Shown here piece after piece: positions 1-64,000 of a DNA stretch of 64,000 bases (the stretch's first letter is position 1; each line of letters begins with the position of its first letter). The notes beneath the pieces are model-generated. The model was not told where the DNA came from, did no database searches, and was given only the letters and a program-made list of their open reading frames with translations. The position numbers and the translations under genes were made by a program. This DNA is from Limisphaerales bacterium (GTDB taxonomy: Bacteria; Verrucomicrobiota; Verrucomicrobiia; Limisphaerales; AAA164-E04), in contig JAMASS010000004.1 of assembly GCA_024761205.1 (NCBI GenBank), positions 496,001-560,000 on the forward strand, read 5' to 3'.

Positions 1-226
1 AAATAATGGTTTCAATGGCAGTTTCAACACAGTTGCAAAAGGGCTCGCCGCCTGCCTTAGCGCAGCCCTTCGCAGCATCTGCCACTTTGCTGTAATAATC
101 CAGATGACTGTCGTCGCCGCCGGAGCTGCATGCCGAGGACGCCAAGGTAGCCGTTATGATCGCACTCGCCATGGCAGTGCGCTGGAAATTGCTCGGCAGG
201 ACGCCGCGAGTCTGTTTCTTCTTCAT
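1..226 (-). CDS. Small Cys-rich putative lipoprotein/secreted protein, runs off left edge
   Basis: Reverse frame reads MKKKQTRGVLPSNFQRTAMASAIITATLASSACSSGGDDSHLDYYSKVADAAKGCAKAGGEPFCNCVETAIETII with no stop before the edge. Confidence 0.5.
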   Translation of the reverse strand, partial: MKKKQTRGVLPSNFQRTAMASAIITATLASSACSSGGDDSHLDYYSKVADAAKGCAKAGGEPFCNCVETAIETII

Positions 227-257
227 TTTGCTTGTAATCGGTTTTATAGGTTATCGG

Positions 258-1148
258 TCATTGGGGAAGGTTGTATTTCTTGGGATCGGGCCGGGGAAGG
301 GAGTCGATGAATCGCGCCCAGCCTTTGATCATTTTTTGAAAATCTTCCAGCGATCTTGGGGGCTTTCCGGCGCGTCGGCGCTGTGCCAGGAAGTCGTTGT
401 GCGCCGTGCGGGTAACCGCCACGAAATCAACCTCGGCGGGCGGGGCGAAGCGGCTAGCCGGCAGCGTGCCGCTGCGATAATTTGAAAACCCGGTCTCGAC
501 CAGCAAATGGCCCGCTTCGTCCCGGAACAGCGTTTTGACCAAGCGCCCGCTTTTTTTGTCCAGCCAATAGAGGCGCCGGGCGGCGATGTCTTCCCTGAGT
601 TGGGCCGCGCTGCGTTGCCGTCCGGATTTTCGGGCGGCGGTTTTTCTCTTCCGAACCAGCTCGTCGATCAAATCTGATGAGAGAAGGACTTCGATGCTGC
701 GGCAGGTCCGGCCGCCCAGCTTCTGCGACCCTCCCAATCGAAAGGTCAGTTCATCTGCGTGATGTTCGAGAAGGGAAGGGAGCAATTCGAATTCGGCGTT
801 CCGGGGCGCGGCGTATTCGATTTTGACCGTGCCCCATTCGGTTGTCTCCCAGCATCCGGCGCGGGTTTCCAGCAATTGCCGATGAATCCGCTGATTGAAG
901 TCCTTGAAAAGGATCTTCCTCTCGACCGTTCCATCCGCGCCGCGGCGCTGCAAGTGCAGGCGGCTTTCTTTTCGAATCAAGTCACGGGCCTCATAGGCGG
1001 CGGTTTCGTCGGGAGCCATCCGGTCGATCATGCCCGAAAGCAGGTCGTGCGCGGTATCCGGATTTTCGGCGAAGGCCGGCAGCAGCAGGGAGAATGCGCA
1101 GCAGCTCCCGGCCAAAAACGGCACGACACAACTCGGGGAGTTTTTCAT
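258..1148 (-). CDS. Secreted protein, possibly outer-membrane lipoprotein-sorting-like (LolA/DUF-type)
   Basis: 296 aa ORF with signal peptide; mid-region resembles lipoprotein-sorting proteins (LDKKSGRLVKTLFRDEAG). Confidence 0.6.
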   Translation of the reverse strand: MKNSPSCVVPFLAGSCCAFSLLLPAFAENPDTAHDLLSGMIDRMAPDETAAYEARDLIRKESRLHLQRRGADGTVERKILFKDFNQRIHRQLLETRAGCWETTEWGTVKIEYAAPRNAEFELLPSLLEHHADELTFRLGGSQKLGGRTCRSIEVLLSSDLIDELVRKRKTAARKSGRQRSAAQLREDIAARRLYWLDKKSGRLVKTLFRDEAGHLLVETGFSNYRSGTLPASRFAPPAEVDFVAVTRTAHNDFLAQRRRAGKPPRSLEDFQKMIKGWARFIDSLPRPDPKKYNLPQ

Positions 1149-1225
1149 AATTTAGTGAATTATTACGGGTGATGAGTTTGTCAACCCGAATTTTTTGTCG
1201 CCACCACCGGTCGCGACGCCTGAAA

Positions 1226-3493
1226 TCAAGCCGCCTTGCGGACGGACAAGCACAAGGGCAGCAGGACGAAGACCACCCCGAACGCCAGTCCGAACGCCAA
1301 GGCGCTCAGTCCGCCAAAGTGTTTCGCCGGCGGAAACGACGTCGCCGCCAGCAACGCAAAAATCCCACCGAGAACCAAACTGGTATAAACAATCGGGCGC
1401 GCCTTAACACGGATGGCGCTTTCCGTTGCCTGAAACCTATCCGAACCTGACCGGCGCGCATCCAGCCATTGAGTGACAAAGTGCACGGTATCATCAATGG
1501 CGATCCCAAAGGCAATGGCGGCAATCATGACGGTGATCGAATTCAGTGGAATGTCGATCAAGGCCGCCACAGCGATCACCACGCCAACGGGCAAGGCATT
1601 GATCATGATCGCTAGCGCAGCTAATCGCCACGACCGCCAAAGAACCACTAACAGCATAAACACTGACACCAAAGCGGTCACTGCGCTTCTCATCTGACTG
1701 CCAACTATCTGTCGATCGGCTTCCAAAATTGTGTGCAGACCCTGCTCGGCACTTAGGCTCACGCCCTCCGGCAACTTGGATTCCGCGTATTGAATGACGT
1801 CCGCAATAATTGCCAGATACTTGTCGGAACGAAGATCCGGTGTTCGAACCACCAGATTCGCCGTCCGATAATCCGGATCGCATAGCGCTTCAAAAAAGGG
1901 GAACTTCTGGGTCTTCAATACCAAAGAAAAAGTCCCCAATAGGAGCGGATTAGTGGGCAGTGCCAGGCTCCCCGGACGTTCCTGCTCCCAGATCTGATTC
2001 ATCATCGCCAAAACCTGGGAGTAAGAGTAAACACCGGAGACTTCGGACTTGGCTTCCGCATAGACCTGCACGTCTTCTAAGTACTTTAAAAATGGCAACT
2101 GATTGACCCCGTTGGTCTTACCGGAATCAACCCCGAGTTGAAACATGTTGAAGCCGCCGTAACTCGCGTTGAACAATTCACCCGCCGCCCGAGTCGGACT
2201 ATCAGCAGGAAGAAACTCGATCGGACGAACCCCGGTACGCAGCTGCGGCACTAACATCACCGTACCCGCGATCGCTGCCAAGGCCAGAAAAAGCACCCAT
2301 CCCTTTCGCCGTTGTAGTTGTTCCAACCAAATGAAAGGCCACTCATCACCGGCACCTACCTCAGAGACCGCCGCTAGATAGCCACCGGCGTAGTGGCGAT
2401 AATAGACCGCCATAATGCCGACCCCTGGACCAAAGGTCATGAGGAAGACAACAGCGACTCCGTAGGCCCCTATCAATCCAGCCTCTCTCACTTGGGGGAT
2501 CTCAGCCAGCCCAAGCGACACCAAACCAACCAGGGTCGTCAACGTCGCAAATCCACATGACTTCCAGATTTGCTTCAGCGCCAACCGAACCACATCGACG
2601 CCCAACCGATCCCGAGCCGCCCGCTGACAGGCCGTGCCAAGATGCACCAAAAGCGTGAGGTGGACACCCATCCACAAAGGAAACAGGAGTAAGGTAAACA
2701 CGGTGAACGGATAGCCCAACCACTGGAGACTTCCGGCAATCAGCCCCAACGTAACTGCCTGATTGACTAACATGAAAAAAACAAATCCGAACGATCGAAA
2801 GGCGACCCCCAAAGTAGCTGCGAGAAAAAGAAAAACTACTGGCACGAAACAGAACAGATCTCCCATGATTCGGGTATAAACCTCCTCTTCAACCAACGGC
2901 AACCCAACCACCCTAAAGGCCAAGCCCTCGCTTTCGAAATCGGAGAATACGGTTTCGAGATCGGCCCGCAGCACCCGTTTCGACTCCAAGTCCATGAACG
3001 GTTTATCAAATGTTAGCGTCAACGTAGCGTGTCGGCTATCTGGTGACACCATCACATTCCGAATCAGCGGATTGCCCAAACAATAGTCCCGCAACTGCTC
3101 CAGATCAGCCGCCTCACTCATTTCCCTCGGCGCCAGTGGGACCATGTCAAACGAGAAACCTTTACGAACGGGTTTATAGGAGTGGGTCAGACTCTTCACA
3201 TCCAATACACCGTCAACCGTCATCAAGGCGTCGCTGACACGGCCGATCGCCGATAAACCCTCGGCCGTAAATACATCCGGACATTCAAGATCAATGACGA
3301 CGATCACTTGGTCCTGCAATACGGCAGTGATCTTATCCAAAGTCGCCTTCTGGCTGGGGTTGCTCTCGAGCAACGCATCGGCATCAGACCGAATTCGAAG
3401 ATGCTGCAAATCCCAGAGCAGAGGAATCAGCAAAACGACCAGCCCACCAAAGCTAACCTTCGGAAAGCGAACGAATGGATTCCAATCATTCAT
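1226..3493 (-). CDS. RND/MMPL-family exporter
   Basis: ~755 aa, two blocks of TM helices and large periplasmic loops, GIAIDDTVHFVTQW motif; start likely MNDWNPF at 3493 rather than the 3619 ORF start. Confidence 0.85.
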   Translation of the reverse strand: MNDWNPFVRFPKVSFGGLVVLLIPLLWDLQHLRIRSDADALLESNPSQKATLDKITAVLQDQVIVVIDLECPDVFTAEGLSAIGRVSDALMTVDGVLDVKSLTHSYKPVRKGFSFDMVPLAPREMSEAADLEQLRDYCLGNPLIRNVMVSPDSRHATLTLTFDKPFMDLESKRVLRADLETVFSDFESEGLAFRVVGLPLVEEEVYTRIMGDLFCFVPVVFLFLAATLGVAFRSFGFVFFMLVNQAVTLGLIAGSLQWLGYPFTVFTLLLFPLWMGVHLTLLVHLGTACQRAARDRLGVDVVRLALKQIWKSCGFATLTTLVGLVSLGLAEIPQVREAGLIGAYGVAVVFLMTFGPGVGIMAVYYRHYAGGYLAAVSEVGAGDEWPFIWLEQLQRRKGWVLFLALAAIAGTVMLVPQLRTGVRPIEFLPADSPTRAAGELFNASYGGFNMFQLGVDSGKTNGVNQLPFLKYLEDVQVYAEAKSEVSGVYSYSQVLAMMNQIWEQERPGSLALPTNPLLLGTFSLVLKTQKFPFFEALCDPDYRTANLVVRTPDLRSDKYLAIIADVIQYAESKLPEGVSLSAEQGLHTILEADRQIVGSQMRSAVTALVSVFMLLVVLWRSWRLAALAIMINALPVGVVIAVAALIDIPLNSITVMIAAIAFGIAIDDTVHFVTQWLDARRSGSDRFQATESAIRVKARPIVYTSLVLGGIFALLAATSFPPAKHFGGLSALAFGLAFGVVFVLLPLCLSVRKAA

Positions 3494-3619
3494 CGTCAAT
3501 ATTGCTGCTGAAACCTCGGAAGCCGTGCCTGACAGCACGAGTCCGTCAGGAAAAGAGAGTCCAGCACAAACTACTCTCGCACTCAGGTATTGTTTCAAAA
3601 ACCTGCTGGCCCCGCTCAT

Positions 3620-4580
3620 CGTTCCCTACCCCATCGGCAGACACCAGGTGACAAACGCCTTTTCGCCACGATTCTACCGGTTTCAGGATCGGCCGTTCCT
3701 CCCGGCACCGGTTCTCTGCCAGAAGACATCGCATCTGAAAAGGACAACCCGCTGGCAAATCCAGAGGCGATGGAACATCACCCAAGATAGATTGCCGCTT
3801 CGCCTCGCGCCGTTTCCGGCCTCCGGGAATCGAAGCCACCAGCAACTGAGCATAGGGATACCTCGGATTCTCGATCATCTCACCGGACGGTCCTGCTCAA
3901 CGACTTACCCCAGGCCCATCACCATCACCCGTAGCTGCCGTGCTCCATCACCGCCAGATCATGCCTGATAAAGGAGATGGGGCAACCCCGTGTCCGTTTG
4001 TAACTCATGCAACAAATTGATCATTTGCGCCTGAACTGACACATCCAACACACTGACGGATTCATCACATACCACCAGTTCCGGCTCCACTGTCAAGGCC
4101 CGTCTAATTCCAATCCGCTGCCGTTGGCCGTCGTTGAATTCCCGTGAATAGCATTCATTCATCACGAAAGCATCCAAACCAACGGCGCCCAACAAACGAG
4201 CGACTCGCTCGCGGATATCATCTGGCTCCCGCAGCAATCCATGAAATTCGATACCCTCAGCAATACTCTCCCCGATGGTGAATTTTGGATTCAACGAGCC
4301 ACACGAATCCTGAAAAGACCATCTGCGCCGATTGACGACACGCCTTCCGTTGGACGATTGTCTGTTCGAGCATGTTCTGCCCCCTAAACAGAAAATCTGG
4401 CCACCGGAAGGCCGTTCCAGCAGGACCAAGCTCTTTGCAATCAAACTCTTGCCCCAGCCGCTTTCGCCGACCAAACCGGCTGTTTCACCGGCTTCGACCT
4501 GAAAGCCCGCGCCGTTCACGGCCTTTAACAGCTTCAGCCGCGATTCCAGCCACGGCCGCTGAAGCGGATACTGAATCTCG
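3620..4580 (-). pseudogene. Oligopeptide ABC transporter ATPase (OppF/DppF-type), degraded
   Basis: Fragments in different frames: GLVGESGWGKSLIAKSLV, SREFNDGQRQRIGIRRALTVEPELVVCDESVSVLDVSVQAQMINLL, then MIENPRYPYAQLLVASIPGG...CPFQMRC after frameshift/stops. Confidence 0.85.
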
Positions 4581-4585
4581 AGACC

Positions 4586-5556
4586 CTAAACTTCCAATAA
4601 CGGCATCACGCTTTTCGAATCGTGCACCGCACCAGCCAATCCCCACCTGCACAACACCGGACGAGAACAGCTTGCCTCAACGAAAGAGCATCGGGGGTGG
4701 AATCGACAGCCTGACGGAAAAGCTCCAGGCACAGGCACCTGACCCGGGATCGCCCTCAGTCCGACATCGCCCGCACCAATTCGGGGCACCGCCCCTAGCA
4801 ACACTTTGGTATAGGGACGCCTCGGTTGGCTGAGGACATCCGGTGTCTGCTTTCCACGATTTGACCAGCGTACATGACGGCGACCCGATCGGCAAAATCT
4901 TCAACCACACCGAGATTATGGCTGATCAACAGAACCGACATGCCTAGCCCTTGCTGAAACTCACCCAACAAAGTGAGGATCTGCGCTTGAACGGTGACAT
5001 AAAAAGGACGCTCGTCGGCTCATCATCAACCAAAAGGAACGGTTCCGAAGCGAGCGCCATGGCGATCATCACCCGTTACAGCATCCGGCCAAACATTTGG
5101 CGCCGATAGCCTCGCATTCGAACCTCCGGCGCCGGGATGCCGACCAGCCGGAGCAACTCTTGAATTCCGATCGCCATTCGCCTTGTTGGGTTTGACGCAA
5201 AGATAGCATCTCGCGGACCTGCCTCCCAATTCAATAAACCGGATTGGGGCAGACTACCCGATCCTGGAAAACCATAACTTAGTTTCACTCTACGAGTCTT
5301 CCGGAGCTCCGCGTCACTCATTCGCAAAACGCCCAACCCTCAACCAAGACACTGCCGCTCGCATAGGCGAACGGTGGTGAAGGGAAAAGGCGTGTCAACG
5401 ACAGCACCGTCACACTCTTGCCGCAGCCACTCTCATCAATAAGGCAATACTCTTCTTCCGGTTCAATACACAGAGACACCCCATCAACCAGCTGCCGGTC
5501 ACCTTGCCGGCCGGTCAGACCAATCGAAAGGTCATTGACTTACAATACGGGCATGC
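4586..5556 (-). pseudogene. Oligopeptide ABC transporter ATPase (OppD/DppD-type), degraded
   Basis: Fragments VNDLSIGLTG...LIDESGCGKSVTVLSLTRL, VLRMSDAELRKTRR, PEVRMRGYRRQMFGRML, GCRFHPRC in multiple frames; Walker A changed to DESGCGKS. Confidence 0.8.
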
Positions 5557-5642
5557 TGTGATCTCAGATTCCCTGCTTGAATCCGCCGGGTCCGGGCCGT
5601 TAGCTTGCCGGCCCGGACCCGGCTGGCGAGAGCGAAAAACCT

Positions 5643-7724
5643 ATGACTGAAGTCCAATCCCCAAAATCCAAACCGCTGAATCGCCCGCTGACATCCTTCA
5701 GCGAAGCTCAATCACGCGCCACGGCCGCTGGTTCGCGGCTCGAACTACCCTGCTTCGAAACGGATCCGAAATCGCTCAAGGATTCGATGGATGAAACCAT
5801 CCGAAACGCCAACCAACGCCTTGATGCCATCGCCGACCTTTCGCGGGATTCGCTGACCTTTGAGAACACCATCCGCGAGCTAGATGACCTCCTCCACCCC
5901 GCCAACCTCACCGCCAACCGGACCTACTTGATCAAGGAGACCCATCCCCATGCGGCCATGAGAGATCAGGCCACCGAACTCATCAAGGAGTTCCAGGGAT
6001 GGGCCGTGGGGCTAGATTATCGAGAGGATGTCTACCGCACAATCCGCGCCTACGCCGACACGAAACCGAAACTGGAAGGTGAAGACCAACGGCTTTTCGA
6101 CGACACACTTCGGGATTACCGCCGTGCGGGCCTCGAACTCCCGCCTGCCGAGCGGGCCGAAGTCGAAAAACTGCGCAAGAAACTCTCCCTGATTGCCACT
6201 GACTTCGACACCAATATTACCCAAGCGACGGCCACCCTAGAGTTCACGAGGGAAGACCTCGAGGGTTTGCCGCAGGACTTCTTGGACCAAGAAGATCTTC
6301 GGAACGAAAATCGGAACTACGAACTTCAGGCAAACATCACCTGGCACTTTGTCACCGTCATGGAGAACGCCAAATCAGAAGCAACCCGCAAACGGATGAA
6401 AGTCGCGCGCTACTCGCTGGCAGCTGACAAGAACATTGGGCTCTTCAACGAGATCCTTCGTCTCCGCACGCTCATCGCCAACAAACTCGGATACCGTTCC
6501 TGGGCGGACTACAAGACCGAGACCAAGATGGCTGGCAACGGAGCCACCGCCATCCAGTTTCTGAAAGACCTCAACGAAGCCTTAACCGCAAAATTCGAGG
6601 CCGAGCTCGAATCCTTCCGCGCCATCAAGGCCGCCGAGACCGGCGTCGCCAATGCAACCATCAACATCTGGGACTGGCGCTACTATGCGAATCAACTCAA
6701 AAAACAACGCTGTGCCGTGAACACCGAGCAACTCCGCTCCTACTTCCCATACGAGCGAGCGTTGGATGGAATGTTCCGCATCTACGAACGCATCTTCGAG
6801 CTATCCTTCCTGGAACTCGAAGCCCCTTACAAATGGACCGACGATCTCCAACTATTCTTGGCCTCAGACGCAAAAACGGGAGAGCCCCTTGGGACGTTTT
6901 ATCTCGATATGTTTCCCAGAAAGGGAAAGTTCAACCACTTCGCCCAGTTCGGTCTCATCGACGGCAAGCGCCTGCCCTCAGGCGAGTATCAAAGGGCCTG
7001 CGTCGCCCTCATCTGCAATTTCCCAACACCGCCCGACGACAAACCATCGCTACTCTCCCACAATGAAGTGGAAACCCTTTTTCACGAGTTTGGACACGCA
7101 CTTCACTCATTACTCACCCAGGCCAACTACTCACGCTTTTCCGGCACCAGCGTGCCGAGTGATTTTGTTGAAGCGCCCTCACAGATGCTTGAGAACTGGA
7201 TTTGGGATCAGGAAGTCCTCGACACCTTTACCGCAGATTATCGGGATGATTCAAAAAAGATCCCCGCAGATATTATCGACCGCCTCAAAGAGGCGCGACT
7301 GGCCACCATTGGCACGTTTTACCGCCGACAACTCAGTTTCGGTCTGCTCGATCTCGAACTCCATTCGGTCTCGGATCCAAATGCAATCCCCGATGTTCTC
7401 GAAGTCTCCGAGCGAATCATCGCCAATATTTTCCTCCCGTCTCCCGAAGGCACTGCCTTCGTGGCCAACTTCGGCCATCTGACCGGCTACGATGCCGGTT
7501 ACTATGGCTATGCCTGGGCAGACGCCATTGCAGCCGACATGGCAACCATTTTCGAGGAATCCCCACAGCGCTATTTCGACACCACAATAGGCCGACGCTT
7601 GAGAGATGAGATCTATGCTCCCGGGAATTCCCGCGATGTGAACGAATCGATTGAGAAATTTCTTGGCCGGCCTCGGTCGCTGAAACCGTTTCTAAAATCC
7701 GTAGGAATCGACGTCGAAAACTGA
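5643..7724 (+). CDS. M3 family oligoendopeptidase/thimet oligopeptidase-like
   Basis: 693 aa, zinc motif HEFGHALH in ETLFHEFGHALHSLLT. Confidence 0.9.
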   Translation: MTEVQSPKSKPLNRPLTSFSEAQSRATAAGSRLELPCFETDPKSLKDSMDETIRNANQRLDAIADLSRDSLTFENTIRELDDLLHPANLTANRTYLIKETHPHAAMRDQATELIKEFQGWAVGLDYREDVYRTIRAYADTKPKLEGEDQRLFDDTLRDYRRAGLELPPAERAEVEKLRKKLSLIATDFDTNITQATATLEFTREDLEGLPQDFLDQEDLRNENRNYELQANITWHFVTVMENAKSEATRKRMKVARYSLAADKNIGLFNEILRLRTLIANKLGYRSWADYKTETKMAGNGATAIQFLKDLNEALTAKFEAELESFRAIKAAETGVANATINIWDWRYYANQLKKQRCAVNTEQLRSYFPYERALDGMFRIYERIFELSFLELEAPYKWTDDLQLFLASDAKTGEPLGTFYLDMFPRKGKFNHFAQFGLIDGKRLPSGEYQRACVALICNFPTPPDDKPSLLSHNEVETLFHEFGHALHSLLTQANYSRFSGTSVPSDFVEAPSQMLENWIWDQEVLDTFTADYRDDSKKIPADIIDRLKEARLATIGTFYRRQLSFGLLDLELHSVSDPNAIPDVLEVSERIIANIFLPSPEGTAFVANFGHLTGYDAGYYGYAWADAIAADMATIFEESPQRYFDTTIGRRLRDEIYAPGNSRDVNESIEKFLGRPRSLKPFLKSVGIDVEN

Positions 7725-7738
7725 GAAAATCCGTTCTT

Positions 7739-8983
7739 CTATTGGTAGATCAGGTAGCGTTGCCGCCGTGCCTTAAATCGTCGGACCTCGGCCTCCCAGC
7801 TCTTGGCAATGCTCGAAACAGAACGCCCAGCCTGCAGGTCCCGCCTCGTCGCATCCGTTCCATTGACCTTGTCAAACATGCGCCAGTCCTTGCCCCGGTC
7901 CAATGCGGCTTGAAATAGGTCCCGACCGCTCACTCGGTTCACTGCATCCAACAAATAGAAATTGATCACACTTAACGGGGCGGTGGCCGGATCACGGAAC
8001 ACAATCTCAACTGACGGCACCAAACGGCCTCTCAAACCGTCGCGCTGCGAGACAACCTTTGAGGCATGGAATCGAATTCCCGGCAAACCCAAGCCATTCA
8101 AGTAGCTGGCAGTCTTAGGCGCTTTCAGCCAATCGATTGCGATATATTCAAAGGGACGTTTCGTATGAATACCGATGTCCACGCCCCCAATTTCTCCCAA
8201 CATTCCGGTCGCCACCTGGTACATAGGCGAACGACCATAAGGCACGTTGGGCGATGTGGGCACCCAATCGAGCCCAGTATCGTCCCATACCATGGACCGT
8301 CGCCACCCTTTCATGGTAAGAACCAACAAACGACAGGTATGGTCGTTCATTCGTTCGCCTTTGATCATTCGGGCAAGCTCGCCACAGGTCATGCCATAGA
8401 CGTAAGGAATCGGCCAATAACCGACGAGTGAACGGAATCGGGGATTGTAGTGAGGCCCTTCAACGCGCAGACCACCTAGTGGATTCGGTCGGTCCAACAC
8501 CATGAAATCAACCCCCGCCCGCCCGCATTCAGCCATGGCTTTACCCATTGTCGTAATAAACGTATACGACCGGGCACCAGTATCCTGTAGATCGTAGACC
8601 AAGATATCAATGTGCTGCAGCATTTTCGGCGTAGGTTCTCGAACCGGACCAGGGCCATAGAGAGAGAAAATCGGGAGGCCGGTCTTCCGATCAATAGAAT
8701 CCGGAAACTCCTTACCTGCAAGGATATCACCATAGACCCCGTGTTCGGCACCAAAGAGCGCCACAAGGTTCACATTCGGCGCCTTCCACAAGAGCTCGAC
8801 CGTTGAAACACCGTCCCGATTGACCCCGCCGGGATTGGTCAGCAGCCCAACCCGCTTGCCGTCCAAATCCCGAAACCCGCGGTCCGCGAGAATATCGCTT
8901 CCCAACCGGATTTCCGCAGTGAAAGAATCGCACCAGGCACCTAGGCCCAACAACAACAAAACGCAAATGAAGCAATTCTTCAT
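7739..8983 (-). CDS. DUF1343 / exo-beta-N-acetylmuramidase NamZ-like protein
   Basis: Signal peptide and VGLLTNPGGVNRDG, GAEHGVYGD, DLQDTGARSYTFI, DRPNPLGG. Confidence 0.85.
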   Translation of the reverse strand: MKNCFICVLLLLGLGAWCDSFTAEIRLGSDILADRGFRDLDGKRVGLLTNPGGVNRDGVSTVELLWKAPNVNLVALFGAEHGVYGDILAGKEFPDSIDRKTGLPIFSLYGPGPVREPTPKMLQHIDILVYDLQDTGARSYTFITTMGKAMAECGRAGVDFMVLDRPNPLGGLRVEGPHYNPRFRSLVGYWPIPYVYGMTCGELARMIKGERMNDHTCRLLVLTMKGWRRSMVWDDTGLDWVPTSPNVPYGRSPMYQVATGMLGEIGGVDIGIHTKRPFEYIAIDWLKAPKTASYLNGLGLPGIRFHASKVVSQRDGLRGRLVPSVEIVFRDPATAPLSVINFYLLDAVNRVSGRDLFQAALDRGKDWRMFDKVNGTDATRRDLQAGRSVSSIAKSWEAEVRRFKARRQRYLIYQ

Positions 8984-9162
8984 GACAATCCTAATAATCT
9001 ATGACGGCGACAGCACCCGGGAATTCAAATTTTGCTGAAGATCCACACCGCCGCCAGCGCTGCAAGCCGAACCCAGCCTTGGACTTTCGGCAAGTTGAAA
9101 GAGGACACTATCCCCATGACAGAATAGAAATCCCCTTGATCCTATCCATCCTATCTAAAATC

Positions 9163-10194
9163 TCAACCCTCAACTGCCGCTCGCCGCAATCGGTCCCAAA
9201 TCCCAACCCACTCCACTTCACAGGGAGGCGCTTCCACCAATATGACTTCACAGCCGCTGGCATCGCACAGGTGAAGCTCAGAAAACAATGCCCGCGCGTA
9301 CGCTTCCGAGTTATGCGGCACGAGAGAAACCCAACAGAACCCGTAGACTTCTGGGATTACATTGTAAGCAATCACACTGATAGCGCTCCGAGGCTTTCCC
9401 AGCCTGCGGACAGCATCGTCAAAGCCCATCCGATCTTCCCACCTCTCAACCACCAAACGCGCTTTCGGCGAATAATGTCGGGCCGTCATCCCCGGACTCC
9501 GTAAGATCGATCGCCTCCCAGAGCCATCATCACTACCAGCCCATTCAATCCCCGGCGTCGCCACAGACAAGGCATTCGTATGGATCATCCCCGGCCTCAA
9601 GACCCGCGCAGGACGGCCCACTAAATCGACTACGGTCGATTCAATTCCCACCACACAATGTCCACCGTCCACGACTAAGGGGATGGCGCCGCTAAGCTGC
9701 GACAGAACATGCTGAGCCTGGGTCGGTGACAGTTCGTTCGATCGATTCGCACTGGGTGCGGCCAACGGAAACCCACACTCTTCAATCACCGCCTGCATCA
9801 CCGGATGACTCGGCCATCGAATCGCCACCGTGTCACCACCGGCGGTGATCTCATCGGGAATCAAGTCCGAACGTTGCAGGACCACAGTCAACGGTCCGGG
9901 CCAAAAGGCGCGGGTAAGCTGCGCCGCAGATTCGGTCCACTCCCGCACACATCGCTCGACCATCGCCCAACCCGCAACATGAACGATCAAAGGATTGGTC
10001 TGAGGACGCTCCTTAGCAGCATAGATCTTTCGAATGGCCTCGGGCTGGAACGCATTGCCCGCCAAGCCATACACCGTCTCGGTCGGGAGCGCCACGACCT
10101 CATCCCGCCGCAAGATTTTAGCGACAGTCTGCACTGCGTGATCGAAACTCACCTTCGTTTCCGTCGCGAGCACTTCGGTCGTGAATTGGCCCAT
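9163..10194 (-). CDS. L-threonylcarbamoyladenylate synthase, Sua5/YrdC/YciO family (long form)
   Basis: PTETVYGLAGNAF, KERPQTNPLIVHV, GPLTVVL, APSANRS, plus C-terminal Sua5 domain. Confidence 0.9.
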   Translation of the reverse strand: MGQFTTEVLATETKVSFDHAVQTVAKILRRDEVVALPTETVYGLAGNAFQPEAIRKIYAAKERPQTNPLIVHVAGWAMVERCVREWTESAAQLTRAFWPGPLTVVLQRSDLIPDEITAGGDTVAIRWPSHPVMQAVIEECGFPLAAPSANRSNELSPTQAQHVLSQLSGAIPLVVDGGHCVVGIESTVVDLVGRPARVLRPGMIHTNALSVATPGIEWAGSDDGSGRRSILRSPGMTARHYSPKARLVVERWEDRMGFDDAVRRLGKPRSAISVIAYNVIPEVYGFCWVSLVPHNSEAYARALFSELHLCDASGCEVILVEAPPCEVEWVGIWDRLRRAAVEG

Positions 10195-10243
10195 GAATGG
10201 TTTGGACTTTTAAAGTCGGTCTACGCTCGGCTACACTCTTTCC

Positions 10244-11281
10244 ATGCTCGATTCCCTAACAACGCAACTCAAAAAATCACGCGATCTGTCACCTGATCAA
10301 ATCACCGAGGCAATCGAACTCCTCGTCTCCGGCGATATCGCCCCGGCACCCAAGGCCGATTTCTTGACCGCCCTAGCGCAGAAAGGAGAAACCATCGAAG
10401 AAATCGGCACGTTTGCCAAGATCCTGCGCGACAAATCCGTTCAACCCTCGCTTTCCCCCGCATGCCGCCAACGGGAAATTCTCGATGTCTGCGGCACCGG
10501 CGGCGATCAGCAGAACACCTTTAACATCTCGACTACCGTTGCCATTGTCGCCGCGGCGGCCGGCGTGACCGTGGCCAAACATGGCAACCGTGCTATCACC
10601 TCCAAGTCGGGCAGCGCAGACGTTTTGGAGGCGCTAGGCATTCGGATCCACCTGACTCCGGAAGAATGTGCTGCATCGCTCGAACAGAACGGATTCGTTT
10701 TTTTCTTCGCACCCAATTACCATCCCGCCTTCAAGCACATAAGCTCCGCACGAAAACTTTGCGCCGAACAGGGACAGCGCACAATTTTCAATTTCCTCGG
10801 CCCCCTGCTCAACCCCGCGCGTCCCACCACTCAGTTGATCGGTGTGCCTGACCCTGCCCTCTGTAAGCCCATCGCTAAAGTGCTCCAATCGATAGGGATA
10901 CGGCGGGGCATGGTCGTCTCAGGGGATGTCGGCACCGGCAATCTCGACGAATTATCCACGCTCGGCACCAATACGATTGCCGAATTCTACCAAGATCGCG
11001 CCTTCAGCGTCGAAGAACTCGATCCCCAAAGCCTGCCGGTTCAACCCGCTCAGATCGAAGATCTTAAGGGTGGGGACAGCAAAGCAAACGCCCAGACAAT
11101 CCGCGAAATTCTCAACGGAACGGACAAGGGACCAAAACGGGACGCAGTGCTGCTCAATGCCGGTGCCGCGCTTTTTGTCGCCGAGAAGAGTCCCTCGCTG
11201 ACCGAGGGATGGGACTTGGCCGCTCGACTGATCAATGACGGCGCGGCGATGGACAAACTCACCAGTCTGAGCAACTGTTGA
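10244..11281 (+). CDS. trpD: Anthranilate phosphoribosyltransferase
   Basis: DVCGTGGDQQNTFNIST, KHGNRAITSKSGSADVLEALG, FNFLGPLLNPA. Confidence 0.93.
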   Translation: MLDSLTTQLKKSRDLSPDQITEAIELLVSGDIAPAPKADFLTALAQKGETIEEIGTFAKILRDKSVQPSLSPACRQREILDVCGTGGDQQNTFNISTTVAIVAAAAGVTVAKHGNRAITSKSGSADVLEALGIRIHLTPEECAASLEQNGFVFFFAPNYHPAFKHISSARKLCAEQGQRTIFNFLGPLLNPARPTTQLIGVPDPALCKPIAKVLQSIGIRRGMVVSGDVGTGNLDELSTLGTNTIAEFYQDRAFSVEELDPQSLPVQPAQIEDLKGGDSKANAQTIREILNGTDKGPKRDAVLLNAGAALFVAEKSPSLTEGWDLAARLINDGAAMDKLTSLSNC

Positions 11282-11521
11282 GAATTAAGGAGCATGGTTG
11301 ATTCATCCGACCAATCTGAAACCCAACCCTCAGCCGGACGGTCTTTCTCAAGTAAGACAAATTGACACCGATTCGAAGATCCGGAGGCCTTCCGACCTCA
11401 AAATCCATGAGCTGGCATAGCGATGTTCAGCATTGACCGAAACGGTGAAAGCGGTAACTCTGACGAGACGCCCCTGAATTTTGAAGAGGCAAAGTAAATC
11501 AAAACCTGTAACATCAAGAAT

Positions 11522-12904
11522 ATGGAAAATCAATCTCCCAACCCGACGAACAGCGGTGAAACTCGTCGGAAATTTATTAAGAAAGCGGGCACCGCTGCCG
11601 CTGTGATCGCCTCCGCGAACGTTATCAAAACCCCCGTCTACGGACAGAACCAAGCCCCATCCACAGGCCGCGTCATTGGCGCCAATGATCGAATCAATGT
11701 CGGTTACATCGGCGTCGGGGGACAAGGCCAGGCTCACGTCCGCAGCATGAAGGGTCATGTTGGCGAGAGTAACATCGAACAAGTAGCGGTCTGCGACGTA
11801 TCGCAAACGCGCATGGACCAAGCCTGCGAAATCATCGGTCGCGACGTTCCCAGCTACGAAGATCACCGCAAACTCCTTGAGCGTAAAGACATCGACGCTG
11901 TTTGCATCGCTACCGTTGATCACTGGCACATGACCACCTCAATCGACGCCATGGAGTCCGGTCGCCACGTCTACGTTGAGAAACCAATGACCCGCTATCT
12001 GAACGAGGCGTTCAAGATTCACGACGCCGTCAAGAAGACCGGAATGAAGCTGCAGGTCGGGTCTCAAGGGTGCAGCGCCCGAAAATACCACAAGGCTGCC
12101 GAGATCATTCAGAGCGGCGCGATTGGGCCCCTCGTCATGGGCCAAACCTCTTACATGCGGAACAACCCGAAGGGCGAGTGGAACTACACCATTCACGAAT
12201 GGGCGACCCCGGAAGACATCAATTGGGATCGCTGGATGGGCAGCATCCACAAGAAGATCCCCTTCAACGCCGACCACTACTTCCGCTGGCGTAAATACTT
12301 CCCGTACTGCGCCGGCCTCTTGGGCGATCTTCTCCCTCACTTGGCGCATCCGTTTATTTTGGCCACCGGCAATCCAGAGTTTCCAAGCCGCGTTGTCAGC
12401 CTCGGTTCGAAGGCCTGGAAGACAGACCGCAACACACCGGGCACGTACGATCGCGACGTGGATGAGAGCGTTCAGGTCATTGCTGAGTTCCCGAGCGGCT
12501 TCAATCTCATGCTGGCTAGCTCAACCGTTAACGAGCAGGGCATGACCGAGTTAATCCGAGGACACCACGGTTCACTCTACATGGGAGGCTTGAGCGGCAC
12601 TCGCGTAGAACTCCGCCCCGAGCGCAAATTTGCCGACGAAATTGATCCTGAAGTCTTCGACGGTTTGTTGCCTGGAGAAGCCATCCGGCATCACGAACGT
12701 AACTGGCTCGACTGCATCCGCTCCGGCAAGGAACCGAATGCCAACATCGACCTCGCCATTCGCGTTCAGACGGTGATCTCGCTCGCTGAGATGTCCGATC
12801 GCCTGAACATCATGTGCCTCTTCGACGAGAAGACCCGCACCATCACCACGGGCGATGGCAAGAAGGTTGAGGAGCTCGACTACGGCGTCGCTGAGCTGTC
12901 TTAA
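11522..12904 (+). CDS. Gfo/Idh/MocA-family oxidoreductase, Tat-type leader
   Basis: RRKFIKKAGTAAAVIASA leader, GYIGVGGQGQAH, VYVEKPMTR. Confidence 0.9.
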   Translation: MENQSPNPTNSGETRRKFIKKAGTAAAVIASANVIKTPVYGQNQAPSTGRVIGANDRINVGYIGVGGQGQAHVRSMKGHVGESNIEQVAVCDVSQTRMDQACEIIGRDVPSYEDHRKLLERKDIDAVCIATVDHWHMTTSIDAMESGRHVYVEKPMTRYLNEAFKIHDAVKKTGMKLQVGSQGCSARKYHKAAEIIQSGAIGPLVMGQTSYMRNNPKGEWNYTIHEWATPEDINWDRWMGSIHKKIPFNADHYFRWRKYFPYCAGLLGDLLPHLAHPFILATGNPEFPSRVVSLGSKAWKTDRNTPGTYDRDVDESVQVIAEFPSGFNLMLASSTVNEQGMTELIRGHHGSLYMGGLSGTRVELRPERKFADEIDPEVFDGLLPGEAIRHHERNWLDCIRSGKEPNANIDLAIRVQTVISLAEMSDRLNIMCLFDEKTRTITTGDGKKVEELDYGVAELS

Positions 12905-12923
12905 GACCCCAGTAATCACTCAC

Positions 12924-12962
12924 GAGTTCCGCCGGGCCTTCTGGTCGGCGGAACTCTTTTTG
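12924..12962 (+). terminator. Rho-independent terminator
   Basis: GAGTTCCGCC..GGCGGAACTC followed by TTTTT, downstream of the 11522-12904 gene. Confidence 0.8.
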
Positions 12963-13050
12963 ATCTCACCGGACGCAAAAAGAGTCCAGACCCCAAGTCC
13001 TACCTTTTGGAGTGCGAGAGCGAAGCTGGCGCTTTCATTTTGCCTATCTC

Positions 13051-14004
13051 ATGGAAACCGTAAAGGTAGCGCGCGAAGCGATGGCCACGCGCTTCGAGAT
13101 TGTCCTGCACGGAGAGAATCCAGTGTCTCTCAGAGCAGCTGGCGAAGAAGCCCTTGACGAAATCGACTGGATCGAAGCCCAATTGAGCATCTACCGCTCC
13201 GATAGCCAAATCAACCACGCCAATCACCGTGCCGCCTCAGAACCGGTTAAACTGGAACCAACCATCTTCCAACTTCTCCAGCACTGCCAAGCCTTGACCC
13301 AAAAAACTCAAGGCGCCTTCGATATCACTTTGGGTCCGCTGATTCGTTGTTGGGGATTCATGGGCGGTTCTGGCCATCTCCCCTCCAAAGAAGCGATCCG
13401 GCAAGCTCGGGAACGGGTCGGATTCCACCACGTTGCCCTGGATCCAAATGACTTTACGATTCGCTACGACTCGGAAGGGGTTATGCTTGACTTGGGTTCC
13501 ATCGGTAAAGGTTATGCACTTGAACGAGCGAAAGAGATATTGGAAGAAAACGGGGTCCGGCGCGCCTTGTTACACGGAGGTACGAGCACCGTCGCCACCA
13601 TCGGAACGCCCCCCGATCAAACGGCATGGAAGATCGCCGTCACCCAGCCTTTAGAACCGATGTCCCCATCAGAGGGCGAAACTCGACAACTCAAGACCGT
13701 CGGCATCGCCCGACTAAAAGGCAACGCCCTCTCCATGTCCGCCGTCTGGGGCAAATTCTTCCACACGGAAAACCGCCAATACAGCCACGTCATTAACGGC
13801 CAAACCGGGGAACCCGCTTTGGGAGCCGTTCAAGCCACAATCACCTTGGATTCCGCAACAGATGCGGATGCCCTCTCCACGGCCATGCTCGTCGCAGGCG
13901 ACCGGGGCATCCCGTGGCTCGAAAGCCACTTTCCCGAAAACGAATACCTTCTTATCAAGCCTGGGAAGAAACCACTCAGAAAAGGCTTCGCCCTCCCCAC
14001 ATAA
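13051..14004 (+). CDS. apbE: FAD:protein FMN transferase (ApbE family)
   Basis: REAMATRFEIVLHG, DLGSIGKGYALERAKEIL, SMSAVWGKFFHT; start placed at ATG 13051. Confidence 0.88.
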   Translation: METVKVAREAMATRFEIVLHGENPVSLRAAGEEALDEIDWIEAQLSIYRSDSQINHANHRAASEPVKLEPTIFQLLQHCQALTQKTQGAFDITLGPLIRCWGFMGGSGHLPSKEAIRQARERVGFHHVALDPNDFTIRYDSEGVMLDLGSIGKGYALERAKEILEENGVRRALLHGGTSTVATIGTPPDQTAWKIAVTQPLEPMSPSEGETRQLKTVGIARLKGNALSMSAVWGKFFHTENRQYSHVINGQTGEPALGAVQATITLDSATDADALSTAMLVAGDRGIPWLESHFPENEYLLIKPGKKPLRKGFALPT

Positions 14005-14139
14005 AACGCGAAAGAAATCGCACAATAAATCTAAATCAGCCAAAACCCGCCACCAACGGGACCGCAAATAAAAAAAGCCACCCGCTTTCACGGACGGCTC
14101 GCGACCTTCAAAAACCAGAACCACGAGACGCTGGCTATG

Positions 14140-14345
14140 GATAAGACTTCACGGGTATTCAGCCAACGACCAACGCACCCGATAGAAGCCAAGAGACGGC
14201 ACCGTGCTCACAATAATAAAACGTTTTTCAAAAAGAGCCGCGCCTTCAGGAAACCATTCCCACGGCCCCGTAACAGAGCCCGCGTGATCTAAAAAAACCA
14301 TTCATCCAGGTAACTTTTGCCTCCGTATCACTGATCAATTCAACC
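14140..14345 (-). pseudogene. Degraded member of a small 'WMNG...SLAGPW' secreted family (distal gene of module A)
   Basis: Reverse-strand fragments in shifted frames (TWMNGFF / GSVTGPWEWFPEGAALFEKRFIIVSTVPSLG) match the ORF at 41854-42261 (SWMNGILQHAESLAGPWCDVEDSRNSEVFFHERKTITVSTIPSLG). Confidence 0.5.
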
Positions 14346-14855
14346 TCAAAAAATGGAACGGACCCAATAAAAGAAGAGTTCGAGAAAAATTACGAAGAAA
14401 CAACATCCTGTACGGCATCTCGCCTTGACTATTGGCAACGGCAATTTGAGCGCCGGCTAAAACCAGCGTTTTCACCATTTCCTTGTTGCCATTCGCAATC
14501 GCCTGATGCAAAAGCATGTCACCGCTAATAGTTATATAATTAACGTCCGCGCCCGCTTCAATCAGCAGCTTGGCAATCTCATTCGCTTTGGCTTCACGCT
14601 TCATCTGGGCGGCTTGATATAAAGGCATATAATTATAGCGGACGTTTGGCGGATCGATCTGTCTCGCCAAGGCACTTCCACGTCCGCCTCAGCTTCAATC
14701 AACGCCTTTGCCCACTCCACGTCCCCGCAAAAAATCGCTTCGTGCAAGGGATCACCGGGGCGCACCCGATAAAAAGGGGATCCTCGTCCGACAAAACGGC
14801 AACCGTTGGTTACCAGCAAAACATCGCCAGAGAACAGAGCAGAGATTTCATGTGC
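14335..14855 (-). pseudogene. Ankyrin-repeat protein with signal peptide, frameshifted
   Basis: MKSLLCSLAMFCW*, then DPLHEAIFCGDVEWAKALIEAEADV and AKLLIEAGADVNYITISGDMLLHQAIANGNKEMVKTLVLAGAQI in different frames. Confidence 0.75.
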
Positions 14856-15185
14856 TGCTTAAATCCGGCATTAACGATGCCAAAATCAATCGGAAAGACA
14901 GTGCCCGATCCCTTCCTTCAAGAGAAAAAGCCGAAAGAAAACATCCCATCCCGGCGCGAGCCATGAGGGAAGATAGAAAATGTAAGCCGTAGCGACGCTG
15001 ACGTACTGAAGTCCTCCCCCATCGCCGAGGTCTTGATACTTCCAGAAAATGCACGGCCAATTCGGCCAGAAGGGGGTGGCGAAATGCGTCTCCGCCTAGA
15101 CACCTTCGAAAAATGGTCATTGGGAAGTCCGCAATTATGATTTATTCTCCGTGTGATTCCCCCTCTTATCCCGACTTTGGGGGAA

Positions 15186-15478
15186 AAAATATCGGGCGTA
15201 TTTATTAGCTCACGTAGCCGTTGTCCCATGAATAGCTGTCATTCGTGCAGCCCTGAACGCTGTGGCTAATCGAAACGTCCATGAACGCGGCGCTTTCAGA
15301 AGTCCAAGCGATGGTGCCATCGTCATCGAATAAACGTGCGGCGGGTTGATCAGCCGTTCCCACGTTAGCACCGTCGGAGGAAAATCAGGGTTTTCTGGCA
15401 ATGTCGCCCGCGTTATTGTTGACATCAATTCCGGCCAGTGCAACGCCAGCCGACACTCTTGTAATTTTGTTTTTCATA
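15186..15478 (-). pseudogene. Small secreted protein, frameshifted
   Basis: MKNKITRVSAGVALAGIDVNNNAGDIARKP* then ...DGANVGTADQPAARLFDDDGTIAWTSESAAFMDVSISHSVQGCTNDSYSWDNGYVS* in another frame. Confidence 0.4.
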
Positions 15479-15480
15479 GT

Positions 15481-16378
15481 TAGGTTCTTTCTTTTTTCAA
15501 TTCAGGTTCCATCTCCAACAATTCTAGCGCTCGTTGCGCCTCAAGTTCCTTCCTTTTTGCTTCCCGGCGCTCCTCTCGGACGCGGTTCGCCATCTTGTTC
15601 ATCCGTTCAATGAATGCACCCCGCGGCGCCCCCTGGTAACTTTCAATGGCCAACCGAAACTCACCGTCCAGCTAATCTTCATCCGTTAATAACTTATCGC
15701 CCCAAACGGTTTTCACGCTGCCTCTGCCAATGGCGCCTCCACCCATCGGCAACACGCCGATGTCCGTGTTCCACCACTCATCAAGCAACGCCGGGGCGGT
15801 GATGCCCTGTATGGCGAGAATGTGCGCCACCACCTCTTTTTGCTTTGCTCCTCGTGCTTGAGGGTGCCCCTTTGCCGCAGCCTCTCTTCAATCTTTTCCT
15901 CCGTGAAAAAACCCAGTTCCTCGTAACGATCACGAACTGCATCGGTTTCCAACTTGTGAAAGGCCAGCACCTTGATGACGCTTTCAAAATCATCAATGCC
16001 GTAGCCATTCGCCAACAACAGCCGCAGAATCTCACGAAAGGCGGGGTCGTCCTTACAGTCGGAATAAGCGAATGCGGCGATTTGAAAGTGGCGTTGAACG
16101 GCTTCACGGTATGCCGTTTCCCCTCGCGCCATGTAGCGCAACGGATCGAAGTATTGGTCGGGAAACTGTTCCAGCGACTTCGCCCGTTCCAATTTCCGTC
16201 CCGCGAAACCAATAACACATAGGTGCTTTGCTCCTGGTCGGGATCCCGAAAAAAGTCACGGTAGGGGTTTGGCACTTGTTTCGGAAACCCTTGCCAACCG
16301 GTTTCGGTCGGCGATGTAAAAGGAATCATCGGCGGCACCCGCCGAGTAATGGTGAACGAGAAATACTCCACGCCCTAA
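15481..16378 (-). pseudogene. Orphan module-A protein, frameshifted and with an internal stop
   Basis: GVEYFSFTITRRVPPMIPFTS / FPDQYFDPLRYMARGETAYREAVQRHF...YEELGFFTEEKIEERLRQRGTL / GDKLLTDED*LDGEFRLAIESYQGAPRGAFIERM in shifting frames. Confidence 0.55.
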
Positions 16379-16680
16379 AACGTGCCGCTGGCTTCATCAT
16401 CATATCCCCAGCCTTCGGCATTCTCCGCGTCATTGCCGTTGCCAATGTCCGTTTCGTTCTCGCAGGCGAATTGCGTGTCAAAAGACGCGATCACCTCCAT
16501 GTTTGTCGCGCTCTCCCAACTTTCCGCATCTGCGCTATTGCCAACGATCGGATGGATGTTAATGCCCGAAACGATTGGAGCATACACTTCCCACGTTCCT
16601 TGCGCCTGGGAAGTTGTTGAGTCGACGAAGAACGCCACTGTGAGAAACGCCCAGAAGAGGGCTTTGTTGAGCGATTTCAT
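16375..16680 (-). CDS. Small secreted orphan protein (first gene of module A)
   Basis: MKSLNKALFWAFLTVAFFVDSTTSQAQGTWEVYAPIVSGINIHPIVGNS..., clear signal peptide. Confidence 0.5.
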   Translation of the reverse strand: MKSLNKALFWAFLTVAFFVDSTTSQAQGTWEVYAPIVSGINIHPIVGNSADAESWESATNMEVIASFDTQFACENETDIGNGNDAENAEGWGYDDEASGTF

Positions 16681-16813
16681 TTTGATTCGCTTTTTGTTCG
16701 ACTGCTTCTGTCTTACAGTCAATGGCTTGATGCGAATGGAGCGTTACTCAACTCACCGGCGCCGGGCCGTTGATAGTAACTTTGCAGGTAAAAGCAAGGT
16801 ATCCCGATTGTTT

Positions 16814-17058
16814 GCCTGAATCCCGGAGGAGAGTTGCGACCTCTCCTCCGGTTACTTCGATTCAGGCTGTTGTATTGAGCGGGCAACCCGACATCGAGTC
16901 ACCTACAAAATTACTATCAAGAGAGAAAGTAAGGGTGGCCAAGGGCGGCCAAGAGTGACGTCAACCGGAAGAATCACTTTTTCGCATTTTTTTCTTGGCG
17001 TCAAAGGCGAGACCAGGACGACCGAAAAGAGGTCAAAAATCGCCATTTATCAGTGTTG
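16814..17058 (-). promoter_or_regulatory. Conserved nested-hairpin element, copy A
   Basis: GCCTGAATC[CCGGAGGAGAG-TTGCGAC-CTCTCCTCCGG]TTACTTC-GATTCAGGC, flank conserved with copy B at 45425-45645. Confidence 0.65.
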
Positions 17059-17173
17059 TATCGGTGGGGTTACCTTGGTATTCCGGTGTTGTGTACCGCC
17101 TAGGCTGGCCGTCCGCACGTCTTGTCGGGCGCGTATGGCTTTGGTGGGGTGTCTGCCGAGCCTCCATCAAGAC

Positions 17174-17208
17174 ACAAAAAGGCCTCGAGGAAAGTTTCCT
17201 TGAGGCTT
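17174..17208 (-). terminator. Rho-independent terminator for the DUF1501 gene
   Basis: Minus strand GCCTCAAGGAAA-CT-TTTCCTCGAGGC followed by TTTTTG. Confidence 0.75.
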
Positions 17209-17233
17209 GGCGCATCCGGGCGGCTTCAACAAT

Positions 17234-18670
17234 TTATGCGATCAAATCATGGGCTACTTCCCCATGCACATCCGTTAATCGAAAATCCCGTCCGGAATAC
17301 CGATACGTCAACGCCTTATGATTCAGCCCCATGAGATGGAGGAGTGTCGCATGAAAATCATGCACATGCATCGGCTGGTCCACCGCATGTATCCCTAATT
17401 CGTCGGAATGTCCGTAGGAATAGCCCCGTTTCACGCCACCACCCGCCAGCAGCATTGAAAATGCGGTGTGGTGGTGGTCGCGTCCTGCCGGCTTTTCCTG
17501 CTTCAGATTATTCTCGGCGTACGGTGTCCGTCCGAATTCGCCGCCCCAAATGACCAAGGTATCCTCCAATAGCCCCCGAGCCTTTAGGTCCCTAATCAAA
17601 GCCGCTGTTGCCTTATCGCTATCCACACATAGCTTCCTGTGCCTCTCGTTATGGCTCTTGTGAGTATCCCAAGGCTGGTTGTTCCCCTTATTCGTATAGT
17701 AGACACTTACACAACGCACGCCAGCCTCCATCAATCGACGAGCCAACAAACACGATTGAGCAAACGGCGTTCGACCGTAGGACTCGTGGATATACTCTGG
17801 CTCCTGCGACACATCCAACACATCCGTTGCCGCCATCTGCATCTGATAGGCCGTCTCCATCGCCGCGATTTCACCCTCCAACGCCTCTTCGCCAGGTCGC
17901 TTGGTTTTGTGCAGCCGATTTAATTGCTGCACCAAATCCAACTGCTCGCGCTGTTGCTTCAAATCAAACTCGGGATTCCGAATGTGCGCCAGCATGGCAT
18001 CGACTTCCATATTCGACGTATCAATACTCACCGCTTGATGCCGAGCCGGCAAAAAACTGTTACTCCAAAGCGCGGGACCTACGACAATCTTTTGCGAGGG
18101 TCGGAGGACCACATATCCCGGCAGATTGGCATTCTCCGTTCCCAAACCGTATAGCAGCCAGGATCCGAATGAGGGCCGAATCGGTTGAATATTGCCGGTG
18201 TGCATTTGCAACAAAGCTGGTTCGTGATTCGGAACATCTGTGTGCATTGATTTGATGACACAGCACTCATCAATCACCTTCGCAAGTTCTGGGAGTGTCT
18301 CGCTCACGTGCAAACCGCTCTGACCATACTGGGCGAAGACGAACGGGGAGGGCATGAATCCCCTCCCTTTTGACTTTCGATAAAGTTTGCCCGTCGGCTG
18401 CTGTCCTTCGAATCTCTTGAGCTCCGGCTTGGGATCGAAGGTATCCACATGTGAGGGGCCACCGTTCATGAACAGGAAAATTACCCGCTTGGCCCGCGGC
18501 TTCGGACGCGCCCCGTAGCCAGAGTCTACAGCCATCGCCTTGAGGCCATCCGGCCCCAGCAGGCTCATAAGCCCAAGCATCCCAAACCCGGCGGTCGAAC
18601 GTTCCAACATCTCACGACGAGATATGCTCGTCTTGCTGACGGTCCACTCCTGCTTCTTCGCTCTGCTCAT
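17234..18670 (-). CDS. DUF1501 domain protein (intact copy)
   Basis: SRREMLERSTAGFGMLGLMSLLG, RVIFLFMNGGPSHVDTFDPKPEL, GRDHHHTAFSMLLAGGGVKRG. Confidence 0.92.
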   Translation of the reverse strand: MSRAKKQEWTVSKTSISRREMLERSTAGFGMLGLMSLLGPDGLKAMAVDSGYGARPKPRAKRVIFLFMNGGPSHVDTFDPKPELKRFEGQQPTGKLYRKSKGRGFMPSPFVFAQYGQSGLHVSETLPELAKVIDECCVIKSMHTDVPNHEPALLQMHTGNIQPIRPSFGSWLLYGLGTENANLPGYVVLRPSQKIVVGPALWSNSFLPARHQAVSIDTSNMEVDAMLAHIRNPEFDLKQQREQLDLVQQLNRLHKTKRPGEEALEGEIAAMETAYQMQMAATDVLDVSQEPEYIHESYGRTPFAQSCLLARRLMEAGVRCVSVYYTNKGNNQPWDTHKSHNERHRKLCVDSDKATAALIRDLKARGLLEDTLVIWGGEFGRTPYAENNLKQEKPAGRDHHHTAFSMLLAGGGVKRGYSYGHSDELGIHAVDQPMHVHDFHATLLHLMGLNHKALTYRYSGRDFRLTDVHGEVAHDLIA

Positions 18671-18676
18671 GGTGTG

Positions 18677-20473
18677 CTAATCCAGATAGCTGATTTCATT
18701 CGACATCAGCAACGCTTGGGCATAAAGGGTCTGACGTTTTTCCGCTTCCATCTTCCCGGATCCAAGAAACCTCAATCCCAAAGAAACTTCCTCTCCACTA
18801 GGGACTCGCAAGAAGAGTAACCGGTAGGCCCGCTCTATCCAATCCTCATCAGACGACGTTTGGTCCCGCAAACGCTTAGCCAATCCGCGAGCCTGTTCCA
18901 GAACGAACTCACTATTCAGTGAATACAATTTCTGCAACGGAGTGGTCGTCACCGTTCGCTTCGCACTATGCACATTGGGATCCGGATAATCGTGAAGCAT
19001 CAACAGCGGATTCAGCCTCTTCCGGCTGACACGACCATAAAGAGTTCGACGATGGTTGCTGGGATCATCCAACTTCAGCGAACGGCCCCGGCCCTGATCC
19101 ATGTTCCCAGCAAAGGTCAGCAAACTATCACGCCACATCTCTACTGAAAGTCGGCGGCGTGGCATTCGCCACAGATAGCGATTCTCCGGATCAATCTCAG
19201 CGTACGCATCAACAACATCAGAGGCCTGCCTGTAGGTATTGGCAGAAACAATCAAGCGCACCAGCCACTTCGTCGACCATCCATGTTGCACGAACTGTTC
19301 CGCCAAATAGTCCAACAACTCTGGATGCGAGGGTTCTTCACCTAAAGCGCCAAAATTACTCGGAGTCCCGACGATGCCCCGCCCGAAAAACTCCTGCCAA
19401 ATGCGGTTGACATAAACTTTGGCGGTTAGCGGATTCTCCGGTGAGGCAATCGCCTCCGCCAATTCTCTGCGTCCACTACCTTCTGTGAATCGCCGGGGCC
19501 CTTGACCTTTTCCATAAAAAAGGCTCAAAAAGCGCCGTGGAACTACACTCCCCTTGCGTTCCACATTGCCACGAATAAACACCGGAAGATCCTGCGGCTC
19601 TCCCTCCTCAACAATATGAACGGTGTAGAGTCCTTGCTTTTTCTCTTCCTCGGTCAGTTCGTCCGGTTGCTTGCCATAAGGCGCATTGACCATCTTGGTG
19701 CTCGCAAAAACCCCAGCCAAGGCATAGTAGTCCTCCGTCGGAATGGGATCAAACTTGTGGTCATGACATCGCGCGCAAGCGACCGTTAACCCTAGGAATC
19801 CCCGCATGACGGTATCGACTCGATCCTCCCACTCATCAGCCCTCACGTCCAACCGCCCCCGATTGTAGTATTTCGGCCCCAGCCCAAGAAATCCCAACGC
19901 TGGCAAATCGCTCTCTGAAGTTGAACCGTAAAGGTCCGCCGCCAACTGCAATTTAACGAACCAATCATACGGCAGATCAGCATTGAATGCATCCACGACC
20001 CATTCCCGATACAAATATGCATTGGAATAAAAATGCTTCACATCATTCCCCACTTGATGTGCCTGATCCTCGGCATAGCGCGCCACATTCATCCACATGC
20101 TCGCCATCCTCTCCCCAAACTGCGGCGAGTTCAAAAGCGCCTCAATCACATCGTCAATCGACGCCGAATCGCGATCATCAGCGGAAGCCTCAAACAACCC
20201 CATATCAAGAGGCAAACCAGTGAGATCAAAAGAAACACGACGAAGCAGCGAAAGCCGATCAGCCTCAGGGGAGCAGCCGAGTCCCTTCTCCTCAGCCTTC
20301 TCTCGCACAAACCGATCGATTGCATTACCCGCCTCGGTAAACACGAGATTCGCGCAACAAAGAACCATCACCGCACATCCAATCCGCTCGATGCAGTGAC
20401 CACAAATTCGTATCCTGCCTTCCACGATCCCCCACCCTACTAGTCTCGCCGTCCAACGGCAAGCGACATTCAC
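18677..20473 (-). CDS. DUF1549/DUF1553 (PSD1) protein (intact copy)
   Basis: LLRRVSFDLTGLP, ACARCHDHKFDPIP, NRIWQEFFGRGIV, W.RMPRRRLSVEMWRDSLL. Confidence 0.9.
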   Translation of the reverse strand: MNVACRWTARLVGWGIVEGRIRICGHCIERIGCAVMVLCCANLVFTEAGNAIDRFVREKAEEKGLGCSPEADRLSLLRRVSFDLTGLPLDMGLFEASADDRDSASIDDVIEALLNSPQFGERMASMWMNVARYAEDQAHQVGNDVKHFYSNAYLYREWVVDAFNADLPYDWFVKLQLAADLYGSTSESDLPALGFLGLGPKYYNRGRLDVRADEWEDRVDTVMRGFLGLTVACARCHDHKFDPIPTEDYYALAGVFASTKMVNAPYGKQPDELTEEEKKQGLYTVHIVEEGEPQDLPVFIRGNVERKGSVVPRRFLSLFYGKGQGPRRFTEGSGRRELAEAIASPENPLTAKVYVNRIWQEFFGRGIVGTPSNFGALGEEPSHPELLDYLAEQFVQHGWSTKWLVRLIVSANTYRQASDVVDAYAEIDPENRYLWRMPRRRLSVEMWRDSLLTFAGNMDQGRGRSLKLDDPSNHRRTLYGRVSRKRLNPLLMLHDYPDPNVHSAKRTVTTTPLQKLYSLNSEFVLEQARGLAKRLRDQTSSDEDWIERAYRLLFLRVPSGEEVSLGLRFLGSGKMEAEKRQTLYAQALLMSNEISYLD

Positions 20474-20500
20474 AAATCTCGCGACCGAGGGGGCTGCAAT

Positions 20501-20592
20501 TTAAAAAGAGGAAAGTGACGTGGCGCACGGCTAGGCAATCAATGCAACACGTGGAAGGTCCATGCCGGGGGGAAGAATCCCGCTCGCTGAAG
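20501..20592 (-). repeat. Dispersed repeat copy 1
   Basis: Reverse complement TTCAGCGAGCGGGATTC..ACCTTCCACGTGTTGCATTGATTGCCTAGCCGTGCGCCACGTCACTTTCCTCTTTTTAA matches 32538-32702. Confidence 0.6.
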
Positions 20593-21142
20593 CAGGGTTC
20601 GACGGCCCCCCAGAGAGAGGCTCCCTTGGAGCGAATGGCGAAAGGAGGGACAAGCGTTCCGGCGGCAATACCCTTGGAGCATCGGGTGCGACCGAAAGCC
20701 GCCGAGGCGCCGCTCATCGGCCCCGAACGGGGCGCCCCTGCTCGAAGAAGCGTGAATCGCCCGAACAGCCCCTCCAATCGGGTGCTCTGGGGACACCTCC
20801 TCGCGCTCCGCTAGCAAGGAGACCGCCAAGCAGGGAAAGCCTCCGTAGGCAGCTCCTCGGCCCGGCCACAAGTCATGCCGCTTCAAAAGCCCGGGGCAAT
20901 TCTAAATTTCCCCTCGGGGGGGGAGCCCAAGGCATTCCTTAGCTGGACGCCTGTGGGTGCAACGGCCGCCGGGCTCTTTTTTCCCGCCACGCTCCAAATC
21001 ATCGCTTTTCAAAAATTGAACTGCGCCCAAGTTGGTCTACGATTTCAGAAAATCTTTGAAATATTCTCTGTAATAGGGTGTCATATACTGAAATGTGTCA
21101 ATACTAGGCACATCTCAAATAACCAACACTATTAAGAAAGTC

Positions 21143-21661
21143 ATGATTAAGTTCGTAAAATATCTGACAGCGATTGCGCTGTTGGCCTCCCTCACCACTG
21201 TGGCGGATGAAGAAAAAGCGGCTCAATGCTCGAGCCAGAAGCAGTTGACTCTGAAAATCGACGGTGCTGCTTGTGAAACCGTCTGCGCTGAGTTGGACAA
21301 AGCGTTGACCAGCTTGGACGGGGTCAAAGCCGAGAGTTGCTCCAAGTCTCACTTGACCAAAGTGGCCTATGACGCCAGCAAGGTGAAGCTCGAGCAGGTG
21401 CTCGCTGCCTTCAAGAAGGCTGGTGTAAAGCTCGAAGGTCAGCAGATCGAGTTGGCAGTTAATGGAATGGCTTGTGGTGCTTGCTCCTCGAAGGTTAGCA
21501 AGGCGTTGACCAAGCTGAACGGGGTACTGAATGGCGCTGCTTGCCACCAGAGCAAGAAGGCCATTGTGCTCTTCGATCCTACCAAAGTGAAGGCCGAAAA
21601 GATCGTTGCGGCGATCAACTCGACTGGGTTTACCGTTGCCGAGGATGTTAAGGCAAACTAA
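21143..21661 (+). CDS. Secreted tandem heavy-metal-associated (HMA) domain protein
   Basis: Signal peptide, two HMA-like repeats; second has GMACGACSSKVSKAL. Confidence 0.85.
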   Translation: MIKFVKYLTAIALLASLTTVADEEKAAQCSSQKQLTLKIDGAACETVCAELDKALTSLDGVKAESCSKSHLTKVAYDASKVKLEQVLAAFKKAGVKLEGQQIELAVNGMACGACSSKVSKALTKLNGVLNGAACHQSKKAIVLFDPTKVKAEKIVAAINSTGFTVAEDVKAN

Positions 21662-21690
21662 TTGATCGATATTTAGTCCCTTTTTTCACG

Positions 21691-21722
21691 AACCGGCTCT
21701 CACCTCGAGAGCCGGTTTTTTA
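21691..21722 (+). terminator. Rho-independent terminator
   Basis: AACCGGCTCTCACCTCGAGAGCCGGTTTTTT. Confidence 0.85.
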
Positions 21723-22090
21723 TAGGACCATCTTAACACCCTTGATCCGACGCAAATCCTGATCGAATTTGTATCTATATGGCGTGCGTCTCCAAATGGA
21801 TGGCAATCTCGTGACTGATGCAATTTCCGCCTCTTGCAGTGTGCACTGGGCTAGAGCTTTCGATCTTCGAGCCTGTTCGCTTCAAGAGTTTGGTTTAGCA
21901 TTTAGTGGATTCTTTCCAAGGTGACGGTGATTATTTTGAAATGGCAGGTTGCCGGGAACAACGCCTCTTGTTCTTCCTTGGTTAATTCTCTCATTCCACT
22001 GATCAACCTGACCGGTTCTCCGGAATTGAGGTAAAGGATGGGATTAGATCTCCCGGCGGTTTGAGCGGGATTTGAGGTTGGTCGTGGCGG

Positions 22091-23281
22091 CTATGGATTG
22101 AATTCAGTTGAAGCACAGTAGTGGTTACCGGGGCGTTGCTTGATCAATCGTTTCATCTCCAGTTGGAGAAGCGCGACGCTGACGGTCGATATAGTTAGAC
22201 CAGACATCCTAACCAGTTCATCGACATGGATATCTTCCTGACGGATCATGTCGTAGAGGGTTTGTTCAGAGTCCGATAGCGGGATGGCGGATGCCGACTG
22301 CTCCAAGGGGTTCGCTGCTGGAAAGAGATATTCGAATTCGGTGAGGATATCGTCGACGGATTCGCAGAGTTTGGCACCGTTTTTGATCAACTGATGACAT
22401 CCTTTGCTCCGGGGCGAGTGGATTGGTCCTGGGACTGCAAACACCAGGCGGCCGTAGTCGTTTGCCATGTTGGCTGTAATGAGGGCGCCGCTGTTCACAT
22501 TAGCCTCCACCACTGCCGTGCCCAAGGTCATGCCGGCGATGATGCGATTTCGAATCGGAAACGTCTGTCGATCTGCCTGTCGATTGAAGGGAAATTGAGT
22601 AATGACCGCGCCGTTTGAACTGACTTGCTCGAACAGTTCTCGGTTTTCGGACGGATAGGTGATGTTGATTCCATTACCGAGTACACAGATCGTCCGTCCT
22701 TTGGCGCTGAGCGCACCCTGGTGGGCGCTGGAGTCGATTCCTCGCGCACCGCCACTGACGACTGTTACGCCGGCCATCCCCAGTTGGTAGGCCAATTTCC
22801 TGGTCGTCTCTCGGCCGTAGTGGGTCGTCATCCGAGAGCCAACGAGAGCGATGCTGGTTTGATCCCGTTCCTCGAGACTGCCCCTCACGTAGAGAACGAT
22901 CGGTGGATCATAGATATTCCGGAGAGCACTAGGATAGGTCAAGTCCAGTTGGGTAACGATGTGACAGCCGAACGATTTGCAATGGGAAAGCTCTTTCTTG
23001 AGGTCGATCTGAGTCTCCCAACGAGCGATTGAGGCTGCTGTATCAGCGCCCACACCGGGAATACGGAGAAGGCTTTGTTGACTGGCCGCCAGGATTTTCT
23101 CGGGACTCGCAAATTTTTCCAGAAGACGCCGAACCGTGATAGGGCCTACTTTCTCGAGCATATTGAGAGCGATCATCGCTTCTTGAGAAGTCATGTCACT
23201 CGATACATGTCGATTTGTGGCAAGAGAGTCAATGAGTAAAATGCTGGATACTTCGTCTATAATGTTCTCTGGAACAGGCAT
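22091..23281 (-). CDS. dprA: DNA-processing protein A
   Basis: VSGGARGIDSSAHQGAL, GNGINITYPSENR, FPIRNRIIAGM, VFAVPGPI; start may be at M of MTSQEAMIALNML. Confidence 0.92.
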   Translation of the reverse strand: MPVPENIIDEVSSILLIDSLATNRHVSSDMTSQEAMIALNMLEKVGPITVRRLLEKFASPEKILAASQQSLLRIPGVGADTAASIARWETQIDLKKELSHCKSFGCHIVTQLDLTYPSALRNIYDPPIVLYVRGSLEERDQTSIALVGSRMTTHYGRETTRKLAYQLGMAGVTVVSGGARGIDSSAHQGALSAKGRTICVLGNGINITYPSENRELFEQVSSNGAVITQFPFNRQADRQTFPIRNRIIAGMTLGTAVVEANVNSGALITANMANDYGRLVFAVPGPIHSPRSKGCHQLIKNGAKLCESVDDILTEFEYLFPAANPLEQSASAIPLSDSEQTLYDMIRQEDIHVDELVRMSGLTISTVSVALLQLEMKRLIKQRPGNHYCASTEFNP

Positions 23282-23316
23282 TGCAAATTGGTTGAGACGA
23301 CCCTAGAACGCCGCCC

Positions 23317-23874
23317 ATGCAAAAGGCTTTTAAAGAGTGGACGGTCGTGGTGGATGCCCTAGCCCGCGGCGAACAGATCCTCATCCTGAGGAAGGGTGGG
23401 ATTCGCGAGGGAAAGGCCGGATTTCAGATTTTGGCCGATCGATTTTGGTTGTTTCCAACTCAGTTCCACCAACAACGAGAGGCCGTGATCGAGACTGCTC
23501 AGCAGCGATTTGATGAGATTCACATGAGATCGAACACCGAGGAGACCATAGCTATCCAATTTATGGCGGAGTTGGTCGAATCGCACGAAATTGAGGATTG
23601 GGGGCGGGTTGCTCGGTTGAACGGCCAACAGATCTGGCGCGAAGACGTGATTCGGGAACGATTTGAGTGGGGGCAAAAGAAGGCCATTTCCGCCATGATT
23701 GTTCGGGTGTTTCGGCTGGAACACCCTTTCTCTGTTGCGATGACTGGAAAATACGGCGGTTGCCGCTCTTGGATTAATCTGGAGATGTCTCTGCCTACAG
23801 ATGGTCTGACACCAGTTTTGACCAAAGCGGAGTTCGAGAATCGGTTGGCGCAGTTTCGTGAGGTGGTGGCGTGA
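23317..23874 (+). CDS. DUF1802 family protein
   Basis: KEWTVVVDALARGEQILILRKGGIREG...FWLFPTQFHQQ. Confidence 0.75.
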   Translation: MQKAFKEWTVVVDALARGEQILILRKGGIREGKAGFQILADRFWLFPTQFHQQREAVIETAQQRFDEIHMRSNTEETIAIQFMAELVESHEIEDWGRVARLNGQQIWREDVIRERFEWGQKKAISAMIVRVFRLEHPFSVAMTGKYGGCRSWINLEMSLPTDGLTPVLTKAEFENRLAQFREVVA

Positions 23875-24446
23875 CATCAACGTCGCTCATTCTAGCCTCG
23901 GGATCACCCCGCCGTCGGGAGCTTTTGGAGGCGTTGGGAGTCGAGTTTGAGGTGATCCAGAGCGACGCCGATGAGATGGCCGGATCTCAGTTGACGCCCA
24001 GGGACCTGGTGTGCCGCAACGCCGAAATCAAAGCTGGAGATGTTGCTGCCCGATATCCCAATCGGTGGGTCCTGGGGGCGGATACTGCAGTGGCATTGGA
24101 CGATCGAATTTTCGGCAAACCTCGGTCCATGAAAGAAGCCGAGACGATGTTGACCACTCTCCAAGGTCAGCGTCATCAAGTTTACACCGGCGTCTGCCTG
24201 ATCCATCGCTCCAGCAATAGCCAAGAGACTTGGTGTGATTTCACGCAGGTTGGTTTTCGGAGGCTTTCACCCCGCCAGATACAAGATTACCTGGCGCGGA
24301 TTGAGCCACTCGATAAGGCAGGCGCGTATGCCATTCAAGATGATGGTGAGAGAATTGTCGGCAGGATTGAGGGTTCGCTGAGCAATGTCGTCGGCCTTCC
24401 TTTGGAGAGCCTGGAGGATGCGCTCGATCGCCTAAATATCCGGTAA
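23871..24446 (+). CDS. maf: Maf-family nucleotide pyrophosphatase
   Basis: LILASGSPRRRELLEALG, VLGADTAVALDDRIFGKP, KAGAYAIQDDG. Confidence 0.92.
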   Translation: MTSTSLILASGSPRRRELLEALGVEFEVIQSDADEMAGSQLTPRDLVCRNAEIKAGDVAARYPNRWVLGADTAVALDDRIFGKPRSMKEAETMLTTLQGQRHQVYTGVCLIHRSSNSQETWCDFTQVGFRRLSPRQIQDYLARIEPLDKAGAYAIQDDGERIVGRIEGSLSNVVGLPLESLEDALDRLNIR

Positions 24447-24475
24447 AAAAGCGACTCTTTTAAAAAGGGTCGCTT
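24447..24475 (-). terminator. Rho-independent terminator for the 24504-27815 minus-strand gene set
   Basis: AAGCGACTCTTTTAAAAAGGGTCGCTT with T-run on the minus strand. Confidence 0.7.
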
Positions 24476-24503
24476 GCTTGATGGTCGTTGGGAATTCTTG
24501 AGC

Positions 24504-24941
24504 TTATTTGGCTAAGGAAAGTTCGACGCCATCCGGCCATTTCGCGCCCTGATCGATCCAGGCGCGCACCAGTGCCACCTGTTCATCGGTAAGCTGCGGA
24601 TATTTGTCGCGTTTGTCGAGTGGCGGCATTTCCAACTCCTCGACCAGGTCCGCGATGAAATGAACCAAGGGGCTATTGGCACTCTTGCCGACCACGATGG
24701 CGGCTTCTTTACTGCTGCCACCTTCGATCGCGGTGTCGCGCTGGTTCATGAAATACTTGCTCTTGGCCCGCGGCTTTGAGCCGTGGCAACTAAAGCAAGA
24801 TTGCTCAAAGAGCGGCTTGATATCCTTTACGAAATCGACCTCTTTATCGGCTGCTGCTGGTAGTTTAGCTATGTCAACATTGTCGGCCAAAACAGCGCCC
24901 GCTGCCGACAAACTAATGAGTGCGAATGTTTTTATAGGCAT
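24504..24941 (-). CDS. Single-haem PSD/planctomycete-type c-type cytochrome
   Basis: FVKDIKPLFEQSCFSCHGSKPRAKSKYFMNQRD, AWIDQGAKWPDG. Confidence 0.88.
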   Translation of the reverse strand: MPIKTFALISLSAAGAVLADNVDIAKLPAAADKEVDFVKDIKPLFEQSCFSCHGSKPRAKSKYFMNQRDTAIEGGSSKEAAIVVGKSANSPLVHFIADLVEELEMPPLDKRDKYPQLTDEQVALVRAWIDQGAKWPDGVELSLAK

Positions 24942-24947
24942 GTTTCT

Positions 24948-25559
24948 TTAGTCAATATGCTTTGTGACTTGCTCCCAAAATTGACGCTCAATCTTAATGA
25001 GTTTGTCAATGTATTCGAGATTTCTTTTAACGGAAATCCGAATCCCTTCAAAATTTTCAAAAGCGGGCAAAGATCTTTCCTCAGGCCACCAGCACCAGAA
25101 ATCGATGTGATCATTGCCTGTCACAGCCATAATGTGTTGTAGCTGGCCGTAGTAATAGGAAGGGGCTCGGCCAGTTTTGCGCGTTTTTTGGTAGACCGCA
25201 CCGCCGCATTTGATTTCCACGATTGTTTTGCGGTCGGTTGATAGCCCGTCCAAGCTGGCGCGCATCCAGGTGTATTGGGAGCTTTGGACGCAGGCGGGTT
25301 GCATGAATTTCCCGATTTGGGTTTCGTATTGTTTTCTTGCCTCAGGTTCAAGTTGGTGTCCAAGCCGCATGGCGGCGTTTCCTCCGCCGTGAAGCGTTGG
25401 CGGGGGACATAGTTTTTCCAAAAGTAATTCTTCAGGTTTTCGCCAAGGGTTTTCGCCCATTACTATTGGCGCGTCGGAAGCACCGATGCCTTTGTGCCGC
25501 CAACGCAGCCATTCGGGAGTGCCTTGTTTCAGGTTAATGACTGTGTAGGAGGGGGGCAT
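24948..25559 (-). CDS. YqaJ-like / lambda-exonuclease-type recombinase nuclease
   Basis: GTPEWLRWRHKGIGASDAPIVMGENPW, LGHQLEPEAR, ASLDGLS...TIVEIKCGG, YYGQLQHIMAVTG. Confidence 0.82.
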   Translation of the reverse strand: MPPSYTVINLKQGTPEWLRWRHKGIGASDAPIVMGENPWRKPEELLLEKLCPPPTLHGGGNAAMRLGHQLEPEARKQYETQIGKFMQPACVQSSQYTWMRASLDGLSTDRKTIVEIKCGGAVYQKTRKTGRAPSYYYGQLQHIMAVTGNDHIDFWCWWPEERSLPAFENFEGIRISVKRNLEYIDKLIKIERQFWEQVTKHID

Positions 25560-25566
25560 GGATATC

Positions 25567-26706
25567 TTACACGTTCACCCATTGCTTGGACTGCGCCGAG
25601 TTGAGGACGGCATCACAGACCCTTTGTGTTTCCAGGGCTTCCCGGAAGGTCGGGCTGGTGGGTGTTCCCTTGGCGAGTCCGTCGAGGAAGTCCGCCACTT
25701 GGTGGACGAAGGTGTGTTCGTAACCGATTTGGAGCCCCGGCACCCACCATTTGTCCATGTAAGGCATGTCTCCGTCCGTGACATGGACTGAACGCCAGCC
25801 GCGCACCAGTGAGTCGTCCCGATGGTCAAAATATTCGAGGCGATGCAGATCGTGCAAATCCCACTTAATCGAGGCGTGTTCACCGTTGATTTCAAAGGTG
25901 TAAAGCGCCTTGTGGCCACGGGCGTAGCGGGTCGATTCAAAAAGGCCGAGCGATCCATTGCTAAAGTGGCACATGAAGGTGCAGGCATCGTCGATACCGA
26001 CTTTCTCGACCTTGCCGGTCAGGTTGTGCATCCGCTCCTTGATAAAGGTCTCAGTCATCGCGGAAACATCGGTGATGCTGCCGTTCAACCAGATTGCGGT
26101 ATCGATACAGTGGGCAAGGAGATCTCCAGTCACGCCGGAGCCTGCCGCATTCACATCGAGACGCCAAAGGGCTGCGCCTCCTTGGGGGAGATTCGATGAA
26201 ATCGTCCAGTCCTGGAGAAAGTTGGCGCGATAGTGGAAGATCTTACCGAGACGTTTCTCGTCGATCAGTTTTTTTGCCAAGCTCACGGCCGGCACCCGGC
26301 GATAGTTGTACCAGATGGTATTGGCGACCCCGGCTTCTTCGACTGCCTTGACCATTTCCTCACCTTCGGCGAGGTTCATAGAAAGCGGCTTTTCGCAGAG
26401 AATCATTTTGCCGGCTTTCGCAGCCGCAATAGCGATCTCCGCATGGGTGTTGTTGGGTGTGCAGATGTCGATCGCATCAATGTCATCCCGCTCGACCAGT
26501 GCCTTCCAATCCGTTTCAACAGACTCGTAGCCCCATTGGGCTGCAAAGGCCTTGGCGTTTTCCTCGCCGCGGCCACAGATTGCTTTAAGTTGAGGACGGT
26601 ACTCCAGATCAAAGAAATTGTTGACTTTGCAGTAGGCGTTGGAGTGCGTACGACCCATGAACCCATAGCCGACAAGTCCTATATTCAAGTTTTTCTTTTC
26701 ACTCAT
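25567..26706 (-). CDS. Gfo/Idh/MocA-family oxidoreductase
   Basis: [53 protein letters not shown]; start placed at 26706. Confidence 0.9.
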
Positions 26707-26756
26707 AAAACTAAAAAGTTGGGAAACGATTTGATCCTGCTTACGCGCGGGTTGTT

Positions 26757-27815
26757 TTACTCGCTCCAGCCGTGAGACTCTCGGACAGAGACCATGGCGG
26801 CCAGAATGTTGTTCCAGGTTTCGGGCTTCATCATCACGTCGTTCGGGAACATGCAACCATCCCAGCAGATATGGCGGCACTTCTTGGTTAGCTCACCGTT
26901 CTCGTTCCGCAGCCAATGGCCGGCATCTTGGGCGATGAACAGCTTGCCGTTGGGATCCTCGGGCAAGCAATGTCGGCCGGTCTTGTCATGAGAGCCGGAG
27001 CCCTTGACGGTTGCGTCGTTCTGGGCCACGTGGAAGTCAGTGGTCCACGGCCGCAGGGCATTCGTTAGGGTTTTAAGGGCGTCTTGGAGAACGTCATTCT
27101 GTTCCCATGAGAAATCTTCAGGCAGGATTCGGTCTTCGGGCGCGTTGTATCCCAAAGTGTAAAGGAGGGTATGGGCCATGTCCGCTTGGAAGCCCAAGGT
27201 TTCGGGTTGCCCGACCGCTTCTAGGAGATTGACCATCTCCTTCCAACTATGCATCCCTCCCCAGCAGATCTCGCCTTCGGCGGCGAGCGTTTCTCCGTAA
27301 TCTGCGGCAATCTTACAGCTCTCCTTAAAGGTTTCAGCGATCTTGGCGGTGTTCGCTTCCGGATCGGCAGCCCAACTGGCCACGTCGACTGCGGAGTCAA
27401 TTCGAATGACACCATAGGGCCGCACGCCGAGTTCGCGAAGCTTCTTTGCAATACCAGCCGCTTTGCGGACTTGCTTGACGAACTTGCTGCGTTCGGCTTC
27501 ATCTCCCGCTGAAGAACCTCCACCAGTGGTCGGCCAGACCGGAGCGACGACCGAGCCGACAACCAAATTCCGTGATTGAACTTTGTCTGCTAGCTGCTTC
27601 AAACCATCGTCAGACAAATCGATGCTGACGTGCGGATCGCTGAGGAAAAGGTCCGTGCCTTCGAACTTCTGACCGTTGACCTCTGCAGCGGCGGTCAGAT
27701 CGAGCATGATATCTAGGTCGATTGGCGGTTCCGAATCCGGTCCCTTGCCCACGACTCCGGGCCAGGCTGCGTTGTGAAGTTTAGGAAAGTTGTTCGCACC
27801 GTTACTCTCGCTCAT
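26757..27815 (-). CDS. Sugar phosphate isomerase/epimerase (TIM barrel)
   Basis: 352 aa, [54 protein letters not shown]. Confidence 0.75.
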
Positions 27816-27961
27816 AGTTTACCTCGGTTCACGTGTCCTATTCTGAGGGTTTGGGGCGAAAAGGTAGTGCGTTACTCTTGAATTTAAAGGAATTTTTTCT
27901 GGCCAACCGCACTGCCGTAGGGCAACGGCAATCCGACAAAGTGGAAGGGATTTCAGTCCCT

Positions 27962-28320
27962 TTTCCCTAAAGGTGCAGCAGTCTGCCGCAGAAGTCCAGA
28001 ATGATCTCCGAACCGTCCTCTCTTACGCGATCACCATCCGCCCTACTCTCACACCGAGCCAAACCGGCGAGAAGGCAGCTCAAAACAGAACCCAGAACAC
28101 TAAGTGTCCCATGGGCCCCCTGCCCATTCTCAAATAGTTGCACCGTTTGGAGGCTAAACGATGAGAATGTCGTGAAGCTACCCAGCAGCCCGACCATCAA
28201 AAACCGCTGCATCGAGACCGACGCAAAGGGATTGCGATCCTTGGGTCGCGAGCGTGGCGATGAAGCCGATGGTAAACGATCCAACGACGTTGACCACAAA
28301 AGTTCCCCAAGGAAACGACG
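27962..28320 (-). pseudogene. CrcB-like fluoride channel remnant
   Basis: [24 protein letters not shown] and [29 protein letters not shown] in two frames. Confidence 0.8.
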
Positions 28321-29225
28321 GCCTTGATGTTTGCAGGTCAAGCGTTTGTGATTCAATGCCGAGCAAATGAAGGATTGTGGCTTGCAAGTCGTGAACGTGA
28401 ACCGGATTGGTCACGGCGTTTATACAGAGTTCGTCGGTGGTGCCGTACGCACGTCGCGCTCGATCAAGCGGCGGGCCATCAGACAATTGTAGGCGAAGGT
28501 CCCCTGCTCTTTGACATCCAGTCCGTACATCTTCAAGGTCAGGCACGCTCGTCTGCATACGGATAGGCCATCTCGTATTGTGCGATTCGTGAAACGATTT
28601 CGGGATCGCCAAAGTCTTGATACTGACGCTCGTTGAGCTCGGTCAGATCATCGAGCAAGCCTCGCCGGACGGATTGGCTCATCCCTTTGGGATTCGAGGG
28701 ATACAAAACGGGTTTGCCCTTGCTACGAAATTTGACGCCTGATGGTGAGATGGGAGAAAGCCCGCGCTCCAATAGAAATCATAGAATATCTGCCCGCAGG
28801 TGTCTTGGTGACTGAGGTCACGGCCACGTATGGCGGCAGATTTTCGGTCATGCTGCCCAAGCCATAGTTCAGCCACGCGCCATCGTCGGGCGACCGGGAA
28901 TCTGTCCTCCAGAAAGAAGGAGCGAGATTGCGGGGCATGATTCACGGCGTCTGTGTGCATGGCTTTTGATAAAACACAGTTCGTCGGTGAATCGAGGCAA
29001 TGTGCGGGAGGAAAGCGCTCACAGTGGCGCCGCTCTGACCGTGTTGTTTGAAAGGCTCACCGGGGCCAACATCAACCTCCCGTCCGGCTTGCCATGCATG
29101 GCTGCCAAGGTGGGTTTGCCGTCGTAGAGTTCGACATGGGCCGGGCTGCCGTTCTGAAAGAGATAAACCACTTATTTCGCCCTGGGGGCGAAATGAGTCA
29201 GGCCTTGAAGTCCAGTTGACTCATC
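28320..29225 (-). pseudogene. DUF1501 protein, degraded copy 2
   Basis: [106 protein letters not shown] with frameshifts. Confidence 0.88.
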
Positions 29226-29279
29226 GTTTGGCGCGTTATTGTGACTATGGCTCTGGGTTTATTATACAACCCTCGGGTT

Positions 29280-30100
29280 AGGATAGATGTTTTGCGGGGG
29301 TTCCTCCCTGTCCTTCATGACCATCACTTTGGGAATCTGTCCATCAACGTCCGAGAGTTGTTCGCGTAGCTCTTTGAAGGTCTTCAGGTGCCCTGCATAG
29401 ATGTCACCCGGTCTCCACGACGAATTGGATCAGTTGGTCAAGCTGATCATCCTGACGCTTTGCGATGTTGGCTTCGAGAATCTTGAGAATTGCTGGCGCG
29501 CCTTCCGCTTTTTCGCTCACTTTCAATTCGGTTGCCTCGTCTCGTCGTAGAGTCTTTTCGGTTGCTTGCTTGGCATCGCTAAGTTGAAGTCATCGAGCCT
29601 GTTGCGCTTCGTCAGCAGCTCGAGCACGGGCGGTGTCTGCGGATTGCCACGCCCCCATTGGCGGGTGTTTGAGTGAAGAAGGCGAAGAGTCCGTAATAGT
29701 CTCGTCAGCTCAGGGGATTAAACTTGTGATCGTGGCAGCGGCAGCAATTGACCATTAGTCCAAGCCAAACGGTGCCCATGGTTTCGGTCATGTCCATGAC
29801 GTAATCGACTTGATTCTCTTCGGGAATCCGGTCGCCAGAATCTGTTCCTGGGATCGGATTCGGGAGAAGATCCCCCCGCTAGTTGATTCACTGTGAAGGC
29901 ATCAAAGGGCATGTTTTCGTTCAACGCCTTGGCGGACCAATCCCGGCTAGGGCCTGATCTGCTTCCGGCTCAGTGGGCGCTTTGCCAGTTCAAATCGGTC
30001 TCCGCTGCGTTCGTCAATCGGGAAATAGAGGCGGGAGTAAGGACAAATCGCTCAAATGCCCAAACACCCAAGTGCCCAGAGAAGCCGGACGCCTGAAGAA
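29280..30100 (-). pseudogene. DUF1549 (PSD1) protein, degraded 5' part, copy 2
   Basis: NENMPFDAFTVNQLAGG and GTVWLGLMVNCCRCHDHKFNPL in shifted frames, multiple stops. Confidence 0.82.
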
Positions 30101-30496
30101 CCTATGAATGCCTCGATTTCGCTACTGCATATTGGTTTGGCGTTTCGAGCATCATCATTGCTTCGAGCTCGGTTACGTAAGGTCTTTTGGTGTTTCATCT
30201 CTAGGTAAGGCCACGGATGTGATTGAAAAGGGGCGGATCAGAAGCATTGGAAGTCTTGAGGGTGGAGAAAGCGGTGAAAGATCATCGCACTTCCATCCTT
30301 CGCCAAGGCTTCGGATGACGAACAGGACGCTGCCGTATTATTCGGGAGCCCTGAAATGCCGCAGGTTCTGCCTGCCGTTATAGAGGGAACTGCGTTGAGT
30401 TGGCACCCTTCTTCAATCACTCCCTTACGCCCCCACTATATGAGACTAGGTTCGACAAGGGTGCTGAAAGCTGCGACATTCCCGGGTATGTTCTCC

Positions 30497-31867
30497 ATGA
30501 AAGGAATCTTGGGATTCATGGGTATGCTGCTGCACTTTCTCAGCCCCCTCTTTGCTCCTTCAACCCTCTTTGCCGCTAAGCCACCAAACATCGTACTGAT
30601 TATCTCGGATGATCAGGCTTGGACTGATTACGGGTTCATGGGCCATAAGCACATTCAAACGCCTTATCTGGACAAGCTTTCGGATGAGAGCATTCTTTTT
30701 CGCCGGGGCTATGTGCCAACAGCACTCTGTCGTCCCTCTTTGTTGTCGCTCGTGACCGGACACTACGCGCATCGGCACGAGGTCACGGGCAACGATCCGT
30801 CGCCGAAGTATGCTGAGCGAAATTCTGAGCTCTACAATCAAAGGCGTGCCCAACTCATCTCGTACATCGAAAAATTCGAGACATTGCCGGAACTCCTCAG
30901 TGAGCGGGGTTATTTAAGTCACCAAAGTGGGAAATGGTGGGAAGGGAAGTATTCGCACGGTGGCTTCACTCATGGAATGACCCGTGGCTTTCCAGAGCCC
31001 GGTGGACGCCATGGGGATGACGGTCTGGCCATCGGCCGAAAGGGGATGAAACCGATTGCAGATTTCGTCCAGATGGCGACGGATAAGGGCAAGCCGTTCT
31101 TTATTTGGTATGGCGTCTTTCTGCCGCATACCCCGCACAATCCACCTGACCACTTGTTCAGGAAATACAAAGGTAAAGTGGCATCACCCCATGTGGAGCG
31201 CTACTACGCGATGTGTGAATGGTTTGATGAAACCTGCGGTCAGCTGATTGACATCATTGACCAGAATGGCGTTCGGGAGAATACGCTAACCGTTTACGTA
31301 ACCGACAATGGATGGATTCAGCATCCGGACCGCCATGGCTACGATGCCCGCTCCAAACAAACGCCTTACGAGGGCGGGATTCGGACACCGATCATGTTCC
31401 ATTGGCCTGGTAAGTTGAAGCCAGCAGACCGACCAGAGCTAGTCAGTAGTATCGATCTATTTCCCACCATGCTTGCCGCAGCTGGCGCGCGCATACCTGA
31501 CGATGTTCCTGGGTTGAACTTGCTGCCGAATCTGACCACGGGCAAGGAGATCGATCGAAAGCATATCTTGGGCGAAGGCTTTGCGCATGACATTGCCGAC
31601 ATCGAGAAGCCGGAAGCATCACTTCTCTATCGATGGACGATCCAAGACAAGTGGAAACTCTTGCTAACCTATGATGGGGAAGTGAATCGCTACAAGACGA
31701 CCCATCCACGAACTGAGAGGCGGCCCCAACTTTTCGACCTTATGGCGGACCCCACTGAGGAACGAAACTTAGCCGGTCAGTATCCCGAAGTAGTCGCGCG
31801 ATTGGCGGAGAATATTGCTTCTTGGTATCCGGTCAGGGATCGAAGGGTCAAGGTGAAGTTTGAGTAG
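30497..31867 (+). CDS. Sulfatase-family protein
   Basis: PPNIVLIISDDQAWTDYGFMGH, ALCRPSLLSLVTGHYAHRHEVTGNDP, YVTDNGWIQHPD. Confidence 0.9.
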   Translation: MKGILGFMGMLLHFLSPLFAPSTLFAAKPPNIVLIISDDQAWTDYGFMGHKHIQTPYLDKLSDESILFRRGYVPTALCRPSLLSLVTGHYAHRHEVTGNDPSPKYAERNSELYNQRRAQLISYIEKFETLPELLSERGYLSHQSGKWWEGKYSHGGFTHGMTRGFPEPGGRHGDDGLAIGRKGMKPIADFVQMATDKGKPFFIWYGVFLPHTPHNPPDHLFRKYKGKVASPHVERYYAMCEWFDETCGQLIDIIDQNGVRENTLTVYVTDNGWIQHPDRHGYDARSKQTPYEGGIRTPIMFHWPGKLKPADRPELVSSIDLFPTMLAAAGARIPDDVPGLNLLPNLTTGKEIDRKHILGEGFAHDIADIEKPEASLLYRWTIQDKWKLLLTYDGEVNRYKTTHPRTERRPQLFDLMADPTEERNLAGQYPEVVARLAENIASWYPVRDRRVKVKFE

Positions 31868-32037
31868 CGTTGTTTCGGTAACAGTGTTCAATCGGCGGCT
31901 AAGGAACAGTTTCTTGTAGACTGCCTCATTACGACCAAGGCGCCACTATCGCTTTATCCCCCTAGGAAGAAAGGCACAATTCTCAGTTAAGACTGATGCA
32001 ACTGGCAGATTTGTAAATAGCCTGCTATTGAGGCTCT

Positions 32038-32560
32038 GGCAAATGACACTCCGGTCCTCTTTCCCATCACCGCTCATGAACAGCACGGGAAACATATGCC
32101 GCTGCACACGGACAACACCTTACTTGATGATATCATGGACCGAGTAAAATCAAACCTGGCAGATGATGTCCTATTTGCACCGCTGCAGTGACTGAGAAAT
32201 TCCTATCACCATATGAACTTTCTAGGGACGATTTCGGCGGAACCACACTCCTATCTCAATCTACTCCTCGGTGAAGTGAATTATCTCGCCAAACACGGGT
32301 TCAAGTGCATCATCCTCTTGAATGGCCATGGGGCCATACCCGCGAGTGGGAGACCTCGATAATGCTCTCTCTCCGACCTGAACTAGTAGGCAACTGCCAA
32401 TCCATTCCCGATGTCCCTCAGGACGCCAGCTTCCCTTCAGCCAAGCGGGGCACTACGATGAAAGACGTGACTCAAGACGGCCACGGTGGTTTCCCGTCGG
32501 CTGCTTCAAGAGCAAAAGGGGAGACGTTGATCCAATGTTTCAGCGAGCGGGATTCCCCTC
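32038..32560 (+). pseudogene. Creatininase (creatinine amidohydrolase) family, degraded
   Basis: DTPVLFPITAHEQHGKHMPLHTDNTLLDDIM..FAPLQ*LRNSYHHMNFLGTISAEP..CIILLNGHG and ETSIMLSLRPELVG..DVTQDGHGGFPSAASRAKGE. Confidence 0.82.
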
Positions 32561-32702
32561 CCTGCCTGGCCCTTCCTGCGGGGGGACGGCCGCTGTCTGA
32601 GACCCTGGCAGCCCCGCGATGCTCCCGAAATCAATCGCCATGAACCTTCCATGTATCACATTGATTGCCCAGCCGCCTACCACGTCACCTCCTCTTTTTG
32701 AA
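32538..32702 (+). repeat. Dispersed repeat copy 2
   Basis: TTCAGCGAGCGGGATTC then (after ~88 bp extra) ACCTTCCATGTATCACATTGATTGCCCAGCCGCCTACCACGTCACCTCCTCTTTTTGA; matches 20501-20592. Confidence 0.6.
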
Positions 32703-32769
32703 CCGAGGGTGCTCTTTCATCACATCCTTCACTCGAACCGACGCAATTCACCTCATGTCTGATCTGAAG

Positions 32770-33510
32770 AACATCTCAAGGTGGCTCGCAACGCCATTGA
32801 AGAAGCCGGAGATATCTTGATCCAGTTTTTCGGTAACATAACTGTCTCACAAAAATCCACCCACAATTTGGTGCCGAGGCTGATCTAGCGAGTGAAAAAG
32901 CAATCACTGAATTGATCCTCTCCTCCTTTCCTTAGCACCTGTTCCTTCGCGAAGAAGGGCACTTGACCGCATTTAGATTATCGATCCGCTGGACGCAACC
33001 AACAACTATGCCCACGGGATCCCTCATTTCAGTGCATTTATAGCCTATGCGGCTCACGGAGAGCCTCAAGTCGGAGTCAGTTGGAATCCCATAAAAGAAA
33101 GGAGGAATTCTACACTGCCTGAGGTGATGGCGCCTTCCTCAATGGATCGCGAATCCAAGTTTTAAAACGCCAAGTCATTGACTGAAGGCCTCATCACTGC
33201 TGGATTCTATTTTGATCGAGTGATTGATGGAAAGGACACTTGGTAGCGGCAAGCGTTTCTTCCATAAGACATAATCCGAGGCATTTGCCGCACCGGAGGC
33301 GCCGCCTTAGACCTATGCTGGGTGGCTTGTGGACGGTTTGAAGGATTCTTCGAGTTTCAATTGGTTCCCTGAGACTACGCTGCGGGCAGCCTAATCGTTC
33401 AGGAAGTGGGCGGTATCTGCTCCGATTGATCCTGGCCCTCAATTCATGGAGATCACCACCGCGAATCCCGTGATCCACCCCCTGCTTGCCGAGACAGTCG
33501 AGTGGTAAAA
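32770..33510 (+). pseudogene. Inositol monophosphatase family, degraded
   Basis: VARNAIEEAGDILIQFFG, EADLASEKAITELILSSFP*, IIDPLDATNNYAHGIPHFSAFIAYAAHGEPQVGVSWNP. Confidence 0.82.
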
Positions 33511-33639
33511 CAATTGCCACCGATGCTCGCCGCGGGCTTTCCCAATTCAGGACTCGCCCGCTTCACCGCGCCTACATATAGAAACTTGCTTTTGATCAAA
33601 AAATTCTGCTGTCCCCCCGGGTGTCCGCATTTCACAAGC

Positions 33640-34010
33640 AGTTTGTATTCGAGCTTGCTGCTATACATTCCCTACGCTGATCGCCAGTATCGCAGCACCG
33701 GCCCGTTCATCCCATCCTCGCCCCGAATGAGATACAGACCCTGTCCCGCCAGATAAGCACCGACTACACTGAAGTGAGTGCTTACGGCAATTTGCCTCAT
33801 GGCCAACGCCAGCCGAAATCAAGACCACATCTCCAGGTTCTAACTCGTACGCCCTCTTCACTTCCAAACAGCATTTTCGCCTGTCTGGAAAAATCCCTAA
33901 AACCCTATGAGCGCAACTATGGCAGTGATGAAATGAATAGACGCCGTTCCGCCACACCCCCTGCCCGACTATAGGCTTGAAAGAGTTGTTCAAAAGCAAG
34001 CACCAAATGA
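33640..34010 (-). pseudogene. Cupin-domain protein, degraded
   Basis: CCLEVKRAYELEPGDVVLISAGVGHEAN, VVGAYLAGQGLYLIRGEDG in separate frames. Confidence 0.65.
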
Positions 34011-34159
34011 TCAAGCGGTTCCAACACGACCTGTCGGTAGATGAGGAGCGGGTATTAGCTCAGGATTCCATCTGGCCGCCAATAGCCTCTGCTGAATCTT
34101 CGGCGCAACGTCAACGTTTGCACCGTCTATTGATTCTCCTTCAATATCGAAAGAGAACG

Positions 34160-34880
34160 ACTCAAAATGGCGGGTTGCCATATGTTGATTTGAGAGTCCT
34201 TCCAGCTCGCATTATAGGCGCTGATTTCGGGCGGCACATGTATAAATAAGCCAGAGTCAGCGCTAACCAATTCAATTGATCCGTCGCTGTCGTGTCCGAG
34301 CAGTCACCGTAGCAATTACAATAATTCACATCAAACAGAACGGAATTCAATACCACCAACTCTTGATTCGAGAGCATTGGTAAAGGGGCCGAATAGTAGC
34401 CATCAATATGAAATTGTGATTCAAAGCTCATAGCGTGCTCACCCACCAAGGGCAACCAAATATCTTCGAACGACTTTAAGAAGTCTCCTTTGAGTCCGAT
34501 CATGTAGTCACTACAATAAGCGTCATCATTGCCTAGTGTTGGCAAGACGGGCACTTTTCTGAATCACTGCGAAAACTTTGCGGCTATGAACTGAATCGAT
34601 TTATCAATAAAATACGGCAAGAGATCGGATCATGGTCAAGGTTTGCCGATGCAACATTCGTCCAGTGTTAGTGCCAGGAGTGAGATATGAAATCACCGGT
34701 ATAGAGCACAAAGTCCGGATTCGGCAGATTGACTTAGTGTCATTTAGACAGGTCGTTAACAGGCTGCAGTTGATGTCGCAACCGTATTGACTGACGACTC
34801 GGCTTACGGACCGTTCGAGGACCGACCGCCATCCCAAAGCCGGAAGTTCAAGCAGCAACGGATCGAAAACGCACAACTAG
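34160..34880 (-). pseudogene. Metallophosphoesterase (acid-sphingomyelinase-like), degraded
   Basis: PVLPTLGNDDAYCSDYMIGLKGDFLKSFEDIWLPLVGEHAMSFESQFHIDGYYSAPLP and shifted PDFVLYTGDFISHSWH. Confidence 0.75.
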
Positions 34881-35509
34881 GCGCCCGTCGGACTTGAAAT
34901 GGGCTGCGGGCTGATTCCAGGGAACGGAAGGGCTTGGTTCATTCGAAAATACCGGGGCCGACGGCCCCGGTTCCTCAAAGTTCAAGCCCCCAGAGCGCAG
35001 CGGGTCTCAATGGCAGCCTCCCACGATGTTTTCAAAGCCCCCCGATCATTCCAAGCCGCTTTGCTGGCACCCTTTAGATGGCGGAGTCCTCTTAGGCCAT
35101 ACGCCAAACCCCCAAGCCGCCATCCCCCTTGCCTTTCCATTCCCCGAGACAGGAACAGGCGAAATCCCAACACTTACTAGTTGCCCCCATACCGGTTCGA
35201 CACCGCAAATACGTCTTCGATGAATCCCTCCCCTCTCTAGCGTCGCTCCTTGGGGCGAAACGCCATGCTTTTGCGCTCCCGGTAAGCCTCCCCTTGCGCC
35301 AACGCCGCATCCTTGCGCGCTAAGGTGGAAGCATCCCAAGGGCGGTCATTCAACGGACGCCATGAACGCAGTCATCCCCTCGCCCCCCGGCCCCGCAGGT
35401 CCAGAGGCGACGACATCGGCGCGTTGCACCCGAGATTTTGGGATCAGGCGCCCAAGGAGCCATAGGACACCAAAGACTCAGCCCGCCCTTAAGAGACCAG
35501 GCGGTTGCC

Positions 35510-36840
35510 ATAAAAAAGTCCGACAATCTCTAGCCGTTTGTGACCTGGTGAGATCTCGAGGATCTTGACTCAAGTGCCAACTGGTGGAGTAGCGTCGCGT
35601 GGACATCCTCAACGTAAAGCATCTGCCATCCAAATCGAGAATCCATAGGGATGATGGTCTCGACCATCTGAGTTCTAGCATCGCGGTGCTCAGCCAAACT
35701 CCCTCGTAAATATGACATCGTTCCAGCAAACAGTCCACACTACTTGAGATCTTTGATCAAGCCAGCCGTCGGCAAGCCGGACTTGTACTGCGCGAGCTTG
35801 GGATGTGAACACCATGCGCCCGCCGTCCTATTTCCGTGTATAATTTGAACGAAACGCCCTCCTTCCTCCACCAATCGCCACGCCACCAAAAGCTACTGCT
35901 CAGACGGCTTCGTGTGGTCGAGGTCTCAAACCATAGAGCAACTGAGTTTCATTGCTCTCTGAACTGAAATTCAGAATCTCGGGAATCTTGGACTGCATGT
36001 GATAGGCAAGGTTACAGACCGGCGTCCGCGCACTAGGATATCATCCCGCGGATAGTCGGTTACACGCCATCAATTCAGGCGGCGCACCAGATCGAATTCC
36101 AACCGCTGTTCGGCCTCACTCAATTCGAGTTCTGGCTTGGCAAACGGCAAGGGGTTCTCAAAATCTACCTCAAGCAGCACGACGTCATAGGCGGGCCCCA
36201 AAAATAGTGGGGCCGTCTCCCGCTTATCAAAGAAGCGCAGCCCCAGGTAAATGAACTCCAGAAGCCCGTAATTCAGCGTCTCCAATCTATAGCTGACCCA
36301 GTTGCCAATTGTTAGACCCCGAATATCCAACATATGGCGGCTTGAGCGAAACTGCACCTGAGCGCCATGATTATCATCGGTCTTCCACCATCGGTCGGAT
36401 GATCGCGAGGCCATCAACCAAAGCGCCGAGATGAGGAAATCAATCACCTACGGCGATCTCCCGATTGGCCATAAACCTTGGAACTCATCAGCAACGGATA
36501 TATACTATTGCGATGCTGTCCATTAGCGTCATTCACGACCAACACTTAAACTTCTTTCAACCGCTCCGGGTCCTGCACTTACTTGAACGGGGTTTCCACG
36601 ATGGTCATGCCTGCGTACCGATTCAGCGCCGGTTTCGGATCCAAAGCTCTCCAGGTGGCTGAGGCTGCCCCGTATGAAGAGCCAAAGAACGTTCTTGGCG
36701 GGCGGCTTTACGTTCCTCAAGTGCGGCGATGGCGTGCCGCAGCGGTAAACCGTGACGCGAACGCACTCAAGACAAATCCCCCGGTGCTACAACTAACATG
36801 CCGTAAGAACGAATGCCGCCTCATGCCGTAGATCGACCGC
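35510..36840 (-). pseudogene. DUF1501 protein, degraded copy 3
   Basis: PPAKNVLWLFIRGSLSHLESF, RFFDKRETAPLFLGPAYDVVLLEVDFENPLPFAKPELELSEAEQRLEFDLVRRLN, VEDVHATLLHQLALES in separate frames. Confidence 0.82.
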
Positions 36841-36849
36841 CGCCACAAC

Positions 36850-39150
36850 AAATGAAAAAGCTTCAGAGTGTTGATGATGGGGTTGTCCCGGTTAGAGAAT
36901 TGTGATGAACTCGTTGTGATTAAATCAATGCCTGCACCAAACCTCCGACCCGCGCGCGAATGCTGCTGATCCTCCGGAAATTCACTCAGGGCAACCCGCG
37001 TTCGCTTCATCTGGTCAGGGCGGCACGCCCAGGATGGACTCCATGGACCTGACAACAAACTCGGAGTCATTGACAGTATTCGAGACCGATGCCAAACGAT
37101 CCGCCACCGCCGGCGCGAGTTCCAACGACAATTGACAGTTGATCAAGGACTGCTGAGGGATGACACTCTCCCTACGCCGGTAGCAGGCCAAAATATCGGC
37201 GCCATCAAACATGGAAAGAAAGCAACGTTGCTGATCTCGCAAATGAGTGAAATATAGGCTTCGGCAGTCGACCGCTTCGCCCTCAGCCAGATCGATTGTC
37301 GAGCCTCCGATTCGCAAATCCAAATCGTCCGCTAAGTAGCACCGCATCGAATCCCGCACGACTTGCAACTCCATGCGAATCCGGCACGCGACGCCAATAG
37401 CAATCGTTACCAGATCGGCCTGAAGGGACTTCGGATCCATGCCCCGACTTGAGATCGAACGGCAGTAGACTTCAGAAGTAACTATTAGGCGATGCAATAG
37501 TTTCATCCGCCATTCGTAGTCCACCAGAAACACCGCAAGATAGTCTAACAGCGGCTATGGCGGCAAATTTCTTACTTCGCCGCCGCCCCCCAAAGTCCTG
37601 CACAGCGTTAACCAGTGGCCGTCCGAAGTGTCGCAACCAAATATGATTTATGGCCACTTGGGCGGTCAGCGGATGCTATCGGTCAGTCACCTACTGAGCC
37701 AGAGCCGTTCGCTGGCCGGTGCTCACTTGTGAATAGGCCAACCATCGCGAATCGTCCGTCTCCGCCGGCAGCTCAAACGCCTTCAATGATGGGCGCAACG
37801 AAATTTCCTCGGTAATGACTGCCTTCAAGACGTCGAGCGCCTGTTCTGCAGTCTTTAGCTTCTTCTCAGCGGTGGCCTTCTTTTTTCGTCGGCGCGCGCT
37901 AGCGCAAACCAATTCGTCGCCACCGCCGCCTTGGCACTGTCCAGGCGATATGCCAGTCCGCTGCGACCGCAAGCCGCATTGCGCACGCCGTCTCCTCCGT
38001 CATCGCTGAGATCATGCTTCAGACGATCCGCCCGCTAGACGGCACGTAGTGGCCGTTCGGAGATCCGCCGCCTGCAAAGACAGCGTGGCCGATTCCAGTT
38101 CCAAAGGGTCAACCTCGCCAGCCTGCTCTTTCAGCTCGGCAAGTCTCCGCCTCGCCTTGTCAATCACCCTTGCCGCCCTTCCAGGTGGTCGCGTAGGACA
38201 AAGCACTGCAATCCCGGAAAGTAGGCTCCTGACGGCAGTTGCCGGGGTTGGATATCAACGGAACCGAAGTCCAGCAATACCGGAATGGCGGCCGCAATCA
38301 GATTGCTCTCATCCGGTGTTTTACGTTACCCCGAATAAAAAGATACGTCAGCACCTCGGGATGGGCATCAAAGACGCAAGGAAGCTCGTCTTGTTCCAAG
38401 TCCGTCACACTCGCTACGGGATCCAATCGAATTTAATGCGGCTCAAAGAACGCCCAAAATCGATGATACTCCAGCTACGAGATCAGATCATACTTGTGAT
38501 CGTGACATTTCGCACCCTGCATCGCTAGCCCGAGGGACGCCTAGCTCGTGTGCTCAATGGTTTGATCCAGCCACGTGTTCCGGTTGAACGAGTAGTAGTT
38601 GCGAGCCAGAAAATCGGTCGCGCGCAAGACGCCTGGATCGGTCGGCGCCAATCCATCCCCGGCAATCATCTCTTATCCGATCGTATCCCTTGTCCTGGTT
38701 TAATGATTCCAAGATACAATCCCTCCAATGCCAGATATGCTTCTGGCTAAAACGCAACTGTGCCCCAAACCCTTACCAATCCGGTGTAGCGCCAAATATC
38801 CATCCAGTAACGCCCTACCGCTCTCCGTATTGAGGACTGGGCCAGGAAGCGGTTCACCAAACGATCATAGGCATCCCGGAGATTGAAAAGCCCAGTGACC
38901 TCGCGGATCCTCATCCGATGCTGCAACCTCCGGAATCAGTGCTCCCGAGTCAATCCACGCTCAGATCGCAGCCACCACTTCCCCGTCAACAAGTTCGCCC
39001 TTTGGCGACATTCGCTCATCACGATCAGCAGACGTGAATCGGGCGATCAACTCACTTTCACTGAACCTCCCCGGGTAAACAACGGCGCCATACTTGCCAC
39101 CCTGCAGAATCCGTTCGGTCGTATCGAATCGCAGCCCCGCCTTTGGTGAA
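36850..39150 (-). pseudogene. DUF1549/DUF1553 (PSD1) protein, degraded copy 3
   Basis: [67 protein letters not shown], plus stop-riddled cytochrome/N-terminal remnants. Confidence 0.8.
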
Positions 39151-39165
39151 ATGGCCGATCACCGA

Positions 39166-40290
39166 CTAATTTATATTCAACCGCCCGAACCGAATCACCG
39201 TCCGTTTCCGATCCGGTGTCTCCGAGCTATCCCAAACCGCCAACCAAGAACCCGGTTTGTCCTCCAATAGTGTCGGATAGCTGTTCCGGTCGTTGTTGTA
39301 GTAAAAGACACGCTGCGCCGACCAATCACCATCCCCCTGTTTGGTCTTGTAATACAAGCCCCGTCGCTCTGCTTCATTGTTGTAGGCATAGATCTTTTTC
39401 CCGTTTCGATCTTGCCCGTAATAACTCTTTGCCCGGTAATTCGGCAAATCAGGCTCAGCTACCGCCTCGGACCAGGTTTTCCCGCCATCCCGACTAACCG
39501 ATGAATAGGCCACCGCCGGATTCAACGGACGCTCGCGAACCATATTCGCCGTCCGCATGACCATTTTCAATTCTCCAGGCCGATCCCCTTGATCGATGCA
39601 ACCTTCATGGAGGAAGATGTCCCCGGTCGAGGGCATCCCAACGTAATCCGTCAACTTCCAGTGCAGCAGACTGCTGCTCTCCAAAACAAACTGCCGACGA
39701 TCACCAAACGACGGATCGTGACGCCGCGAATTGCGATGCGCCGGAAGGAGGTAATGCCAAATGCCATCCCGGTGAACGGCCTCGATTCCGGCAACAATAA
39801 TCAGAGATCCCTGATATCCCATCACCAACTCAACCAAATGCCAAGAATACCCGCCGTCGGCCGTGTAAGCGGCACAAAGATCGGCATTTTCACTGTCCCG
39901 ATAGTGCATCGGGGTGCGCATGGCAAACAACCAGATGACATCCTGCCCTGGAGGACGAAACAAAACAGAATTATTATACGCATACTGCACGGAACCATTT
40001 CGGACCCGATGATCAAAGATCGTGATCCTCGGACTCCAGGTTTTGCCGCCGTCCCGACTCAGCGAACAAACGATATCACCCATATCCAGTTTGCGCCGCA
40101 CTTGCAGCCCATAAGCCACAATCAAATGATCATCCGTCCATTTGGCAATGTAGGGTTCCCAAATCTTGTCATAGGGACCCGAAACATCCAACCGGTCAAT
40201 GACTTTGACGGCGGTCACATCACCGGTGGAACCAGCAATGGCGGACACCCTCCACAAACACATTAAACCAATACACAAAAAACGATTCAT
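39166..40290 (-). CDS. Sialidase/BNR-repeat family secreted protein
   Basis: Signal peptide at MNRFLCIGLMCL; SRDGGKTWSPRITIF, SYSSVSRDGGKTWSEAV-type Asp-box repeats. Confidence 0.85.
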   Translation of the reverse strand: MNRFLCIGLMCLWRVSAIAGSTGDVTAVKVIDRLDVSGPYDKIWEPYIAKWTDDHLIVAYGLQVRRKLDMGDIVCSLSRDGGKTWSPRITIFDHRVRNGSVQYAYNNSVLFRPPGQDVIWLFAMRTPMHYRDSENADLCAAYTADGGYSWHLVELVMGYQGSLIIVAGIEAVHRDGIWHYLLPAHRNSRRHDPSFGDRRQFVLESSSLLHWKLTDYVGMPSTGDIFLHEGCIDQGDRPGELKMVMRTANMVRERPLNPAVAYSSVSRDGGKTWSEAVAEPDLPNYRAKSYYGQDRNGKKIYAYNNEAERRGLYYKTKQGDGDWSAQRVFYYNNDRNSYPTLLEDKPGSWLAVWDSSETPDRKRTVIRFGRLNIN

Positions 40291-40443
40291 AACCCTGCTA
40301 ACCTTTGAACCTGATTCGGAAAATTTCCAGCCGTCATTACGGATCGAGTGCCAGTGCTCTCTAGAGTCGCCTATGAATCCAAGTGCCCCCCGGTCGTTCA
40401 ATTGGAATTCACAACACCCACCTTCATCTCAGAAACTTCGCCA

Positions 40444-41799
40444 CTACAACTTCGTCACCGGATGATCCTTGATCCGATAAAGATGCTTATTGGAACGTAT
40501 GATCAAAGATCCGCGTACGATCGCCGGAGAGGCCATACACATCTCCTTGAGCGGATTGACATTCAACAACTTAAAGTCGGCACCCGCCTGAAACACATAA
40601 GTGTCGCCATCCTCGCTCAAGCAGAAAATCTTGTCGTCGTATGCCCAAGGCGACACTGTAAAGGCCACTCGGCCCTGAGGATTCACGCGCTGCTTGTCAT
40701 AGATTTCGGCACCCGTGACTGCATCCCGACAGCTCAAGAAACCAAAATCCCAAAGCACATAGAACCGCCCTTTGTAAAACAAAGGCGAAGGATTGTAGGG
40801 AGCCGAATTCGTTTCCCGCCAAACGATGAACTCACTTTCCCTCTTCCCCTCTTCCAGAGAAATATCACCACTGGCACCCGCCCGAATCGCATAGACCGGT
40901 TTATTGATCGGCAGCCGATCCCCCACATATCCCGCACAGACATAGAGCAGTCCGTCCGCTGCGAAAGGGGTCGGGATACAGATCGTCGACATACCCCCGA
41001 ATTCCCAAAGAAGCTTGCCGCCCAAGTCATATGATCGGGTTTTGTTGACTCCCGTGGTAACGATCTCCGTGCGCTGGTCGTTCTCCCAAATAAAGGGCGT
41101 CGAAAAATTACTCGGCTCATCGCGCGCTTGCCGCCAGACCTCTTCCCCGGTGTACTTGTTAAACGCTGCGATGTAAGACTTGCCCTCCATGTTGTCATTC
41201 ACGATAAAAACACGGTCCTTATAGAGCACCGGAGACGCAGACGTTCCCCAGCCCAAGCGAGTCTTGTAGGGATCCCAGGTTTTTTTCCAAAGCACCTTCC
41301 CACTAAAATCCAAACAATAAAGTCCCTGATAACCGAAGTAGACGTAAACTCGCTCGCCATCCGTAGCCGGCGTCTCTGAAGCAAATGTGTTTTTGAGATG
41401 AACCGAACTAGACGGTGCACCGGATTTCAATTCGGTGTTCCACACCAACGCACCTGACTCAAAGTCATAACAAAGCACCTTCCAATGATGGATCGCCTTC
41501 GGCGGCTCCGGTCGATCCCCCCCAAAATACAGCCCCTTCTTGGGCGGTTCCACTTCGCCCTCACTCACCACCGTAGTAAAGAAAATCTGATTGCCCCAAA
41601 CCACCGGGGATGACCAGCCCAAGCCCGGCACGGATGTTTTCCAGGCGACATTCTTTTTCTCATCCCACGTATCGGGAAGGCCCTTACCATCCTCACCGAG
41701 GCCAAAAGCACTGAGGCCACGAAACTGAGGCCAATTGGTTTGAGCCAATGCCGTCAAACACGACAGGCCAATGAGTCCAACAAAAACGATTCTCTTCAT
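40444..41799 (-). CDS. PQQ-binding-like beta-propeller repeat protein
   Basis: NWPQFRGLSAFGLGEDGKGLPDTWDEKKNVAWKTSVPGLGWSSPVVWGNQIFF. Confidence 0.9.
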   Translation of the reverse strand: MKRIVFVGLIGLSCLTALAQTNWPQFRGLSAFGLGEDGKGLPDTWDEKKNVAWKTSVPGLGWSSPVVWGNQIFFTTVVSEGEVEPPKKGLYFGGDRPEPPKAIHHWKVLCYDFESGALVWNTELKSGAPSSSVHLKNTFASETPATDGERVYVYFGYQGLYCLDFSGKVLWKKTWDPYKTRLGWGTSASPVLYKDRVFIVNDNMEGKSYIAAFNKYTGEEVWRQARDEPSNFSTPFIWENDQRTEIVTTGVNKTRSYDLGGKLLWEFGGMSTICIPTPFAADGLLYVCAGYVGDRLPINKPVYAIRAGASGDISLEEGKRESEFIVWRETNSAPYNPSPLFYKGRFYVLWDFGFLSCRDAVTGAEIYDKQRVNPQGRVAFTVSPWAYDDKIFCLSEDGDTYVFQAGADFKLLNVNPLKEMCMASPAIVRGSLIIRSNKHLYRIKDHPVTKL

Positions 41800-41853
41800 A
41801 GTAAGTTCCTACGCTTGATTAATGAAAAGCGGCCATGCTAGGCAAACTCTGAT

Positions 41854-42290
41854 TTAATCCCTGAATTTTGCTGTTTTCAGTGATTTTTCCAGAAAAAAAC
41901 CGAGATTCCAGTTACATAACCAGAATTTCCCCAGCGACGCCCCATCGGTCACACAACCAATCAAACTTGGCTCGACCTTAAGGATGCGGACGCTTCGATC
42001 TGCCCCTCCGTTCGGTATCCAAGCGATAGAACCCAAGGAAGGGATGGTGCTGACGGTGATAGTCTTTCTCTCATGGAAGAATACCTCCGAGTTTCTGCTG
42101 TCTTCAACGTCACACCAAGGTCCGGCGAGGGACTCCGCATGCTGTAATATGCCATTCATCCAACTGACCCTCGCCACGGCCTCATACAATGGCGGCTCTT
42201 GAAGGGTTGGCTGCGTGGGTGATGCTGCCGCGTTCGTCGAAAACGAAACCAGGGCAAGCACTATAACAAGAGAACAAAAACTGCTTTCAT
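41854..42290 (-). pseudogene. Small secreted 'WMNG...SLAGPW' family protein (distal gene of module B), probable N-terminal frameshift
   Basis: Signal peptide MKAVFVLL is in one frame, LALVSFSTNAAASPTQPT.. continues in another; homologous to 14140-14345. Confidence 0.5.
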
Positions 42291-42599
42291 AACCTTAACT
42301 TTATAGTAGATCCAATGCCTAAATCAGGGACTTACCACCCACGCCGAAGCTCGAAGGCCACCACACCACATAGGCGGTATTATGGCGGATGAATACACCA
42401 TTCTGATACTCTTGCACCAAGTCCGCCCAAAGAATAATGACGACGAGGCGGAGAAAGAGGAGCAGGTACTGTCACCGGAGTTGAAATGGCCGCTGTGCGG
42501 ATCGCATGCCGTATCATCCGGTTGTCGATCAATTTTTCTGCTCACGCTGTTTGGCCGCTCGGATTGGTTGGAAACTCGGTATAGCTATTATCTATCTCG

Positions 42600-42986
42600 C
42601 ACACCGTTGCTCCATTCAACACCATCGGCGGTGCATGGCCTGATGCACCCAATCAACATAGTCTCCAAGCCGGTCCGCATCCTGCCAGGATTCCGCCTCG
42701 TTGCCCTCCTCGTCCAACACGTCAATGTAGATCGTGGTGATTTGCGGAGGGATGACCGGGTAGTTGTATCTCTGGGTGTTTGAGCCACCAAATGAAAGTA
42801 GTTGTCCATCAGACAGAACACATGAACCGCCCACTCGGTCCGCTTACAGACCACACCCAAACTCTTGAGGAACAATTCATGATCGGCATCATCCGCAACG
42901 ACGGCCTCTTGCCGATCCCCACGATTCATCATGTGATTAATCGTCACCGCATACGCAGACCTCAAAGGAGTGGTGAATCCTGGCAA
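42600..42986 (-). pseudogene. REP-associated tyrosine (Y1, IS200-like) transposase remnant
   Basis: NHMMNRGDRQEAVVADDADHELFLKSLGVVCKRTEWAVHVFCLMDNYFHLVAQTP; HUH motif region altered (DNYFHLV), truncated. Confidence 0.8.
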
Positions 42987-43105
42987 CTCTATCCTAACTA
43001 ACAGAACTTGATTCCATTAAGTTTGTTTATCCATGACCGCCGGCCGAAAGGAAGAACGGCAGGATTCACTCCGCCAATGCTTCGTCTGCATGGACGCCCT
43101 TGGCA

Positions 43106-44275
43106 TCAATCTCCTCCGCTGAGTGCCTTGTCAAGCGCTTCCAACGGCACGTAGACGGTACCATCCTCCTCCATCTCCAGTGGGATGATTTCCCCCTCCT
43201 CCGTGATCATCCCGCCGAAGAAGTCGTCGCCGGCAATCACCGGTTTGCCGTCCGCGGCCAGCAACTCGCCCTTCGGCCCGATGAGATTGCCCTTCCGTTT
43301 GCTCGGCGTTTGCGGTGGCGATTGTTCAAACAATTCCGGCCAGTGTTTCTTCAAGTAGGGGTCGCCTTCACGGATGCGCCGGGACAAGCCTCTCTCCGCC
43401 TTCGCCATCCATTTGTTGTAAGACACCTGCCAACCCGCGTAAGGCACCAAAGGCGAATCGCCGGGGCGTAAAGCCTTCGAAGCGTCGCCGTCAATGCCCA
43501 TATTGGAATCGGGCAGCGCGTCCAACCCTTGAATCTCGGATGCCAGTCGGTCGAAAATCGCCGCCACCTCCTTCTGCGTGTACATCTTCTCCTTGTCCGG
43601 CCAGTGCTTCGGCTGGTAAAGACTGGTGCACACGCTGTCTCGGCAGGCTTTCGCCTCGCCAGCGTAGGTGCGGGGTTTTCCCGTCTCCATGCTAATAGAG
43701 GGTTCGTAGTAAAAGTAGAGTTGTCCCGTCTGCTTGTTGGTCCGGACTCCGGCTATGTGGCTCAGCACTTTTTCCGGATCATCATTCATGAACTGATGAT
43801 AGTTGCTAAGGTCCCGAAAGATGCGGCCAACCTCAATCGGGTTGTCGTGCCGGTCGTATTCCTTGAGGATGTGGTAGAGTTGCTCGAATTGCGGCGTGAA
43901 TCTGGCCTCGCTCCGGAAAAAACTCGTCAGGAAACCGTGATTGTTTCTAATCTCGACCGCGCGCGGATGATTCGGGTCAAAGACCACCGCCGGGTCGGTG
44001 GTCTGCTTGTAGGGGAAATTGGCCTTCCAGTTGGCCAACCGCTCCGCTTCCGCCTTTTCCGCCCGTGCGGCCGCCTTGGCCTGCAGCCGATCAAACGCCG
44101 AATTGCCCGCTGCAGAAGATTGCGTCTCGCTTGATTTCCCGGCTTCAGGGGCCGCCGGTTGCTTGCCCTTGCCGTCCCGAAAAAAAAGAAGCGCAGCCGC
44201 CAGCACAGCCAGAGCGCCGGCCAGCATGATTTTCCTTTTGCCGGCAAGAGGAGGTGAATCGTTTGAGTCTTTCAT
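43106..44275 (-). CDS. Orphan single-TM/secreted protein (module B)
   Basis: MKDSNDSPPLAGKRKIMLAGALAVLAAALLFF..., long intact ORF; no family recognised. Confidence 0.65.
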   Translation of the reverse strand: MKDSNDSPPLAGKRKIMLAGALAVLAAALLFFRDGKGKQPAAPEAGKSSETQSSAAGNSAFDRLQAKAAARAEKAEAERLANWKANFPYKQTTDPAVVFDPNHPRAVEIRNNHGFLTSFFRSEARFTPQFEQLYHILKEYDRHDNPIEVGRIFRDLSNYHQFMNDDPEKVLSHIAGVRTNKQTGQLYFYYEPSISMETGKPRTYAGEAKACRDSVCTSLYQPKHWPDKEKMYTQKEVAAIFDRLASEIQGLDALPDSNMGIDGDASKALRPGDSPLVPYAGWQVSYNKWMAKAERGLSRRIREGDPYLKKHWPELFEQSPPQTPSKRKGNLIGPKGELLAADGKPVIAGDDFFGGMITEEGEIIPLEMEEDGTVYVPLEALDKALSGGD

Positions 44276-45309
44276 GGTTGTTCCAGTGTGGTGGTCGTTT
44301 GTTGCCTCTCCCAGAGGATGTAATTCTTTGCGAACCAAGGCTTCACTTCCCGGGCTCGCCAGCGCAAGGTGCTGCTGCCCATCACGGCGCGTTCGATCAG
44401 TTTGGTGTTTTTGGTCAGCAAATACAACCGCTCACTGTCGTCGTGCGTTGCGCTGAGTGTTTCGGTTTTAAATTGCCGATCCTTCTGCTCAAACTCATCC
44501 CACACGCCTTCGCCCGCAATGCCGCCCCGGTATACCATGTCCGCCAAACGATACCACACTCTCGCCTGGTATTTCTGACCGTTCATCAGGCGATTGTCGG
44601 TGCTGCTGATAGTGGACACCAGTTTGTAGCCGGTAGTGATTTTGACAGTCCCTCCCCGATAGAGATAGACGCCTTCTCGGGGATAGTAAGGCACACCAAC
44701 GTCTTCGCTGTATTTTTTTCTGACCGTCATCCACTGCCGGAAGGAATATGCAGACAAGTAATCCCCGCCGGAATCATGCTCGGGGCCTTGTCCCAAGTAT
44801 TTTTCTTCAATCGGATCGCCTTCCTCCCAGTCCGGATCCGCCAAGACGCGCCCATACTCCATGTCAAAGGACTCGGTCCACTGATCGCTGTCGTGGTTGT
44901 AAAGGCTGTCGAGTTCGTAGGTGGTAGCCTCCGTCCATTCCCCACTCCCCTCGACGATCTTATGATATTTGCGCGAGTTGACGTTGACCAGTCTCGGATT
45001 GGCGAGAATGTGGCCGTTCATCGCGCCGGTTACGAGGATATTGTTCCCGGTCAACTCGTCGTAGATGTAGTTGGCGATCACTCCAGAGCCAACCCCGCTG
45101 CCAATTCCAGGTCCGATTGGCGGTCTTGGATTTGCCGGCAGACGCCCCTGCGCTTGCGCGGTGGACATGAGGACGGACACATGCATCAGCAGCAAGACCG
45201 TCGCAAAGATTTCGGTTGTCGAGGTCTTCCCAAGGTAGCTGTGAAGTGCCTTGAGTGTTGCGTGGCCGGCGCGCTTCAGTGCCGACAATAAGAAATGTAT
45301 GAACTTCAT
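44272..45309 (-). CDS. Orphan secreted protein (first gene of module B)
   Basis: 345 aa ORF with signal sequence and GPGIGSGVGSGVIANYIYDELTGNN; overlaps the next gene by 4 nt. Confidence 0.65.
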   Translation of the reverse strand: MKFIHFLLSALKRAGHATLKALHSYLGKTSTTEIFATVLLLMHVSVLMSTAQAQGRLPANPRPPIGPGIGSGVGSGVIANYIYDELTGNNILVTGAMNGHILANPRLVNVNSRKYHKIVEGSGEWTEATTYELDSLYNHDSDQWTESFDMEYGRVLADPDWEEGDPIEEKYLGQGPEHDSGGDYLSAYSFRQWMTVRKKYSEDVGVPYYPREGVYLYRGGTVKITTGYKLVSTISSTDNRLMNGQKYQARVWYRLADMVYRGGIAGEGVWDEFEQKDRQFKTETLSATHDDSERLYLLTKNTKLIERAVMGSSTLRWRAREVKPWFAKNYILWERQQTTTTLEQP

Positions 45310-45424
45310 TGTCTTGTATTTTTATAATCGTATCATCATTTTCCGACAATGACCGGACGCAAAGACGCCGGGCCTTTGTTCACGTTCTGCAGCTTTTTGG
45401 ATTGCGGAAAGTCCCCGCCGTTTC

Positions 45425-45645
45425 GCCTGAGCATTAGGGAAGTTGTACGGCTTCCCTAATGCTTTTGATTCAGGCTCTTGTATAGGGCGAGCGGCCCGAC
45501 ATTAAGCGAACCACAAAACGTGAACAGCTGAATACTTAACGGAAGAACAGGCGGCGGATCAAGTATTTTTTTCAATTTTTTGCCGACGAGAGAGTTCCGA
45601 CGAGAGGCGAAAACGCTCGAAAACAGTCCTTCATTGGTGTTGTAT
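45425..45645 (-). promoter_or_regulatory. Conserved nested-hairpin element, copy B
   Basis: GCCTG[AGCATTAGGGAAG-TTGTACGG-CTTCCCTAATGCT]TTTGATT-CAGGC; right flank GATTCAGGCTCTTGTATAGGGCGAGCGGCCCGACATTAAG matches copy A. Confidence 0.65.
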
Positions 45646-45665
45646 AGCGGATATTGCCGGCGCCG

Positions 45666-45840
45666 TCCTCGCCTCGGCCAAAAGCACTGAGGCCACGAAA
45701 CTGCAGCCAGTTAGTTTGGGCCAGTGCCGTCAAACACGACAGGCCAATGAGTTCAACAGAAACGATTCTCTTCACAGTGAGTTCTTGCCCTTGGTGGAGG
45801 GAAAACGGCCATGCCAGCGACGCCCCATCGGTCACGCAAG
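45666..45840 (-). repeat. Truncated duplicate of the 5' end of the PQQ gene at 40444-41799
   Basis: VKRIVSVELIGLSCLTALAQTNWLQFRGLSAFGRGEDG vs MKRIVFVGLIGLSCLTALAQTNWPQFRGLSAFGLGEDG, with DNA similarity extending upstream (AGCGACGCCCCATCGGTCAC). Confidence 0.85.
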
Positions 45841-46019
45841 AGATTAAATCGAGAGCGGATATTGGGCGCAGCTTAAAATTGGCGTGAGCTCCTTTGCATT
45901 TCTGAACGATTTCGCCGCCTCTCATAGGTTTTTCAAGGGCTTCCAAAATATTGAGATGCGCACGCAGATGTTTCGCCAGCATTGATTTCTTGAACTATCA
46001 GCCTTACAATGACTCCCTC

Positions 46020-47954
46020 ATGAACGCACGAATCATCGTCGCCGCCCAAGTGATTATCACTTTAACCGCGTTTTCCCTATCCGGAGCCGAAGACAGCCAA
46101 CCCTTTGGTCCCGACTTCCCCAATCTCGACAACGCAGCGACCGGTCAATGGTGGTCGGTGAAAGTCGAATCTTCCGAACGCCCTGATAGTAGACGCCGCA
46201 CCCCAAAGAACCTGATCAACCTCAACGTACCGCGCGATGAGGTCGTCGCCTTTGCGGTTTACACCCACGATCGCGGGACACTCAAGTTAAGTGCCCAACT
46301 ATTCCCCTTGCTCGACGGCGAACCCCGGCGGGTGCGCCTTGAGTTCCAGCAGGATGGCAACTGGCGACAGATTGCCACCGCCTTGGTCGTCTACCCGGGA
46401 TGGAGCACCCACTTTCGAATCGATGGTTGGGATAACACCCGTGACGTGCCCTATCGCGTTCGTCATGCCCGAGACGCCATGTTTGAAGGATTGATACGGC
46501 GCGATCCGATCGAAAAAGAAGAGATCGTCCTCGCCTCGCTCTCATGCAATTCCAGCCGCACCAGCGGTCCACGGCCGCGCATCGTGGAGAACATCCAAGC
46601 GCAAGACCCCGACCTGCTCTTCTTTGCCGGAGACCAAACCTACCATCACACCCAACACACCGCCGGCTGGCTTGAATTCGGACTTCAATTTCGTGAACTG
46701 TTTCGGACTCGACCCATGATCGCGATCCCCGATGATCATGACGTCGGTCAAGGAAACATCTGGGGCGCCGAGGGCAAAAAGGCCGCCACTCCTGCGGGAC
46801 CGGACGGGGGTTACTTTTATCCCGTGGACTACATCAACATGGTCCAGCGCGCCCAGACCTGGCATTTGCCGGACCCATGCGACGCCTCGCCAATCCAACG
46901 CGGTATTACCGTCTACTTTACGAACCTCAAGGTCGGCGGCATTGATTTTGCCATCCTGGAAGATCGGAAATTCAAGACCGGTCCCGAAGGCACCATCCCC
47001 AAAATGGGACCGCGTCCGGATCACATCAATGATCCGAGCTACAACCGCGCCACCGTGGATCTTCCCGGACTCAAGCTCCTAGGCGATCGTCAACTTCGCT
47101 TCCTCCAATATTGGAGCCAGGATTGGACCGGTGCCTCCATGAAAGCCGTCCTCTCGCAAACCGCCTTTTGTGGCGCCGTTCACCTGCACGGCACCCCAAA
47201 CAATCGTCTTCTCGCCGATCTCGACAGCAACGCTTGGCCCCAAACCGGGCGTAACAAGGCACTCACTGAAATCCGACGCGCCTGGTCACCGCACCTCTGC
47301 GGTGACCAACACCTAGCCGTAGTCGTACAACATGGCATTGAGACCCATCGCGACGGGCCCTTCGGATTCACCAGCCCCGCCATCGTCAACACCATCTACG
47401 GACGCTGGTGGCATCCGCTGGACGAAAAGGCAGGCAACAACCCAATACCCGGCAGCCCTCTCCCGTGGACCGGTGATTACGAAGACGGCCTCGGCAATGC
47501 CATCACCATGCACGCCTACGCCAATCCCGAAGACCAAACCGATCAATTGAAACGGTCCGACGGTTACGGCCTCATCCGCTTCAACAAAGTCGATCGCACG
47601 ATTCGCTTCGAGTGCTGGCCAAGATTCGCCGACCTTTCTATCGGAGACCTCGCCCAATTTCCCGGTTGGCCCATCACCATCAAGATGTCTGACAACGACG
47701 GCCGCCAGGCCACCCACCTGTTGCCCGAACTGCAATTCTCGGGAATCGCCGATCCCGTGGTGCAAGTGACACGCGAAAAAAACAGCGAAATCCTCTACAC
47801 CATCCGCATCCAGGGACGGCGCTTTCGCCCGCCGGTCTATGCACCAGGAAGCTACACCATCAATATCGGCCAAGACCGGCCCGGTGCCAGGAAATTCACC
47901 GGCGTCACCGCACGCCCACAAAACGACCGCTCCACCATACCCATCCGCTTCTAA
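46020..47954 (+). CDS. PhoD-like phosphodiesterase/alkaline phosphatase family
   Basis: LASLSCNSSRTSGPRP, DLLFFAGDQTYHHTQH, IAIPDDHDVGQGNIWG. Confidence 0.82.
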   Translation: MNARIIVAAQVIITLTAFSLSGAEDSQPFGPDFPNLDNAATGQWWSVKVESSERPDSRRRTPKNLINLNVPRDEVVAFAVYTHDRGTLKLSAQLFPLLDGEPRRVRLEFQQDGNWRQIATALVVYPGWSTHFRIDGWDNTRDVPYRVRHARDAMFEGLIRRDPIEKEEIVLASLSCNSSRTSGPRPRIVENIQAQDPDLLFFAGDQTYHHTQHTAGWLEFGLQFRELFRTRPMIAIPDDHDVGQGNIWGAEGKKAATPAGPDGGYFYPVDYINMVQRAQTWHLPDPCDASPIQRGITVYFTNLKVGGIDFAILEDRKFKTGPEGTIPKMGPRPDHINDPSYNRATVDLPGLKLLGDRQLRFLQYWSQDWTGASMKAVLSQTAFCGAVHLHGTPNNRLLADLDSNAWPQTGRNKALTEIRRAWSPHLCGDQHLAVVVQHGIETHRDGPFGFTSPAIVNTIYGRWWHPLDEKAGNNPIPGSPLPWTGDYEDGLGNAITMHAYANPEDQTDQLKRSDGYGLIRFNKVDRTIRFECWPRFADLSIGDLAQFPGWPITIKMSDNDGRQATHLLPELQFSGIADPVVQVTREKNSEILYTIRIQGRRFRPPVYAPGSYTINIGQDRPGARKFTGVTARPQNDRSTIPIRF

Positions 47955-48057
47955 CAAACTGCTGAAAAGTCCGAGGGGCCAAAAATTTCCGCCAAAAACG
48001 ATCAGTCCAAATCATCCCTTTTTTCAGCAACCTGCCAACAACCACCACCGCCCCATT

Positions 48058-48912
48058 CTATACATTTCGGATACGCGGTTCCTCCTCAAGATACGCTTCA
48101 GCCACGGCCTGCCCTTGGGGACCGTGAGCTAAACGGATTGTCAGTTCCTCGGACAGTGCCGGGGTATTCCTGGAAATGCGATTGAGAAGATCATTATGTT
48201 CCAGCGTGATCAAAATGTCCGGGTCGGTTGAAGCTTGCACTTCGGCGCGCTGTTCTTCCCAGGTTTTGTCGCGCTGGTCATGGATAGCACGTATCTTGTC
48301 CCAACCTCGGATCATGGTGGTGTTCATTTCCCAAAGCTGGCCGTCAAACTCGCGGTCAAGAAAGCCGTCCTTTGCCTCTTGCTTGACCAAGAGCGCCACC
48401 AGCTCGCCCTCGTCCAGCGGCGGCTGCATCCACGCTGATTCGGCTTTAATCGTCCGTCCCCGAAACGAATGCTCCATGCGATACTGCCGCAATTCATAGG
48501 GCGAAAGATACTCGCCCATCCGCGCCCACTGCTCACGCTCCAGATCGCGCGGGGATGGCCTTTTCGGTGCGAAACACGCCCTGACAACCTCATTTTGCTT
48601 GATGGCCCATTCTGATTTCTTGTCCAATGTTCCACGATTGAAATACTGCTCGTTGCCGTCTTTCAATTCATCCCGCTGCTTTTCCAACTCCGCCAACTGC
48701 GGGGCGTATTCCTCGGCGATGGCGTGGACGACCGCCCAGTCTTCGGCGGTGGCTCGTCGGTCTCTGCCAGACCCGATAGTCTGTGCCTTCGCCTTATATT
48801 CGGCGACGTTTTCCGTTGTGGCGACGGGATTTTCCATTGCCGGCTCCGTTTCCATCGGCGGACGGAAGGTCACATAGCCGAGAATCACGGCAAACAGACC
48901 CACTGTCATCAA
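48058..48912 (-). CDS. Orphan membrane-anchored protein (cluster C)
   Basis: 284 aa; MMTVGLFAVILGYVTF anchor and YLSPYELRQYRMEHSF region; probable upstream frameshift from MRTLI at 48924. Confidence 0.5.
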   Translation of the reverse strand: MMTVGLFAVILGYVTFRPPMETEPAMENPVATTENVAEYKAKAQTIGSGRDRRATAEDWAVVHAIAEEYAPQLAELEKQRDELKDGNEQYFNRGTLDKKSEWAIKQNEVVRACFAPKRPSPRDLEREQWARMGEYLSPYELRQYRMEHSFRGRTIKAESAWMQPPLDEGELVALLVKQEAKDGFLDREFDGQLWEMNTTMIRGWDKIRAIHDQRDKTWEEQRAEVQASTDPDILITLEHNDLLNRISRNTPALSEELTIRLAHGPQGQAVAEAYLEEEPRIRNV

Positions 48913-48956
48913 TAAGCGTTCTCATAACGTTGGTTCTCCTAATGCCTTCCTTACAT

Positions 48957-49710
48957 TTTAGTTGTTGTTCGGCAAGGCATCAATGGCCGTTGGTTTAGCT
49001 TCCCCTTGCGCTTGCTGGAACTCCTGTTCTCGCTGCTGCAGCAAGCGGTTGGTTCGTCTTTCTCACCCATTCCGGCGGCTTCTCGCCCCGGCTACGGTCC
49101 ATGATGGTCACCCCGTAGATTTCCTCCTGCTGCCGCCTCGTTTCCGGGTCGTTGAAAGGCGTTTTATACTCGTCCCGACTCAGACCATCCATCAGCCAAG
49201 CCAAGAAACAAGAGACGGCCTGCCATAATATCGGCCAGCACTTGCTCCCCGAATTCCTCCCGAATTCGCTCGCGCCACGAGGTTAGTATCTGTTTTTCGA
49301 CTTCACGCGAATTATCCCACCTTCACGGCTCCCACAGCCGGGAATCTCAATGCGATCATCCATTTCCGTGCTCTTAACCGTGCGTTTGTATTCCGTGGCC
49401 AATGTCAGCAAGTCCTCCGTGCGTTCCTCGTCATCGCTCATTGAGTTCTGCCGCAGTTTTTCCAGGGCGGCCTCGTATTGGGCAAAGTATTGAAATTCCT
49501 GCGGGTGAGATGAAAGGGCGCCAACTCCCACGACAGGAGTTTCTTCCCTCTTCCCACCGTCGTAGTGGCCGGGCCGTAGTATAATGCGCCTTGCCCGATA
49601 AATCGAACTTAGCGACATCGCTGGACGGAGAACGCCTTCGCGCCATACAACAAATGCCGGTGCTCATGCGAAAATCCGGCATTGATGATGACACCACGGA
49701 GTTTTGGAAA
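48957..49710 (-). pseudogene. Orphan cluster C protein, frameshifted
   Basis: INAGFSHEHRHLLY / SSIYRARRIILRPGHYDGGKREE..ATEYKRTVKSTEMDDRIEI / AWLMDGLSRDEYKTPFNDPETRRQQEEIYGVTIMDRSRGEKPPEWVRKT / REQEFQQAQGEAKPTAIDALPNNN* in successive frames. Confidence 0.5.
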
Positions 49711-49890
49711 CTATGCTTTTTTCATTGACTAATAACCCTGTCGTAGTGAACGATTCTGTTCAATGTTGCGAACGGGTATGGTTTAACCCAGACTGGCTGG
49801 CTCGCTACAACTTTCATTATTGACGAGAGTTTTTTAGCTTGATACGTTTAACACTGTTACCCACATTAACACTACTACCACAAAATAGTT

Positions 49891-52362
49891 ATGATTGCTA
49901 AATATAATTTTGAGCTCCAATTATTTTATAGTTACAGCCATAAAGATTCTGGCTATAGAGAAGACATGGAAAAGGCATTAAAGAAACTAGAACACGATGG
50001 CTCTCTAACCAGTTGGCACGACGGAAAAATTCTTCCAGGGCAATCTATTTCTAATAAAATCAAAAAGAAATTAGAAAACTCCGACATAATCGTCTTTTTG
50101 ATGAGTCAAGATTTTATAGCCTCCAATGAGTGTAGGAAAGAATGGTCGGAAGCCTGCAATATCAAAGAAAAAAAACCACGAGTTGCCCTGGTTCCAGTCA
50201 TTTTAAAAGAATGTGCGTGGCGGGACATAAGAGGTATGAGTGACCTTAAAGCACTCCCGGAAGATGCAAAACCGGTAGCACAATTTGATTCTCCGGATAC
50301 TGCATGGCAACAGGTCTATGAAGGGATAAAGAATCTAACAGAAAAATTAGCAAAAGACTTTACACTCAAAGATGAATTCCGGAAGGAAGTAGAAAAAACG
50401 AAGTTTATTGCCCAAGAGCATATTTCTTTACAAGAGATATTCGTATTTCCACAGTTATCCTACGACATTGACTCATATCGTGATAAGTCGGTAAGGGATG
50501 TAGCGGAGTTGCTACGAAACGATCATGTATTAATATATGGAGAGCAGTTAAGTGGTAAGACTACTTTGTGTCGCCATTTATTTCTTACTTTGGTTGAGGA
50601 TGACAAACCTGTTATTTATATTGACTTGGAAACGGTAACTAGAAAAGCAAAATCAGAGCTTTTCCAGGAATTCTACCAGGAAGAGTTTCATGGTAACTAT
50701 ACTCAATGGGAAAAACAATCCGACAAGAAGAGCATTATACTTGATAACTTGACTAAAGATAAAATTAAATGCCTGTCGTTGGCTCAAGAACATTTTACAC
50801 AGATAATTGCAGTATTATCTTCAACTGAATTTTTTTCATATTTTAAAGATGAAAGTCAATTAGCGGAATTTAAGTTTTTAAAAATAAATCCGTTCACACA
50901 CGTCCAACAAGAACAATTAATCAAGAAAAGGGCACCACTATCTAATGCAGATCAATCAACTGCATCTATTGATATTCAAGTTGATAAAATAGAGGAAAAA
51001 ATCAACGCAGTGATGACTCAGCAGAAAATTATACCGAGATACCCTTTTTATATTCTTTCAATATTACAAACGTTAGAAGGGTTTATGCCTACCAACTTAA
51101 CTATTACGTCGTATGGTCATTGCTATCATGTCCTGATATTAAGCCATCTGATTAAGTCTGGTATTGAAAAAACCGATGACAAGACCAATATGTGCTTTAA
51201 CTTTTTAGAGCATTGGGCATTTGAGCAATATAAGCAAAACACCAAAAGCCATGAAGATGCAAGTATAGGAAGTAGATTTGAAGCGTTTATTTCCGGTTAT
51301 AAACCTAGGTTCATTATCAAAGACTCTATACTGAACAGACTAAAGCATCCAGAATATGGGCTGATTCGGAATGATGGCGAGTTTAGAGATCGCTATACCT
51401 ACTATTTTTTCTTAGGGAAATACCTAGCTAATTTAGATAACAAAGAGAACAAGGCAGTTATTCAGGACATACTTGAGCGAAGTTATACGCCATCCAATAG
51501 TTTAATATTGTTATTTATTATCCATCATACCTCCAGCGCTGACATTATTGATGATATTGTGCTTCAGTCTATGTGCACACTGGATAATTTGAAACCAGCC
51601 AAACTGGATAAAGAAGAAACACAAGAATTTGATAAATTAATTAATCAAATACCAGACAATGCTCTTTCCCAAGACTCTGCTGAATCTGAAAGAACACTAG
51701 AACGAGAGGGAAGAGATAGACAAGAAGAATATAGTGATTTGAGTGAAGATGAATCCGATGAGTCTATGACTGAGATGAACGATCTTTACAGACTCATGAA
51801 AAACAATGAAATCTTGGGGCAAGTTTTAAGTAACAGGCATGGCAATATGGAACGTAAAAAGCTCACTGAAATAATTGAAGCCGTTATGGATGGTGGTTTA
51901 CGTTTGGTTAGGAGATTTCTATTCGATCAGTCAGAAATAAATGCTTTTGCAGCATTTCTTCACGAACGCTATCCAGAAGAAAATCTTGAGGAGATCAAGC
52001 AATTGTTTAGATTTTTCAGCTTTATCTGGACAATATCTCATATTGAGAAAGCTGTCAGTGCATTGAATGAAAGGGAACTTAAACCACTGATTCAAAGCAT
52101 TATTGAAAAGAAAAAACATCCCGCCTATAAGTTAATCGATTATTTCTTACATTTAAGCTGGGTCGAAAAGCTTTCCAAAGATGATGCACAAGTACTTAAG
52201 CAGCTTTTACAAGATTATTCCTACCCTTTCATGAAACGCGTAATATCATTAAAAACACAACACTATATTAATACTCATCGTATTGATGCGCCGGTTGTAC
52301 AAAAAATTTGTTCATTGTTGGAAATTGAATACAAACCCAGATTGGGACTACGCAAAAATTGA
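49891..52362 (+). CDS. TIR domain - P-loop NTPase (STAND/NACHT-like), putative anti-phage immune protein
   Basis: LFYSYSHKDSGYREDMEKALKKLEHDGSLTSWHDGKILPGQ..IVFLMSQDFIASNECRKEWSEA; Walker A GEQLSGKTTL; AT-rich relative to surroundings. Confidence 0.88.
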   Translation: MIAKYNFELQLFYSYSHKDSGYREDMEKALKKLEHDGSLTSWHDGKILPGQSISNKIKKKLENSDIIVFLMSQDFIASNECRKEWSEACNIKEKKPRVALVPVILKECAWRDIRGMSDLKALPEDAKPVAQFDSPDTAWQQVYEGIKNLTEKLAKDFTLKDEFRKEVEKTKFIAQEHISLQEIFVFPQLSYDIDSYRDKSVRDVAELLRNDHVLIYGEQLSGKTTLCRHLFLTLVEDDKPVIYIDLETVTRKAKSELFQEFYQEEFHGNYTQWEKQSDKKSIILDNLTKDKIKCLSLAQEHFTQIIAVLSSTEFFSYFKDESQLAEFKFLKINPFTHVQQEQLIKKRAPLSNADQSTASIDIQVDKIEEKINAVMTQQKIIPRYPFYILSILQTLEGFMPTNLTITSYGHCYHVLILSHLIKSGIEKTDDKTNMCFNFLEHWAFEQYKQNTKSHEDASIGSRFEAFISGYKPRFIIKDSILNRLKHPEYGLIRNDGEFRDRYTYYFFLGKYLANLDNKENKAVIQDILERSYTPSNSLILLFIIHHTSSADIIDDIVLQSMCTLDNLKPAKLDKEETQEFDKLINQIPDNALSQDSAESERTLEREGRDRQEEYSDLSEDESDESMTEMNDLYRLMKNNEILGQVLSNRHGNMERKKLTEIIEAVMDGGLRLVRRFLFDQSEINAFAAFLHERYPEENLEEIKQLFRFFSFIWTISHIEKAVSALNERELKPLIQSIIEKKKHPAYKLIDYFLHLSWVEKLSKDDAQVLKQLLQDYSYPFMKRVISLKTQHYINTHRIDAPVVQKICSLLEIEYKPRLGLRKN

Positions 52363-52429
52363 CACGCTTTGTGGATATACCATTCTGTTGTCCTGCCTAT
52401 CTGTTACTTTTAACCCTTCACTCTCAGGT

Positions 52430-53266
52430 CAGTAGTTTTTGCATCAGGCCGCGTTTTTGAGTGCGGTAGCGGTCTGCCAGTTGTTTGAGTAAGTCAATTT
52501 CTCGCTGGGCGGTAGGAGAATGCGGGCGATTTGTTTTTGTTCGGAGAGGGGTGGAAGTAGCACTTTGATTTTTAGAAATATTGAAGCGTGTGACCCCTGA
52601 GCTAGAATTGAGACTGCTTTCCTAAAAGATGCACTACGAAACAGATATTGTGAAAATGCTGGTAGAAGCTTTTTGCCGCCGGTTTCGCGAGAGCGGTCAA
52701 ATACCAGAATGGCAACCGGTATTGAGGTCGTGGGGAAGAGGTTGCCCGGCAGCCCGATAACGGCGTCCAGTAGGTTTTCTTCAATGAGTTGCTGCCGGAT
52801 CCGGCCTTCCGCCGCGCCCCGGAACAGGACACCGTGGGGGACGACTACGGCAACACGGCCCTTTTTCACGGTTGCCACTTCAATCATGTGGTGCCAAGGG
52901 GCGGAAGATGATATCGCCCTTGCTCAACAGATGGTGAGGCTTAAAACGGTTGTGGATCCTGAAGTCAAGCTCACGGATCAATTCGTCGTTGCCGGTGATG
53001 TCTTTCAAGCGGATCAGTCTGGTGGTACCCTGGGCAACCTGCTCAATGCGGGAGCGGAAAGTGACCCCGCTGGAGATTTTCGCGACATCACCGAGGGAAT
53101 GGGTGCGTTTTTGACCACATTTCGGCAGTTTAGCAGCCCTTCCTTGGGAAATTTTTTTATTTGCAGTATTTTTCTGTTGCCTTGCCGAGTGCTTATTTTT
53201 GTAGCTGCTTGTAAAGCCCAAGCGAGTCGGAATTTTTCGGCGCAAACCGGCACGAAGACGGGCCAT
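52430..53266 (-). pseudogene. Scrambled type I restriction-modification remnant (HsdS/HsdM/HsdS pieces)
   Basis: SLGDVAKISSGVTFRSRIEQV (HsdS-like), then MIEVATVKKGRVAVVVPHGVLFRGAAEGRIRQQLIEENLLDAVIGLPGNLFPTTSIPVAILVFDR (HsdM), then FLKIKVLLPPLSEQKQIARIL + frameshifted EIDLLKQLADRYRTQKRGLMQKLLT (HsdS C-term). Confidence 0.85.
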
Positions 53267-53484
53267 AAAAGGTTCCCGTACGGTGAGACGCTACCGTCAC
53301 GTCAAAGCGGATGGGAGGTCCGGCTGATGAGCAAATTGGTGAGATGCCCAGCTTTAGCCGTGCGACTAGGACCGCTCCTTCAGCCGTGAGATGCGGTCTC
53401 GTAAAGACGCAGTGACAACTTTAGCTTGGCGGATGGGTGCACGTCTGCGAGATTGGGGATTGATTCTTAGCCCGGTGAAGCATC

Positions 53485-53727
53485 ATGAAGCAGATTAGCA
53501 TCGAATACTGTGTGGTCTGAAACTATCGCCCCAAGGCAGCCAGTTTGGCTGCGACCATTGAGGCGGCGTTTCCTGGTGTTCAAGTCGAACTCAAGCCCGG
53601 AGGACGGGGTGATTTCATTGTGACTTGTGAAACAAGGACCGTCTGGGACAAGAAGGTTCAGGACGATCGATTTCCCGAGGAGAACGAGGTTGTTCGCCGA
53701 CTCAAGGACGAAGGTTTTGGTGTTTAG
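53485..53727 (+). CDS. SelW/Rdx-family selenoprotein (TGA at 53518-53520 read as Sec)
   Basis: MKQISIEYCVVUNYRPKAASLAATIEAAFPGVQVELKPGGRGDFIVTCETRTVWDKKVQDDRFPEENEVVRRLKDEGFGV*; CxxU motif in correct position. Confidence 0.85.
53536..53552 (+). promoter_or_regulatory. Bacterial SECIS-like hairpin
   Basis: GCAGCCA-GTT-TGGCTGC, apical loop about 22 nt after the in-frame TGA. Confidence 0.65.
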
Positions 53728-53823
53728 CGGTTGACTTGGCGTCTTGCCATTCGTTTTCCAGGCAATGCGAGCGTTGCCATCTTCGGGCTGAGCTGTTAAA
53801 CGGTTGCCCTTCCGAGCCTGATC

Positions 53824-54105
53824 ATGGATGCATCGAACGGCAAACAAGAACGGTCCGCCTCCAGCAGTTACTGGCGAGCTAACCTGCGGATTTTGGCGGT
53901 TTTACTGAGTGTTTGGTTTCTTTCGGGTTGTCTGCTGAGTATCGTTTTTGTCGAGCCATTGAATAAGATCAAGGTGGGCGGATTTCCCCTTGGTTTTTGG
54001 TTTGCGCAACAGGGGACCATTTACGTGTTCATCGTGCTGGTTTTTGTCTATGCGGCGCTGATGGAGCGATTGGATCAGAAACATGGTGTGAGCGGAGATC
54101 AGTGA
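53824..54105 (+). CDS. DUF4212-type small subunit of sodium:solute symporter
   Basis: YWRANLRILAVLLSVWFLSGCLLSIVFVEPLNKIKVGGFPLGFWFAQQGTIYVFIVLVFVYAALM. Confidence 0.88.
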   Translation: MDASNGKQERSASSSYWRANLRILAVLLSVWFLSGCLLSIVFVEPLNKIKVGGFPLGFWFAQQGTIYVFIVLVFVYAALMERLDQKHGVSGDQ

Positions 54106-54107
54106 CC

Positions 54108-55895
54108 ATGGATATTCAGGGGTGGACTTATCTGCTCGTCGGGCTTTCCTTTGCGCTGTACATCGGCATTGCGATCTTGACCCGAGTGCGCAGCACATCG
54201 GGGTTTTATGTAGCCGCTCAAGGAGTTCCGGCGGCTTTTAACGGCATGGCGACGGGTGCTGATTGGATGAGTGCTGCGTCGTTTATCTCGATGGCCGGAT
54301 TGATTTCCTTCATGGGATATACGGGGTCCGTTTATTTGATTGGCTGGACGGGAGGTTACGTGCTGCTGGCTTTGCTATTGGCGCCTTACTTGCGGAAGTT
54401 TGGCAAATTCACGGTCCCTGATTTTGTCGGCGACCGCTATTGCTCAAATGTCGCTCGGGTCGTGGCGGTGGTTTGCGCGGTTTTTGTTTCGTTCACCTAT
54501 GTGGCGGGACAGATGCGGGGTGTCGGGGTGGTGTTCTCGCGTTTTCTGGAGGTCAATATTGATGCGGGGGTGCTCATCGGCATGGTGTTGGTTTTTATCT
54601 ACGCCACGCTGGGAGGGATGAAAGGGATTACTTATACGCAGGTGGCGCAGTATGTCGTTTTGATTATTGCCTACCTCATTCCGGCGGTGGCGATTTCATT
54701 TCAAATGACGGGAAACCCCATTCCGCAGCTCGGTTTTGGCGGCAAGATTGCGGGAGGTGAGAATGCCGGGATCTACTTGTTAGAAGCGATTGATCAAATC
54801 CATCGCGACCTAGGTTTTCCTGAGTATACGGGAGCCTTTGGGCCCGGGAATAAATCGATGATCGACGTCTTTGCAATCGCCCTGGCCTTGATGGTGGGCA
54901 CCGCTGGACTGCCTCATGTCATTATTCGATTCTACACCGTTAAGAGCGTTCGAGCTGCCCGATGGAGTGCGTTTTGGGCGTTGTTGTTCATTGGGCTCTT
55001 GTATACTTGTGCCCCGGCGGTGGCGACCTTTGCCCGGGCAAATCTCATTCAAACTCTCCATGCCAAGGCTTATTCGGAGCGAGAGGAATGGTATAAGAAC
55101 TGGGAGCGAACCGGATTGCTTGCTTGGGTGGATAAGAACGGGGACGGGGTTATTCAGTATGGACCGGGCGCGCCATTTGTCGGGAAGCCGGCCTTTGAGT
55201 TGAACGAGAATGACGAGATGGTGGCCGGTGACTTTGGCGAGCCCCGGCTGAAGAATGAGCTTACAGACAATGGTAATGAGTTGTATGTAGATCGAGACAT
55301 CATAGTCTTGGCGAATCCCGAGATTGCCAATCTTCCAGCTTGGGTGGTGGCGTTGGTCGCGGCGGGAGGCTTGGCCGCCGCTCTCTCCACCGCGGCGGGT
55401 CTACTGCTGGTGATTTCATCATCTATTTCCCACGATCTTGGGAAACGAATCTTGAATCCGGAGATGAGTGAGAAGTCTGAACTGACCTATGCTCGGATTG
55501 CAGCCGGCGGTGCGATTGTGATTGCCGGTTACTTCGGAATTCACCCGCCGGGATTCGTCGCTCAGGTGGTGGCGTTCGCTTTTGGGTTGGCTGCGAGTAG
55601 CTTTTTCCCGGTTATCATTCTGGGGATTTTTAGTAAGCGGACGACCCGGGAGGGTGCGGTTGCCGGCATGGTGGCGGGCATCCTCTTCACTGCAAGTTAC
55701 ATCATATACTTCAAAGCGATCTCAACGGGAGCGACGGCTGAGGATTGGTGGTTGGGGATCAGTCCTGAGGGAATCGGAACCGTCGGCATGGTGATCAATT
55801 TTGCCATTACCATAGTTGTGAGTCGGTTTACACCGCCGCCGCCGGCTGAGGTGCAGGCTCAGGTCGAGCGGTTGCGGGTGCCGGGGAATGGTTGA
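54108..55895 (+). CDS. Sodium:solute symporter family protein
   Basis: TGADWMSAASFISMAGL, GYTGSVYLIGWTGGYVLLALLLAPYLRKFGKFTVPDFVGDRY; ATG at 54108 directly after the small subunit. Confidence 0.9.
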   Translation: MDIQGWTYLLVGLSFALYIGIAILTRVRSTSGFYVAAQGVPAAFNGMATGADWMSAASFISMAGLISFMGYTGSVYLIGWTGGYVLLALLLAPYLRKFGKFTVPDFVGDRYCSNVARVVAVVCAVFVSFTYVAGQMRGVGVVFSRFLEVNIDAGVLIGMVLVFIYATLGGMKGITYTQVAQYVVLIIAYLIPAVAISFQMTGNPIPQLGFGGKIAGGENAGIYLLEAIDQIHRDLGFPEYTGAFGPGNKSMIDVFAIALALMVGTAGLPHVIIRFYTVKSVRAARWSAFWALLFIGLLYTCAPAVATFARANLIQTLHAKAYSEREEWYKNWERTGLLAWVDKNGDGVIQYGPGAPFVGKPAFELNENDEMVAGDFGEPRLKNELTDNGNELYVDRDIIVLANPEIANLPAWVVALVAAGGLAAALSTAAGLLLVISSSISHDLGKRILNPEMSEKSELTYARIAAGGAIVIAGYFGIHPPGFVAQVVAFAFGLAASSFFPVIILGIFSKRTTREGAVAGMVAGILFTASYIIYFKAISTGATAEDWWLGISPEGIGTVGMVINFAITIVVSRFTPPPPAEVQAQVERLRVPGNG

Positions 55896-56005
55896 GTTGT
55901 GCCTGTCAAAGGGTGAGGAAATGTTCAGGTGAGCTATCGGGTTCCCCGAGAATTCCGTCTCGCCGTGCGAGACGGTGGCTCAAAAGGACTCTCGCCCCAC
56001 CGTTA

Positions 56006-57472
56006 CTACAAGGGAAGAGCTTCTTTGATCGACTCCGATAGCGCGGCGACGATTGTGTCGACCTGGCGTTTCGTCATTGTGTAGATCAGCATGATGACGA
56101 TGACGTTGCCTATGGGGCGGGTGAGAACTCCACGCTTTGCCAGGGCTTGACATACTCGAATTCCCGCCTGCTCTTTGAGCGGAAAAGGTTCCCGAGTTTG
56201 CCATTTTTTGACCAACTCTATCCCCGCCACTAGGCCCGCCTGCCGTATATCGCCCACTTGGGGGTGGCGCCAAAGACGGTCGAGGGCGTTTTCGAGCCAG
56301 TCTTCGAGATGTTTTCTTTGTTGGGTAGATCGAGGACTTTGGAGGAGCTTTAGGTTGGCTAAAGCAGCAGCGCTCCCGAGTTGATTGCCGGTGAAACTGT
56401 GCCCGTGGAAGAATGTTCTAAACGAATCGTAGGGACCGAGAAAGCTGTCGAAGACTGCCTGAGTCGTCAGGGTAGCGGCCATGGGGAGGTAACCACCGGT
56501 CATTCCTTTTGCCAAAGCCAGAAAGTCGGGCTGAATCCCCTCGCCGTGGGAGGCGATGAGCGGCCCGGTCCGGCCAAAACCAGTCATCACTTCATCGGCG
56601 ATAAGCTGCATGCGGTATTTTTGAATGAGGCGCGCCACTTTGGTGAGCCAACCTTTTGGATGAGCGATCATCCCGGCGGCGCCTTGGATGATGGGTTCAA
56701 CCACGAACGCAGTATAAGGTTGTTTTTTTCGCTTGGCTGTTTCGATGCGTTCTTTGATCTGCTGGACACATTCCCATCGGCATTGGCGGGAAGATCGCGC
56801 GTCGGTGCGCTTGGCCTGGGCTTGATTGTAGGGGCAGCGATAACAGTAGGGCGCCATGATGCGATCCACTTTGAAGCGGATCTTGCGGAATGATTGATGA
56901 AAGAGCGGGCTGTGACTGAGACTCATCGCGCCCACGGTATCGCCGTGATAGCTGTTCTCGAGGGAAAGATATCTTGGCGTGATCTTGGGTGTGGTCCGCC
57001 GCTGGTGTTCGAAGTGGAGTTTTAAGGCGACCTCCATCGCGGTGGATCCATCGTCCGAAAAGAAGACCTTCGTTAGTTCGGGCTGGCGAGGGGGGGGGGG
57101 CTTTTTGGAGGAATCGGACGCCCTCGGCCGTTTCCTGTTGAGCTTGGCCATTTGGATGAGGTCGGCAGCCAAGTAAGATGCAGGTTCGTTGGCTAAGCCC
57201 AGGGCGGAGGAGTGGCTGATTTTCACGAGCTGGGCGTGGATGGCTCGATTGATCACGGGGTGGTTGTGGCCATGAAGATTGGTCCAAATGGATGCGTTGG
57301 CGTCGATATATTTGCGTCCCCATTGGTCGGTAAGGATCGCTCCCTTGCCGGAGGTGATCACGATCGGATCTGTTCGAATCCACTCTTGCATCTGGGTAAA
57401 GGGATGCCAGATGTATTGACGATCCAGTTGGGCCGGGTTCTTGTCGGATTTGCGTTGGGTGCGGTGTGGCAT
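56006..57472 (-). CDS. bioA: Adenosylmethionine-8-amino-7-oxononanoate aminotransferase
   Basis: IWHPFTQMQEW, SSALGLANEPA, FFSDDGSTAMEVALKL, LIADEVMTGFGRTG; ATG overlaps bioF stop (TGATG). Confidence 0.9.
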   Translation of the reverse strand: MPHRTQRKSDKNPAQLDRQYIWHPFTQMQEWIRTDPIVITSGKGAILTDQWGRKYIDANASIWTNLHGHNHPVINRAIHAQLVKISHSSALGLANEPASYLAADLIQMAKLNRKRPRASDSSKKPPPPRQPELTKVFFSDDGSTAMEVALKLHFEHQRRTTPKITPRYLSLENSYHGDTVGAMSLSHSPLFHQSFRKIRFKVDRIMAPYCYRCPYNQAQAKRTDARSSRQCRWECVQQIKERIETAKRKKQPYTAFVVEPIIQGAAGMIAHPKGWLTKVARLIQKYRMQLIADEVMTGFGRTGPLIASHGEGIQPDFLALAKGMTGGYLPMAATLTTQAVFDSFLGPYDSFRTFFHGHSFTGNQLGSAAALANLKLLQSPRSTQQRKHLEDWLENALDRLWRHPQVGDIRQAGLVAGIELVKKWQTREPFPLKEQAGIRVCQALAKRGVLTRPIGNVIVIMLIYTMTKRQVDTIVAALSESIKEALPL

Positions 57473-58698
57473 CAGAGGGAGAGGGGAGTGCTCTCGATGA
57501 CTTTGTGTCCAATGTTTGTTGCTTTGATCTGGCTCAGGGCTTGCAGCAGTTGGACCGCGTGGGGTTGGGTGTGTTGGGCCGATAGTGTGATCCTGAGTCG
57601 GGCTTGGTTTCTCGGGACTGATGGATAACGAATTGCTGGCACGAGAAAACCTTGGGCCTCCAGTTGAGCGGCAATTTTGAGACACTGAGATTCACTGCCA
57701 ATGAGTAAGGGCACAATCGGCGAGGGATCCGGCTCGGGCTGCTCCAACCCGGCTCTCAGTTCCCGGACCCGTTGCCAGAGACGAGCTCTTAGGGCACTGC
57801 CTTCGGCGGATTGGATGATTTCGATCGCCGCGATTGCTGCGGCAGCACTCGCTGGTGTCGGAGCAGTGGAGAAAATGAATGATCGCGCTCGGTTGACGAG
57901 AAAATCGATGAGCATCTGTGAGCCACTGATGAAGCCGCCTGCCGCACCGACAGCTTTACCCAAGGTGCCCATTTGGATGTCGATATTGTGGCTCGTGCCG
58001 GTACACTCCGCCCAACCCTGTCCCTGCGGACCATAAAGGCCGGTTGCATGAGCCTCGTCGACCATCAACCACGCGCCATAGCGGTTCTTCAGCGCCGCGA
58101 TCTCGGCTAACGGCGCCTGGTCGCCGTCCATGGAAAAGACGCTTTCCGTGACTATCAGGAGATTGCCGGGATCATGGCGTTGCCGTGCTTGATCGTCGGC
58201 AAGGACTTTGAGGATGCTTTCGAGTTGATCCAAGTCATTGTGTTCGAAAATCTTGATAGTTGCCTTGGAAAGTCGAGCGCCGTCGATCAAGCAGGCATGG
58301 TTGAGCCGGTCGCTGATCAGGGTGTCATTCTCGGTGAGAAGACAGGCGATGACGCTGCTGGCGGTCTGGTAGCCGCTGCCGAATGCGAGAGCGGCCTCGG
58401 TGCCTTTGAACTTTGCCAGCTGTTCCTCGAGTCGTCGATGTGGCGGGAGGGAGCCGGTGATGAGTCGGGAAGCACCGCTTCCGGCTCCATATTTTTCGAT
58501 CGCTTCTTTACTTGCTTCTTTGACGTTGCGGTGGGTCGCGAGTCCGAGGTAGTCGTTGGATGCGAACGCGATCATTGATCGATCTCCCTGCTCAAGGGTT
58601 ACGGTTTGGGGGCTGGTGATCGGTCTGAGTTGCCGGAGGAGATGTTGATTCTGAAGGGTCTTAAGTTGCCCGGAGAGATGTTGAGACAAAGGCTTCAT
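57472..58698 (-). CDS. bioF: 8-amino-7-oxononanoate synthase
   Basis: FASNDYLGLATH, GAGSGASRLITGSLPPHRRLEEQLAKFKGTEAALAFGSGY, MVDEAHATGLYGPQGQG, GTLGKAVGAAGGF. Confidence 0.9.
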   Translation of the reverse strand: MKPLSQHLSGQLKTLQNQHLLRQLRPITSPQTVTLEQGDRSMIAFASNDYLGLATHRNVKEASKEAIEKYGAGSGASRLITGSLPPHRRLEEQLAKFKGTEAALAFGSGYQTASSVIACLLTENDTLISDRLNHACLIDGARLSKATIKIFEHNDLDQLESILKVLADDQARQRHDPGNLLIVTESVFSMDGDQAPLAEIAALKNRYGAWLMVDEAHATGLYGPQGQGWAECTGTSHNIDIQMGTLGKAVGAAGGFISGSQMLIDFLVNRARSFIFSTAPTPASAAAAIAAIEIIQSAEGSALRARLWQRVRELRAGLEQPEPDPSPIVPLLIGSESQCLKIAAQLEAQGFLVPAIRYPSVPRNQARLRITLSAQHTQPHAVQLLQALSQIKATNIGHKVIESTPLSL

Positions 58699-59969
58699 GT
58701 TTGATGACGGATGTTGTCTCCATCTTGAATGATCCACCGGCCGTGAATCATAGCCGCAGCCACCGAACCCCGGTAGCCGACGATGGCTTCGACGGCGGCT
58801 CCGATGGTTCCCGCATACGGGATGGCGATGATATCGGCCAAAAAGCCCGGCGAGAGTTGCCCGAGCTCATTCTCTTGATGGATGGCTTTGGCTGCGTTTG
58901 TGGTCGCCCATTTGAGCGCCTTGTGAGGCGGGGGGGCTTTGTCAGTAGCGGCTAGGCTAGCGAACTCAGCGAAGAAGTCCAGGCGGGGGATGTCACCTCC
59001 GACTTTTCCGATGCTGGCGAGACTGTCGGTTCCGAGGGTGATGTTCACGCCGGCTTCGTTAAGCCGTTGCCACGGGAAAGCGTCGTGACCAAAGTAGTGA
59101 TGGCTGCGTGGGCAGTGAACCGCAGTAACACCGTGAGCCGCCAGGATGTGCGGATCGTTTGGCGCCAGGTAGTTGACGTGGGCAGCGATTACTGGGCTGT
59201 TGAAGTAGCCCAATTGATCAAGGATGGAGATTGGGGAACCTTCACCACTGTGTTCCAGTCTTCCTTGGGATCGAAGCCATTGATAGAGTGGTCCGGTTGC
59301 CGAGTGGTACATTGCGTCTTCTTCGCTGGATTCGGCGACATGAGTGGTCAGCAGGCGAGATTCGGCCCGCGCGGTTATTTCCGCTTGCTGTAGCAGATCG
59401 TCTGAGGCGGTGTAGAGCGCGTGGGGCGAAAGGCCGCAGTGGTTCGTGTGCTGGGTTTCGAGTTCGTGAGCCTTTTGCCGGGCTGATTTGACCATGGATG
59501 TGGCCGTGTCGGGTGATTTGACATTGATTAACTCAAGGCAGGACCATAACCGCAGTGGGGTTGCGTTCCAAACTTCCGGTAGCAGCTCGGGGACGGCCTC
59601 AATGTCGACGACAGAAGTTACTCCGGATTGCTCGAGCATGTGGGCTCCGGTGATCCATGATTTAGCGAATTCTGTGTAACTCCAAGTGGCCTTGATGGCG
59701 ATGATGGCCTTGATCCAGTCGGCAAAATGTTGGAGCCGCGGGATCATGCCGGCCATCTCGGTGTAGTCGAGGTGGCAGTGACAGTTGATGAAACCGGGGA
59801 GGAGGATGACCTCGCCTAAGTCGGTGACGGCCTCTTGGCGGGGTCTGGGTAGTTCCTCCCAGGGAGAGACGGCTGTGATTCGCGAGCCATTAATGACCAC
59901 CGCTCCGTTTTCGATGGGTGGCTTTCCGACCGGGACAACAATTCGGGAACGAATGGCTTGGGATCTCAC
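58695..59969 (-). CDS. Amidohydrolase (TRZ/ATZ-type, possibly adenosine/aminofutalosine deaminase-like)
   Basis: ILLPGFINCHCHLDYTEMAG, GLSPHALYTAS, THVAESSEEDAM, LGTDSLASIG; ATGA overlap with bioF. Confidence 0.82.
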   Translation of the reverse strand: MRSQAIRSRIVVPVGKPPIENGAVVINGSRITAVSPWEELPRPRQEAVTDLGEVILLPGFINCHCHLDYTEMAGMIPRLQHFADWIKAIIAIKATWSYTEFAKSWITGAHMLEQSGVTSVVDIEAVPELLPEVWNATPLRLWSCLELINVKSPDTATSMVKSARQKAHELETQHTNHCGLSPHALYTASDDLLQQAEITARAESRLLTTHVAESSEEDAMYHSATGPLYQWLRSQGRLEHSGEGSPISILDQLGYFNSPVIAAHVNYLAPNDPHILAAHGVTAVHCPRSHHYFGHDAFPWQRLNEAGVNITLGTDSLASIGKVGGDIPRLDFFAEFASLAATDKAPPPHKALKWATTNAAKAIHQENELGQLSPGFLADIIAIPYAGTIGAAVEAIVGYRGSVAAAMIHGRWIIQDGDNIRHQT

Positions 59970-59996
59970 GCTTTTCCACGGGGGTCGCCGGCGTCG

Positions 59997-60344
59997 TTAT
60001 CGTTCCTGTGCGTTGCGTTTGCGCTTGGCTGGTTCGCTGGTTCGTTTTGCTTTTTTCTTGCTATGTCGCTTGCGGATTTGTTGCTCGATCTTTTTTGTAA
60101 CGAGGTCAATGGTTGCGTAAAGGTCGCTTTCTGAGTCTTCAGCAAAAAGGTCGGGACCGCGAACGCCCAGTCTCATGGAGCACTTGTATTGTTTCTCCGG
60201 AGATTTGGTATTGTCGTGCTCAAGACTCACCCGAGCATCGACGGCCCAGCGGTCGAAATGTTCAAGTTTTTCAATTCGGTTCAGGATGTGGTCTTCAATC
60301 TTCTTGGTCAGTTTTACGTTATGGGTCGTCAGGACAAACTTCAT
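59997..60344 (-). CDS. hpf: Ribosome hibernation promoting factor / sigma-54 modulation family
   Basis: MKFVLTTHNVKLTKKIEDHILNRIEKLEHF..DLYATIDLVTKKIEQQIRKRHSKKK. Confidence 0.88.
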   Translation of the reverse strand: MKFVLTTHNVKLTKKIEDHILNRIEKLEHFDRWAVDARVSLEHDNTKSPEKQYKCSMRLGVRGPDLFAEDSESDLYATIDLVTKKIEQQIRKRHSKKKAKRTSEPAKRKRNAQER

Positions 60345-60677
60345 ATTGGGTCATCATGCTGCGGATGTTGGTCAAAATCCAGTGAAGAATCCAGAGAGAG
60401 GGTTTATCGGATGGGGTTCAAAAAGTGGGGGGGAGAGACTCTCGAGCCACTTTTTTTGAATTAATTCACCACTTTCCATTGCGTTTGGGCGAAAAAAGAC
60501 CGGCCTCCAAATTGCGGTTGCATTGATTCTCCCGCTAATGCCAGATTGGCAGGATCATCCACGCCCGTAATTGAACTTCTTTGGCTTTGATTTGTTAGAG
60601 TTGAGGGAAGCCATTGATCCGCTTCGGAAGTCGGCCAGGTGTAGTGTGTATTAATTTTATGGGGGGATTGTTGCTGA

Positions 60678-61110
60678 GTTTTATTTGTCTGTATGGGGAA
60701 CATTTGCCGTTCTCTCGCCGCTGAAAGTGTTTTTCGTCACCTCGTGGATCGCGAGGGCTTGTGTGATGAAACCGAATGTGATTCCGCAGGCACCATTGAC
60801 TTTCATGAAGGCAACGCACTGGATTCCGGGATCCGTCGAACCGGTGAAGTGCGTGGCATTGACATCGAAGGGAGGCGCGACCCGTCATGGAGGAAGACCT
60901 ACGCGGTTATGGTCTGATTCTTGCCATGGATCGAGAGTATCTCCAAGGCGTGAGGTCGCTCGACTGACTCGATCAGTATGGGGAGAAGATTTGATGGTTC
61001 TGCGAGTTTGTGAGTGGTTCGGCTGGCGAGGAGGTGCCGGGCCTTTATTTATTGTGGGAGACAGGAAGGGTTTGAGGGGTGTTGGATTTCTTGGAAGGGA
61101 GTTATGAGGG
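60678..61110 (+). pseudogene. Low-molecular-weight protein tyrosine phosphatase, degraded
   Basis: VLFVCMGNICRSLAAESVFRHLVDREGL.., then shifted GLILAMDREYLQGVRSLD* and DFLEGSYEGLLDFARSQLLIEG. Confidence 0.8.
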
Positions 61111-61143
61111 GCTCTTGGATTTTGCGCGCAGCCAGTTGCTCAT

Positions 61144-61915
61144 TGAGGGTGGATGACCGGGGCTTGGACCAGATTGGCAGGAGTCTTGCAAAGGCTCTGG
61201 GAAGTGATTTTTCCTGTAATCTCCATCCGAATCCGTCGGTGGGGGGGTGTATCAATGAAGCGGTGGCACTCTCGGATGAGGAGCGCCAGGTTTTTGTGAA
61301 AATCAACGGCCGGGCGCGATATGCAGGATGTTTGAGGCTGAAGCAGCCGGACTTCGAGAGATCAACCGCAGCGGCAAGATTCGGGTCCTGAAGGTCATTG
61401 CTGTGGGTGAGACGGAAGAGAAGTCATGGATTGGAATGGAGTTTATTGCGCTTGGGAGTGTGAAGGCTTCGAGTCAGGCTGATCTTGGTCGGCAACTGGT
61501 GCTTCTGCACCAGACTACAGCGGGGCGTTTTGGCTGGGAGCGTGAAAGCACGATCGGGATTACGCTGCAGAGGAATCAGTGGAGAGCTAATTAGGTGGGC
61601 TTTCTGGGGGAGGGGCGATTGGGATATCAGTTGGATCGAGCAAGATGTCAAGGAAGGACATTTGCGGTTGCCGATGAAGCGCTGGTAAGGCTGAATGAGT
61701 GGTTTAACAGCTATTTTCCAAAACCAGTCTTATTGCATGGGGATTTGTGGTCGGGAAATATTGGATTTGCGGGTGAGGGGGAACCGGTTATGTTCGGCCT
61801 CGCTGTCTATTATGGAGATCGGGAACCGGAGCTCGGGATTATTGAAATGTTTGGAGGGAGTTATGCACTGCAATTACGGGCGAGTATCGCTTGTTTGTTG
61901 GCCGGATGAAGTTGG
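61144..61915 (+). pseudogene. Fructosamine/ketosamine-3-kinase family, degraded
   Basis: SVGGCINEAVALSDEERQVFVKIN, MFEAEAAGLREIN, VLLHGDLWSGNIGFAGEGEPVMFGLAVYYGDREPELGIIEMFGG in three frames. Confidence 0.82.
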
Positions 61916-61997
61916 TTTTGATTGAGGTATCTGCGAGCATTGGTTGTCATGCGACATGGATTTGAGAAGTCTGGCTGCTTGATGGGCTGAGAGGCAT

Positions 61998-64000
61998 ATG
62001 ATGATCGGAAACCGAGCGGGATCGTGTTGGGCCCTGCTGTTTGGCTTTTTTGTTTTTTTGGTGGCCGTTCGTCCTTGTCAGGCCCTTCAGTTCGATGTGT
62101 TCATCGGTTATGGCGGGATTGTGCGAGAGGTGGGTTGGTTTCCCGTTTCTTGCGAGGTGATGAATGATGGCGCGGCGTTTACCGGGACGATTGAAATTAC
62201 GGGGACGTATTTGGGATCGAAGCAGCGCCGCAGGGTGACTCTCGAATTGCCGACTAACACTCGAAAGCGAGCCGTCATCCCCGTCTTTTATCGTGGCGGT
62301 GGTCTGCCAAGTTGGGATGCTCGACTCTATGACGAAAACGGTAAATTGCAGGCGGAACAGTCCGGTGTTCGGGTAAAAGAAGTAGCCTGGGAGGGGGTGC
62401 TCATGGGTTCGGTTGCTCGGACTTTTGCCGGTACGCCCAAGTTTCCAGAAATCAAAATCGGTTCCACCGTGCAGCCAGAGGTTGGTTGGATACCTCCGGA
62501 ACAGTTTCCGGATACGGCGATTGCCTTGGAAGGTTTGTCGTCCATTTATTTGAATTCGGAACAGGCTCTCAAGTTCGTCAATGACCAAGTGGACGCCTTG
62601 AATGGGTGGGTTGCGTTTGGCGGACATTTGATTTTGGCCATTGAGCAACCTGTAGACGTGCTGGCGACGCCGTGGCTCCAGCCCTTGTGTCCATTCCGTC
62701 CGGATGGGCTGGGGCAGATTAAGGTTGGAACGGCTTTCTTCGATTGGTTGGCGAACGGTTCCCCTAGTTCCGTGCCGAGCAAGACGCCTAGTTCGATAGT
62801 CCGAAATGTAGTGGATGGGGAGCAGGGCGTTTTGTCATCGGTTGCCGGGTTCGGTTATTCGCAAATACCCAGAGAGTTGGATTTTGAGAATGAGGAAATG
62901 CCTATCGTTACCGGGCGACAGATTGACGGCGAGGTGCTCTTGGCGACCGAGGACGGCATTCCATTGATGATTTCCGCGAATCGTGGTCGTGGGCAGGTCA
63001 CCGTTTTGACTTTTAGTCCCGAACGAGAACCCTTTCGATCGTGGAAGAGTAAGACGTGGTTTTGGGCGAAGCTGAATCGGGTTCCTTTCGAGTGGTTTGA
63101 AGCCACTGATTTTTTTAATACGGGGGGAGAGAGTTTGGACGGTGTGTTTGGATCCTTGATTGAGAGTCGACAGGTTCGGAAGTTGCCCGTGGGTTGGCTC
63201 CTCCTGTTGTTAGTGGTCTATTTGATTATGATTGGGCCGTTTGATCATTGGTGGCTGAAAAAGATCAACCGCCAGATGCTGACTTGGATTACCTTTCCGG
63301 CTTATGTCATTTTGTTTTCGCTGCTTATCTACTTCATTGGCTATCGATTGCGCGCCGGTGAGTCGGAATGGAACGAGCTTCATATCGTCGATGTCATCAA
63401 TAGGGGAGAAGCCGCGAAAATGAGAGGCCGATCTTATGCGGCGATTTATTCGCCATTGAATGCGCGCTATGATGTCCAGTGTCCGTTGCCGGGGGCGAGC
63501 TTTCGCTCCGAGTTCCTGGCCTCCGGGGGTGGCGGACCTGAGGCTGGTGATAGCGTGATTTTGCTCTCGAATTCCGGGATGAACTCGCGAATTTTCGTTC
63601 CCGTTTGGACCAGCCAATTGTACGTGGCGGATTGGTTTCATACAGCAGAGACACCGTTTACCGTGAAGGCGACTAGTGTCCCGGACGGGATTACCGTGCA
63701 CCTTCAGAATCAGGGATCGCAGACCGTGGAATCGATTGGCGTTGCGGCAGGAGGGAAATTTTACCAACTAGCGGGCTTAGGACCTGGTGAATCGCGGATC
63801 GAGACTTTGCATCCCGCGGCCGGCCAATTCTTGAATCAGTTTGTTGACCGGCATAGCAGGAACTATTTGCCAGCGCTGACTACTCGCAAACAGGCACTGG
63901 GGACCACCATGCGAATCCATGGCGTGGGCCAAAACTCAATGGTATCGGCTTTTATCTCCCAATACAGGAGAAATCACTCCAGAGGAAATCGCTCGAGCAC
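61998..64000 (+). CDS. Large membrane-anchored secreted protein, runs off right edge
   Basis: Open frame from ATG 61998 (MMIGNRAGSCWALLFGFFVFLVAVRP...) to window end with no stop; TM pair KLPVGWLLLLLVVYLIMIGPFDHWWLKK..WITFPAYVILFSLLIYFIGYRL; absent from the track because it is not closed. Confidence 0.85.
   Translation, partial: MMIGNRAGSCWALLFGFFVFLVAVRPCQALQFDVFIGYGGIVREVGWFPVSCEVMNDGAAFTGTIEITGTYLGSKQRRRVTLELPTNTRKRAVIPVFYRGGGLPSWDARLYDENGKLQAEQSGVRVKEVAWEGVLMGSVARTFAGTPKFPEIKIGSTVQPEVGWIPPEQFPDTAIALEGLSSIYLNSEQALKFVNDQVDALNGWVAFGGHLILAIEQPVDVLATPWLQPLCPFRPDGLGQIKVGTAFFDWLANGSPSSVPSKTPSSIVRNVVDGEQGVLSSVAGFGYSQIPRELDFENEEMPIVTGRQIDGEVLLATEDGIPLMISANRGRGQVTVLTFSPEREPFRSWKSKTWFWAKLNRVPFEWFEATDFFNTGGESLDGVFGSLIESRQVRKLPVGWLLLLLVVYLIMIGPFDHWWLKKINRQMLTWITFPAYVILFSLLIYFIGYRLRAGESEWNELHIVDVINRGEAAKMRGRSYAAIYSPLNARYDVQCPLPGASFRSEFLASGGGGPEAGDSVILLSNSGMNSRIFVPVWTSQLYVADWFHTAETPFTVKATSVPDGITVHLQNQGSQTVESIGVAAGGKFYQLAGLGPGESRIETLHPAAGQFLNQFVDRHSRNYLPALTTRKQALGTTMRIHGVGQNSMVSAFISQYRRNHSRGNRSS

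Follow-up and report, generated by a model that had tools for sequence, protein, structure and literature searches.

The RNA sRNA-Xcc1 (Rfam family RF02221) is an 88-nt RNA that has been verified by Northern blotting and RACE in Xanthomonas (PMC2996969), where it is also found upstream of symE in integron cassettes (PMC12444791). Seven copies are present in Xylella (PMC12189769), and the title of a study by Chen et al. (2011), as cited in PMC12444791, describes a trans-acting sRNA under HrpG/HrpX. In the annotated loci from phages, plasmids and E. coli prophages that we inspected, an RF02221-like RNA lies directly before a gene on the same strand in 8/8 cases, and these genes code for Ant, KilA-N, BRO, ORF6N, AntA/B or hypothetical proteins. 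This placement directly upstream of antirepressor-type genes implies that RF02221 may itself be a cis-acting leader, and the known sRNA-Xcc1 is perhaps to be re-read as the 5' leader of phage antirepressor-type genes. Individual examples with Ant, BRO, KilA-N, ORF6N and AntA/B genes are our loci L218, L219, L222, L225, L226 and L227. Here we describe a related element from a 64,000-nucleotide stretch of the genome of a Limisphaerales bacterium (Verrucomicrobiota; contig JAMASS010000004.1, positions 496,001 to 560,000), which we call the window. Judged from sequence comparisons, the element is probably transcribed as a structured, cis-acting 5' leader of the downstream minus-strand gene and belongs to a divergent, enlarged branch of the sRNA-Xcc1 group.

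The initial annotation of the window had reported two nested hairpins, copies A and B, and every hairpin, loop and 7-nt bulge that it described is present in both. These hairpins are the apical part of a minus-strand RNA of about 160 nt; its outer covarying helix and pseudoknot had been overlooked, as had the identity of the minus strand as the functional one. Copy A spans positions 16760..16922 (RNA 5' end at 16922, 3' end at 16760; covariance model score 133.4 bits, E 2.6e-27) and copy B positions 45366..45529 (RNA 5' end at 45529; 141.8 bits, E 3.3e-29). The architecture comprises a long covarying base helix P1, a helix P2, a composite hairpin P3/P4, an internal loop, AAUACAACAG/GGCGAAUA, that is strongly conserved, and the pseudoknot GUCGGGUCG/CGGCCCGGC of 9 bp. 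Read 5' to 3', the order is P1, (A)UGUCGGGUYGCYYGYY, AAUACAACAG, P3 with its 7-nt bulge, a variable P4, a GGCGAAUA-type loop, the returning strand of P1 and CAACGGCCCGGC.

All parts are given here for the minus strand. In copy A the 20-nt arms of P1 lie at 16901..16920 and 16770..16789, an inverted repeat with 90% complementarity that forms a covarying helix in the family, and in copy B the 13-nt arms lie at 45514..45526 and 45377..45389 (inverted repeat I2, 92% complementary). The arms differ in sequence between the two copies with pairing retained, and the sequence of P1 varies freely among the aligned copies. The pseudoknot connects the junction of P1 and P2 with the nucleotides that immediately follow P1 on its 3' side; from the sequence and the pairing in the family, it joins GUCGGGUUG (16884..16892) to CGGCCCGGC (16761..16769) in copy A and GUCGGGCCG (45492..45500) to AGGCCCGGC (45367..45375) in copy B. 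P2 of copy A pairs CCCG (16880..16883) with CGGG (16803..16806), as indicated by the fold and by covariation in the family, and the core loop AAUACAACAG on the 5' side of the P2-P3 internal loop (16867..16876) is an exact match to a segment that is near-invariant across phyla. The P3/P4 hairpin, which is the part reported initially, occupies 16814..16867 in copy A (16814-16822, 16823-16833, loop 16834-16840, 16841-16851, bulge 16852-16858, 16859-16867), as defined by sequence and covariation. Its counterpart in copy B, defined by sequence and an inverted repeat, occupies 45425..45475 (45425-45429, 45430-45442, loop 45443-45450, 45451-45463, bulge 45464-45470, 45471-45475).

The matches noted earlier around the hairpins were also re-examined in this framework. 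The flanking 52 nt and GCCGGGCC are real matches within the RNA itself, representing its conserved core and a strand of its pseudoknot. Those to TTTTTTTC and GGAAGAA are likewise present but belong to the upstream A-tract/promoter region, and the TGTTGTAT match, present further out, is a separate motif, explained by a CACCGATACAACACCGGTG-like sequence upstream. In this motif, which is similar to the RNA core, ATACAACA lies within a small inverted repeat; the motif occurs in 9/51 copies, 110-155 nt upstream of P1, against a background of 0.005 per 300 nt; it is found on the minus strand at window positions 17056-17063 and about 45640-45650, and also at L057, L062, L063, L065, L066, L068 and L071.

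The RNA strand folds far better than shuffled sequences in both copies (-75.7 kcal/mol, z -7.9 for A; -66.1 kcal/mol, z -4.9 for B, with programs that cannot draw the pseudoknot), confirming that the hairpin is not a chance feature. Searching the window's own genome for the motif gave 23 places, of which inspection showed 20 to be real relatives, and a covariance model trained on this genome only (R1) recovered about 50 dispersed copies in its 4.94 Mb at E<=0.01, with matches of 155-163 nt. The two structured copies of the initial annotation are thus real but understate the family by a wide margin. The covariation signal is overwhelming. RNAalifold, run on 14 copies, returned 37 pairs, 25 of them with double changes. 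Among 50 distinct copies of the genome, 93.1% of the cells are paired against 28-47% in slid and 77% in shuffled controls, and 360 cells show double changes against 107 in shuffles. Across phyla the corresponding values are 94.7% of cells paired (96% for P1) and 794 double-change cells against 228; double changes affect 38/43 pairs, with 95% paired against 27-47% in slid controls. The pseudoknot helix had no place in the model; even so, pairing is kept in 93-97% of its cells (own genome and across phyla, respectively), and it too contains double changes, such as G-C to A-U and a perfect CCGGACCG/CGGUCCGG pairing in L088. Furthermore, G.U pairs greatly outnumber A.C mismatches both in the nested helices (294 vs 50) and in the pseudoknot (189 vs 17), which indicates that the minus-strand transcript is the functional molecule. 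The strong GC hairpins might by themselves suggest two unrelated, look-alike terminators. The roughly 50 structure-conserving homologues in the genome, together with 76 loci elsewhere that share the conserved loops and the pseudoknot, leave that reading practically no probability.

These outside loci came from a scan of GTDB representative genomes with the exact pattern TCGGGYYRCYYGN{2,5}ATACAAHAGYYY, for which we estimated 5.8 chance hits. It matched 82 stretches, equivalent to 80 loci, and R1 confirmed 76 of these, most at E 1e-17 to 1e-5; the other four (L104, L105, L146 and L162) were set aside as chance matches. The copies, 1-19 per genome in 24 outside genomes, are distributed over at least 8 phyla, with representatives in Gamma- and Alphaproteobacteria, Acidobacteriota, Gemmatimonadota, Nitrospirota, Nitrospinae, Poribacteria, Binatota and Chloroflexi. 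Nearly all the confirmed loci are in bins named like sponge-metagenome bins. Apart from the jk18x and SB0677 bins, we take these to come from sponge studies on the strength of their names, and the sponge link is hence one of naming. The jk18x bins were obtained from Ircinia sponges (PMC9531527), and SB0677 is reported from Great Barrier Reef sponges (PMC12203066). In random samples of two classes, matches were obtained in 19/290 genomes for the class of an alphaproteobacterial locus and in 3/229 for that of a gammaproteobacterial locus. Closer to the window the distribution is patchy: R1 found no copies in 39 relatives, 3 of them from the same genus, and a second covariance model found none in 286 other genomes of the class. 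A set of alphaproteobacterial loci (L189-L198) carries short copies of about 112 nt that lack P4, and by sequence these predicted RNAs are a bridge between the window's family and RF02221. Two such short copies are in a single-contig genome of 2,753,527 bp, presumably a free-living Puniceispirillum, which would mean that the wider group is not confined to sponges. Among viral contigs the strict pattern had no matches and a looser one had 7, none of which was confirmed by R2, a model built without any RF02221 member; a plasmid search with the protein downstream of copy B gave no match, and a literature search on sponge symbionts with riboswitches or structured RNA returned nothing relevant. At two loci, two copies of the RNA are arranged back to back in divergent orientation (L137 3595-3956; L133 81-884).

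In the other phyla a sigma70-like promoter adjoins P1, with TTGAC most frequent at -31 to -33 and a -10-like box some 10 nt ahead of P1. A GGAG ribosome site and then an ATG come after the RNA, the start codon usually at a distance of about 30-45 nt. In the window, a 20-copy alignment places a -35-like hexamer TTGATC at 45557..45562 (-), about 31 nt before P1 of copy B and hence at the usual spacing, and the alignment, together with position counts, places TTGACG at 16959..16964 (-), upstream of P1 of copy A at a longer spacing than usual. Copy A is followed by an ORF (L003; 16375..16680, minus strand, start hand-picked) with a signal-peptide-like N-terminus, MKSLNKALFWAFLTVAFFVDSTTSQAQ, and copy B by a gene for a 345-residue secreted orphan protein (44272..45309, minus strand) whose ATG is 57 nt after the RNA; neither product belongs to a Pfam family, and protein B shares about 24% identity with further RNA-linked proteins encoded there. 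The window additionally codes for a TIR-domain protein with a STAND-type NTPase (49891-52362, plus strand), likely a defence gene, and a small ankyrin-repeat ORF lies downstream of module A (14335-14670, minus strand).

With ORFs taken from simple calls, hydrophobic N-termini are found in 54/70 linked ORFs of the other phyla (77%) against 65/296 controls from the same loci (22%; MWU p 7e-13), and in the window's own genome in 26/42 against 77/260 (p 0.002). The idea that the copies precede secreted genes thus holds usually rather than always, as several lie before degenerate or non-secreted ORFs, and some in Alphaproteobacteria have housekeeping-like neighbours, for example IMP dehydrogenase and a methyltransferase. 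Few of 51 linked proteins have a Pfam family, and these are mostly surface or exported ones (CsgG, TbpB, SLH, OMP barrel, PEGA, DM9, SNase); AlphaFold models of 6 RNA-linked proteins had a mean pLDDT of 33 and were set aside. The strong link to hydrophobic N-termini over unrelated genes and phyla could mean that the RNA is an address on the mRNA, bound by a protein or the ribosome, which targets or times translation of signal-peptide genes and senses no metabolite. The phage and plasmid relatives stand before cytoplasmic antirepressor-type genes, and some alphaproteobacterial copies before cytoplasmic genes; export is therefore not the common denominator of the wider group, and we regard such an address as distinctly unlikely.

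Another alternative, to which we give a somewhat better but still low chance, is that the RNA is an independent trans-acting sRNA that lies upstream of secreted genes by chance and is perhaps processed from them. Its attraction is that the related RF02221 is a verified RNA of about 88 nt in Xanthomonas (PMC2996969), and that our element is likewise compact, with a strong terminal helix. Yet a ribosome site and gene start follow within tens of nucleotides in nearly all loci, including all eight RF02221-like ones, no intrinsic terminator was seen between RNA and gene in the sequences inspected, and about 50 copies with differing hairpin sequences in one genome would be odd for a trans regulator. 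By comparison, the role of a 5' leader RNA of the downstream minus-strand module, one of three offered by the initial annotation, is strongly supported by promoter placement, strand, G.U bias, covariation and the signal-peptide gene downstream. A leader function in cis is well supported by this comparative evidence.

Among paralogues, DNA similarity often breaks off at the 3' end of the RNA or inside the codons for the signal peptide, from which it follows that the part made up of promoter, leader and signal behaves as a unit. Within single genomes, different mature proteins follow an identical signal peptide, as though leader and signal had been shuffled onto new secreted proteins. Shared signal peptides with differing mature proteins were observed in unrelated phyla, at loci L098, L102, L112 and L152 of genome G040 and at L062, L065 and L068 of the window's own genome. 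Mobile or selfish DNA, in the form of a cassette of promoter, folded element and signal-peptide start whose structure serves its own transposition or recombination, might account for the roughly 50 copies, for their patchy distribution and for those paralogue pairs, several in number, that lose DNA similarity exactly at these points. The covariation, however, is one-stranded, rich in G.U and poor in A.C, and the promoter adjoins P1, all of which points to an RNA function. Moreover, the window's own genome has no match over the cut-off to the integron integrase TIGR02249 and only 2 weak Y1_Tnp matches, and there is no tRNA-linked insertion; insertion sites at tRNA genes were hinted at by 2 loci but proved not to be general. 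We consider this cassette reading improbable, and favor a leader that has been multiplied together with its promoter and signal-peptide start.

In the other phyla the pseudoknot 3' strand, GCCCGRC, has a second possible pairing partner, GYCGGGC, located a few nucleotides downstream. The duplex energy of this local hairpin is -13.67 against -12.17+-0.23 for swapped partners, and the two sides covary (CCGAC with GTCGG 15:0, CCGGC with GCCGG 26:9; Fisher p 5.8e-7, and p 5e-4 in high-GC copies alone). By rough median energies the pseudoknot (-14.6 kcal/mol) and the hairpin (-15.0 kcal/mol) are near-isoenergetic, and their mutual exclusion suggests the anatomy of a two-state switch in these phyla. 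In the window's own genome the alternative hairpin is unsupported (-10.17 vs -10.27 with swapped partners), and a switch of this kind may therefore be absent there. The ribosome site is outside the hairpin and sequestered in neither state, and an effect of the switch on translation is accordingly something we infer.

Comparison of the sequences shows an RNA that folds into P1, P2 and P3/P4 around the AAUACAACAG/GGCGAAUA loop, with the 9-bp pseudoknot in addition, and whose transcription would begin with the P1 5' strand or slightly ahead of it; most sponge-symbiont copies then have a ribosome site, followed by the beginning of a gene for a secreted or membrane protein. The conserved loop is a putative binding site for a ligand, be it a small molecule, a protein or the ribosome, and the pseudoknot 3' strand, because it pairs alternatively with a covarying downstream sequence in other phyla, may act as a switch, near the ribosome-binding site, between two states that exclude each other. 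In this way the leader would set the translation, or the stability, of secreted proteins in answer to a signal. Promoter, leader and signal-peptide start would have multiplied as a unit in the genome of the window, with the mature parts diverging or being exchanged. A more far-reaching scenario, which we offer tentatively and hold to be less probable than its failure, is that a phage/integron antirepressor leader gave rise to a pseudoknotted switch that has spread over sponge-symbiont phyla as a promoter-leader cassette, senses a signal of the sponge habitat and controls fast-diversifying secreted proteins. If one RNA does stand before unrelated secreted genes in many phyla of the same habitat, it would be an unusual example of an RNA regulon shared horizontally, and could provide a handle on how symbionts control their host-facing proteins.

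The element can be compared with several known systems. Integron attC sites, which the initial annotation had also considered, are similarly multi-copy and hold structure while sequence varies, and the relative sRNA-Xcc1 occurs in integron cassettes; here, in contrast, the copies are dispersed rather than in arrays, no integrase exceeds the cut-off, the one-strand covariation tolerates G.U but not A.C, and the layout is that of a promoter and an mRNA, so that an attC-like site is unlikely. The third role it had offered, a REP-like substrate of a Y1 transposase, draws on the resemblance to REP/RAYT systems with their many dispersed intergenic palindromes. Our element differs in being 4-8 times longer and in having a conserved unpaired core, a pseudoknot, a promoter and a fixed place before start codons, and Y1 transposases are too scarce in this genome to match the number of copies, which makes that role unlikely as well. 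With orphan riboswitch candidates it shares an aptamer-like conserved internal loop in a 5' leader, variable stems, a pseudoknot, a promoter at the base and, in other phyla, the downstream alternative hairpin. Unlike those, its ribosome site is not visibly masked, its genes share export rather than a pathway, it has no Rfam riboswitch match above threshold, and metabolite binding is putative here.

The closest system is RF02221. At the gathering score, Rfam searches of the window, 17 sponge loci and 19 alphaproteobacterial loci recovered tRNAs only, and RF02221 matched neither the window copies, even at E 5, nor any place in their genome. In a relaxed search, it matched at the same place and strand in L151 (E 1e-3) and L196 (E 2e-7), the intermediate alphaproteobacterial copies reaching 46-50 bits (E 2e-7 to 4e-8); the best score anywhere, 50.3 bits, is below the curated gathering score of 53. 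In the reverse direction, R2 matched the copy of phage Aaphi23 in register (E 4e-4). The RF02221 core AAUACAAYACC..GGGGAAUA in P2-P3 aligns in the same register, in both search directions, with the variant AAUACAACAGCC / GGCGAAUA found here, its outer UCGGG/CCCGG helix corresponds to GUCGGGUCG/CGGCCCGGC, 93-97% paired and pseudoknotted by P1, and both RNAs lie directly upstream of a same-strand gene. The two differ in length (155-163 nt here vs about 87 nt), in the extra variable P4 carried by P3, and in gene context, which is antirepressors or SymE there and secreted orphans here. Furthermore, where RF02221 forms a local hairpin from the 3' strands of P2 and the outer helix, our element has one of the P1 strands, whose pairing with the upstream strand converts the outer helix into a pseudoknot, a rewiring that RF02221 lacks. 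As core, outer helix and leader position agree while score, length and hairpin do not, the element is kin of RF02221 and not a member. On this comparison, the predicted RNA is a new pseudoknotted and expanded cross-phylum variant within the sRNA-Xcc1 group, set apart by its rewired pseudoknot, the additional helix and its new gene context.
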